This document shows, piece by piece, positions 1 to 64,000 of a DNA stretch of 64,000 nt. Source of the stretch: Sycon ciliatum (taxonomy: Eukaryota; Porifera; Calcarea; Leucosolenida; Sycettidae); assembly GCF_964019385.1 (NCBI RefSeq), contig NC_088644.1, positions 19,901,542 to 19,965,541 of the forward strand, given 5' to 3'. The notes beneath the pieces were generated by a model. That model was not told the origin of the DNA, made no database searches, and saw nothing but the letters and a program-made list of their open reading frames with translations. The translations under genes and the position numbers were made by a program. How positions within the stretch are numbered: position 1 is the stretch's first letter; each line of letters opens with the position of its first letter.

Positions 1-48
1 CCCACACTCCTCCTGCGAGTAACTGTGTATATTGTAGGTATGCCAGGT

Positions 49-50
<2 letters not shown>

Positions 51-118
<68 letters not shown>
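51..118. repeat. (TC)n microsatellite
   Basis: About 34 CT dinucleotides in the EDEM3 intron at the window's left edge. Confidence 0.98.
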
Positions 119-120
<2 letters not shown>

Positions 121-321
121 TAGGCACATTGCCATGGATTTCTTGGTACATGAACAGGGCTGTAGTAGCTACATTGGGGCAATTTGTCTGATTTGCAGTG
201 GCGATGCTGTACCATGTAGAGATCAACTTGTTATCATACTGATGTCATTTTGAACACATGATGCATTGCTGTGATGTGTAGCTGTTTCTGAAATACCCCT
301 GTCTTGCCTGTGTATTTACAG

Positions 322-478
322 TGGATTACTCAGTGCACACTACTTTGCTGCCACGCTGAAGGCCCAGCATGAACCCCTGCTTTCTTGGTATGACAATGAA
401 CTTCTTGGCATGGCCAAAGAGATCGCAGATCGCCTGCTTCCTGCCTTTGAAACAGGAACTGGAATCCCATATCCCAGG
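322..478 (+). CDS. EDEM3: EDEM3 exon a
   Basis: Acceptor TTTACAG before 322, donor GTAAGC after 478. One base of a split Gly codon, then 52 codons from GLLSAHYF to TGIPYPR; ends in phase 0. Confidence 0.93.
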
Positions 479-553
479 GTAAGCATTTCTTCATCCAGCA
501 TGGCTTCAAGGTCTTCTACTATAACATTACGCATGTATCATGTTGAGAGTGTG

Positions 554-620
<67 letters not shown>

Positions 621-632
621 GTGTGTGCGTGC

Positions 633-670
<38 letters not shown>

Positions 671-2011
671 GTGTGTGTGTGTGTCTTCAGCGAGCAAGAC
701 CGCGTCATCTGCGTACTCAATGTCGTTGATGATTGCGGCAGTAGACTGGCGAGCGGGCTTAGAGAAAACGCCCTGGTGCTGAGAAGTGCCTTGAAACATT
801 CTGCACGGTTGCCTCTTCCTTTGGCCTCTGCGTCAACGCTGCTAAAACGAAATTTCTCGTGGCAGGTAGCCAAGTCAACATGCCTGATAGAGCCGATATG
901 AACGTCAACGGTGATACTGTGGAGCACGTTCCATCCTTCATCTATCTGGGGTCCGTCGTGACACCGGATGCCCGCTCCTCTACTGACGTCAGTCGCCGCA
1001 TAGCTGAGGCTTCCAAAGCCTTTGGAGCTCTTCTTCCAGTCTTGTCGGATCGCTCGCTGCCATTAGTCAGTAAGCGAAAGCTATACGTGGCCTGTGTCTT
1101 GTCCATTTTGCTGTACGGCAGTGAGTGTTGGACGCCCTTGAAAGCTGATAGTAGACGTTTGGATGCCTTCCAGCATCGCTGCATCCGCACAATATTAGCC
1201 ATCCCTCGCAGTCAGCAGCAATCCGATCGCATCAGGTCTGTGCAGTTACGTCGTCACTGGGGTGACCCAGTGCCACTCTCTGTTAAGATGCGCCATCGTC
1301 GTTTAGAGTGGCTTGGTCATGTGGCTCGGATGTCGGAGGACCGTGTCCCATTGCAGCTGTTGTTTGGTCGTTTGTTGGCTGCGCGCCCCTTCTGCGGTCC
1401 CAGGCGCAGGTGGAGAGACGTTGTGGCTACTGACACGAAGTCCATTCCAAACTGGTTTGATTGCGCACAAGACCGGTCAGCTTGGCGAGAGCAGGTTCTG
1501 GTTTTTCAGCCTCCTCGGGCAGTAGAGAAATCCGTACTCTGCTCATCTTGCAACCGGGCTTTCTCTCGTCCTCAAGACAAGGCACGGCACAAGTGTTTGG
1601 CTGAGCGCCAACTTCCCGTCCACCAACAGCGTGGTTCAGCACAGTGCGTCAGTTGCTGCCGATGGTTCCGTAGTAAGGGTGGGCTTGCAGTTCATCGCTG
1701 CCAGCCTGCACTCCCTGAACATGCATATACGGCATTGACGGCGTCTCTCGCTAGTTGCTGCTTTCAGCATTGTCAACGCTGCAATTGCTGCTTCAAGTCC
1801 CGGGCTGGTTTTAACCGCCATAACTGCAACCGTGGAAAACGTCTTGCTGCAGCCGATAGGGAATCACTGCCGCTGATCTGCATGCATTGCCTGAAGCGTT
1901 TCCGACGACAGCGAGATTTGACGAGGGACCAGAAGTCCTGCCAATGACGGTGCCCTCCAAACTCTGGCCCCCTCCGGGGGTGACATTGCCCAATGGGCAG
2001 TCATGCTATAG

Positions 2012-2095
<84 letters not shown>

Positions 2096-2159
2096 ATGTG
2101 TGTGCGTGTCATGTGTGTGCGTGTCATGTGTGTGTGTCTGTGTCTGTGTCTGTGTGTGT

Positions 2160-2224
<65 letters not shown>

Positions 2225-5200
2225 GTGTGCATGTGTGTGTGTGCGTGTGTGTGTGCGTGTGTGTGTACGTGTGTGTGCGTATGTGTGTATGTGTGCGTGT
2301 GTGTGTGTGTATGTGTGTGTTTGGCATGCATCAGAAGATTTTGTAGGGTTGTAGTGAAAGTAGTACTGTAAATGTAGCAACACAGGTACATCGACATTGC
2401 CTGTCCTGTCTGTTGCAATAAGTCCAGGGCAGTGCCTAATAACATGTGTCTGCTTGTCTTTATGCATGGCTCTTGTAGGTTAACCTTCGCTATGGCATGG
2501 TATCATCCCTATTGTCAACCACATCGACATGTACAGCATGTGCTGGCACTATGCTACTGGAGTTTGCTACACTCAGCCGTCTGACTGGAGACTTTACCTA
2601 TGAGGTGTGTTCAACAGTGTCCGGCTCAACTGCATCCCTGTAGTTTATGCATTAGGCCAGTATGTCAATAGCTCTATAATGACTATATGTCGACCGAGTA
2701 CTCTACTTCTGTGGATGTTGTGATGCAAAGGATAATGTGAGGCCTTTGTAGCCTAGTCATTGTTGAAATGCATGTAGCAATGCACACCTTCCTTTTTGAC
2801 CAGTTCGGCCCATTTGCTGAAGGTGATGCTCAAGGGATCAGATGAGTTTCTGATTGTTTCTTGGGACAGCCAAGAATGAAAGCAGGGCGGGTATTTTATC
2901 TTGGAATAATACCGTATTTTTCCGGTTGTAAGTCGACCTTTTACGACTTAAAATAGAAGGAGAAAGGGTGGGGGTCGACTTACAACCGGGATTCGACTTA
3001 TAACCGGGAACTGCCAGTATCTTACAAAAAATGACCTGCACTGCATGCACGAGTGCACCATGTTTACACATTTTTGCCAGTTTATTGGCCTTTTCAAGGA
3101 TTGGGACGTTATATCCTCCAATAAGGAATGTTTACATGATTTGTTGATGTGTTAGTAGCAGGAGGTGGTTTGTAGTGCTTCTTTGGGTGAAAACTTTAAA
3201 ACGCAGAATTGAGACCTCCAGATAGGGGGGTCGACTTATAACCGGTAAAATACGGGTACTCCAATGAGTCTTGCCTCTACTTTCTACTCTCTTTTTTTAA
3301 GTAGTTTACTTTGAACTAAAGTGACATAGGTTATTTTCTCAGTGATACTTGTTCTTTTTGTGCTTTGGTGTGAAAGGAGAAGGCGCGCAAAGCTATGGAT
3401 GCTATCTGGCAACGCCGTAGTCCTCATCTCCTGGTGGGAACTACCATTGACGTGCACACTGGGGAATGGAGAGAGCAAGGTAATTAGATAGTTTGATGGC
3501 CTCAATGGAAGACTCTGAGACAGGAACATTCATTCTTTGTGACAAGCACTCTTCCCCATGTTTAGCCACCAACACTTAAACAACAAGTTTCGAAAATCGG
3601 AAAAACTTTGAACAAATGATAGGCAACAGGTGAAGCGTATATCCCTGGACTGTTGCAACTTGCAGCGTACCATGTGCCGGCTCTGTGATCCGCACATCAT
3701 ATACTGAGTTGTTTTGTTGTGACGAGGAAGATATGTGTACATGATATGAGTAGGTCCAGTGTCACACCACACTGTCCTTTGGTACAATTTAGTACAACTT
3801 CACTTTTAACATTTTCACTGACTTAATCAACCTCAGAAGAAAACAAAGTTGACTGTCCTGATCATGGTACATAGTGAGCCAAGAAGAAAACTCGATGACC
3901 ATTCTTTGCATGTTCTGTTTTAGACATCCTGTGTAGCCTACCCTGATGTATTGTGCTGCCACCCTCTTCCGAGAAAAGCCGGTATCAACGTCTTCTTTTT
4001 CCTCCTCCTCCTGTTGCTGCTGGTGGTGGTGTGGTTGTTTCGCCGGTTTATTCTTGTGTGCTGGCAGATAGTGGCGTTGGTGCTGGTATAGACTCTTACT
4101 ATGAGTATTGCCTGAAGGCGTATGTCCTCCTGGGAGATGCAGAGTACCTGGATCGCTTCAACAGGGTACGGCACTACTTGGCTAATTAGTTTACCCGTGC
4201 GCACCCACCAATGCACATTTTGTCATCAGTGTGTGCATGTGTGTGTGTGTGTGTGTGTGTGGTGTGGGTGCGTGTACCCGTGCACGTGTGCATGTGTGTG
4301 TTGTCTCCCTGATCAGTCACCCTGATCCTGTTGGTCCTGTTCGAAAGTACAATTACATGTATCAGATTGTTATTGTTGCAGCAGGCATGACTATTCTTGT
4401 AGACTGTTGATTTCTCCAGACTTTGGTAATACAATGTTCTCCGGTGACATCTTTTTGGGATGTGTCACAGCTACTATCTACATAAGACTTTCAACAGCTA
4501 AGCGGTGTGTTCATATGTATGGGTTATAAGATGGGAGTCCCGGGCCCTGCCTGGTTTGTCTCTGTTGGAGGACGTTTGAGAATGGGAGTCTCCAAGGGAG
4601 AAATTTTGTTTTCTGGTTATTTTGGCCGTTTTGAGGTTTTCATTGCATCTCAGTATTCTTTTTCTGACGTTCTGCATGTGTGTCTGTGTGTGTTGTCCTG
4701 CCATGCAGCACTACGAAGCTGTGATGAACTACGGTCGTCGTGGCAACACTTTGCTAGACGTCCACATGTATAATCCCAACAATGTGGCGCAGAGTTTTGT
4801 GGATTCCCTGGGTGCTTTCTGGCCAGGTCTTCAGGTATGTTTATCCTATAATTTGAATACAGAACTGTCTGGCTGAGCCCTTTTCTTGCACATCGTTCAC
4901 AGAATCTTCCATATATGAAACATCCCGAAGAATGTGCCCAGTGTGTGTGTGCGTGCGTATGTGTGTGTGTGCGTGCGCGTGTGTGGGTGCGTGCGTGCGT
5001 GTGTGTAGTTTTCAGAGTGGTGTTGATCTTTTCCCAATAAATGAGAGGGCTGCATAAATGATGCTCAAAATGTGTTACGTCCCGAATAGGTTGGCACTAT
5101 TGTAATACGAAACAAACCAATCAGGCCCTCACTTGGAGCACGTCGGAAAAAGGCTCTGCTGCATCTTCAGAAAAAGTTGTACCACTCCCACAAGTAAAAT

Positions 5201-8200
5201 GGTTTGTGCAGTAAATTACTGTATTGAAAACCAACCCACTAGCAGTCTATTCTTCATCAAAAGTATTCTTTCTTACATTCGGAATGTGGTGCGCTGTGTT
5301 TTGCACTGTGCTAAGCCTCCTCTCTTGAAATACCCAGTATTACCTAGTTTTCACTTGTACAAGTATACCCTGTATTCATGTATTCTGTGTTCACTTGTAT
5401 ACAATTGTATTCATGTGTTCTGTGTTGTTCTGGATCATGTAGGTCTTAGCTGGTGAAGTACCTGCAGCTGCCGATCTATTCTCCCATATGGAGCATGTTG
5501 TCAAGCGTCACAAGTTCATGCCTGAGGTAAATTGCCCGAGCGGTTTTTACTGAGTCTGTAGAAGCTTTACACATGTCGGTACTATTGTCATGCCAATGTG
5601 CTGTACTGGAACAGTCTACAAGTACAATAATGTGAAGTGCACCGGGGGCAATGAATACCAGGGCAGTCTTCTTTCTTTTAATGATACCCTTTGCGATCAT
5701 GGGAATGCTGAATCCATCTGCGTACTCAAACCTGACATATACAGTATTTTCATAGAACTTGTTAGATCCAGGCTGCGTTTACACGACAACGCACGGCCAG
5801 TTTTCCGTTTTCAGTCCCGCATTTCTTTTTTTCGTTTTCGCGTGCATTTACATGATCAAAGCCGATCCGAGGTGGTCTCGGTTTGTATCGTTTTCGAGCG
5901 TCTACACGGGAGCAAAGGATCTGCCAAAGTTCGTCATGTGCCAAGTGCTGTTGTGGAAGCACCAATCACACTCAAGGAATAGTTGAAAACAGGCCACACG
6001 ACAACACTCGTCACATGACGTAAATTGTAAAAAACATTTTTTTTGATTGTCGGATCCGTGTGAACGGCCGAAAACGGAACAAATTTGACGGAAAACGAGG
6101 CCAGCAGACCGTTTCGACTGTTTACACACCCAAATTTATCCGGCAGAAAATCTCCGTTTTCAAATTCTTCCACCTTGGCCGGCGTTTTGGTGTACAACTT
6201 TTACGTTTTGCTCTGCTTACCGTGTACATGAACCATGCATCCGAAAGGATTTTGTTGCGTTTTCACCCCCAGCGTTGTCGTGTAAACGCAGCCCCAGAAT
6301 GCCAGTGGTATTGACGACTTATCCAGACACGCCTCTTCAGAGCTAATGCAAGGGGCTGGTAGAATTTCTTCTCAATAACGAGAGTTTTTTGTCTTATCCA
6401 TACTTTATACGAAGCGGACATGTACTTCATTACGCTTCTCTCTTCTCTCGCTAACTCCGTGTGGTGTTTGTCGCTGGCCATGCCGTTGCCTGTGCTCAGA
6501 TCTAATTGTTTGTTGTGTGTTTTATCGCATGCATCACCGCTGTACATGCGTGGCCGACACCGCTTTTAGCTGTGCTCTCAGCGTTCCGCTGGTTCACTTC
6601 AACAAAAACGTGCCATACATACAATGATATGTTGCAGTGAAACAAATTCGAATAAGCCGATGGGCGTGTACACCGATAACCATGGTGAATAAAATAATTA
6701 AAGAAGAAAAGTATTGGTCAAGACGGAGAATCATGGGAGGGACAGGTGATGGTGAATCTAGTGAGCAGATTTAAATGCGTCCAGGGTACTGGCATTGCGC
6801 GTAGTAGCGGGCAGCGCAAGCTAAGCAGAGTAGGCAACAAAGAGTGGAGAGTATACAAGGTAGGACGTTTTAGCCAAGGGAAGGGCAACAGAGCATCTTG
6901 CCTGGGATCCATCTGTGGTTCGGAACCAGTTGTACACGCTAAGATGAGGAGGATGTAGAGCTAGTTTAAATTTGTGAGCAAAAGTGCAAATTAATTTTTG
7001 GCGGTGGGTTGACAGTGGGCAAGCATGTGCAAGGGCATACAGGGAAGCAGAAGAGTAGAGAGGGGGTAGTCTAAACAGGATACGAAGAAGACGCTCAGCG
7101 AGAACCGAGGACAAGCCACACCAGCTAACAGCAGCGTACATAAAAAGAGGCAGGATATACAGTTTGTAAAACAAAATTTTGCATTTGACAGGAAGGTGGA
7201 AACAATGGGGACGTATAACACCTAGGGCAGAGCTTGAACGGCTGCAAAGAGCATCAATATGGTAAGACCAAGAGAGACGATCATCAAGCATTATTCCCAG
7301 GTGTTTATGGTTGGAAACAACCTGTATGGGGTATTCACACGACAGGCAAATCCACATGTACCGGAAAGTTGCTATGGTATTTTACCGGTAAACGAGAACA
7401 GTGGCTGAAAGTGGCTGAAAAGTGCAAGCGAGCTGGGGGCCCACTTTCACGATAATCGTGGCGTACACGAGTACGTTTACACCAAAAAGCGCGAAACAAG
7501 ATTTGATTTTTTTACGCGGCTCTTTAGAGCATGATAATTATTGTATGCGTGTTTTGAAAATTTGAAATACCCATGGCTACTGGTCGGTGAAGCATTCAAA
7601 AATGCAAACGTGCCTGTCGTCGAGTGCAGCTGTGTGAATCCACACGGTCACTTTTCTCGTCTGTCACTCCCTGTAAAACGTGCAAGTGACTGTCGTGTGA
7701 ATACCCCATTATGGGTTCTGGGAAATCAGGATGGTGTAAAAGTGACATGGATGAGATTGGGGGAGGGAACATTATTTCGGTTTTAGTCAGGTTGGGTCTA
7801 AGTCTGCATCCAGCGTAGGACACTGCGTATCTGAGCCGACGCTCGAGGTACAAGAGCCGCTGAGGACGAGGATGTTGACAGTAGGGTTGTATCATCAGCA
7901 AATAACGAGACACCTGGGTCTATAGAGGGTAAATCATTTACTTCGAAGTACGTATTATTATTATATGCACGTACGCGTTGCTGGGGCCCCCATTGGATGG
8001 AGGTTGCCCAGGTTCGCATGTGCCAAACTGATTATGGCAACGCCTCATGACGAAAACATACAGAGAGAAACAAATCGTGGGGAAACGAAACAAGAACAGT
8101 ATTCGTACAAGCAAAAAGGATGCTAAACGATAACAACAACAAAAAATTCAATAGACACCCTTAGCAAACAACGGTAACGCTTTTTTTACGGTACTCGTAC

Positions 8201-11200
8201 CTTGATCACCCAAATAGCGTTGAAGCTGCAGCGTATAAACGTTATGGGGGCTGATTTATCGTTGTGACCAACGGTACGTGTTTTGGCCAAATATTGCATA
8301 GTCCGTACGCATTTCACCTTGTATCGCGTATATGGTGACAAAAATGGTTGTACCGCGCAAAATCAAAGCTATTCTCGTGGCAACAGCTTACTAAAAATAG
8401 CGTGCATCTTGCTAAAGGTCGAACCCAAATCACGGTATTTCCCCCCCGATAATACCGTTACAACATAACGTTTTTTGCTAAGGGTGTCTAATAAAGGAGA
8501 AATGGAACGGCGAACAGACTACATGAAATTGAAAACACAAGAGCATGGACTGAGTCGAAGAGAGGACTAGGGGAAGGGTACACTTAGGTAGAATGAGAAG
8601 TGAATGGGAGGTGAACAAAAGAGAAACTGGAAAAAGAACCAGCATACACAGATGACAAATCGCGAACGAAGAAGAAACAGAGAAAACAAAACAGTGAGGA
8701 CATGGCAAGCTGACCTGCGAGGAATTCGGTGATAGTGGGGGACGTTCTGCCACCGCTCCGCCTTGCCATGCCGACCATGCCCCGCCACGCGCCTTACCGC
8801 CACTGGACTGGCCCTCCACCCAATCGTCGTCCTCGTCACATGTTCCCTCGTCGGGGTCCGGTCTATGACCACTCCACCCGTTGGTTTGATGGTGATGTTT
8901 TGGTCCTGATTGTCTGTCAAGGCGGTGCGGTGGCAGAACGTCGGCGTCGTAGTAGCGGTGTAGAGTCGGGCGTATCGGTCGTGGTCGTGGTTGCGGGCGT
9001 GGTCGTGGTTGTCGGAGGTTGTATGTATGGTGTCGTCGCGGTGGTCGGTACGTGCGTATGTTGAGTCGATGTCGGATGGCTGTGATCAGTTCCTCCGCTG
9101 AGGGAGGGCGTGGCGCCAAGGCGAGCTGGCAACGCGCGGCGTCCAGGCGTGACGGCCTGATAATCCCGGGCGTCGGTGATGCGGGCGGAAGCACGGGCGT
9201 CTGAGGCGACGGCGGCGATGGCGCTTGCTGCACCCAGTCGGCGAATCACGGCGGCGACCCCCATGGGGAGATGTCCCACGGCTCCAACATTGCGCAGTTG
9301 GGATGGGGCGGCGGTGATTGGGGCGCAGGAGTAGGAGGAGGCGGCGAGCAGGGCGGTAGAGGGATCAGGAGGGCAGCTGCCAGTTCTTCTTCCGGAGAAA
9401 GAGACATGCTCGCTATATTGATGAGGAATGAAGCCCCACACCCAGGACGAGAACAAACGAAGCAAAACAACCGACCACACTCTGGCATATAATAACAATG
9501 CAGTACCGCACACTACGCCGACGGGACTGGGCAGTGCCACTTTGCTGTTGCGGACAGACAGAAACATAATGCCCTGCCTGGCCACACCGATGGCAAACAC
9601 CAATCCGCCTTTTCCTCGCCTCCGCGGCGTTGATGGCAGCTTGGAGACGCCTTTGCTTCCTGGCATCTCCAGCAAAGGCGTCTCCATCAACAAACTCTTT
9701 TCGATCGTCTTGAAAAGACGTCGCGACCTGGTGGCCGTGCCTTTCGGCTAACATGAGCCACTCTTGCCTATGCCTCAAGCGTTTCTTACCCTTTTTGGCT
9801 GCTCTCCGTCGTCTCCTCTTCGAATCCGACTTCGTCTCTTCGAAGAGGTCCAATAATTGGGCATTCACCTCATGCTGCCTGGCATAGCTGGTGACTTTCC
9901 AGGCACCAGCACTGGCAACATGCTTCCTCTTCGGCCTTGAGGCGGGGGATGGTTACCTCGAAGAGGATGATGAGGATGATGGTGGAGAGTCTCTCCTCCT
10001 CCTTTTCTGGGACCTGCCCCAGAGCTGGCTGATTGTCCGTTCCAACATCCGGACCTCGGTTTGGAGCATTTTTCGCTCCGCATTGAGCTGCGTGTGAGGC
10101 ATTCGACCCTCATCGACTTCGTCTTCCATTGCAGAAGCCGTTTCACACCGTGCGTCCGATGATGAGGACGACGATGACGATGTAGACGTATTCATTTTCA
10201 CTGGGAAGATAGTTGAAACACAACTAGGTCAGGACAACAGAAAAAAATAGTGTGGCACCAGGAGAAATAAACCACAACTGACTGGCCAAGAAGATGAAGA
10301 GGAATTTTTGTCGAAAGCCCAAACGAAAATGGGTTCAAAAAATACAAGCTGTGCACTGTAGTTCCTTTTTGGGTGCACAGCTGCAAATTGGGAAGTGCTG
10401 TGCTGTGAGAAGTGCCAGGAAAGGCATCAGTTGAAGAAACACATGTATGGAAAAGTGCAAGTGGTATGCAGTTTAGTACTGGTATGGTGTTTTTGCAAGT
10501 GATTTTCAGAATCTGGCAAATGAACTACTGGTATGCATCAATTTACTTGTGACTCATCGAAAGCACAACATTAAAGTGCACACCAGATGAGTTGTCTAAG
10601 TAGATGGCAAAATTGCTAGAACCTTTAGTGGCAGCAGCACTTGTTTTGGGTGGATACTTGTGCCACTGTGGTCTGGCACCAACCTTGCATCTAACAACTA
10701 CTGCAAGCCTAAGCCAGTCAGCCACGGCCTAAATCTCAGTTGTGTGCGTTCTTTAGCTGGTTTTTAGGTGTGGCCATGGGCTTATACTCTGGTGGGCTTA
10801 CACAATATTCTTCGGTGGTGGGAGTTTTCATGAAGAGCTCCGGGGCCAAGCTGACACTCTTGTTCCCAGGAACCAAGCTGGCACTCTTGTTCCCAGGAAC
10901 CAACCTTACACTCTTGTTCCCAGGAACCAAGCTGACACTCTTGTTCCCAGGAACCAACCTTACACTCTTGTTCCCAGGAACCAACCTTACACTCTTGTTC
11001 CCAGGAACCAAGCTGACACTCTTGTTCCCAGGAACCAAGCTGACAGTTTGCTCCTAGCTCTGTTCATCAGGTATTATGATTGCATTGTGTTCACATTTGG
11101 TTTTCTTGTTCTCCTGTTTTTTTTCCTAGGCTTACAGTGTTGATGGAGATGGTTACTGGTGGCATCATTTCTTGCGGCCTGAGTTTGCAGAAAGTGCCTA

Positions 11201-11433
11201 CTTCCTGCATCAGGTATGTGCCATTGGCCTCTGCTAGCTAGTGTAAACTGCATGTATTCTTGTATTTCCGACGTATAAGCCACGGGGCCAATTTCAGCAA
11301 TAAAAGTGCATATTCAACTCCGTAAAATACAGATAATTGTAGACAACTTGGTAGCTGGTGATTGCATTCTTTGTGTCAATGCAATGCCACAATCTGCCCT
11401 ATCTCTCTCTCTATCTCTCTCTCTATCTATCTA

Positions 11434-11512
<79 letters not shown>

Positions 11513-14333
11513 ATACACACCGTACACACATACACACTCTCTCTATCTGACAGTGATATGGTTGGTGTGTGAATAGGCCACCGGAAGTGAACGCTATCTG
11601 GAGATTGGCAAGACTCTGCTCAAGAACATACAGCAGCATGCCCGTGTCAAATGTGGATTTGCTGCTTTCTCTGATGTACGCACTCTTGCCCATGATGACA
11701 GGTGAGTGGCCAGTGATGCTGGACTAGAAATTATACCGGTGTTGAGCTGCTGTGAAGCGCCAATCACTATTTTTACATTAGTATGCCGCTGGATATCAAA
11801 ATCAGAGATCCAGATGTGCGTGCGTGTATGTGCCCCCGTGCGTGCACATGTGCATGTTTGATATGATACTAATATGGGTATACAACATTCTGCCTTTCGT
11901 TTTTGTTTTCCTCCAGGATGGATTCATTCGTCCTGGCTGAGACTTTCAAATATCTCTTCCTGTTGTTTGCAAATAAAAAGGATATACCAGTGGAACTGGA
12001 TGACTATGTCTTCACCACCGAGGCACATCTTCTGCCATTGGTCGTTGCAAGAGTAAGGAGTTGTATGTGTAGTATGTTGGTGTAGTGAATCTACTATCCA
12101 GGCGTGCGTCCGTATACGCACACTAGCCTGCACTCTGTAACTCAAAAGGCTGTGTTCGTATGGAATGGTTTCACATCTATCACATGACAATACGGGACGG
12201 GAGCCACGTTGGTTCCAATTCCACCCAACCCCTGCAGTATGGATCACGTGATGTCGACCTTGTTGTTTCCACTGTACACATGCCATGATCACTTTCTGCA
12301 CGAATTTAGTCACATGACAATACGTGAAACCACTATTGCCCCGAGTTGCCCCTTTCTAACGCAGTGTGTGGCGCTTTCCATGGCCTCTTTGTTTGCTGTA
12401 GAATCGATCTTCTGTGGTCAATGCCCACAGTGTCGACTACGAGATTGATGGCAGATGTGCTGCTGTGCATCTTAAAACTGAAAATCCCGTTGAGGTTTAC
12501 TCGACACTGATGACCGGGGAGTTGAAGCAGGACATGTCCAGTCCAAGACAAGCGCTCCATGCAACTTACAACCAGTGCATTCACCGGCAGGCCAGCACAC
12601 CAATGTGAGTACTACTGTACATGTCCGTACTTGAAGTACCATATTTTCGGCAATACTAGCCGAGACACTTAGTAGTTTGCGAGTCCTAAAGTTTCACCCA
12701 GTTTGAAAAAAGTCCGCACGAAAGCCCTGAAATGATGGCGTTATTTCAGACAGGGGGTAATAAAAGACCGGCCCTGATTCTATTCTTTGTTCGCGTGTAT
12801 GATCCACTCTACCTTCCAGCTCCTATAGGAAGGCAAGTAGCTTGTGGGAGACGCTAAAGTAAAAGAAGAGTGGTTTGGTTACCTCGGCTGTGGTTCTGCT
12901 AAGGAACAACACGTCCGCAAGGAAATGTCAAGAATTCTGGCGCCCAGTGATGTATTTCTCGCCATCCAGAACGCAGTGGAGTAATTCGGTCAAAGTACAG
13001 TACATGTACTGCTCAATGAAACCTGGGTGCTGTTAGGCATCTAACACTGGACACTGTACTGTGAAGTGTGTACTGTGCAGGGCTCTGCCAACTTATTCAT
13101 GAACCCTGGGTTCATTGAGCAGCACTTTAAATGATTTTGGTAGTGCATAGGAGGCAAAGAAAGTGAAATGACAACTTCAGAACGTGTTCCGACCTGTATG
13201 GATTTCTTCCTGTTTCAGAAAGCTGCGTCTCAAGCCTGAAGAGCTCAATGCTGAGAATCCCGAGCACCTGCAGATGCTACATGACATGGGCATCAGTATC
13301 GATCTCCAGGGTGACGGACGAGTGCAATTTTCTCACAACTCCAACAATGTAAGAGGAACTTAGAGCAGCCATTTTCCTGTGCGTATATTCTGGTTGTTTT
13401 TCTCAACACGTGAACAGATTGAGAAGCACGGGGTCCATAGAACAGCCCGGCCTCAAGCTGTTGTTGATAGTGATAGGTTGATTGTGTCCCTGGGGCGTAT
13501 GAATTGTGGCAGACATACGCGTATGGAAGGACTTGATGAAAGCGAGGAGGGGATCCGGCACTCCAGCACAAGCAAGCATGTGCCACATACACTCTCTGGG
13601 AACTGTGTCATAGACCTTGCGCAAGTTGATAAAAACCATGTAGCCTTTGATGTTGTGCTTGAGCAATTTCTCAAGAAGTTGGCGCACAGATAAGATCACG
13701 GTAGAGCACGACCGCCTCCGCCTAGAACCACACTGACACACACACACACACACATACACACACAATAAGTGGGATCAAAACTGCGTGCTAGGTATTGTTC
13801 CTTTCCTGCACATTCTGTTCAACAATACGCCTGCAACGACAATCACCCACACCTGCACATCCACCATGGGTATATACATCACTGTGTGCTCCTGTGAGTT
13901 TTGCGTTCTTTGTTTGCGGTAGCTTCAATAGGAAATCTGACACCCCAATGTCCTACTAGAATGACATTCAGCAAGCCGCTGTTACCTACAACAGACAGCT
14001 CTCCCTCTCCCTCCTCCTCCTCCTCCTCCTCCTCATCCTCCTCCTCCTCCTCCTCCTCTCTACCTCGGATATTTTCTCAAAGCTAATGTATTTCCCCGAA
14101 TATAAGCGGCAAAGAAGGGGATGCGACTTACAATCGAGTGGGACGTCCTACTTATGTGGATATATTGAAACAATATGTCTCAAACCTGAAAGTGGGAGTG
14201 CGACTTACAATCAATAGCGACTTATAATCGGGGAAATTCGGCACTTGAACTGTCTAAAGCATTGGAGTATTTTGAAAAGCAAACAGTGGATATGTGTGCG
14301 TGCGTGCGTGCGTGTGCGTGCGTGCGTGCGTGC

Positions 14334-14425
<92 letters not shown>

Positions 14426-17400
14426 ATGTGTGTGACTCTAGGCGAAGACACCGGCTGACTCGCAAGAAGGCATACAGTTTATGCAAGCTCTGATACAGCT
14501 GCATGACAAGATCAAGTCAGAGCAAGGTACATGTAAGCACTTCTATTGTCCATTCGTCCCAAATACGCCTGCTGGCTTTTGAGCCCAGCTCTGGCCAAAT
14601 TGAGACTGAAGGGATCTGGTTCTCCATACCATTTGCCCTGGCATACAGTCAACTTCGCTTATAACGACACTCGGCGGGGCATCAAAAAGGTGTCCTTATT
14701 CGCGAAGTGTCGTTATACCCGAAGTCTCATTATATGTATTACAGTGGGATGGGACTTTGCTCTGGGCATGGAAATTCTGTCGTTATTCGCGAATTGTCGT
14801 TATATCCGCAGTCGATATTAGCAAAATTGACTGTACCTGTCCTAATTTTGTAAAACCTGGTTGGATTTCGAATTCCCTATCCTAATAATAATTGCACGGG
14901 CCACACAATGCAGGATGTACTGCTGTTTTCACAATTTTTCATGATATCTTAAAAGTTACAATTATACTAGTACGTGGGAGACACGAAAGAGTTGGGATGC
15001 GAGTTTTTGGATGAATGGACGGGAGAAGTGTGCTATTCTGCACCAGGTAATGTGCACGTGAACATGTTCTCATTTATTTGCTATTGTAGTTTGGCATGCT
15101 AGCCGTTTTTGTCATGGTGACACGTGAAATGCGTTTGCTGCCCTCAGATCAGTTCCAGGACCATGCCGAATTGAAAAGACTAAGCCATTCTGTGTCATTT
15201 GAAACTCGGATGTTGAGCCAATAATAAATGTAGAAAGGAAACTCGTATCAATATGTCCTTTTCCTTTCTACATTCATACTGTGTCCAGTGATGATCACAT
15301 TGCACCCACTAGTATTCTCTGTGGTCTGCCGCTGCTGTGCATTTCACAGCTGAGTTCGTCCGAGTAAACATCCTGGAACCGGACAACTTGAAGCAAGTTT
15401 TGATTGCCGGTGGAGCCCGTTTCGGTCCCAATCTCACCAAGGACCCGCCGTTTATGGTAAGCTTGATCTCTGTCTGTTCATCTCTGGTAGGGAGTTCAAT
15501 CGAAAAATCAAATTTGCTAGTTTTGCGTAAAACGCTAGTTCTTCTAAACCGGGGAGATGTGAGAAATAACGTATGACCAATTTATCCCAAAATTCCAAGG
15601 CAATCTAGAGTTATAGTCGATTGAAGAGTGGAAAATGGGAGTGAAAACAGTCACAGGAGTAAATGCAAGTATGTGTATGTGGGTGGTGTGGTTTCTGTCC
15701 AGCACTGCACTATCTGGTGCGTACATGCAGAAGTGCATGGCGATACAGGATGTGTGCATGCACGCAGTGTGCATGCATGCCATGCGCATCTACTTGCACA
15801 GCTCGCACGTTTGCACCGTCCCCGCTTCTACAGTGTGCGCGCAGTTCATTTGATTTTTTTCATCCACCACCAGGAAATCGCCGCTGGCTGGTTTCTGTGA
15901 TCATTTCCCTTCTACCTCGATAAAGCGCGAGCCTAAATGTTCTGGAATCCTCTTGTTCTAAAGAATAATTCGAGGCCGCTGAACACGAAAATCGGGTGTT
16001 CCTTGCGGTGCCGAGTAAGCACCTGGTCGAAATTAGTACTTCGAAGTGCCTCTGCGCAAAGCGCGGGAAGCATTTTTTGGAAGCATGGCATGTGTGGCAC
16101 CATTGGAAAGGTAATGACCTCAGCTACCTAAAAATAGCATCGACAGTACTGAAAAGGCCACGGGAGAAGATACTTGGGCCTCGAACTCATCCCGAACTGC
16201 TGGCACAAGACGCCCATTCACTTTGTACATGCGATCTGTGACTGAATTTTTCCCAGCAACCGGAACTGAACTTCCTATCTCTGGTGTCCTATAATATGTG
16301 ATTATGATGCACTCAAGACTTCACATTGTGTATTGTACAGCAAGCTAAGTTATGCCACCTGCTGGTGTGACCAGCTACTCAGGAGTGCTTTGCATTTGCT
16401 TAGTGGTAGAACCCTGGAGAATGGGTCTTCTAAATTATATAGCTCGGCTTTCTTCTACACTGACATGTAGCCAGTGGCTGTACCAGTACAGTCAACTTTG
16501 CAAATAAGGACATTCGGCGGGGCATCAGAAAAGTGTCCTTATTCGCGAAGTGTCCTTATATCCGAAGTCCCATTTGAATGTATGTGAACCCATATTTTAT
16601 AGTATGACATGCATATCGAAATGAAGCTCTTTTGATGCTCTATGTCAATTTGTACTTTATTTTCGTATTGCAATTGAAAGGAACAATAAAGTCAATATCC
16701 AAGGGAAATAAATCGAAAAATTAACCTTTTGGAGCCATCTACAGGGACATGTTCATGTACATGTATGAAGATTAATGTGCAATCATGTACAACTACATGT
16801 ACAATACAGAGGCGTAGGAAGCAGTTTAATATTGGTGCGGCGAAATTGTGAGAGGGGGGGGGGGGTCCGGGGGTCGTCCCCCGGGATTTTTTTTTAATTG
16901 GGCCTAAAAGGCCATATTTTAATGCTACAGAATAATATGAGAAATAAGAATATGCATGCTGATGATACACCGCATTGTCGATGTAAAACATGGTACCTGT
17001 ACAAGAGTCGACAAGCCATCAACAAGGTTGAAATGTAAAAAAAATCGAAAATTATTGCAGGGATCGATTTATCCGGGTTCGCATCGCAGTTTGCGAATCA
17101 AAATTCACTGGCTGCGATTCGCTTTTCGTTTTTTATCGCCCAAAACTGCGATGCACTACAAAGACCAGTTGTGTGCAGTCTACATGCGACTGTTGTACAC
17201 ACTGCTGACTAGGGAGTAGCATTTTACTACTCCAACCAACTGGCCTGTCCTGCTCAGTCCGCGCGGGTCGCGGATCGCGCTCTTTCGATTTTGGACACTG
17301 CACCAGCACTGGTCGTACATGACTGCATGCAGTCTTCTGAAGTTTTGTACACGGCGGTGACTTTTCATGATGTTCTCCTTTCTTCTTTCACTGTCAAGCT

Positions 17401-20400
17401 CAGTTTGTTTCTGTTCGACAAGGCACAGTTGAAGTAGATGGTTCTTAGTCTCATGTAGCCAACATGTCAGTGAATCTGATCAGTGATTCACTGTCCAGAA
17501 GAGGGACAAAGAACTGGACGCGCCAGGAATGTCGATTCGTTTCCATGAAGAAAAGGAGAAAAGTGAAATTCGATGCGCTTTGCACGAAATGTCACGATCG
17601 TTTGAGCGCTTTCCTGAGGTTTCTTTGTCGAAGGAATCAGTGGAACTGCCCTGTTGAAAGACATTGTGTTGTGAAGAACTCGAAGACGGATGGACGCTGA
17701 ACATGTAACGTGCCCAAGCGAAAACTCTAACGTAAATATTTAGGTCGAACATTCGCTTGGAAAAGCAAATAGCAACTGCAGCTATTGTCCTCTTCTTTAC
17801 GAAATCCTGCTATTGTACAGCTATACATGCAAACTTTTGATGAAGGAAAACTGCTAATCAATACTGGGAGTTGCTAGTCAATTGTAAAACTGTGTAGCAG
17901 TGACTGCTATGCAAAAAAATCAAAGTAAATCGATCCCTGTATTGGTCCGGCACCGGCGACCGCCGGGCCTGCCGGACCGGTTCCTACGCCCATGCAATAG
18001 GTGTGCTGATCATTCCAACTATTTTGAAGAAAAGAAAAAAGAAAAAGCACCCCCCCCCCCCCCCCCTGGCTGTATCTTCTTGAATCTTGTATGTGTGCCT
18101 TATCCATCGCCATGGGTTCTGGTACTTCTGCATGACAGGTACTTGAAATAGCTGTCAAAAAGCCAGAAAGTCGTTATTCAAGCAGTGAATATGACCTCGG
18201 GGCACTAAAATCATGTCGCTATTCGCGAATTGTCGTTATTCAGATAGTCGTTATATCCGAAGTTAAATGTATACAGTCAGATGGGACTTTGCTCTGGGCA
18301 TGGAAATTCTGTCGTTATTCGCGAATTGTCGTTATATCCGAAGTCGTTATTAGCAAAGTTGACTGTATGCTGAAGTGAATCAACGTCTTGTGCAAAGTAA
18401 TTTTGCATTTACCGGTAGTTATTTCTCTACAGTGGAGCCATGGATGAGAATCTACAAACTTCAAAGCTGACATGAGCACACCTAATGCAGTCAACCCGGC
18501 GAATAACCACCCTCAATCGTGCATGACCAACGCATATGGCCGATTGGTTTGCAGGCTTGCCTGCGAATCATGAGGTCCCGAGTTCGAGACCCGCGCTGGT
18601 AGCAGGGAGCGTGTAAAGACTTTTTACGTGAGTAAAGACTTTTTATGCGTGGTGAACTGCGCCGACACCCACGGTCAACTGGGTACTCACAGCTCGGAGT
18701 GAGGGTAACACGGATGCAGTTTACAGGGTTATGGGCCGTTACACGCCCGATTGGTTGAGAGACTCACCTACTCTCCCCTGACTCACTTGTGAGGTCTGCA
18801 TTCGCCACTAAGGTGTGCAAGGCATAGGCATAGTGGTGGCCTGCGGAAGCGAAGGCTAGTTTGTGTGTTTCTGAACATTCAAGCGATGCCAACGCGAATC
18901 CCGCGAATTATTATTATTATTAATCGTGCATGAGAAAAGTGTCGTTATTTGTGAGTTGTTGTTGTTCGTGAGGTTGAAAGTATGTAGTCAAAAGGTCACT
19001 GGGTGTGAAGATTGTGTCGTAATTCGCAAGTTGTTATTACTTCAAACTTTCGTTCAAAGTACACATACCCGTGATCGTCATTCACGAGTTGTCTGTACTA
19101 AAAGACAGGCACAGTACATGTATTTAAATTCGATTTGACTTTGCGCAAAGTTCTTTTCCTTGTGACAACTCTATAGTGAGTCTTCTCTACTTGCCCGTGC
19201 GCAACAAGAAGAATGTTCAATGGTTGATTTCTGCCTTTTAACGGCATATTGCTCCTCTCTTATGGTCTCATGATGGTTTCAAACCAAGCACAGTTTACGA
19301 GCAGTGACTTAACTCTTGGGTTTTGATTGAGCTTTTTTGCCGACTTTGTCTGTTGTGTGTTGTAGGTAACTGGACCGCTCAAACACAGCCTACCGGTGAA
19401 TGCGTGTTCATCTCTTGAAACCGACATGACTGGGAGAATAGCTCTGGTTCAACGTGGCTCGTGCATGTTTGTCGAAAAGGTACATACCAGGATTTCTTTC
19501 CTCTGAGAAGCAACAATGGGTCGCCTTGTGTTAGGAATGTTTGTGTGCAGATAGGCAATTTACTTGCTAATATACTTATTGATTTTCTTGATATAATCCT
19601 ATGGCCAAGTATGTGGTCTATAGTTTGCGATGCCTGTAAGTTCCATGCTCCCATTGCAGGTGAATGCTGCATGGGCGGGTCCCATTGTGTAATACTCTGC
19701 TAGCGATGTTGCTCTTCGTAGTTACTAACTTGACAATGCTTAGCACTACAAGTTAATTGAAGTTATCACGGGGATTATTATCATAGCTAATGGTCATGTA
19801 ACGCACAGCTGTGGCTTGAACTGGTATCAGCTATCTTCGACTTTCAGGGCTGTATCACCCATGTGTGTTGTTGGTACAAAGTGACACTTTCGGAAGAAGA
19901 AAAAAGTGCTTATGTATGGCGAATTAGTGTTGCTTGTGAAATTAATGACATCAAAATGTGGCAAGACCTGGTGTCACAGGTGCTAAATAAAAAATGCACT
20001 ACAAGGCTACAGTCATGAATTGTGACATCCATGACTCCTCAATAATGGCTGCGGCAGTGAATATATCGATTCAACCTTTCCGTTGGTATATGCACAGTTG
20101 GATTGTGTCGTTACCGTACTCTTGTTTGTACTGGTATGCACGTGACGTTGGAAATTTGAAGTCCAGCTTCCACGTATAATTATAGATGTCTAAGGTTTTG
20201 CGTGTGACAATTCTGTATAAATTATTTTGAAATGCACTCATTGCGCCTATGTTGTTCCACTTCTTGTATGGTGAGTATGCCACTGTTTGGTTTGCTCTCC
20301 ACTCCATTCTGGCCTACTAGGTTCTTCATGCAGAGGCAGCTGGAGCAGCTGGTGTCATCATTTATGGTAGGTTGATGTCCCTTCTCTGTCTCTGTGAGTT

Positions 20401-22962
20401 TGGTGGTCTAAAGCTCAGCTGCTGCCTCTGACTACATACCGTAGTGACCCACATAAGCCCTTGCGTTTATAAAGCAAGTTTTGCCGTAATTATTTGAAAT
20501 GTTTTCAAGGTCGATGGGTCTCACATTATAGGCGCATGCGCTTATAATTGAGTTATTATTATTATTATAATGCATTCCCGCGGCAGCGTCAACAGTGCAA
20601 GTGCAAGTCACCCATGCACAAACACAGTCCACACGTCCGCTTATGCTGGACATGGTAAGAGAAGCAGTTGATATAGGAGACAACAAGCACAAACGTAGCT
20701 GTAAATCCGTTGTGTATAGAATGTTTAAAGTGTATCGAGCGATATTTCCGTGATCTGGGAAAAAGGCGACGGCGCGGTTTCATCGCCGAAACCTCTACTC
20801 GCAGATCATATCCAGTAGCTGCCTCCATTCGCTTCGAACTGCAGCTACGTCTGATAGGCGCTCCAGATCTCCCAGGCTCTGCAATCGCCCGCACGCAGCT
20901 CGGTTGAGGTCGTCGTCGAGCTTCACCGGCAGGGTGATGCGAGGGCGACCTCTCCACTTGTGGTCATCACACTCAAAGTAGCTGACCATCCTTAGGACGG
21001 CGGGGGCATCACTGGGAAGTCGAAGGATATGGCCAAATAGCCTCCACCGAGCTCTGGTGATGATGCGGCTGATGGGCTTTGCCTTGCACCTGTCGTAGAG
21101 TGCTGTTGTTGCGATCTTCTGCGGCCAGACGAAGCCAATCAGTGAACGGAGCTGGCCGCGGTGGAATGCGTCGAGTCCATCCTCGGCAGCCGCCGTCAGT
21201 CCCCATGCACCGGCGTTGTATACTAGCACTGGTAGTACAAACGCATTGTAGAGACGAAGCCTCAGTTCTTCTCCAACGGTACTGCGCCGGCTCCATAGTG
21301 ACCGGAGCGATCGAAACGCTGCAGCGGCTAGTTGTTTCCGCCGAGAGACATCCTCGTTATCCCCGAGGAGTGAGCCGAGCTTCTTGGTGGTGCGCCACTG
21401 TTCCGCTATCCTGTCCAAGGATCGGCCCAGAACGGTAATTTCTGTTTTATCCGGGTTTACCTTCACAGCCCATCCGCTGAGGACGTCACCAATAACCGGC
21501 TCCAGGTCACCCAACCAGCCAGACTCTGTGCTGATGAAATGCGTGTCGTCGGCGTACGCAATTTCAAATGGCAAGCCGAGATCCGATGATGGCCGAGCCC
21601 TGGCAGTAGCAGTGCTCCTTACATCCCGCAAAGCTGCCTCAAGATATACCACAAATAGAACAGGGGACAAGGAATCGCCCTGGGGCGTCCCGATAGTGGT
21701 ATCGGCGGATTCGGATGTTGCTGTGCCGATGCGTACACAGTCAGAAGTACGTGTTCGCTAGTAGGACACGGATGAGACGGATCTCGTCCTCGTCCAGGAA
21801 GGAATTGAGAACTGCCAGTAGACGGTCTCTGCGGATGCAGTCAAATGCTTTTGACATGTCGATGCCGAGGACCACCAATTGCTTCTTGTATTTCTGACAG
21901 GCTGCAACATACCAATGGTGGCTCCAGACCACATCCGCCGTTGGAATTTGGAAGTTGTACATTAAATGCTGTAAAGATGGTATCATGGTGGAGTCAGTGT
22001 GTCGTGGGATTGGGTTCGCTTATAAGCCCATGTGCTTATATGTGAGGGTGCGCTTATGCCCGGATATAGGGTTGGTATGAAGAAAGGGAACGGTAAGGGT
22101 GGCAGGGAGTAAGGGTGGGGTAATGTGATTCAGTAACTGTTTCTGTGCACTTCGTTTCTCAGTCTCCTCTTTCATGTGTGGGTTTGTTCATTGTAGATAC
22201 GCAGAAAAGAGGCGAAGGCCAGCAGCTGATAAGCATGACAGGCAATGGCAGTTTTGTTGCTATTCCGTCAGCTTTCATATGGATGGAGCAAGCATCACCA
22301 TTGGTCGATGCTCTGACAAGCGGCTTGGTAGTCGTTGGAAAGCTGGAAACAGGTATGGGGTTTGAGTTTCTGTTACTTTGTTTGTACCACAGCTTACACT
22401 ATAGCATGCATTGCAACCCTTATACAAGACTGGCGGAAGCAGTTTTGATTGGTTCGGCCATAACCATAGTCTTTCATACTTTGTGTGTGATATTGAAGGC
22501 ACACCTGACCTCCTTGCAGCAAACACGCGTAGGTAGCCGAATAGTTGGTCCGGTCATGGCCTGACCTACCGGACCAGTTCCGCTAGGCCTGTTATAGAGT
22601 GGAGCCTTGGTCTGCGGCCACCTTGCTAAAACTACTACCTATTTCGTGTGTCTTCCTCACCTTCACATTTTACTAAGCATGTGTGTGTTTTGTACTTTTT
22701 TCCTCTCTGCTTGTGCTTGTGACCAGCTGCTGCAACGGAAAAAGATGCAGTTGAGCAAAAACCGGAGGAAACCGAGGAACAACTGGAACAAGTCCCAGGG
22801 GACTCTCCTGATGACTCAACAATGAATGGTGCTGGATCAGCTGTAGACAACGAGCCCCAGGAAAACAACAGCATGTATATTCAAACCGAAAATGAAAGTG
22901 GATTTGATCGTGATAGTGGAAGAACGCATAGCGGAAACCAAGGCGGCAATGCTAATCCTTGA
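322..22962 (+). CDS. EDEM3: EDEM3-like ER mannosidase (18 coding exons, 5' end off window)
   Basis: Spliced plus-strand gene, about 725 residues visible, stop at 22960-22962. It belongs to the GH47 family of ER degradation-enhancing mannosidase-like proteins, which trim mannose from misfolded glycoproteins in the ER lumen. Seen: the motif [13 protein letters not shown] at the first visible exon, [34 protein letters not shown] with the family's catalytic Asp, [11 protein letters not shown] with the catalytic Glu, and [10 protein letters not shown] with the Ca2+-binding Thr. A protease-associated (PA) domain follows ([31 protein letters not shown]), which in this family marks EDEM3 rather than EDEM1/2. 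All exon phases agree. Missing: signal peptide and the first GH47 acidic residue, encoded left of base 1. The tail is acidic, Gln/Glu rich and ends NANP, without the KDEL-type signal of the human protein. Large introns carry transposons. Confidence 0.93.
547..684. repeat. (GT)n microsatellite left of LINE
   Basis: Slightly interrupted GT array directly abutting the LINE fragment that follows. Confidence 0.97.
685..2014 (+). mobile_element. Non-LTR retrotransposon fragment with inverted 5' piece and four CCHC-type fingers
   Basis: Plus-strand reading from about 775 to 1947 gives the end of a reverse transcriptase: [56 protein letters not shown], then a C-terminal region with four C-x2-C repeats (1540-1944). 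Three fit C-x2-C-x12-H-x-C (CSSC..HKC, CVSC..HRC, CQRC..HNC); the fourth lacks the His. The catalytic palm piece ([15 protein letters not shown]) is on the minus strand at about 687-776, so the 5' part is inverted. In-frame TAG at 760-762 and the inversion make it dead. Both ends abut (GT)n tracts. It sits in an EDEM3 intron. Confidence 0.85.
2015..2324. repeat. (GT)n microsatellite right of LINE
   Basis: Long GT array with CATGTGTGTGCGTGT and TGTC variants, directly after the LINE 3' end. Confidence 0.97.
2479..2604 (+). CDS. EDEM3: EDEM3 exon b
   Basis: Acceptor TTGTAG, donor GTGTGT. 42 codons beginning VNLRYGM and ending LTGDFTYE, phase 0 to 0. Confidence 0.92.
2912..3256. mobile_element. 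MITE, CCGTATTTT..CCGG type
   Basis: Imperfect terminal inverted repeats: CCGTATTTTTCCGGTTGTAA at the left and the reverse complement of CCCGTATTTTACCGGTTATAA at the right, with GTCGACC next on both. TA lies at both flanks (2910-2911, 3257-3258). The 345-bp interior has no ORF of note. Confidence 0.75.
3380..3479 (+). CDS. EDEM3: EDEM3 exon c
   Basis: [20 protein letters not shown] then [13 protein letters not shown]. An in-frame acceptor three bases earlier (3377) would add one Glu. Donor GTAATT; ends phase 1. Confidence 0.9.
4068..4165 (+). CDS. EDEM3: EDEM3 exon d (catalytic Asp)
   Basis: Completes Asp, then [20 protein letters not shown] and [11 protein letters not shown]. The Asp of GIDSYYEY is the GH47 catalytic position. 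Donor GTACGG, phase 0. Confidence 0.93.
4235..5010. repeat. Short (GT)n / (GC)(GT) tracts in introns
   Basis: GT-rich runs at 4235-4300 and 4941-5010 flank EDEM3 exon e. No other structure seen. Confidence 0.7.
4709..4834 (+). CDS. EDEM3: EDEM3 exon e
   Basis: 42 codons, [20 protein letters not shown] to AFWPGLQ. Acceptor CATGCAG, donor GTATGT. Confidence 0.93.
5443..5526 (+). CDS. EDEM3: EDEM3 exon f
   Basis: 28 codons, [20 protein letters not shown] to KFMPE; phase 0 both ends. Followed by a 5.6-kb intron full of retroelements. Confidence 0.92.
5771..6293. mobile_element. MITE with 22-bp perfect terminal inverted repeats
   Basis: GGCTGCGTTTACACGACAAC at 5771 is matched exactly (22 bp in all) by the reverse complement ending at 6293. 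CCA on both sides (5768-5770, 6294-6296) is a possible 3-bp target duplication. The interior repeats GTTTACAC/GTGTAAAC-like motifs. No transposase, so non-autonomous; superfamily not assignable. Confidence 0.85.
6745..8019 (-). mobile_element. LINE reverse transcriptase fragment (palm and thumb), split by a MITE
   Basis: Minus strand. [16 protein letters not shown] (7850-7900) is an RT catalytic motif with F in place of Y. After one frameshift comes [10 protein letters not shown], then, beyond the inserted MITE at 7328-7707, [18 protein letters not shown] and thumb-like sequence to 6821. The 5' half of the RT is missing. A pseudogene copy in the large EDEM3 intron. Confidence 0.8.
7328..7707. 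mobile_element. MITE inserted in the LINE, AT target duplication
   Basis: Exact 18-bp terminal inverted repeats GGGGTATTCACACGACAG (7328-7345 and complement at 7690-7707). Flanking AT (7326-7327, 7708-7709). Removing the element plus one AT restores the LINE reading frame across the site (..PEPI-IQVVSN..), which confirms the borders. AT duplications are typical of ISL2EU-like elements; family assignment is inference. Confidence 0.85.
8152..8490. mobile_element. MITE with TA target duplication
   Basis: TAGACACCCTTAGCAAA at 8152-8168 and its exact complement at 8474-8490. Taking TA as duplicated target, the TIR is GACACCCTTAGCAAA. Tc1/mariner-like by TSD only. Confidence 0.8.
8491..10201 (-). 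mobile_element. Retrotransposon Gag-like region with CCHC zinc knuckle (broken)
   Basis: Minus strand from Met at 10201: a Ser-rich start, a coiled-coil-like stretch ([20 protein letters not shown]), one TAA at about 9951, then in the same frame [14 protein letters not shown], a Lys/Arg-rich block, [13 protein letters not shown] and a zinc knuckle [14 protein letters not shown] (C-x2-C-x4-H-x4-C). The layout resembles Gag of LTR or tyrosine-recombinase retrotransposons. Downstream on the same strand a Pro-rich reading ([33 protein letters not shown]) is interrupted by a TGA at about 9244. No protease, RT or integrase seen here. GC-rich unlike the host introns. Confidence 0.65.
10845..11055. 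repeat. 27-bp minisatellite, about 7.5 copies
   Basis: Unit AACCAAGCTGACACTCTTGT plus TCCCAGG; two variants alternate (CAAGCTGAC and CAACCTTAC). Each unit contains CTCTTGTTCCCAG|G, a match to a 3' splice site, just upstream of EDEM3 exon g at 11130. Confidence 0.95.
11130..11213 (+). CDS. EDEM3: EDEM3 exon g (catalytic Glu)
   Basis: 28 codons, [28 protein letters not shown]. The Glu of LRPE is the conserved GH47 acid. Acceptor TTTCCTAG, donor GTATGT. Confidence 0.92.
11402..11536. repeat. (TC)n/(TATC)n followed by (CA)n
   Basis: Compound microsatellite about 40 bases before EDEM3 exon h. Confidence 0.95.
11577..11701 (+). CDS. EDEM3: EDEM3 exon h
   Basis: [20 protein letters not shown] to DVRTLAHDD; ends phase 2 with donor GTGAGT. 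Confidence 0.92.
11917..12052 (+). CDS. EDEM3: EDEM3 exon i (Ca2+ Thr motif)
   Basis: [20 protein letters not shown], then [11 protein letters not shown]. Phase 2 in, phase 0 out; donor GTAAGG. The TEAH motif is the end of the GH47 core. Confidence 0.92.
12402..12604 (+). CDS. EDEM3: EDEM3 exon j
   Basis: [20 protein letters not shown] to HRQASTP, a post-catalytic linker. Phase 0 in, phase 2 out; donor GTGAGT. Confidence 0.88.
13219..13348 (+). CDS. EDEM3: EDEM3 exon k
   Basis: [37 protein letters not shown]; matches the family's ENPEHL linker. Phase 2 in, phase 0 out; donor GTAAGA. Confidence 0.9.
13403..13735 (-). mobile_element. LINE RT fragment with changed catalytic Asp
   Basis: Minus strand: [20 protein letters not shown] then [19 protein letters not shown] and [13 protein letters not shown]. 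This is the RT finger/palm region; the FIDL motif reads FINL, so the first catalytic Asp is lost. In an EDEM3 intron, next to a short (CA)n at 13738-13763. Confidence 0.8.
14088..14243. mobile_element. Degenerate MITE of the CCGTATTTT..CCGG type
   Basis: GTATTTCCCCGAATATAAGC at the left and CGACTTATAATCGGGGAAAT at the right are imperfect inverted copies of the ends of the element at 2912-3256. Confidence 0.55.
14297..14431. repeat. (GTGC)n then (GT)n
   Basis: Tract ends 10 bases before EDEM3 exon l, so it lies within that intron's 3' end. Confidence 0.95.
14442..14526 (+). CDS. EDEM3: EDEM3 exon l
   Basis: [28 protein letters not shown], ending phase 1. The acceptor lies directly after the (GT)n tract at 14339-14431. 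Confidence 0.85.
14646..14833. mobile_element. MITE, CAGTCAACTT family, copy 1
   Basis: TA-CAGTCAACTTCGCTTATAA at the left; right end TTAGCAAAATTGACTG-TA. Interior GTCGTTATTCGCGAATTGTC motifs recur in the copies at 16487-18367 and 18488-19095. Confidence 0.75.
14981..15046 (+). CDS. EDEM3: EDEM3 exon m
   Basis: [22 protein letters not shown] in the only frame fitting both neighbours. The acceptor (GTGGGAG) has a poor pyrimidine tract, so the start is less sure. Donor GTAATG. Confidence 0.68.
15350..15456 (+). CDS. EDEM3: EDEM3 exon n (start of PA-domain region)
   Basis: [36 protein letters not shown], comparable to the family's AGPAQFG segment. Phase 1 in, 0 out. Confidence 0.9.
16807..17994. 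mobile_element. 5-bp-TSD element, CAGRGGCGTMGGAA family, copy 1
   Basis: Starts CAGAGGCGTAGGAAGC, ends GGTTCCTACGCCCATG; flanked by CAATA (16802-16806 and 17995-17999). Its interior is homologous, in reverse, to 26079-26389. It contains the insertion 17058-17939. Runs of 13 G (about 16854) lie inside. Confidence 0.8.
17058..17939. mobile_element. Nested MITE with 14-bp TIR and 5-bp TSD
   Basis: CAGGGATCGATTTA at 17058-17071 and its complement at 17926-17939; flanks TATTG on both sides. The uninterrupted site is preserved in the sister copy near 26109 (reverse: AATTATTGG), confirming the 5-bp duplication. Confidence 0.82.
18488..19095. mobile_element. CAGTCAACTT-family MITE, degenerate copy split by a SINE
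   Basis: Left end CAGTCAACCCGGCGAATAAC, right part GTGTCGTTATTTGTGAG and GAGTTGTCTG-TA. Without the SINE it is about 200 bp, like copy 1. Confidence 0.6.
18527..18921 (+). mobile_element. tRNA-derived SINE with 12-bp target duplication
   Basis: Exact 12-bp duplication AATCGTGCATGA at 18515-18526 and 18922-18933. Near the 5' end are pol III boxes: A box TGGCCGATTGG (18537) and B box GTTCGAGAC (about 18585). The body ends in (ATT)n. Inserted in a CAGTCAACTT MITE. Confidence 0.85.
19366..19479 (+). CDS. EDEM3: EDEM3 exon o (PA domain)
   Basis: [20 protein letters not shown] then [18 protein letters not shown]. The IALVQRGSC core is the PA-domain signature. Confidence 0.93.
20321..20366 (+). 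CDS. EDEM3: EDEM3 exon p (PA domain)
   Basis: [15 protein letters not shown] plus one base; donor GTAGGT. Confidence 0.91.
20553..21990 (-). mobile_element. LINE, 5'-truncated, RT with both catalytic motifs
   Basis: Minus strand. [20 protein letters not shown], then after one frameshift near 21740 [64 protein letters not shown] and [14 protein letters not shown]. The reading runs 21670 to 20795 open. The 3' end (low coordinate) has an (ATA)n-type tail at 20553-20570. Both catalytic Asp motifs are present, so this is one of the younger copies here; the 5' end is missing. In an EDEM3 intron. Confidence 0.88.
22197..22352 (+). CDS. EDEM3: EDEM3 exon q (PA domain end)
   Basis: [20 protein letters not shown] then [12 protein letters not shown]. 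Phase 1 both ends; donor GTATGG. Confidence 0.91.
22727..22962 (+). CDS. EDEM3: EDEM3 last exon
   Basis: [20 protein letters not shown] onwards; acidic low-complexity tail of 78 residues, ending ...GNQGGNANP and TGA. No KDEL-like retention signal. I see no AATAAA in the next 250 bases. Confidence 0.88.
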
Positions 22963-24311
22963 AGAGGTCATCCTAATATTTCTGGTAGGAAGTGGCTTCT
23001 CCTCATCATGCACACAATGATAGTGACATGGCAGCTCTCCAGAGAAAACCAAAGCAACAAAAAAAGTAGTGTGTTGGTTTCCTCAAGAGCTCCAGACGTC
23101 CACGTTGCGATCATGTATTCCCTGGCCATTGAGCACTAGAAAGAGTCAACTTGTGTTGCTCCATTCATTATTTTACTAACCTGTAGGACGACTTGCTGAC
23201 ACGATGACGATACCTGACGACACCTGACGACACCTGATGATACTGGGTCAAGTTCTTCAGTGACAAGCTGGCACACTTGAACCCGTTTCAGAATCATGAT
23301 ACTCCCCCCCCCCCCCCCCCCCCCAGAATTGTAGGAATTTTTAATTTATTCTGCTTCAATCAAACCAACTCTACAATAATTTCATCCTGTGTCCTTGATT
23401 GTGTGCTGTGTTTGAAGTGTTTTCGACTATATTTACTGCGGCCCACCGTGTGCGGCTCTACGCTAACTGTGTTGCCAAGCTGTTGTGACCGTAGTTGTCT
23501 CCCCATGCCTTGGCAGATGAAATTCGCTGGAGCTTGGTTTCGTGCAGCTCAATGTGAATATGTGTGCACCTGCTCTGCATGTGCTTTTCACTATATCAGT
23601 ATGCAGGACAGGCTCCTTGCCTGTGCTCCAGTGGCTGGATTTCATTTGCCCCGCTGTATTGTATACTCTGTGTGAAAACTGACCACGGGTGTGAACAGTC
23701 CCACTCCGTTGACCAAAGGTCTGAACTTTTACCTTGTCCCGTGACCTCAGGTTTCCCCGTGAGTGTGAATCCAGCGGTACTCGCACCCTGCCGCATGTTT
23801 GGCCATGAATTTGTGGCGGGGGAATTAAAAAATATCTGTGCTGCATTTTTGAAGTACATTCTGTACTATGTGTTGCATTCGTCATGCGCGATTTTCCAAT
23901 GGGCACTGTCCGATAATGCAGGCTGCGATGCACTCGTACAACTAGGGTTCAGAGTTCTCGCCAAAGACAAGATCTACGCATGCGTGTCTTATAGCCATGG
24001 GATTTTTCCCTTGACAAACTAAACGCCCTGAGGCCCACGGTCACGGCTTTGCCATTTTTTCCGGAGGGGTTCTTCCTTTCCCCAGTACCATGGTTTCCAT
24101 AACAACTTTCCCACAACCCTGGTTTTACCCATGTGTGTGAATGAATCCCCTATTAGAAAATGCCGCAGAGTAACTCCTTTTCCCCGCGGAATGTGACGGG
24201 GAATTTAGAATTCTTGTCCGCATTTTGCAAAGGGGCAGCCAGACATACATAATTATGATTATACAAATGCACACAAACACTTGCATCTTGCAAGTGCATT
24301 TTTTTTACTTA
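22963..24311. other. Spacer after EDEM3
   Basis: No gene found. Contains a TGACGACACC-type short repeat (23203-23240), a poly-C run (about 23307-23324) and otherwise no recognisable structure. Confidence 0.6.
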
Positions 24312-24638
24312 AGCTGTGTTCACAACTGGCATGGCGCGTGTATGCGGTACGCTTGCAGTTCATGCGTGCCCAAACACGCGCTCAGGCTTTCACAACAAAC
24401 AGCAATCCGAGTCGTATTTAGCGCGTGCGACACCTTCGAGTACTAATTTGTTGACCCCGTCAGTCAGAAGTGACGGCATGTACACTGGTACGCGTTGAAA
24501 ATTCCAACATGTTGGAATTTCCATCATGTTGGAATTTCCATTTCGGCGCGTTTCCGTACGCATGGCGCACCAAAAGCCAGCAAAAATACGCACAAATGCG
24601 TGGTTTCACGCGTACACGTGCCAGTTGTGAACACAGCT
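24312..24638. mobile_element. MITE with 19-bp perfect TIR
   Basis: AGCTGTGTTCACAACTGGC at 24312-24330 and its exact complement at 24620-24638. The interior has a 22-bp perfect palindrome centred at 24509/24510. No clear target duplication. Confidence 0.82.
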
Positions 24639-25137
24639 ATAGAACACAACCCTATTGAGAAACATGTGGAGACAAACACAAAACAAGCAAAAGTCTGAAA
24701 AGAGGATGTAGGGAGTAGGGACAACGTGCCGATGTACAGGGAGCAACTCGACCGACCAGAGGTCTCGGCATTAGCGTTGCAACCTGGCATCAAAAATGCG
24801 GGGGGGGGGGGGGACAAAAAAAGTAAAAATCATAACAACCAAACTGGTGTGGGGGCGAAGAAGGGGAACGATCGCAGGAGGTAGTCAGGGGCTGTGCGAG
24901 TGGATGTCCACTGTACCTGGAAGCCATGGTGCACCTGAAGTTGTTGCCGTGTGCGCAAGCTGGATACGCCAGGGTGCTTGGTTGGTGACAGCATGGCCTT
25001 GACCTGGGGAGGCCCTGGAATGTAGTGCAGCTTGTATAACTAATAAGGGCTGCTACCAACTGGCAGAGCTGGAGACTTTGGAGGATGGTTTCAGGTCTCA
25101 GGAAATGCAGGACACGCTGCTGAACCTTGTCTAGATG

Positions 25138-25575
25138 CAAGGGCGTCGGAACCGCACCGGCCGGGGCATGGCCGCCCCACTTTTTCGGCCGTTTTTTTAT
25201 TTTTTAGCACAGTGCAACAAAGCGCGATGATCTCAGCGCAAACGTGGCAAATCCTTGTCCCTGATTGTGGTTTGTTGCAGAATCAAAAGTCCATGTACAC
25301 TGAAATGGCACCAAATGCCTGGGAATGCTTGCAATTGGCTTCGATTTTTGAATTTTTTTCCCGGGGGAGGGTAATGTTTGTCCCTGATCGTAGCATCTTC
25401 TTGTTTTTTTGCAGAATCAAAAAGTCTTTTTTTGTAGTTACCGTACACTGAAATGGCACCAAATGCTCGGAAATGCTTGCAATTGGCTTCAATTTTTGAA
25501 ATTTTGTCCCGGGGGAGGACCCCCGCACCCCCCTTCCATGGCCACCCCACCTCCAAAGTCGGTGCGACGCGCCTG
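25138..25575. mobile_element. 5-bp-TSD element, CAGRGGCGTMGGAA family, copy 2
   Basis: Starts CAAGGGCGTCGGAACCG, ends CGGTGCGACGCGCCTG; AGATG on both sides (25133-25137, 25576-25580). Interior has two diverged copies of a stretch with GAAATGGCACCAAATGC. Confidence 0.78.
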
Positions 25576-26078
25576 AGATGGGCCATGTTAGTTGTGGCTG
25601 CGCTCGACCAGGCCAGTGGGGCATATTCGAGTAGCGGTCTCTTGAAGCCCTTGTAGACCGCCACCCGACCATGGTGGTCCAGGATGGGTGCTGCCTTTCG
25701 TAGAAACCCCAGCCTTTGGGAGGCGCGCAGTGCAACACTGCGAGTGTGGGCTCTGCAGGAGAGAGTAGGGGCCGGCGAGCATGACTCCCAGCAGCTTCAG
25801 GGTATCTGTCTCCTGGAGCGCTTCACTTCCAAAGATAACTGGTGGAATGCAGGGAGGAACGTGTTTGTGATGCAGAGTCATGTGCTGTGTCTTGGCTGGT
25901 TCGAAGTAGATATGCCACTTGTGGCCCCACTCCTCAAAGCTGCTGGGAGACCCCTCAGTGGAAGGAGCCAGTGGACTGTTGTAGATCGTCCGTGGGCTGT
26001 ACTAAGCTGTATACACTGTAGTGTGGTATCGTCTGCAAAGCTGCTCAATTGCCGCGTTCCTGGAGTTACATTGTTCAA

Positions 26079-26389
26079 CAGGGTCGTCGGAACCGGTGCG
26101 GCAGGTGCGGCCAAAGCCGCACCAATAATTTTCGATATTTTTTATTTATTTTTTACATCTCAACCTTGTTGATGGCTTGTCGACTTTTGTACAGGCGGTA
26201 CCATGTTTTACATCGACAATGCGGTGTATCATCAGCATGCATATTCTTATTTCTCATTATTATTCTGTAGCATTAAAATATGGCCTTTACTTTAGGCCCA
26301 ATTTTCAAAAAACATTCCCGGGGGAGTGCCGCCGGACCCCTCTCTCACACTTTGGCCGCACCAATGTTAAACTGCTTCCGACGCCCCTG
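26079..26389. mobile_element. 5-bp-TSD element, CAGRGGCGTMGGAA family, copy 3
   Basis: Starts CAGGGTCGTCGGAACC, ends GCTTCCGACGCCCCTG; TTCAA on both sides (26074-26078, 26390-26394). Interior matches 16807-17057 in reverse. Confidence 0.82.
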
Positions 26390-26790
26390 TTCAATGACTA
26401 TGTCACAGCCTCACAGGTACTAGGTGTATACGGGAACTACTTACTCAGAGGAAGAGGCTGGGTCCTGTAGGATGCTGCCTTGGGGGACACCAGCCTGGAT
26501 GGGTCGAGCATCTGAAGTCTGGCCTCCAACTACAACGCGGATATTTCGGTGGGTGAGATAGTCGTGTAGCCATGCAAGCAGATCTCCGTTGACGCCGGCC
26601 TGCTTCGCTTTGTACAACACTCCTGTGTGCGATTTCCAATCAAACGCACCTGCAACATCAACATCGATGACCTGGACACAGCCGCCAGTACTAATGGCGT
26701 GGACCCATTCGTGTTGGAGAGCTTGTTGGAAGTTTTATTTTACATCGCAAACCAAACGGGCATTGATGCCCAGTATTATCATCGGATGGC

Positions 26791-27045
26791 GATAGAATAA
26801 AAAGTGCCGTTTTATTTAGGGTGTCCGCGGTTCCTCTACCCCGTCAGTTGGGTGATGACACAGCCCTTCATGACTTTAGACATGATACTTGATAGGATTA
26901 GGACTTAGGAGTGACGGTAGGTAGGTTACTCGTAGATGGCACAGATCTGGAGGACCGCTTCTGGACCGGGACAACATGGGCAAGTAGTTTCCATGCCGCA
27001 GGTTGCACACCGGCTAAGAAGCAGAGAGCGTATAATTATGACCAT
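26791..27045. other. Spacer before duplication unit A
   Basis: No gene or repeat recognised. Confidence 0.5.
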
Positions 27046-28731
27046 GATGACAGCAGACAGCATCGGTGCAGACCGTGAACTGGCTGCGCTGGATCGCTAC
27101 TAGACGCAAGCCTTTTCACGCCTTTGGCCCTGTTATGTAGCTCTGGTAAAAACTATCTCATTTCCGCTGTCTAGCATCTACATGACATTGTACTATACTA
27201 CGGTCTAGCGCGGCTGTGTACCGCGTGTACGTGCGTAACAGACAGGCCTTCATGTATACAGTCGGTCGATTTCTTGTTGGATTCGGTGTGGGAGCGCCGG
27301 CCGGAAAATCGGCCTTGTGTGAACCAGGCTTTAGCCTTTAGTCCATCCAACCGATGCGTGCTGCCCTATCATCGTGCATCAGCAGTGGCTCCGTAAATAG
27401 AGTTCAGAGTTCAAACACGCAGCACCGACGCATGATCTACCGAACGTTGCTCGTCAAACAGGGTTCAAAGTTCAAACACGCAGCACCGCTGCTCGAAGCC
27501 TCCGGTGCGCGCCAAAATGTAGCTGTTCAGTGTTGTCTTCGTCGAAGAAGAAGAGAGGAGGCCATTTTTCCTTGTCCTGAGGTTGTCCATTATATTATTG
27601 GCTCTCGTCTTTGATTGGATATTTCCATGCGATAAGTTTCAGGTAAGATGCCTAGAGATTTGAACGCCATTTAGGTGAAGCTATCCGACCGTCGATTGCG
27701 CCAACCAACTGTTAGTGGGTAGCAAGGTTACCGAGCATTGTCAGAAGGTGTCGGAAAGGTAGTTGTGCGCTAACCAAGTGCCAGGTAACGGTGATATTTT
27801 ATCGCTTTCCGATTGTGGTAAGATCAACTCCCTAGTTTCAAAGGGGAGAGTGAAGCATGCATGTTTTATATTATCGTTATGACAGCATCCCTTTTGAATG
27901 TTCTGTTATTCAACAAACAACCATGGAGGTGTTTTTCGCGTGGAGCTCTAGACTGGACGGAAGACTACAAACTAAGATCTATCCGTGTTCCTTTTAGCTT
28001 TCGGCTTTATGTTTTGGCTTCCGCCGAACGCTACACCAAAACTGGTGCCCATTCCTGGTGGATACTCCTTTGCATCCAAATGCCGCTTTCTCTTGGTCTC
28101 TTTTCCTCCAGACCGAAAACCAGCAGCGTCGCCTTCGTTTCAATCATCTAGACCCCCCACTTCCATGGTTAGCAAACTCTGGAACACTTACAGAATCTCG
28201 CGTGGATGGCTGTTGGGCGCTTTCGAAGGTGACACTAGGAAGAAGCCATCAAGCTTATCGGTTCCCTCTAAACCCAAGTTGAGTGGAATTCGATGCTCCT
28301 GTGCATGCCCGAATATGTACATGTACTTTGCTTTGTAACTGTGGTTTGTGCCTAGTATAGGAACTTACTTGTACCCATGCTATGGGGCGATAGACTGCTC
28401 TCCTATCTCGTTGGCACAGCACTTGGCGAATGGTTTGTTTCCTTTGGCCCTTTGGGGGGTTTTGTGCGAGTGTTCCATACAGCTATCGTACTACTGGCAC
28501 TCGCAGCGTCGTGTCTGACACTCTGGGTCATCGCGTCGACTGGTGGTCTCTTGGCTCAAGATGAATTTCGTTTGCATATTTGGACCTTCAGGTAAGAATT
28601 CTGTTCTTCGATTGTCACTCTGTCACTCACACACGATAGCAGGCTTAGCAACCTACAGACCCCGTGATTTCGCTGGACCAACCGTCCAACCTTCCCACTG
28701 TCTCCATCTAGCGTTCTCTTTCTCTCTCTCC

Positions 28732-28925
<194 letters not shown>

Positions 28926-30084
28926 CCCTCCCTCCTGGGAGTTGCATGATTTCAATGTCATTTTGTTTGTTGTTTTCTCTCTTTCTTGGTTGTGGATGTA
29001 GTTATTGGTCGCGGGTCTACATGTATCTGCTTCTGGCTTTTCCAGTGCATGGTTTGATGCACTCCGAGAGCAAGAACCGCTGATTGGTGTCACGACTAGA
29101 AGGCAAGTACTGGATGCTATAAGTTCTTTTGCATGATTACCGAATGTACTTTGTAACAGTTGTGTGAGCATGTGTGTACGTGTGTGTGTGGATAGGGTAG
29201 GAGATTGTAACACTAGCAGCTATCGTGTTTGGGGGAACATTCGATGCTACTGTGGTGCAATTTGTGTGTTTGTCCTGTATTTCCTCTCATTTTTCTGGAG
29301 CTGCCAACAGCGCGACGTCCTCCGGCCATCCGAAACGCTTTCAGTGGAGATCGGTGAATAGCTGTGGTGCCCCACCTTGCTCTTGGAAAAACCGGATCGT
29401 GAGTGCTGTGTCTACATAATATGGCCGCCCAGGTGAGCGACTTGACTGTAGACCGTGACACAGTGTACTGGATACAGCGGGCATATTATTGTATTATATC
29501 TGCTGTCATTGCTGACGTAACTGTTGGGTTAGCCAAGCCAAAATACACCACAGATGCGCCTCATCCTCCCACACTGAATCAGCCTGGAGCAGTCTAAAAT
29601 TTTCAGGTTTTGCGGTTCAGGCTGATCATTCCTGATTCGCTCCCTCCTGGCACCTAGTGCATCTCAACTCTAGCTTATGCCTTTCCTTTTTCTAGGGCTG
29701 CAACGGGTAGGGGTTTGGTTGGTAACGAGTTTGGCTATTTCTATCCGGGTAGCACGGGCACCCTGTCGGATATTGTTTGACATAATTTGTACAGTGAGTG
29801 TGCACTTGCACTACATAGAAAGTGTACAGTAAGCACGTAGCCATGGTTTTTTACATGCACTGTTGTGAAAACACTGTACTCCAGCTGCCTGATCGGATTC
29901 ACAGGAGCAAACTGCTACGCGAATACCCGCTCCAATTACGGGTAGCACGGGTGCCCTGCTGCCCGATGATACCCCTACTTATTACGGTATTGTTGAATTG
30001 ATACATTGATGTGGATTGGAGTCTAAACAAAATGCAGGGAATCTTGTTATACTGTACTATGGGGAACGGTAGGTGGGAAATCAC

Positions 30085-30652
30085 TAGCCCTTTCCCAAAG
30101 ATGCCATAATTTTTCGCAACTTATGCTTTTCCCAACCGTACCAAAACAAGTGCTAGCTGCTGAAATCGCATCCATATTTTCAGAAAAAGCTCAAAAGTTG
30201 CTAATATCGCAACTCAAAATTGGAGAGTTCTTGTGCAAAACCTACAAAACAGGGAGCAGAAGTGCAGCAACAGCAAACTCGTACATGTAGATCTACACCC
30301 CTTCCTGCTGTGAACCACCACTTTACACAGTGCCAGTAGCCTGTTGTATGTATCCTACATGTACATCATTCCAGTGCACGGAAAAGGGAATGCACATAAT
30401 TATCGTAACTACCGTTGATCTACTGTTTCTCAGAAATGAGTCTGAAGGCAGGCGAGAAATGAGCGAGCACGAGTATGTATTTGTCCAACATGTAGTCGGC
30501 ACCATGACCTTTTGACCCCATGCCATTTGGCCAATTCCGCCAAGGTTGCGGAAAAGTTGCGAAATAGTTCCGGAAAATGAAGAAAGTTGCAATTTCTTCC
30601 TCAACAACGAAAAGTTGCGAAAAAAGTGGCGAGCATCTTTGGGAAAGGGCTA
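30085..30652. mobile_element. hAT-like MITE, 8-bp target duplication
   Basis: TAGCCCTTTCCCAAAGATG at the left pairs with CATCTTTGGGAAAGGGCTA at the right; GAAATCAC flanks both ends (30077-30084, 30653-30660). In unit B only the left part survives, up to the inverted dimer at 42702. Confidence 0.87.
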
Positions 30653-30728
30653 GAAATCACGTTGGGAAACCCATCGCAAAGATGGCATGCACCAATAACA
30701 TTTATTGCAAACTTAGTATGGTTCCATT

Positions 30729-31107
30729 AGAGAGGTTCCGGGGTACGATTTTCCGTGCCAAAATCCGTATGGCCGTTACGGATCTTTTCCAGGGGTGCTC
30801 CATACGATTTTTCGGCACGGAGAATCCGTGTGGACTGGCTTTCATACGAACCATGTTTCGTATGGAGATTTTGCGTCATCGGGTGCAGAAAGATTTTTCG
30901 CGGGAAGTTTTGATTTCGGTACAAATTTTCAAAGTATAAAGGCATGGCGCGGGAATGTGACGTGTTTGCGATCGTAACCTAGGCAATGACGGCAAACACA
31001 TAAGTTCCGTACTCCGGAGCATTTCACTGCTCGAAAACAACGTATAAAAAATCTGTAGAGCCTCTACGGATTTTGGCTCAAAAGATCCTACTCCGGAACC
31101 TCCCTAT
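30729..31107. mobile_element. MITE, AGGTTCCGG ends (unit A only)
   Basis: Left GAGAGGTTCCGGGGTACGAT, right ATCCTACTCCGGAACCTCCC; imperfect inverted repeats of about 25 bp. Target duplication not clear. Confidence 0.6.
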
Positions 31108-31129
31108 TCTAGACCAGTAAAAACTTATA

Positions 31130-31562
31130 CTGTATTTTCTCTAATAAGAGCCCAGGGTTCTTATTTTTTAAGTGACAGCTCTACCCGCGCTACTATTAGA
31201 GACTGGGCTATTATTTTTTCAATTGTCAACTACCAAGCCAACTCCAGTCTATACAGGCATAAATTGACCATATCAAGACTGATTTGTCAACCCTAAACTC
31301 AGGAATATTGTCAAAACAGATGCTTCACAATAGCATTGGCGCCAGGAAGGAAGCAGTAGACCGAAAACCTCTTTACAAATATGTTCTTGGCATGTTGTAC
31401 TGCTGTTTTCTATGCAGTCAATAGACTTGTTGCATACTCCAATTGTGACCCGCGCTATTATTAGAGACTGTGCTCTTATTATTTCAAACCACCCTCACCC
31501 CGGGTCATTATTGGAGACTGGGCTATTATCGGAGACCTGGGCTTTTATTAGAGAAAATACGG
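31130..31562. mobile_element. MITE, CCGTATTTTCTCTAATA type, TA duplication
   Basis: Left CTGTATTTTCTCTAATAAGA, right complement of CCGTATTTTCTCTAATAAAA; TA at 31128-31129 and 31563-31564. The interior repeats TTATTAGAGACTGGGCT motifs. Confidence 0.8.
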
Positions 31563-31949
31563 TAAATGGGCTGTAATACTAAGTTTCACGCACATAGCAG
31601 GGCTAAGGAAATCCTCAGACAACTGCCAGCTCTGACAGATCTTGCTCAAAATACACAGGGATTAAAATGGATGGTTGTAATAGCTTGGAAATGTGAAAGA
31701 ACTTATTCTACTCTTCTCACTGGAATCCATGTCCATGGATGCAGCTAATGGGGTTTCTCTGTCTGATGGGGTTTCTTGGCACTTGTGCCAGTGGTTGTGA
31801 GACTTCTCCCCTCACCCCCACCTTTTGGCGCTGCATCTGTCGCTAGGGTTTGCCGGGTGTTAACGACCGTCGTGAGTTCCCTTCGGGAACGGACGCCATA
31901 ACTTACAAGCAAGTACTTACTCTTTACTTGTCACTAGGATTTCCAGCTA

Positions 31950-32769
31950 CTGTAAAACGACAAACTTTCGCGGCGGCTAAATTTAGCGTTTTGGAAAACT
32001 GGACCAGTTAGCGGCGATTAATTTTAGCGATTTTACCTTCCACCGAAAATCAAAGAATTTTATTTTACGAAGCCTCGGAGTGATGGGCGCAGAGTGCATG
32101 AAGAATGAGGGAAGAAATCAAAGAATGAAAGAAGGAATCAAGGCATCAAAGAGAACCATAAGGTAAGTACTAGTACTGAGAGAAAGGATGGCACGTTCGA
32201 AGAGGGATCATCGGAAGACTTTCTCTTCGAACTGCTGAGCCACTGCGATACTCATCGCGATAAAAATAATTCAGAAGACTTCTTCGAGCAGTACAACACT
32301 AAAATCTACGCAACAGCAAGCTGGCCAAACGCTCCAAGAAGTTCAACAACACTTTCCACAACACTGAGACATTCTTCAGTCGATCGATTTATTCTCTTCT
32401 AGTTCAAGTCGCCGTACTCCAACGACAACTAATGAGTAATGTTTGTTACTTGCAAGACTGGTGAGTGGTGTTGGTACGTAACCCGTCGTTGCAACAGCTG
32501 CGCTCTTTGGTTGGACATAGCCGGCCGTGCAAGCATCGATCAGCGCTGTGAATGTACAGTCAGTGCTAGTGAGTGATACATGCGCGCGCACGTAGACCTA
32601 CTCGTACGACTCGTACTGTACAGATCTGTTGCAAAACGATCGATCATCGACGCATCGATCGCGTAGTACAAAATAATAATTTCATATTCGCGTGTCAAAC
32701 TTTCGCGATTCGACCCTGCTCGCGAAAGTCGCGAAAGTTAATCGCTCGCGAAAGTTTGTCGTTTTACAG
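31950..32769. mobile_element. MITE in unit A with empty site in unit B
   Basis: CTGTAAAACGACAAACTTTC at the left and its complement at the right, CGCG following; TA at 31948-31949 and 32770-32771. Unit B near 46487 reads TTCCAGCTACATCGGGCTG without the insert, proving a TA duplication. Confidence 0.9.
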
Positions 32770-33062
32770 TACATTGGGCTGCATACGTTGGTTTGTGATG
32801 TGGTTCAGATATGAAATGTACTGTATCAAATATTGTAGTATGAAGTCTTTCAAATTATACACTATATTACACTTTATCGCCTTCTTAGTATTTGACCCCA
32901 CTAATTTCCCTGATACCTAAGCGGTCAAATATATCGCGTATTTGACTGCTTAGTCAAATACACGATATATTTGACTACTTATATTTGACTCCTTAGAACT
33001 TCTTGGACTTAGAAATTTTCTCTCCAACTTAGAAAAAGAAATTTTTGAAGAAAGCAGAAATA

Positions 33063-33140
33063 CACAAGATGGGACTTGAACCCACAACCTTGTGAATCTC
33101 AGTCACTCTTCCTTACCACCCAGCCACTGTGCTACCGATG
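33063..33140 (-). repeat. tRNA-like segment, copy 1
   Basis: On the minus strand, A box TAGCACAGTGG and B box GGTTCAAGTCC at tRNA-like spacing. No intact cloverleaf checked; part of the tandem elements above. Confidence 0.6.
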
Positions 33141-33263
33141 CTGAACCTAGTTTAAACAATGATCTTGACTTTCAATGCAGTACAATGCGGTATAGGCTAT
33201 AGTATAATACTAGAATTACAAGGATATGTCGTATATGAAGAGAAACTATTGCGTGGAGAACAC

Positions 33264-33397
33264 GATAAATAGATTATAGACCTCATAGTTGGTCTATACA
33301 GGATATATAGACCTCGTAAAAGACCTCGGGGGACCTCGGTCTTTTACTCGGTCTATATATCCTGTATAGACCTCCTAACCGGTCTATAATCTATACA
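33264..33397. repeat. Long imperfect palindrome, copy 1
   Basis: GATTATAGACCTCATAGTTG pairs with CTAACCGGTCTATAATC; arms of about 60 bases around GACCTCGGGGGACCTC. Would fold into one long hairpin. A copy lies at about 34525-34650. Confidence 0.8.
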
Positions 33398-33566
33398 TAT
33401 TACGCTTTATCGCCTTCTTAGTATTTGACCCCACTAATTTCCCTGATACCTAAGCGGTCAAATATATCGCGTATTTGACTGCTTAGTCGAATACGCGATA
33501 TATTTGACTACTTATATTTGACTCCTAAGAACTTCTTGGACTTAGAAATTTTCTCTCCAACTTAGA

Positions 33567-34288
33567 CATGGCCAGCAATCGAGGACATCTGAGAGTTGTA
33601 ATTTTTGTACTCCTCCGAGGTGTGATTTTTGGCGTGCTGGGCCAAGCACAAGGAAGCCATCTGCAAAAAAACTGCAGAAAATGGTTGTTGTTTGATCCTT
33701 TGGGGTAATCTTTGTTTCTAGTCGAAGCTAGTTGCTGTTTGGAGCAGAAACGCTGAAATTGACTATTTTCTGCATGTACTCATACATGTACTCATGTACT
33801 CAGGCATGCAGTCTCACTCGTATTTTAGCTCTTTTTCTGGAATGGATGCTGCTCTGCGCCCCTTGGTGAACATTTCCTGCGCTCGTGGAGCAGCTGAAAA
33901 GGACCACTGGTATGTCTGGTTCCTGGTTTGAAAGTGGAGAGTCGACTTTTGTGCCTTGAAAAAGGAGTAGAGAGCGATAAAGGTACGTCTGTGGCTGATT
34001 TTTGAGTGCTCCTCGTACATTTTTGATCGTGATAGAAATTCTCAGACCAAAGTCAGACCAAAGTCAGCGCGATGATGGTCGTACAGTTTTCTTGTGGATT
34101 TTTTAGTTGTTTCATCTCGTATCTATGTCAGCATCGTGATGGTGAAGTGGAGAGGGTGATTTTCTTCCTCTAGGCTTCGTTCGGCCGACTTTGCTTCGTC
34201 CTCGTTGAAAAGTGATCCTGAAAAAAGGTCGATTCGCAAAATTATGTTGATTTTCAATGTACGTGATGACATGCGATTGCTGGCTATG
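33567..34288. mobile_element. CATRGCCAGC element with no target duplication (solo copy)
   Basis: CATGGCCAGCAATCG at the left, CGATTGCTGGCTATG at the right. The short tandem element next door has the uninterrupted site (CCAACTTAGAAAAAGAAAT at about 33037); the filled site is CCAACTTAGA-element-AAAAGAAAT, so no base was duplicated. Confidence 0.82.
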
Positions 34289-34308
34289 AAAAGAAATTTT
34301 TGAAGAAA

Positions 34309-34388
34309 GCAGAAATACACAAGATGGGATTTGAACCCACAACCTTGTGAATCTCAGTCACTCTTCCTTACCACCCAGCCACTGTGCT
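34309..34388 (-). repeat. tRNA-like segment, copy 2
   Basis: Same A and B boxes as 33063-33140, one difference in the B-box neighbourhood. Confidence 0.6.
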
Positions 34389-34714
34389 ACCGATGCTGAA
34401 CCTAGTTTAAACAATGATCTTGACTTTCAATGCAGTACAATGCGGTATAGGCTATAGTATAATACTAGAATTACAAGGATATGTCGTATATGAAGAGAAA
34501 CTATTGCGTGGAGAACACGATAAATAGATTATAGACCTCATAGTTGGTCTATACAGGATATATAGACCTCGTAAAAGACCTCGGGGGACCTCGGTCTTTT
34601 ACTCGGTCTATATATCCTGTATAGACCTCCTAACCGGTCTATAATCTATACATATTACACTCCGTCTTTCTTGGTAGTCTTACTTACCGTATGTCTCTGT
34701 GTGTGATTGTGGTG

Positions 34715-34830
<116 letters not shown>

Positions 34831-36996
34831 TTTTCCTGGGTTCCACTGCGTCATTCTACAGCAGTTTATAGCTGCTCAAACATGGTGCTGGGTACTAATG
34901 AGTGATGCAGATGAAAGGTGAACACCCTAGTAGGAGTGTTGCCGTGGCGACATTTGGTTGATATCGGTCCAAAACAGTAAGCGAGACATATCCTGCTATT
35001 CATGTGTTTGCACACTGGAAAATGCTCTTGATCAGTCGGATTGAATGGAAACTTTGTTTCTGTACAGTAATAGGTAAAGTACATGACACTTGGTGAAAGG
35101 AACAAACTGTGCCAGAGCATTTGCCTGACATCTTTTTTTGCCATCTGTCTTTGTCCTGTGTTCTTGTGGTCTCTTCTCACTGCTCCAGGAATATTCCATC
35201 ATGAGCCAGCTTGGCCTGCTGCTTTCCGGTGCCTAAAATAGGTTGGGGGAAATGTGACAGGTGTTCCGTTCAAGTCCCTCGGGGGGGGGGGGGGGAGCTG
35301 CCGGTGACATCTCCTTGGGTGTGATCTGTTTTTCAGATTATATCCAGGGATAAAGAGAACAATTCGACTCGGCTTCCGCTTCAGCATTAAAAAAAGAAAG
35401 AAACATTTCCAGCTCGGAGGAATGGAAACTGGACTTCGCACTACATTGAACGAAATTACTATGATGGTCATTTCAAACATATCCAACCTCGAGTCTAGAT
35501 GAATTGTTCATCAGTTCAACAACTAAACCAATGCTACATCTCTGCTCTTCCTCTTGCAGACCACACACTACACGAACAATGGGATCGTCATCAGACATCA
35601 CATCAACGCCGCACCACATAGGTCTAGGTTTGGGCTGGGTCTTTCAATGGTTAAGTGGGAATGGGGATGGGAGTATAGATTAGGAACACACACATCTTTA
35701 CCACAACACATCACACCAACACAAACAACTCATCCGTCGTTCATCGCCGGTAAGGTATGCCTAGCTAAGTAAGTGAAATAGCATCGTTTTCATGCATTCT
35801 TTGCTTGCATTTAGCTTTACCCCCGGCTTCTCTGGGGGCTTTATATCTAACCACATGCTGTTAACGCTTCCTGTTGATTTCTAGGATACGTGTCAAGCGG
35901 CCTGGACAAGGTGCTTCGCTCTGCAAGGACTACTGAGAGGTAAACTTGCATGATATGCATGACTGGCTGCATGTATGGTGCATTTCAGATGTATGCTTGT
36001 CATAGATAGGTTTCATGTGATAATCCATTGCTTTTCAGGTGGTTCTCTTCCTGTTCTCTAGCCAGGTATTGGCCGATACAACCACTGCAGTCAACTCGGC
36101 TGGCCTTGCTGACGGCTGTGCGAAGGAGATAAGTATCCTGGGTAACTATTTCGTGCATGTGGTTATCATGTACCGTGGGGGTGGTGTGTGTGGTGTATGT
36201 GTGTGGTGCATGTGTGTGGTGTATGTTTTACTAGATAGTATGCATGCTGATGGTGTATGCATGGTAGGATGTATAGGTGTTTGTGTTGTGACCCATTGCT
36301 GTTCAGATGATTCCTGTATCTTGCCATCACAGGCAGGCTCATCACGTCGGTGCAGGAGCTGGCGACTCGGCATGGCCTCGACGATTTCGGCACGCAGGGG
36401 TGGAGGTAGTCGCAAGCACCTCCACCCCAAAACACCACAAGGTAAATGATGCAATGGATTTGGTGTGTGATTGGTTTGTTTCTAGAGTTATGGTATGCAT
36501 GCATGGCTTCACTCTTTGAGCTATTTTGAATCACCTTCACGTTGCAGTGTATATAGCACATGTATTGAGTCAGTCCCACTTTCATTTGATGCTTGCCATG
36601 TATAGATCTCTGCGATAATCTTGAATTCCAGCTTTTTAACTTGTTTCCAGGCATGCTGACGAATGCGCAAACGGCAGCAGGATGTTGCATCGCCAACAGC
36701 TGAGCAAGAAGTCACCGGCAAAACTGGTCCCACCTTGTGTGGGCAGGGGACTTGAACGGAACACCTGTCACAAGGGGAAGGGAACCTTATGGTTTAGAAC
36801 CATCTTTGCTGTCTTAGAACGTTTGGATTAATTCCTGCAGATTTGAAATCACGTCCTATAACTTCGGTAACATTCTTTACTGGGCATGGGGGGGGGGGGG
36901 GGGGGGTAGGGTTGGGCTCAACTGTTATTTGCCGATATTATGTGCTGGTGAAGATCTTTGGCCACTGCCACTGTGGACATTGATGTAATAAAGTTT

Positions 36997-38035
36997 AGGG
37001 TTCACGGCTTGCCACTAAAAGCACCCGTCACGTGCGCCTCCATTTTGGATTATGGACGCGCACTACAGGCCGCAACAGCGCATATCGAAGTAAAAAAATA
37101 TCGACTCGAAGTCTAGCCGGAGAGCGTACTTTTTGAATTTTTCCTTGGCTTCAGTGGCTTCACTTCACTCGGGCTTTGCACTTTTCTGACTGACCTGGAC
37201 TTGATGATGGCGGCAGTGGCGGTCTTGGCGAAAGATCCAGTTCCATCTGAGACACTCTGTCGTCTTTTCTTATCTGCATGCTGAGGTTCTGGCAAAGCGC
37301 AGCTGCATCGAACCTGACTAGATGTAGCTGCACGCATCCTTTGTTTGCCCTGCAAATCTCGATCTGTTGCTCTTCTTGCTGTTTGGCCGCTGATGCCATG
37401 GAAGAAAATATTCTTCCTGTAAAGAGGCCGAAACTGAGCTAGGGCACGTCAAGATATGTAGGGTATACAAAGAAAAAGAAATGTCATGGTCGTTTCAGCA
37501 GCTCACGACAGCCAACACGCTCCATCGTCGGGATTGGAAGTATCCAGCACGGCTGTTCCGAGCGCTGCTGCTCTTGTTATTCTTCTTCTTCAGAAATTCT
37601 CCACACCTTGTCGGCCAAAGTACGCGCGCGCGTGCACGGAAAATAGATGCGCTGAGCCGTTTCTTGTTCGATTTTGACAAATAATGGCTTGTTGTTTTGC
37701 TCTCGACCTTGGCTATCTTTCTACCGTTCAGTATTTTACGGAAACGCAACGGCTCCCCCTGTTTTTTTAGCCGAACTTTGGCCAAAGTTACTGGAAAACG
37801 CGGAACTCGTTTGAAAAAATACGAACGGTGGAAGTCTTGGAACGTCTTTCGTGCGTGTGGATTCAAAAATTCAGGCAGTTTGAGCCAACCGTAATGAATC
37901 CCGTAGAGTTGAAAGTGAGTGATATTGATGGGAAAATGCGATTTGAGCACTGACCGATTGTGTGGGACAGTATATGCACGCGCCTGTCACGTGCATGATG
38001 TAGCTGGCGACGCTAGCATGCCAATCCGTGAACCC
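36997..38035. mobile_element. hAT-like insertion in unit A with empty site in B
   Basis: AGGGTTCACGG at the left, CCGTGAACCCT at the right; TAAAGTTT on both sides (36989-36996, 38036-38043). Unit B reads AATAAAGTTTCTACC without it near 48950. The target overlaps the AATAAA of the neighbouring gene. Contains a minus-strand Gln/Lys-rich reading (37399-37160) without known domain. Confidence 0.85.
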
Positions 38036-38043
38036 TAAAGTTT

Positions 38044-39371
38044 CTACCTGGTGGTCTAAAGGTCTCACCAACGCATGGCATGTGTGTGAAGGGGGGGGGG
38101 GCATCAGTATGCATGCACACATACACCCTCATGAATAAAATAAAGGATACTGGGAAACCTATCGCCAAATTTTCCACTGCACGTGCCTAGTTGCACACGC
38201 ACCATTTTCTCATGAATATTTGGGGTGGGGGGGGGGGGGGGGGGAGGAGGAGGAGGATATATGACTGTATCTAAATCTATAATGCGTAGGCAGCACAATC
38301 ATTCACGGTGATATGCTTGCACATACATTATAATAGTCAATATAGTCATGAATTTCATGGGAGACCGATTTGTTGGATCTTCACTGCACAAAGTCGAATG
38401 ATTGTCAGTGATTCTGTCAATAATAACAATCATTTGATTATGTCAGTTAGTTGGCTGGGGTGGGGAGGGTTAACGCCATGCATGGACTCCCAATACCAGT
38501 GACTCGTCTGATCAAGGCTTACTTCTTAGGACACTGTAAAATCAGTTGCCAAATTTGTACTCCACTGGCTAATTTCTCGTGCAGACAGATGGAAATAACC
38601 CAATACCAGGGAGTCGTAAAAAGTATTTTACGACTCCCTGCCCAATACTAGTGTACACATTTCCGCTTTTAATTTATGCATGCCAAACACACCTCGATGC
38701 TTTCTTTGCGTTGGGATAATCACTCTACATAACACCCTGCAGTGTCCACGTAGGTTCCACCCTGGCCTAGCCTAGGCCTTGGAAACACACACTGGTTGGA
38801 CTGATGAGACACACCGGCCGAGACAACGAAGACACGTCCTGTCATGACTGTGCTACCACCAAGAGTAAAATTAATAAGCTCCCGGATCCCTAGGCCCTAT
38901 TTTTGCTACTACATGTACTAATACTTACTAGAACGATACATAGCACTTAGCAGTACTTCATGCGTCTCTGCCCATACCATGGAGTCGATTTACACGTACA
39001 CAGTGTAGATCTACATGTCAGGTATGCTAGTTAGTATCAGTATGATGCCACTTGCACACAATAGCAGTGACACTACATGATTGCAATGGAAGGCGAAAGG
39101 CCACTCTATAAATCCATGTCACACGCTACATCTTCAGGAAGGGAGGCCATGGCCTTTAAAAAGCCGCACATCGTGGGTCAACAGCATGGTGCCATGGAGG
39201 TATTCAGGCAACATCCCGTAGAGTTCTTAGTGCATATAATTTAATTTGCATGTCAGTCATTTCGGATTGGACAGACATGTTGCTCACATCGCACATGTAG
39301 ATCTACACGCACTTGATAATGATTAGAATAATTCTGATCATGCAGACGATACTCGGATAGCGGGTTCAAAG
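38044..39371. other. End of unit A, no gene found
   Basis: Poly-G runs at about 38091 and 38225-38243; a short palindromic stretch GGGAGTCGTAAAA/TTTTACGACTCCC at 38609-38637, also present in unit B (49522-49552). Otherwise nothing recognised. Confidence 0.55.
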
Positions 39372-39561
39372 AAAATCGCCGCACTACTACTACTAGTTTT
39401 CAGCCAAGTACAAGTATCGACTGGTCGATATTTAGCCGAAAAGCCGGCCGATATTTAGTTCTTGCACGGGATGGAGCGGTCATCGGACCAATCACTGTAG
39501 CCTACAGTCATGGTGAAAATGGTGAAGTCATGGTGAAAAGCCTACAGTGTAGGCTTTTCAC
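39372..39561. other. Spacer between the tandem units
   Basis: 190 bases not shared by the units; ends in a 41-bp palindrome (39527-39567) with one central G, arms GTCATGGTGAAAAGCCTACA. Confidence 0.8.
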
Positions 39562-41273
39562 CATGACAGCAGACAGCATCGGTGCAGACCGTGAACTGGC
39601 TGCGCTGGATCTCTACTATATTATCTAAGTACCAGACGCATACAAGCCATTTCACGCCTTTGGCCCTGTTATGTGGCTCGTGTGAAAACTATCTCATTTC
39701 CGCTGTCTAGCATCTACTACGGTCGATCTAGCGCGGCTGTGTACCGCGTGTACGTGCGTAACAGACAGCTAGTACAGGCCTACAGTCGGTCGATTTCTTG
39801 TCGGATTCGGTGTGGGAGCGCCGGCCGGAAAACCGCCTAGTGTGAACCAGGCTTTAGTCCATCCAACCGATGCGTGCTGCCCTATCATCGTGCATCAGCA
39901 GTTGCTCCGTAAATAGAGTTCAGAGTTCAAACACGCAGCACTAACGCATCATCTACCGACCGTTGCTCGTCAAACAGGGTTCAAAGTTCAAACACGCAGC
40001 ACCGCTGCTGCTCGAAGCCTCGGGTACGCGAGTGCGCGCCAAAATGTAGCTGTTCAGTGTTGTCTTCGTCGAAGAAGAAGAGAGAAGGCCATTTTTCCTT
40101 GTCCTGAGGTTGTCCATTATAATATTCGCTCTCGTCTTTGATTGGATATTTCCCTGATATAAGTTTCAGGTAAGATGCCTAGAGATTTGAACGCCGTCTA
40201 GGCGAAGCTATCCGACCGTCGATTGCGCCAACCAACTGTTAGTGGGTAGCAAGGTTACCGAGCATTGTCAGAAGGTGTCGGAAAGGTAGTTGTGCGCTAA
40301 CCAAGTGCCAGGTAACGGTGATATTTTATCGCTTTCCGATTGTGGTAAGATCAACTCCCTAGTTTCAAAGGGGAGAGTGAGGCATGCATGTTTTATATCG
40401 ATATGACAGCATCCCGTTTGAATGTTCTGTTATTCAAAAAACAACTATGGAGGTGTTTTTCGCGTGGAGCTCTAGACTGGACGGAAGATTACAAACTAAG
40501 ATCTATCCGTGTTCCTTTTAGCTTTCGGCTTTATGTCTTGGCTTCCGCCGAACGCTACACCAAAACTGGTGACCATTCTTGGTGGATACTCCTTTGCATC
40601 CAAATGCCGCTTTCTCTTGGTCTCTTTTCCTCCAGACCGAAAACCAGCAGCGTCGCCTTCGTTTCAATCATCTAGACCCCCACTTCCATGGTTTGCAAAC
40701 TCTGGAACACTTACAGAATCTCGCGTGGATGGCTGTTGGGCGCTTTCGAAGGTGACACTAGGAAGAAGCCATCAAGCTTATCGGTTCCCTCTAAACCCAA
40801 GGTGAGTGGAATTCGATGCTCCTGTGCATGCCCGAATATGTACAATCATGTACTTTGCTTTGTAACTGTGGTTTGTGCCTAGTACAGTGTATAGGAACTT
40901 GTACCCGTGCTGTGTGGCGATAGACTGCTCTCCTCTCTCGTTGGCACAGCACTTGCGAATAGGTTGTTTCCTTTGGGGGGGGGGGGGGGGGTGTTGTGCG
41001 AGTGTTCCATACAGCTACCGTAGATCTACTACTGGCACTCGCAGCGTCGTGTCTGACACTCTGGGTCATCGCGTCGACTGGTGGTCTCTTGGCTCAAGAT
41101 GAATTTCGTTTGCATATTTGGACCTTCAGGTAAGAATTCTGTTCTTCGATTGTCACTCTGTTACTCACACACGATAGCAGGCTTAGCAACGCACAGATCC
41201 CGTGATTTCGCTGGACCAACCGTCCAACCTTCCCACTATCTCCATCTATAGTTTTCTCTCTCCCTCCCTCCCT

Positions 41274-41348
<75 letters not shown>

Positions 41349-44025
41349 CCTCCCTCCCTCCGGGGAGTTGCATGATTTCAATATCATTTTGTTTGTTGTT
41401 TTCTCTCTTTCTTGGTTGTGGATGTAGTTATTGGTCGCAGGTCTACATGTATCTGCTTCTGGCTTTTCCAGTGCATGGTTTGATGCACTCCGAGAGCAAG
41501 AACCGCTGATTGGTGTCACGACTAGAAGGCAAGTACTGGATGCTATAAGTTCTTTTGCATGATTACCGAATGTACTTTGTAACAGTTGTGTGAGCATGTG
41601 TGTACGTGTGTGTATGGATAGGGTAGGAGATTGTAACACTAGCAGCTATCGTGTTTGGGGGAACATTCGATGCTACTGTGGTGCAATTTGCGTGTTTGTC
41701 CTGTATTTCCTCTCATTTTTCTGGAGCTGCCAACAGCGCGACGTCCTCCGGGCATCCGAAGCGCTTTCAGTGGAGATCGATGAATAGCTGTGGTGCCCCA
41801 CCTTGCTCTTGGAAAAACCGGATCGTGAGTGCTGTGTCTACATAATATGGCCGCCCAGGTGAGCGACTTGACTGTAGACCGTGACACAGTGTACTGGATA
41901 CAGCGGGCAAATATTGTATTTTATCTGCTGTCATTGCTGACGTAACTGTTGGGTTAGCCAAGCCAAAATACACCACAGATGCGCCTCATCCTCCCACACT
42001 GAATCAGCCTGGAGCAGTCCAAGCTTTTTCAGGTTTTACAGTTCAGGCTGACCATTCCTGATTCACTTCCTCCTGGCACCTAGTGCATCTCAACTCTAGC
42101 TTATGTCTTTCCTTATTCTAGGGCTGCAACGGGTAGGGGTTTGGTTGGTAACGAGTTTGGCTATTTCTATCCGGGTAGCACGGGCACCCTGTCGGATACT
42201 GTTTGACATAGTTTGTACAGTGAGTGTGCACTTGCACTACATAGAAAGTGTACAGTAAGCACCTAGCCATGCTTTTTGCTTTTTACATGCACTGTTGTGA
42301 AAACACTGTACTCCAGCTGCCTGATCGGGTTCGCAGGAGCAAACTGCTACACGAATACCCGCTCCAATTACGGGTAGCACGGGTGCCCTGCTGCCCGATG
42401 ATACCCCAACTTATTACTATTGTTGAATTGATACATTGATGTGGATTGGAGTCTAAACAAAATGCAGGGAATCTTGTTATACTGTACTATGGGGAACGGT
42501 AGGTTGGAAATCACTAGCCCTTTCCCAAAGATGCCATAATTTTTCGCAACTTATGCTTTTCCCAACCGTGCCAAAACAAGTGCTAGTTGCTGAAATCGCA
42601 TCCATATTTTCAGAAAAAGCTCGAAAGTTGCTAACATCGCAACTCAAAATTGGAGAGTTCTTGTGCAAAACCTACAAAACAGGGAGCAGAAATAGCAGAA
42701 GCATAGCCAGCAATCGCATGTCATCACGTACATTGATAATCAACATAATTTTGCGAATCGACCTTTTTTCAGGATCACTTTTCAACGAGGACGAAGCCTA
42801 GAGGAAGAAAATCACCCTCTCCACTTCACCATCACGATACTGACATAGATACGTGATGAAACAACTAAAAAATCCACAAGAAAACTGTACGGCCATCTTC
42901 GCGCTGACTTTGGTCTGAGAATTTTCTATCATGATCAAAATTGTACGAGGAGCACTCAAAAATAAGCTACAGACGTACCTTTTGTCACTCTACACTCCTT
43001 TTTCAAGGCACAAAAGTCGACTCTCCACTTTCAAACCAGGAACCAGACATACCAGTGGTCCTTTTCAGCTACTCCACGAGCGCAGGAAATGTTCACCAAG
43101 GGTCGCAGAGCAGCATCCATTCCCGAAAAAGAGCTACAATACGAGTGAGACAGCATGCCTGAGTACATGCAGAAAATAGTCAATTTCAGCGTTTCTGCTC
43201 CAAACAGCAACTAGCTTCGGCTAGAAACAAAGATTACACCAAAGGATCAAACAACAACCATTTTCTTCATTTTTTCAGATGGCTTCCTTGTGCTTGGCCC
43301 AGCACGCCATAAATCACACCTCGGAGGAGTACAAAAATTACAACTCTCAGATGTCCTCGATTGCTGGCCATGCATGGCCAGCAATCGAGGACATCTGGGA
43401 GTTGTAATTTTTGTACTCCTCCGAGGTGTGACTTTTGACGTGCTGGGCCAAGCACAAGGAAGCGACCTGTCAAAAAAAATGAAGAAAACGGTTGTTGTTT
43501 GATCCTTTGGTGTAATCTTTATTGCTAGTCGAAGCAAGTTGCTGTTTGGAGCAGAAACGCTGAAATTGACTATTTTCTGCATGTACTCATGTACGAGTAC
43601 TCAGCGTCAGGCGAAATAGCACGTCATGGTACATTCGAGATCAGCGGGAAGAAGATGACGACGTCCACTAATTTAGTATCTGTGCACACGAATCTGCTGT
43701 GAGTGTTACTCTGTGTGTCAGCTATGGCATTATCGCCTGTGGTTCCATGCCTAGCATTTACGTCTGAACCATCCTGCAAAGTTTGAATGACGTAGGTTGA
43801 GCGATCGCTCCGCGAAACATACTTTTTGAAATTCTCTTCATAGTATATCTTCCACCATTGAAATTTCGAATTTCTTCAAAAAAAGTGCTGAGAGGGGTGG
43901 CTTGCAACCTCGATATGGCTTGTTCCAGGCATGCTTTGGAGCCATCGCCTGTTGAAGTAGTGGCGGGATCTGCCCTGCAACTGCTACAACAAAAAATGAT
44001 TCGATCTGAGAAAGGGTGAGACCGC

Positions 44026-45003
44026 CGTCAGGCGAAATAGCACGTCATCGTACATTTGAGATCAGCGGGAAGAAGATGACGACGTCCACTAATTTAGTAT
44101 CTGTGCACACGAATCTGCTGTGTGTGTGACTCTGTGTGTCAGCTATGATATCATCTTCTGTGGTTCCATGCCTAGCATGTTTGTCTGAATCATCCTGCAA
44201 AGTTTGAATGACGTAGGTTGAGCGATCGCTCCGCGAAATATACTTTTTGAAATTCTCTTCATAGTATATCTTCCACCATTGAAATTTCGAATTTCTTCAA
44301 AAAAAGTGCTGAGAGAGGTGGCTTGCAACCTCGATATGGCTTGTTCCAGGCATGCTTTGGAGCCATCTTCTGTTGAAGTAGTGGCGGGGATCTGCCCTGC
44401 AACTGCTACAACAAAAAATGATTCGATCTGAGAAAGGGTGAGACCGCGAATCTCGGTTGAATATTGAGTATTTCAAGCCTTTTCACGACGAAGATGGAGT
44501 TCTTTTTGGAGATGGACGTCGCGGCAAAGGACATGGTGTCCAACGTCTGGCGTCCGGTGAAGCCAGGGATCATTTGTCCAGTCCGGCAGCCAGACGGTCG
44601 GCAGCCTAACCGTCGGTAAGCTTGTGTTTGGATCCCGTTCTGCTCGATGTGGTAGATCACAAACAATTTGATATCGCACAAATTGATGTCAGCATCGTGC
44701 GTACGGTATTTTATATTCAGAAAATCCCAAAGTGTCTCTGTGTGGCCGTCCTATGCCACGAGAAACTCCAATCAGGCTCCTATGTCCTCTGCCTTCATGA
44801 TTGAATGTCCACTTCGTTTGAACAACGAACACAACAATCGAGGACGGCTTTGCAATGAAAAATACAGCTATACTGGAGCTGAAAAAAAGGAGAAAAAAAC
44901 GTGCTCAGGATGAGACTCGAGTACACGCATACTCTCCCAGCAGGTGAAACGCAAATTTTTGTGAAAATGCGTGACGCCGACTGACCAGTAATTTCGCCTG
45001 ACG
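44026..45003. mobile_element. CGTCAGGCGAAAT element, inner copy inserted in its own kind
   Basis: Same 13-bp ends. The inner copy itself carries the unbroken target GAGACCGCGAATCTCGG (44440-44456); in the outer copy this is split as GAGACCGC-element-GAATCTCGG with no duplication. 978 bp, no transposase-like ORF seen. Confidence 0.9.
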
Positions 45004-45397
45004 GAATCTCGGTTGAATATTGAGTATTTCAAGCCTTTTCACGACGAAGATGGACGTCGCGGCAAAGGACATGGTGTCCGACTTCTGGCGTCTGGTGAAG
45101 CCAGGGATCATTTGTCCAGTCAGGTCGGCAGCCTAACTGTCGGTAAGCTTATGTTTGGATCCCGTTCTGCTCGATGTGGTAGATCACAAACAATTTGATA
45201 TCGCACAAATTGATCTCAGCATCGTGCGTACGGTATTTTATATTCAGAAAATCCCAAAGTGTCTCTGTGTGGCCGTCCTATGCCACGAGAAACTCCAATC
45301 AGGCTCCTATGTCCTCTGCCTTCATTATTGAATGTCCACTTCGTTTGAACAACGAACACAACAATCGAGGACGGCTTTGCAATGAAAAATACAGCTA

Positions 45398-45710
45398 CCG
45401 TATTATCTCTAATATAAGCACGGTCCTTTATTTTTTCAATGTACCTCCGCCCCGTGCTATTAATGGAGACGTTCCTTTATTGGAGACTGTTCCATTATTA
45501 TTTCAACCTCATTTCATAGGCATGTTGCCATGGCCAAATTCATGTCAGACACACACATGTCAGGGTTTTTCGCCTGTACAGAATAATGAATTTACACAGT
45601 GTGCTTATAATGGAGACTGAGCACTTTATTTTTTGAATGCCGCCCCAAGGTGTTCTATTATTGGAGACGTGCTATTATTGGAGACTGTGCTTATATTAGA
45701 GATAATACGG
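45398..45710. mobile_element. MITE, CCGTATTATCTCTAATA type, TA duplication
   Basis: 24-bp perfect TIR starting CCGTATTATCTCTAATATAA; TA at 45396-45397 and 45711-45712. The inner copy at about 44870 (ACAGCTATACTGG) is the empty site. Confidence 0.93.
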
Positions 45711-46655
45711 TATACTGGAGCTGAAAAAAGAAGAAAAAAGCGTGCTCAGGATGAGACTCGAGTACACGCATACTCTCCCAGGAGGTGAAACGCAAATTTT
45801 TGTGAAAAATGTGTGTCGCCGACTGACCTGTAATTTCGCCTGACGGCATGCAGTCTCACTCGTATTTAAGCTCTTTTTCTGGAATGGATGCTGCTCTGCG
45901 ACCCTTGGTGAACATTTTCTGCGCTCGTGGAGCAGCTGAAAAGGACCACTGGTATGTCTGGTTCCTGGTTTGAAAGTGGAAAGTCGACTTTTGTGTCTCG
46001 AAAAAGGAGTAGAGAGTGATAAAGGTATGTCTGTAGCTCATTTTGAGTGCTCCTCGTACATTTTTGATCGTGATAGAAATTCTCAGACCAAAGTCAGCGC
46101 GATGATGGCCGATCAGTTTTCTTGTGGATTTTTTAGTTGTTTCGTCTCGTATCTATGTCAGTATCTTGATGGTGAAGTGGAGAGGGTGATTTTCTTCCTC
46201 TGGGCTTCGTTCGGCCGACTTTGCTTCGTCCTCGTTGAAAAGTGATGCTGAAAAAAAAGGTCGATTCGCAAAATTATGTTGATTTCGAATGTATGTGATG
46301 ACATGCGATTGCTGGCTATGACTTGTGCCTGTGGTTGTGAGACTTATCCCCTCGCCCCCACCTTTTGGCGGTGCATCTGTCGCTAGGGTTTGCCGGGTGT
46401 TGACGACCATCGTGAGTTCCCTTCGGGAACGGACGCCATAATTTACAAGCAAGTACTTACTTTTTACTTGTCACTTGCATTTCCAGCTACATCGGGCTGC
46501 ATACGTTGAGTGTGTGATGTGGTCCAGATATGAAATGTACTGTATCAAATATTGTAGTATGAAATCTTTCAAATTATACACTATGTGACGCTATATTACA
46601 CTCCGTCTTTCTTGGTAGTCTTACTTACCGTATGTCTCTGTGTGTGATTGTGGTG

Positions 46656-46724
<69 letters not shown>

Positions 46725-46732
46725 CTCTCTCG

Positions 46733-46788
<56 letters not shown>

Positions 46789-49700
46789 ATTTTCCTGGGT
46801 TCCACTGCGTCATTCTACAGCAGTTTATAGCTGCTCAAACATGGTGCTGGGTACTAATGAGTGATGCAGATGAAGGGTGAACACCCTGGTAGAAGTGTTG
46901 CCGTGGCGACATTTGGTTGGTATCGGTCCAAAACAGTAAGCGAGACATATCCTGCTATCCATGTGTTTGCACACTGGAAAATGCTCTGATCAGTCGGATT
47001 GAATGGAACCTTTGTTTCTGTATAGTAATAGGTAAAGTACATGACACTGGGTGAAAGGAACAAACTGTGCCAGAGCGTTTGTCTGACATCTTTTTTTGTC
47101 GTCTGTCTTTGTCCTGTGTTCTTGTGGTCTCTTCTCACTGCTCCAGGAATATTCCATCACGAGCCAGCTTGGCCTGCTGCTATCCGGTGCCTAAAATAGG
47201 TTGGGGGAAATGTGACAGGTGTTCCGTTCAAGTCCCCAAGGGAGGGGGGGGGTGCCGGTGACTTCTCCTTGGATGTGATCTGTTTTTCAGATTATATCCA
47301 GGGATAAATAGAACAATTCGATTCGGCTTCCGCTTCAGCATTAAAAATAAAAAAACATTTCCAGCTCGGAGGAATGGAAACTGGACTTCACACTACATTG
47401 AACGAAAGTACTATGATGGTCATTTCAAACATATCCAACCTCGAGTCTAGATGAATTGTTCATCAGTTCAACAACTAAACCAATGCTACATCTCTGCTCT
47501 TCCTCTTGCAGACCACACACTACACGAACAATGGGATCGTCATCAGACATCACATCAACGCCGCACCACATAGGTCTAGTTTGGGCTAGGTTTTTTATAC
47601 AGTTAAATGGGGATGGTAGTATAGATTAGGAACACACACATCTTTACCACAACACATCACACCAACACAAACAACTCATCCGTCGTCCATCGCCGGTAAG
47701 GTATGCGTAGCTAAGTAAGTGAAATAGCATCGTTTTCATGCATTCTTTGCTTGCATTGAGCTTTACCCCCGGCTTCTCTGGGGGCTTTATATCTAACCAC
47801 ATGCTGTTAGTGCTTCCTGTTGTTGATTTCTAGGATACGTGTCAAGCGGTTTGGACAAGGTGCTTCGCTCTGCATGGAATACTGAGAGGTAAACTTGCAT
47901 GTATGGTGCATGACTGGCTGCATGTATGGTGCATTTCAGATGTATGCTTGTCATAGATAGGTTTCATGTGATAATCCATTGCTTTTCAGGTGGTTCTCTT
48001 CCTATTCTCTAGCTAGGTATTGGCGGATACAACCACTGCAGTCAACTCGGCTGGCCTTGCTGACGGCTGTGCGCACGAGATAAGTATCCTGGGTAACTAT
48101 TACGTGCATGTGATTATCATGTACCGTGTGTGTGTGTGTGTGTGTGTGTGTGCGTACGTGTATACGTGTGGTGTATGTTTTACCAGATAGTATGCATGCT
48201 GATGGTGTATGCATGGTAGGATGTATAGGTGTTTGTGTTGTGACCCATTGCTGTTCAGATGATTCCTTGTGTCCCCATCACAGGCAGGTTCATCACGTCG
48301 CTGCAGGAGCTTGCGACTCGGCATGGCCTCGACGATTTCGGCACGCAGGGGTGGAGGTAGTAGCAAGCACCTCCACCCCAACGCACCACAAGGTAAATGA
48401 TGCAATGGATTTGGTGTGTGATTGGTTTGTTTCTAGAGTTATGGTATGCATGCATGGCTTCACTCTTTGAGCTATTTTGAATCATCTTCACGTTGCAGTG
48501 TATTTAGCACATGTATTGAGTCAGTCCCACTTTCATTTGATGCTTGCCATGTATAGATCTCGAGCTACGATAATCTTGAATTCCAGCTTTTTAACTTGTT
48601 TCCAGGCATGCTGACGAATGCGCAAACGGCAGCAGGATGTTGCATCGCCAACAGCTGAGCAAGAAGTCACCGGCAAAACTGGTCCCACCTTGTGCGGGCA
48701 GGGGACTTGAACGGAACACCTGTCACAAGGGGAAGGGAACCTTATGGTTTAGCACCATCTTTGCTGTCTTAGAACGTTTGGGTTAAATCCTGCAGATTTG
48801 AAATCACACCCTATAACTTCGGTAACATTCTTTACTGGGCATGGCGGAGGAAAGGGGGGGGGGGGGGAAGGATTGGGCTCAACTGTGATTTGCCGATATT
48901 ATTATGTGCTGGTGAAGATCTTTGGCCACTGCCACTGGTGACCATTGATGTAATAAAGTTTCTACCAGGTGGCCTAAAGGTCTCAGCAACGCATGGCATG
49001 TGTGTGAAGGGGGGGGGGGGGCATCAGTTGCATGCACACATACACCCTCATGAATAAAATAAAGGATACTGGGAAACCTATCGCCAAATTTTCCACTGCA
49101 CGTGCCTGGTTGCACACACACCATTTTCTCATGAATATTTGGGGGGGGGGGGAGGAGGAGGATATATCACTGTATCTAAATCTATAATGCGTGGGCAGCA
49201 CAATCATTCACGGTGATATGCTTGCACATACATTATATTATAGTCAATATAGTCATGAATTTCATGGGAGACTGATTTGTTGGATCTTCACTGCACAAAG
49301 TCGAATGATTGTCAGTGATTCTGTCAATAATAGCAATCATTTTATTATAATTATCAGTTAGTTGGCTGGGGTGGGTAGGGTTAACGCCATGCATGGACTC
49401 CCAATATCAGTGACTCGTCTGATCAAGGCTTACTTCTTAGTACAATGTAAGATCAGTTGCCAAATTTGTACTCCACTGGCTAATTTCTCGTGCAGACAGA
49501 TGGAAATAACCCAATACCAGAGGGAGTCGTAAAAAGTATTTTACGACTCCCTGCCCAATACTAGTGTACACATTTCCGCTTTATGCATGCCAAACACACC
49601 TCGATGCTTTCTTTGCGTTGGGATAATCACTCTACATAACACCCTGCAGTGTCCACGTAGGTTCCACCCTGCAGTGTCCACGTAGGTTCCACCCTGGCCT

Positions 49701-49965
49701 AGCCTAGGCCTTGGAAACACACACTGGTTGGACTGATGAGACACACCGGCCGAGACAACGAAGACACGTCCTGTCATGACTGTGCTACCACCAAGAGTAA
49801 AATTAATAAGCTCCCGGATCCCTAGACCCTATTCTTGCTACTACAGTATGTTACATGGCAGTACTTCATGCGTCTCTGCCCATACCATGGAGTTAATATA
49901 CACAGTGTAGATCTACATGTCAGGTATGCTAGTGACAGTCACTAAATATCAGTATGATGACACCT

Positions 49966-51097
49966 GCCTGTCCCTGCGGGAATTTGCGGAAAAAACTCTC
50001 GAAAACTTGCGCAAGAAATTGCGGCAGAAAACAACAAAAAATGCGACGAAATATGCGGAATGATTGTGAACTTGCCAAGGATTCGCGGAATTATTTACAG
50101 AAAATTGCGGATTTGAAAAGGCGACGAGGAGACAATAACTTTATTAATGCGATTAATAGTATAAGTGAAGCGGACATTACAAAAATGATGAATGAGAATA
50201 CATGTATCTAAGATGGTTGTTCCTAATCGATTTTCTTGAGACTATCATCAGGGAAAAATCGTCTCACAATAGAGGCTGTACGGAAAAACAAACTACTTAT
50301 AGGTTATAGGATAGTGGGGAGTATACAAGGTGAGGTGTGAAGAAAAAAAACTTAAGTGGGAGAGAAGACGAAAGAAATTAGCAGAAAAGATGTGAGAGTG
50401 TTCAGACGGTGTGAGCTACTACAAAAGGTGAGTGAAATGAAGGCGTGGAAGCAGGTGAATGTGATAGAGTGAGGAAGTGTGAGGTGTAGGTGTATGCGAA
50501 TGAATATGTGTGTGAATGCTAGGTCACATTCACCTGCTTCCACGCCTTCATTTCACTCACCTTTTGTAGTAGCTCACACCGTCTGAACACTCTCACATCT
50601 TTTCTGCTAATTTCTTTCGTCTTCTCTCCCACTTAAGTTTTTTTTCTTCACACCTCACCTTGTATACTCCCCACTATCCTATAACCTATAAGTAGTTTGT
50701 TTTTCCGTACAGCCTCTATTGTGAGACGATTTTTCCCTGATGATAGTCTCAAGAAAATCGATTAGGAACAACCATCTTAGATACATGTATTCTCATTCAT
50801 CATTTTTGTAATGTCCGCTTCACTTATACTATTAATCGCATTAATAAAATTGCGGATTTGGGCCAAATTACGAAATTTGTTGCATCGTATATCTACTCGG
50901 GAGTAGTCCGAGTCGTACTGTGCACATAACCTACCAGGATCATGGAAAGCACTGCGTGAAAAGTGCATAAAAAGTGAGATATAGTGCAGAAAACAACAAA
51001 AAAACGCGGGAAATCGCGGATTTTGCTGAAAATCACGGGTTTGGGAGAAAATCGCGAAATTTGTTGCATCCGTGGAATCGCGATTTCCTGGAGGGAC
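49966..51097. mobile_element. Foldback element unique to unit B
   Basis: Absent from unit A at 39050. Ends TGTCCCTGCGGGAA and TTCCTGGAGGGACA are imperfect inverted repeats; CCTGC-like sequence on both sides. Its centre is the perfect inverted repeat 50140-50848. Confidence 0.75.
50140..50848. repeat. Perfect inverted repeat, 325-bp arms, 59-bp loop
   Basis: Arms 50140-50464 and 50524-50848. Outer ends TTTATTAATGCGATTAATAG and its complement; inner ends GCAGGTGAATGTGA and its complement. I found no mismatch by eye. The same short peptide reading appears on both strands. Confidence 0.93.
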
Positions 51098-51402
51098 AGA
51101 CCTGCACACAGTAGCAGTGACAATACATGCAATGGAAGGCGAAAGGCCACTCTATAATTATTATGAAGTCCATGTCACACGCTACATCTCCAGGGAGGAG
51201 GTCATGGCCTTTTAAAAAGCCGCACATCGTAGGTCAACAGCATGGAGGTATTCTGGCAACATCCCGTAGAGTTCTTAGTGCATTACATGTAATGTGCATG
51301 TCAGTCATTTCGGATTGGACAGACATGTTGCTCACACTCACATCGCACACGTACACGCACTTGATTAGATCACTCATACGTTACTAGGATAGCGGGTTCA
51401 CC

Positions 51403-52354
51403 TTGACAATATCCACCCCATTACAGTAGTAGCAAAACTAAACTCGGCAAAGACGTGCTTGTAGTTGTGCACAATAGTGCCATTGGCATTGTACGTGAAA
51501 GACAATTGCATGTACATAATAATAATTATATGCTACAGTACTGCATCGTAGTAGTGCCGGAATGTGCCAATGCCATATTCTGAGGTCTCAGCGGAAGGAT
51601 CTGTGAAGCAGACTATGGACGCAGACTAGCTGCATCCACACAGTCATGCCACTGGCATTGGCGGTCTGTGTGGGTCCATGTCGATGATGATAGCTTGGCA
51701 CTGACAGAAGGGACCCCAGCCATGCAGGGCCAGGTATCCCAACAACCGTCAACGGCTGGACAGCATGCTGCTGCTTGACCTGACCTGTTCTGCTGTGCAT
51801 ATGCGTTGCATGTCGTGCCCACTAACAGTTGGTGTCTCGCCTGGCTATATCATACCACTCGCCGCCACGACAGGTCAGGGAGACTGTGTGTACCTTGTCT
51901 CCTATTCATTGGTGCTCTAACAGTGGCAGGACGGAGTTAGGAAGGCTTTTTAGCAGCACCGACAGCAGCCCACAAGCCATGCCAGCGAACGCGTGGTCAG
52001 ACTCAGCAGTAGTCCTACTCAGCAGTGATCCGAGCTCCGGCTCCTGCTCCGGCTCCGTCCTTGCGACCGTATCTCTCTCCAGTCCTCGACATGATGCCTG
52101 ACAGTCTCACTCTCAGTGTATTCTACATACTCGCATGGTTCTAACTCCGGAGCTAAAACTGATTTACTCTGTCGGCGGAGTAGCAGTGTCGACTTTGTCA
52201 AGGCAGAAACAACATCACAATTTCTCTGTGCTTGGTACTAGAACATTTCAACTTTCTGCGCTGTGCTAGTTGTGGTTAGCAATATACACTGACCAGCTTT
52301 GCTGGTTGATCCTCCCCCTTCCGGAAAGAAGCTTCCTTCTCGTGACTCTAAACG
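51403..52354. other. Spacer upstream of the SRCR/sushi gene
   Basis: No gene or repeat recognised; presumably holds the promoter and 5' UTR of the downstream gene. No clear TATA box. Confidence 0.5.
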
Positions 52355-61954
<9,600 letters not shown>

Positions 61955-62213
61955 GGTCACGCTTGGCAGGGTTTTGTGTGGAGCTTGTGTCCGCTCGAAG
62001 GTACGGATTTTCTGCAAAACGTGCAATATGTGTACAAGGTTCATGTCGTATGACCTACAGACAGCAGACCACCTCCACAATACGACCACGAAAGGATGAG
62101 ATAGTGGGGCGCTCTGGCGGTACTTTACGGTAGTAGCAGTGCATGGCTTTAAAGAATTTTACAGTTTGTAAATTCGTCCAGTGCTAAAGGCGTAGTGTGA
62201 ATGAGGAGGATAC

Positions 62214-62335
62214 GCGACAATGTGTCGCTGGATCTCCTTGGCCGGAAGCAAGCTTGTGTGAACCTTGGCTGTCACGTCTGAGAAATAATCCGGCAGCGGC
62301 TTCTTGACAGACCAGTCTAGCGTTGGCGATGGATC
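62214..62335 (-). CDS. LIG3: LIG3 exon: BRCT part 1
   Basis: DPSPTLDWSVKKPLPDYFSD .. EIQRHIV plus GC; donor GTATCC is weak but gives the exact join RHIVA|YGGKV. Confidence 0.82.
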
Positions 62336-62483
62336 CTGCTCCACAAAGCAACGAGAAGCACACAATTCCAATCATGCTCCTAAACACAGTTCCAGGCCTG
62401 TACCAATACCAGCCAGCAAGCAGTCATGGCAGAGCTAAAAAAAGATGCAGTAGCTGAAGAAATCAGACCAAACCAAGACTCAC

Positions 62484-62558
62484 TGATGGATGGCGGAATC
62501 GGGCAAGGTGTTTCGCATTTGTCTGGTAGCACTTCTCGCCATACTGGCACATTGGCTT
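62484..62558 (-). CDS. LIG3: LIG3 exon: PBZ zinc finger
   Basis: 25 codons holding the whole finger: C-x5-C-x6-H-x5-H with the family's Y-G after the first Cys and F-x-H at the end. Phase 0-0; acceptor AACTCACAG, donor GTGAGT. Confidence 0.88.
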
Positions 62559-62698
62559 CTGTGAGTTAGATACGAACAGAGAACACATACACATACACGT
62601 ACAACGGTACCACCAATGCAGGATATGAGAACAACAAGGTCAGAAACTTGAATGAGACCAACATCATTGTATGAAGTACAGTACTTGCCAAAGAAATC

Positions 62699-62881
62699 CA
62701 ACCTCATGAATAAAGTAGCGCCGGGTGCAACGCAGCCCTAATACTACACATATTGCAGGTCTGTGCACTACGCAGCCCTAATACTACACATACTGCAGGT
62801 CTGTGCACTACGCAGCCCTAATACTACACATACTGCAGGTCTGTGCACTCGAACGTGGTGCTACTTTATTCATGAGGTTGG
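62699..62881. repeat. 22-bp inverted repeats around a 40-bp tandem repeat
   Basis: CCAACCTCATGAATAAAGTA (22 bp in all) at 62699 and its complement ending 62881. Between them about three copies of a 40-bp unit starting ACGCAGCCCTAATACTACAC (62730-62850). In a LIG3 intron. Confidence 0.9.
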
Positions 62882-62952
62882 AATTCTCTGGCCAGAACTG
62901 TACAAATTAAGTGGTACATTAAACCCTTCGCTCTACTTTAAAAAGAACTTAC

Positions 62953-63275
62953 CAAGCGTTTAGCAAACGTTTCATCTTCGCTGTCCTCATCATCCACCTC
63001 ACGCTTTCTCTTTAAAGTTTTAGCCTCGGTGGCACTAGTACTGTCGCTAGCGTCCATTGGTGTGTCGGTCTTGATTGAAGCAGTCGAAGAAGACACCGCA
63101 ATGGCCGCGGCACCAGATGTAGAAGACACCGCAACGGCCGCTGCACCAGATGTAGAAGACGCAGCAACTCCACCTGTTGCACCCCCGTTGAAGGTGAAGA
63201 AGGGAACATCCTCCCCCTGGTCTTCATCTTCATCTGCATCTTTCTCGCCGAGAAGCTTCTTGGTCAATGCCATGT
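62953..63275 (-). CDS. LIG3: LIG3 linker exon
   Basis: DMALTKKLLGEKDADEDEDQ, then repeats AASSTSGAAAVAVSSTSGAA and a basic/acidic end (KRKREVDDEDSEDE). Phase 1 in, 0 out; donor GTAAGT. Confidence 0.88.
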
Positions 63276-63472
63276 CTGAACACCAGAAAGAGAGAAGACA
63301 AATTCAACACGGGTATTCATTGATATTTACATCAGTTTAAAATAATAAGTCCCGCAGGATGCTGTCAATGGACGTTATTCATACAGGACAGGTAGGTCAA
63401 CATAAGCCACCAACAGTCACGCTACTATTGCATGATGTATGTGTAGACAATGACATGTGTGTGTATACATAC

Positions 63473-63503
63473 CATTCTTGGAGCTGGAGACCTGAACAAG
63501 TTT
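63473..63503 (-). CDS. LIG3: LIG3 31-nt small exon
   Basis: KLVQVSSSKN plus one base. Acceptor GCGTCTACAG, donor GTATGT; its length is what makes the neighbours' phases (0 and 1) fit. Confidence 0.75.
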
Positions 63504-63699
63504 CTGTAGACGCAAAAGAGGACACAAGCAACGAACAAGCATTGGTGTCATGGCTAGCTAGTCATGGCATTCCCAAATTAGAAGTCCAGGAAACTATAAT
63601 AAAGATTAGAGTCAGTACTACAGATGGAACGGTAGTCAACGGGAAGAAAAAAAAAGATATTTGGGGACACACTTAAAGGAGTGATGGTTGGCAGCTCAC

Positions 63700-63846
63700 C
63701 TTCAGCCGGTCAAGGTTAGTGGCGGTGTTCCAGTCCTTGTCATCACGGACGCGCGTGACACGTGGAAATCGAATAGAGATGCCTCCAGCAGTGTGGTGAT
63801 GAGATGTACTGTATTCAGCACCAGTGATTTCCCACACTGGAGATGC
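63700..63846 (-). CDS. LIG3: LIG3 exon with motif VI
   Basis: 49 codons ASPVWEITGAEYSTS .. TNLDRLK; acceptor TGTGTAG, donor GTGAGC, phase 0-0. Ligase motif VI RFPRVTRVRDDKDW. Confidence 0.95.
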
Positions 63847-64000
63847 CTACACACAAGCAGTATAGTGAGAGATTATACAAATGTAAGGCAACATGCTCAT
63901 GGTCTTGTCACCTTTTCCTGCTGATGTCCTCCAGACGTTTTAGAAACGGTGCACATAGAACAGCATCAGCTGGCCGGCAGCAACACATGCGAAGAATGCA

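Follow-up and report, generated by a model that had tools for sequence, protein, structure and literature searches.

The DNA ligase III (LIG3) gene of Sycon ciliatum contains an exon encoding a putative poly(ADP-ribose)-binding (PBZ) finger between the catalytic core and the BRCT domain, and a finger occurs at the same place in the LIG3 of many other invertebrates. We consider it probable that this exon is a real, selected module of LIG3 inherited from an early animal ancestor, and that it serves as a reader of poly(ADP-ribose) (PAR) in parallel to XRCC1. The finger is already visible in the precomputed Pfam annotation of these proteins; no description of PBZ in LIG3 was found in the portions of the open-licence literature searched, and an earlier mention elsewhere is possible. 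Arrival of LIG3 at PARylated breaks is usually credited to XRCC1. An ancestral PBZ in LIG3 would be a concrete route parallel to XRCC1 and would make vertebrate LIG3 the enzyme that lost a module.

The finger is encoded on the minus strand (62558 to 62484) of the window, the 64-kb stretch of S. ciliatum DNA analysed here, which corresponds to C2:19901542-19965541 of the genome assembly. The exon is 75 nt long, has phase 0 on both sides, and is bordered by an acceptor (ctaactcacag before exonic AAG) and a donor (exonic TCA before gtgagt). Its translation, KPMCQYGEKCYQTNAKHLARFRHPS, contains the zinc ligands C-x5-C-x6-H-x5-H, which is the PBZ spacing tabulated previously (PMC6953017), together with Tyr-Gly after the first Cys, an aromatic residue after the second Cys (CQYG..CY), and a terminal F-x-H. 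The earlier note, made from the letters of the window, had described a single in-phase exon at 62484–62558 with this ligand pattern and with the YG and F-x-H hallmarks; the coordinates proved exact and the motif is present in the translation.

Profile searches agreed with this description. Pfam zf-CCHH/PBZ (PF10283) scored 47.9 bits on the exon, 43.4 bits on the spliced C-terminus, and 40.7 bits on the full protein, against a curated cut-off of 22.7 bits, and the top matches of a PDB sequence search with the finger were APLF structures (2kqb, 2kuo; E about 8e-8). An HMM built on 65 fingers of LIG3 homologues, from which the window's own finger was excluded, scored 52.4 bits on the exon. The runner-up among the six-frame segments of the 64 kb scored 6.9 bits, and none of 20 first-order Markov windows exceeded 10.0 bits, which ruled out a chance motif. 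A search of phage sequences gave no match. The assignment to the PBZ class rests on the profile, the zinc ligands, and the aromatic residues, and the reading frame, splice sites, and homologues suggest that the exon is used in S. ciliatum mRNA.

The gene was modelled as 27 exons (2856 nt, 951 aa, with a single terminal stop), of which the PBZ exon is exon 24. The model was built from flanking sequence of the same contig and by tblastn with three homologues; its 5′ exons lie beyond position 64000, and outside the window the splice sites were picked with a simple score, with some junction residues possibly off. The Pfam domain order of the full product was zf-PARP, DNA-binding, nucleotidyltransferase, OB, PBZ, and BRCT. 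The N-terminal zf-PARP finger (81.5 bits) is encoded on the same contig but outside the window, and the ligase domains were DNA_ligase_A_N (PF04675; 113.7 bits), A_M (PF01068; 209.2 bits), and A_C (PF04679; 60.6 bits). The nucleotidyltransferase domain contains AEIKYDGERVQ, in which we take KYDG to be the site of the active lysine. The PBZ finger spans residues 831–856 (40.7 bits) and LIG3_BRCT (PF16759) residues 868–939 (55.4 bits in the full product, 57.6 bits in the spliced C-terminus). The full domain set and the top PDB match of the product, DNA ligase 3 (3l2p; E 1.9e-224), confirmed the gene identity proposed at the outset.

The exons around the finger, all on the minus strand, fit this assignment. 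Exon 21 (63700..63846; VWEITGAEYS..GISIRFPRVTRVRDDKDW; GT-AG, phase 0) encodes the end of the OB-fold/catalytic core and is 70–80% identical to eight of nine compared homologues and 59% identical to the ninth, whose alignment overruns the exon. The linker starts in exon 22 (63473..63503; KLVQVSSSKN; GT-AG, in frame), which is weakly conserved and assigned by position only, and continues in exon 23 (62953..63275; GT-AG, in frame), which is acidic and Ser-Ala-rich with a basic KRKR near its end. A 33-bp in-frame tandem repeat at 63088–63168 of exon 23 yields an 11-residue protein repeat in the linker. The BRCT domain is encoded by exon 25 (62214..62335; first part, with a LIG3_BRCT match), exon 26 (61624..61693; middle part, YGGKVVNGTGAADATHFITEVET; GT-AG, phase 2 in), and exon 27 (61215..61313), in which VTPAWVWDSIK equals the BRCT end of the homologues and is followed by the stop codon TAA. 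The claimed position of the finger was therefore correct, as it lies between the exons for the core end (63846–63700) and those for the BRCT (62335–62214 onward). A BRCT domain cut off by a transposon, with a stop after HIVAY, was rejected because two more exons complete the domain. Similarly, CTVSKTSGGHQQEK near 63950 was rejected as a LIG3 exon; this was a chance frame, and the true exon lies at window-equivalent 64457–64315.

We then compared LIG3 homologues from three lists, each ordered by similarity to its query rather than sampled at random. The C-terminus of the window protein retrieved 59 proteins, many of them fragments; a region search with a coral-like C-terminus, which itself contains PBZ, gave the best 120 of 1297; and a copepod-like C-terminus gave the best 120 of 805. 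Our own HMMs, trained on the same rows, found PBZ after the catalytic core in 65 of the 299 listed homologues (7/59, 56/120, and 2/120 per list) and a macrodomain in 39 (3, 0, and 36); the two modules occurred together in 0/299. Independent Pfam runs covered nine proteins, the window's included, and seven more. A finger peculiar to one species is ruled out by the 65 carriers.

Among the best 120 of 1297, species names were attached to 44 of the 56 PBZ rows, every one an invertebrate (names read by eye), and to 59 of the 64 rows without PBZ, all 59 of them vertebrates. PBZ-containing LIG3 was found in corals and other cnidarians, sea urchins, sea stars, a sea cucumber, a brittle star, a crinoid, the hemichordate Glandiceps, amphioxus, molluscs, the annelid Owenia, the brachiopod Lingula, the centipede Strigamia, and the sponge Ephydatia, and, in the window-query list, in the nematode Oesophagostomum (P0005). 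It was also present in two shrimps whose fingers had escaped the precomputed Pfam list, Palaemon (Pfam 24.1 bits) and Macrobrachium (seen with our own HMM only); a lack of PBZ in crustaceans, as read from that list, was thus wrong for these two. Named rows with neither module among the best 120 of 805 were from a cockroach, locusts, a termite, a cricket, a stick insect, an isopod, a millipede, and vertebrates. In the window-query list, the 13 rows with precomputed LIG3_BRCT divided into four with PBZ (one of them, P0003, cut short), one with a macrodomain, and eight with neither; the sole named row of these eight was an annotation of Geodia barretti (P0008), and the near-identical P0004 has the finger. 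One LIG3-like piece without BRCT (P0055) has two PBZ fingers after the core, and its linker contains QRTLSSFF, presumably a PIP-box-like motif.

The survey of invertebrate LIG3 that the earlier note had suggested thus located the same-place finger in sponges, cnidarians, and other invertebrates, and qualified the note's account: PBZ is indeed missing from all 59 named vertebrate rows, but it is widespread in invertebrate LIG3 and not special to S. ciliatum. Vertebrate DNA ligase III alpha has zf-PARP, DNA-binding, nucleotidyltransferase, OB, and LIG3_BRCT domains in the same order and differs in the absence of PBZ. The further claim that the vertebrate enzyme has only an N-terminal PARP-type finger holds with regard to PBZ, but to deny the enzyme any PAR reader of its own would be too simple, as DNA ligase III is tabulated among PBM-type PAR binders (PMC6953017). 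The Lig3 family has been called vertebrate-only, with spotty older relatives (PMC4488670).

Phylogenetic analysis of 23 full-length LIG3 proteins pointed to vertical descent. The midpoint-rooted tree placed the sponge, cnidarian, and window rows on one side and the bilaterians on the other, with clusters of echinoderms and the hemichordate, of amphioxus and sharks, of lophotrochozoans, and of arthropods; anthozoans and medusozoans formed two separate groups, so that the cnidarians were not one clade. The window LIG3, whose composition was flagged as unusual, adjoined Ephydatia with support of 81/92, which is not decisive. A smaller tree of the core end and BRCT only, in which the window row was a long branch of unsure placement, was superseded by the full-length tree. 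The LIG3 proteins of Orbicella, Nematostella, Ephydatia, Branchiostoma belcheri, and Lingula have the same PBZ-containing architecture as the window product and are 48–50% identical to it over almost their full length. Since PBZ occupies a shared position in LIG3 of sponges, cnidarians, deuterostomes, and protostomes, the simplest explanation would be a single gain before these lineages parted, followed by loss in vertebrates, insects, and other groups.

Within the hypervariable linker, the finger appears as a conserved island. Mean pairwise identity, calculated over well-filled columns of 44 C-termini chosen for having PBZ, was 0.755 for the core end, 0.265 for the linker before the finger, 0.542 for the PBZ exon, 0.156 for the linker after it, and 0.408 for BRCT. 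In a set of 14 rows, the window finger shared 44–64% identity with the other 13, consistent with species differences only. Among the 65 LIG3 fingers, a tally that includes near-copies and Hydra isoforms and leaves out the P0003 finger, which is outside the pattern, 64 retain Tyr at position 3 and 64 the last His, while the Gly and the Tyr at position 8 are each retained in 63. The Acropora finger (P0062) has Gln in place of the last His, which indicates that the finger can decay. All 11 PBZ rows labelled 'lgn', which have no species name, have coding lengths (1287–3153 nt) that fit their contigs (2019–3639 nt), for example 2973 of 3133 nt and, in the least tight case, 1287 of 2136 nt; such lengths leave little room for introns and suggest spliced transcripts, although these rows were selected for having the finger and were judged from lengths rather than from DNA.

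Next, we focused on the residues and the predicted fold of the finger in relation to PAR binding. The published PBZ consensus has a basic pair after the second Cys (PMC4030884, PMC9404506), and the Arg of APLF at the first of these positions is said to coordinate phosphates (PMC6264785). In the window finger this pair is Q-T, that is, not basic, which weakens the case for strong PAR binding; across the 65 LIG3 fingers, the first basic position is Q in 55 and R or K in seven. The AlphaFold2 model of 34 residues around the finger had a mean pLDDT of 77. A Foldseek search with this model returned eight PDB matches, seven of them APLF (three chains) or CHFR (four chains), with E values of 0.2–8 (best 0.22), none at or below 0.001 and none significant alone. 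The short 34-residue model matched APLF PBZ1 (2kqb) with a probability of 0.95 and TMq of 0.66, again at a non-significant E value, and the C-terminal domain of CHFR (2xoc with mono-ADP-ribose, 2xoy with a diadenosine compound) with rmsd of 0.7–0.9 at probabilities of only 0.18–0.35. In zinc ligands, spacing, tyrosines, glycine, and F-x-H, the window finger resembles the PBZ fingers (PF10283) of APLF and CHFR, and its predicted fold is nearest to 2kqb/2kuo/2kqc and 2xoc/2xoy. It differs in residing in a ligase and in having Q-T for the R-K that follows C-Y in APLF, which has two tandem fingers. From the sequence and the predicted fold, we infer that the LIG3 finger binds PAR.

Weak PAR binding, beside other contacts with PAR and DNA, would fit a role in avidity. 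In APLF, a pair of PBZ fingers was reported to exceed a single one in PAR binding by more than 1000-fold (PMC4030884), and PAR is said to recruit CHFR, which has a single PBZ (PMC9404506). In the pathway as established, PARP makes PAR at the break. The N-terminal zf-PARP finger of LIG3 would then sense the nick, the LIG3 BRCT domain would dock on XRCC1, and XRCC1 would read PAR through its own BRCT1. PBZ, on the flexible linker between core and BRCT, may bind neighbouring ADP-ribose units and so hold the ligase at the PARylated site. As an extra PAR contact, it could raise the avidity of the LIG3-XRCC1 complex or let LIG3 arrive alone. Old and widespread among animals, the PBZ of LIG3 most likely reads PAR and, next to XRCC1, helps to keep the ligase at PARylated breaks.

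The genome of S. ciliatum bears on the relation between PBZ and XRCC1. We searched the 538-Mb assembly (313 contigs) with profiles. XRCC1_N exons were found at three loci. On one contig (C10), frames of the plus strand also encode a piece of BRCT1 (XRCC1 2d8m; E 1.6e-11) and a piece of BRCT2 (XRCC1 3qvg; E 2.6e-6); beside this XRCC1-like gene, the other XRCC1_N-like exons lie at C1:24535531 and C2:34037845. Exons encoding zf-PARP on contig C1 are the basis for PARP in this genome. An XRCC1 partner is therefore likely to be present, and the BRCT domain of the ligase, which is of the LIG3 type, is predicted to bind it. These exons, with parts of both BRCT domains, led us to reject substitution of PBZ for an absent XRCC1, and make it more likely that PBZ adds to XRCC1-dependent recruitment than that it replaces it. 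The earlier note's suggestion that PBZ could recruit the ligase without reliance on XRCC1 is a possibility only, given these exons and a LIG3 that keeps its LIG3-type BRCT.

LIG3 has been described as a break sensor that acts without XRCC1 or its own BRCT (PMC4488670). Some reports describe direct contacts of LIG3 with PAR or PARP1 (PMC11624282, PMC10722394, PMC6953017), and mammalian LIG3 is said to interact with both (PMC11624282). Since a different motif already places the mammalian enzyme among the listed PAR binders, PBZ would not be needed for PAR contact, and its loss need not have ended all such contact in vertebrate LIG3 (PMC6953017, PMC11624282). The absence of the finger from the named vertebrate, insect, isopod, and millipede rows likewise counts against our preferred reading.

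We weighed three other explanations of exon 24. It is fairly unlikely, in our estimate, that the exon is a regulated cassette whose in-frame skipping yields PAR-reading and plain LIG3 isoforms. Its symmetric phase-0 structure of 75 nt would allow this, a 228-bp inverted-repeat element lies in the upstream intron about 120 bp away, and splicing at the 3′ end of vertebrate LIG3 is known to give a beta form without BRCT (PMC4488670); the transcript-like rows with the finger do not count against skipping elsewhere, because they were chosen for having it. We regard it as quite unlikely that the finger, though folded and zinc-binding, has moved away from PAR reading and become a knuckle for protein or nucleic acid, or a weak binder of mono- or terminal ADP-ribose. 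The Q in place of R/K in 55 of the 65 fingers favours such a drift, as do the reported resemblance of PBZ to RNA-binding CCCH fingers (PMC4030884), the Pfam zf-CCCH_4 score of 12.9 bits on the exon (below the cut-off) with 7ndj among the Foldseek matches, and the precedent of SNM1A, whose PBZ is missing critical residues and is a predicted non-binder of PAR (PMC9404506). However, the two tyrosines and the glycine hardly vary among the 65 fingers, CYR is kept in Hydra, in the nematode P0005, and in the first finger of P0055, the nearest folds of the model are those of APLF and CHFR, and the corresponding linker of copepod-type LIG3 carries a different ADP-ribose module.

That exon 24 is a chance motif, an unspliced relic, or part of another transcript is hardly credible, given an HMM score far above the chance controls, a phase and splice sites that fit LIG3, and the finger in the corresponding position of full-length LIG3 from many animals. 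A selected, PAR-reading module in LIG3 remains our preferred reading.

The module in copepods differs from PBZ. LIG3 of Tigriopus (P0194) and Lepeophtheirus (P0211), as well as many rows without a species name, has a macrodomain between the core and BRCT; the macrodomain rows among the listed homologues include P0040, P0045, and P0180–P0211. Pfam gave the layout A_C 592–702, Macro 801–909, and LIG3_BRCT 984–1061 for Tigriopus, and scored the Lepeophtheirus Macro at 21.9 against a cut-off of 22 (own HMM, 190 bits). In a 329-aa piece from another copepod, Caligus (P0050), our HMM did not find the macrodomain. The domain is of the TARG1/OARD1 type (query P0040; 2eee, E 1.6e-41). Lys and Asp occupy the places aligned with TARG1 Lys84 and residue 125 in 37/37 macrodomains, by our own reading of the 2eee alignment with a chain numbering offset of 3. 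These 37, of at least 100 aa (the shorter P0025 and P0216 were dropped), are related rows rather than independent cases; four lack the exact core motif, and three of these four (P0212, P0213, and P0214) have no ligase domain in the copepod-query list.

The catalytic pair of TARG1 is Lys84 and residue 125, written as Glu125 in a review and Asp in the sequence, and the enzyme frees acidic residues, and also the phosphates of nucleic-acid ends, of ADP-ribose (PMC7050489). By analogy with this activity, the macrodomain of the copepod ligase might clear ADP-ribosylated ends, and copepod LIG3 is a possible fusion of a ligase with an eraser rather than a reader. We hold, as a tentative reading a little short of an even chance, that ADP-ribose modules can be exchanged within the linker between core and BRCT of LIG3. 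In this reading, the ancestor of sponges, cnidarians, and bilaterians had a PBZ there, which vertebrates, insects, and other groups lost and which copepods swapped for a TARG1-type macrodomain with intact catalytic residues. If so, the copepod macrodomain could remove ADP-ribose from proteins or DNA ends just before sealing, and vertebrates would be the derived case, with PAR reading mostly left to XRCC1 and weaker motifs.

Comparable combinations are known outside LIG3 of animals. Dictyostelium has a macrodomain, not PBZ, in LIG3 and a PBZ in Ku70, where the finger is required for enrichment of Ku70 on damaged chromatin, and thus shares with the present case an ADP-ribose module in a break-repair enzyme (PMC5087659, PMC8529158). 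Ligase K/E of bdelloid rotifers is also a DNA ligase fused to PBZ (PMC6264785, PMC10665377), but it belongs to another ligase family, described as bacterial and horizontally acquired (PMC10665377). PBZ has been noted to occur often together with BRCT, RRM, and RING domains, with no mention of a ligase (PMC4245714).

Several features of the surroundings were also recorded. The 228-bp element (62676–62903), upstream of the PBZ exon in the sense of the gene, consists of 47-nt inverted repeats around three 40-bp tandem repeats. A MITE-like element at 61823–62135, in the intron between exons 25 and 26, has 29-nt inverted ends that match at 97%; its end sequence had no further copy within the 64-kb window. 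On the plus strand, 52355–60040 encodes SRCR and repeated Sushi domains (Pfam) tail to tail with LIG3; an assembly gap of 200 N (54913–55112), shortly after a long CT microsatellite, apparently falls within this gene. A possible transmembrane exon in the plus-strand frame 61550–61954, seen by eye and without a Pfam match, would overlap LIG3 introns and exon 26 in antisense. Elsewhere in the genome, the only other PBZ exon found by the six-frame profile search, in which 25 candidates were scored and which divergent or split fingers may escape, was at C4:17692263 (58.7 bits). An exon of HPF1 (histone PARylation factor 1; 54.3 bits) lies about 3 kb downstream on the same strand (locus pieces L006:4940-5263 and L006:1880-2236, both on the minus strand), so that the two exons probably belong to a PBZ-HPF1 gene.
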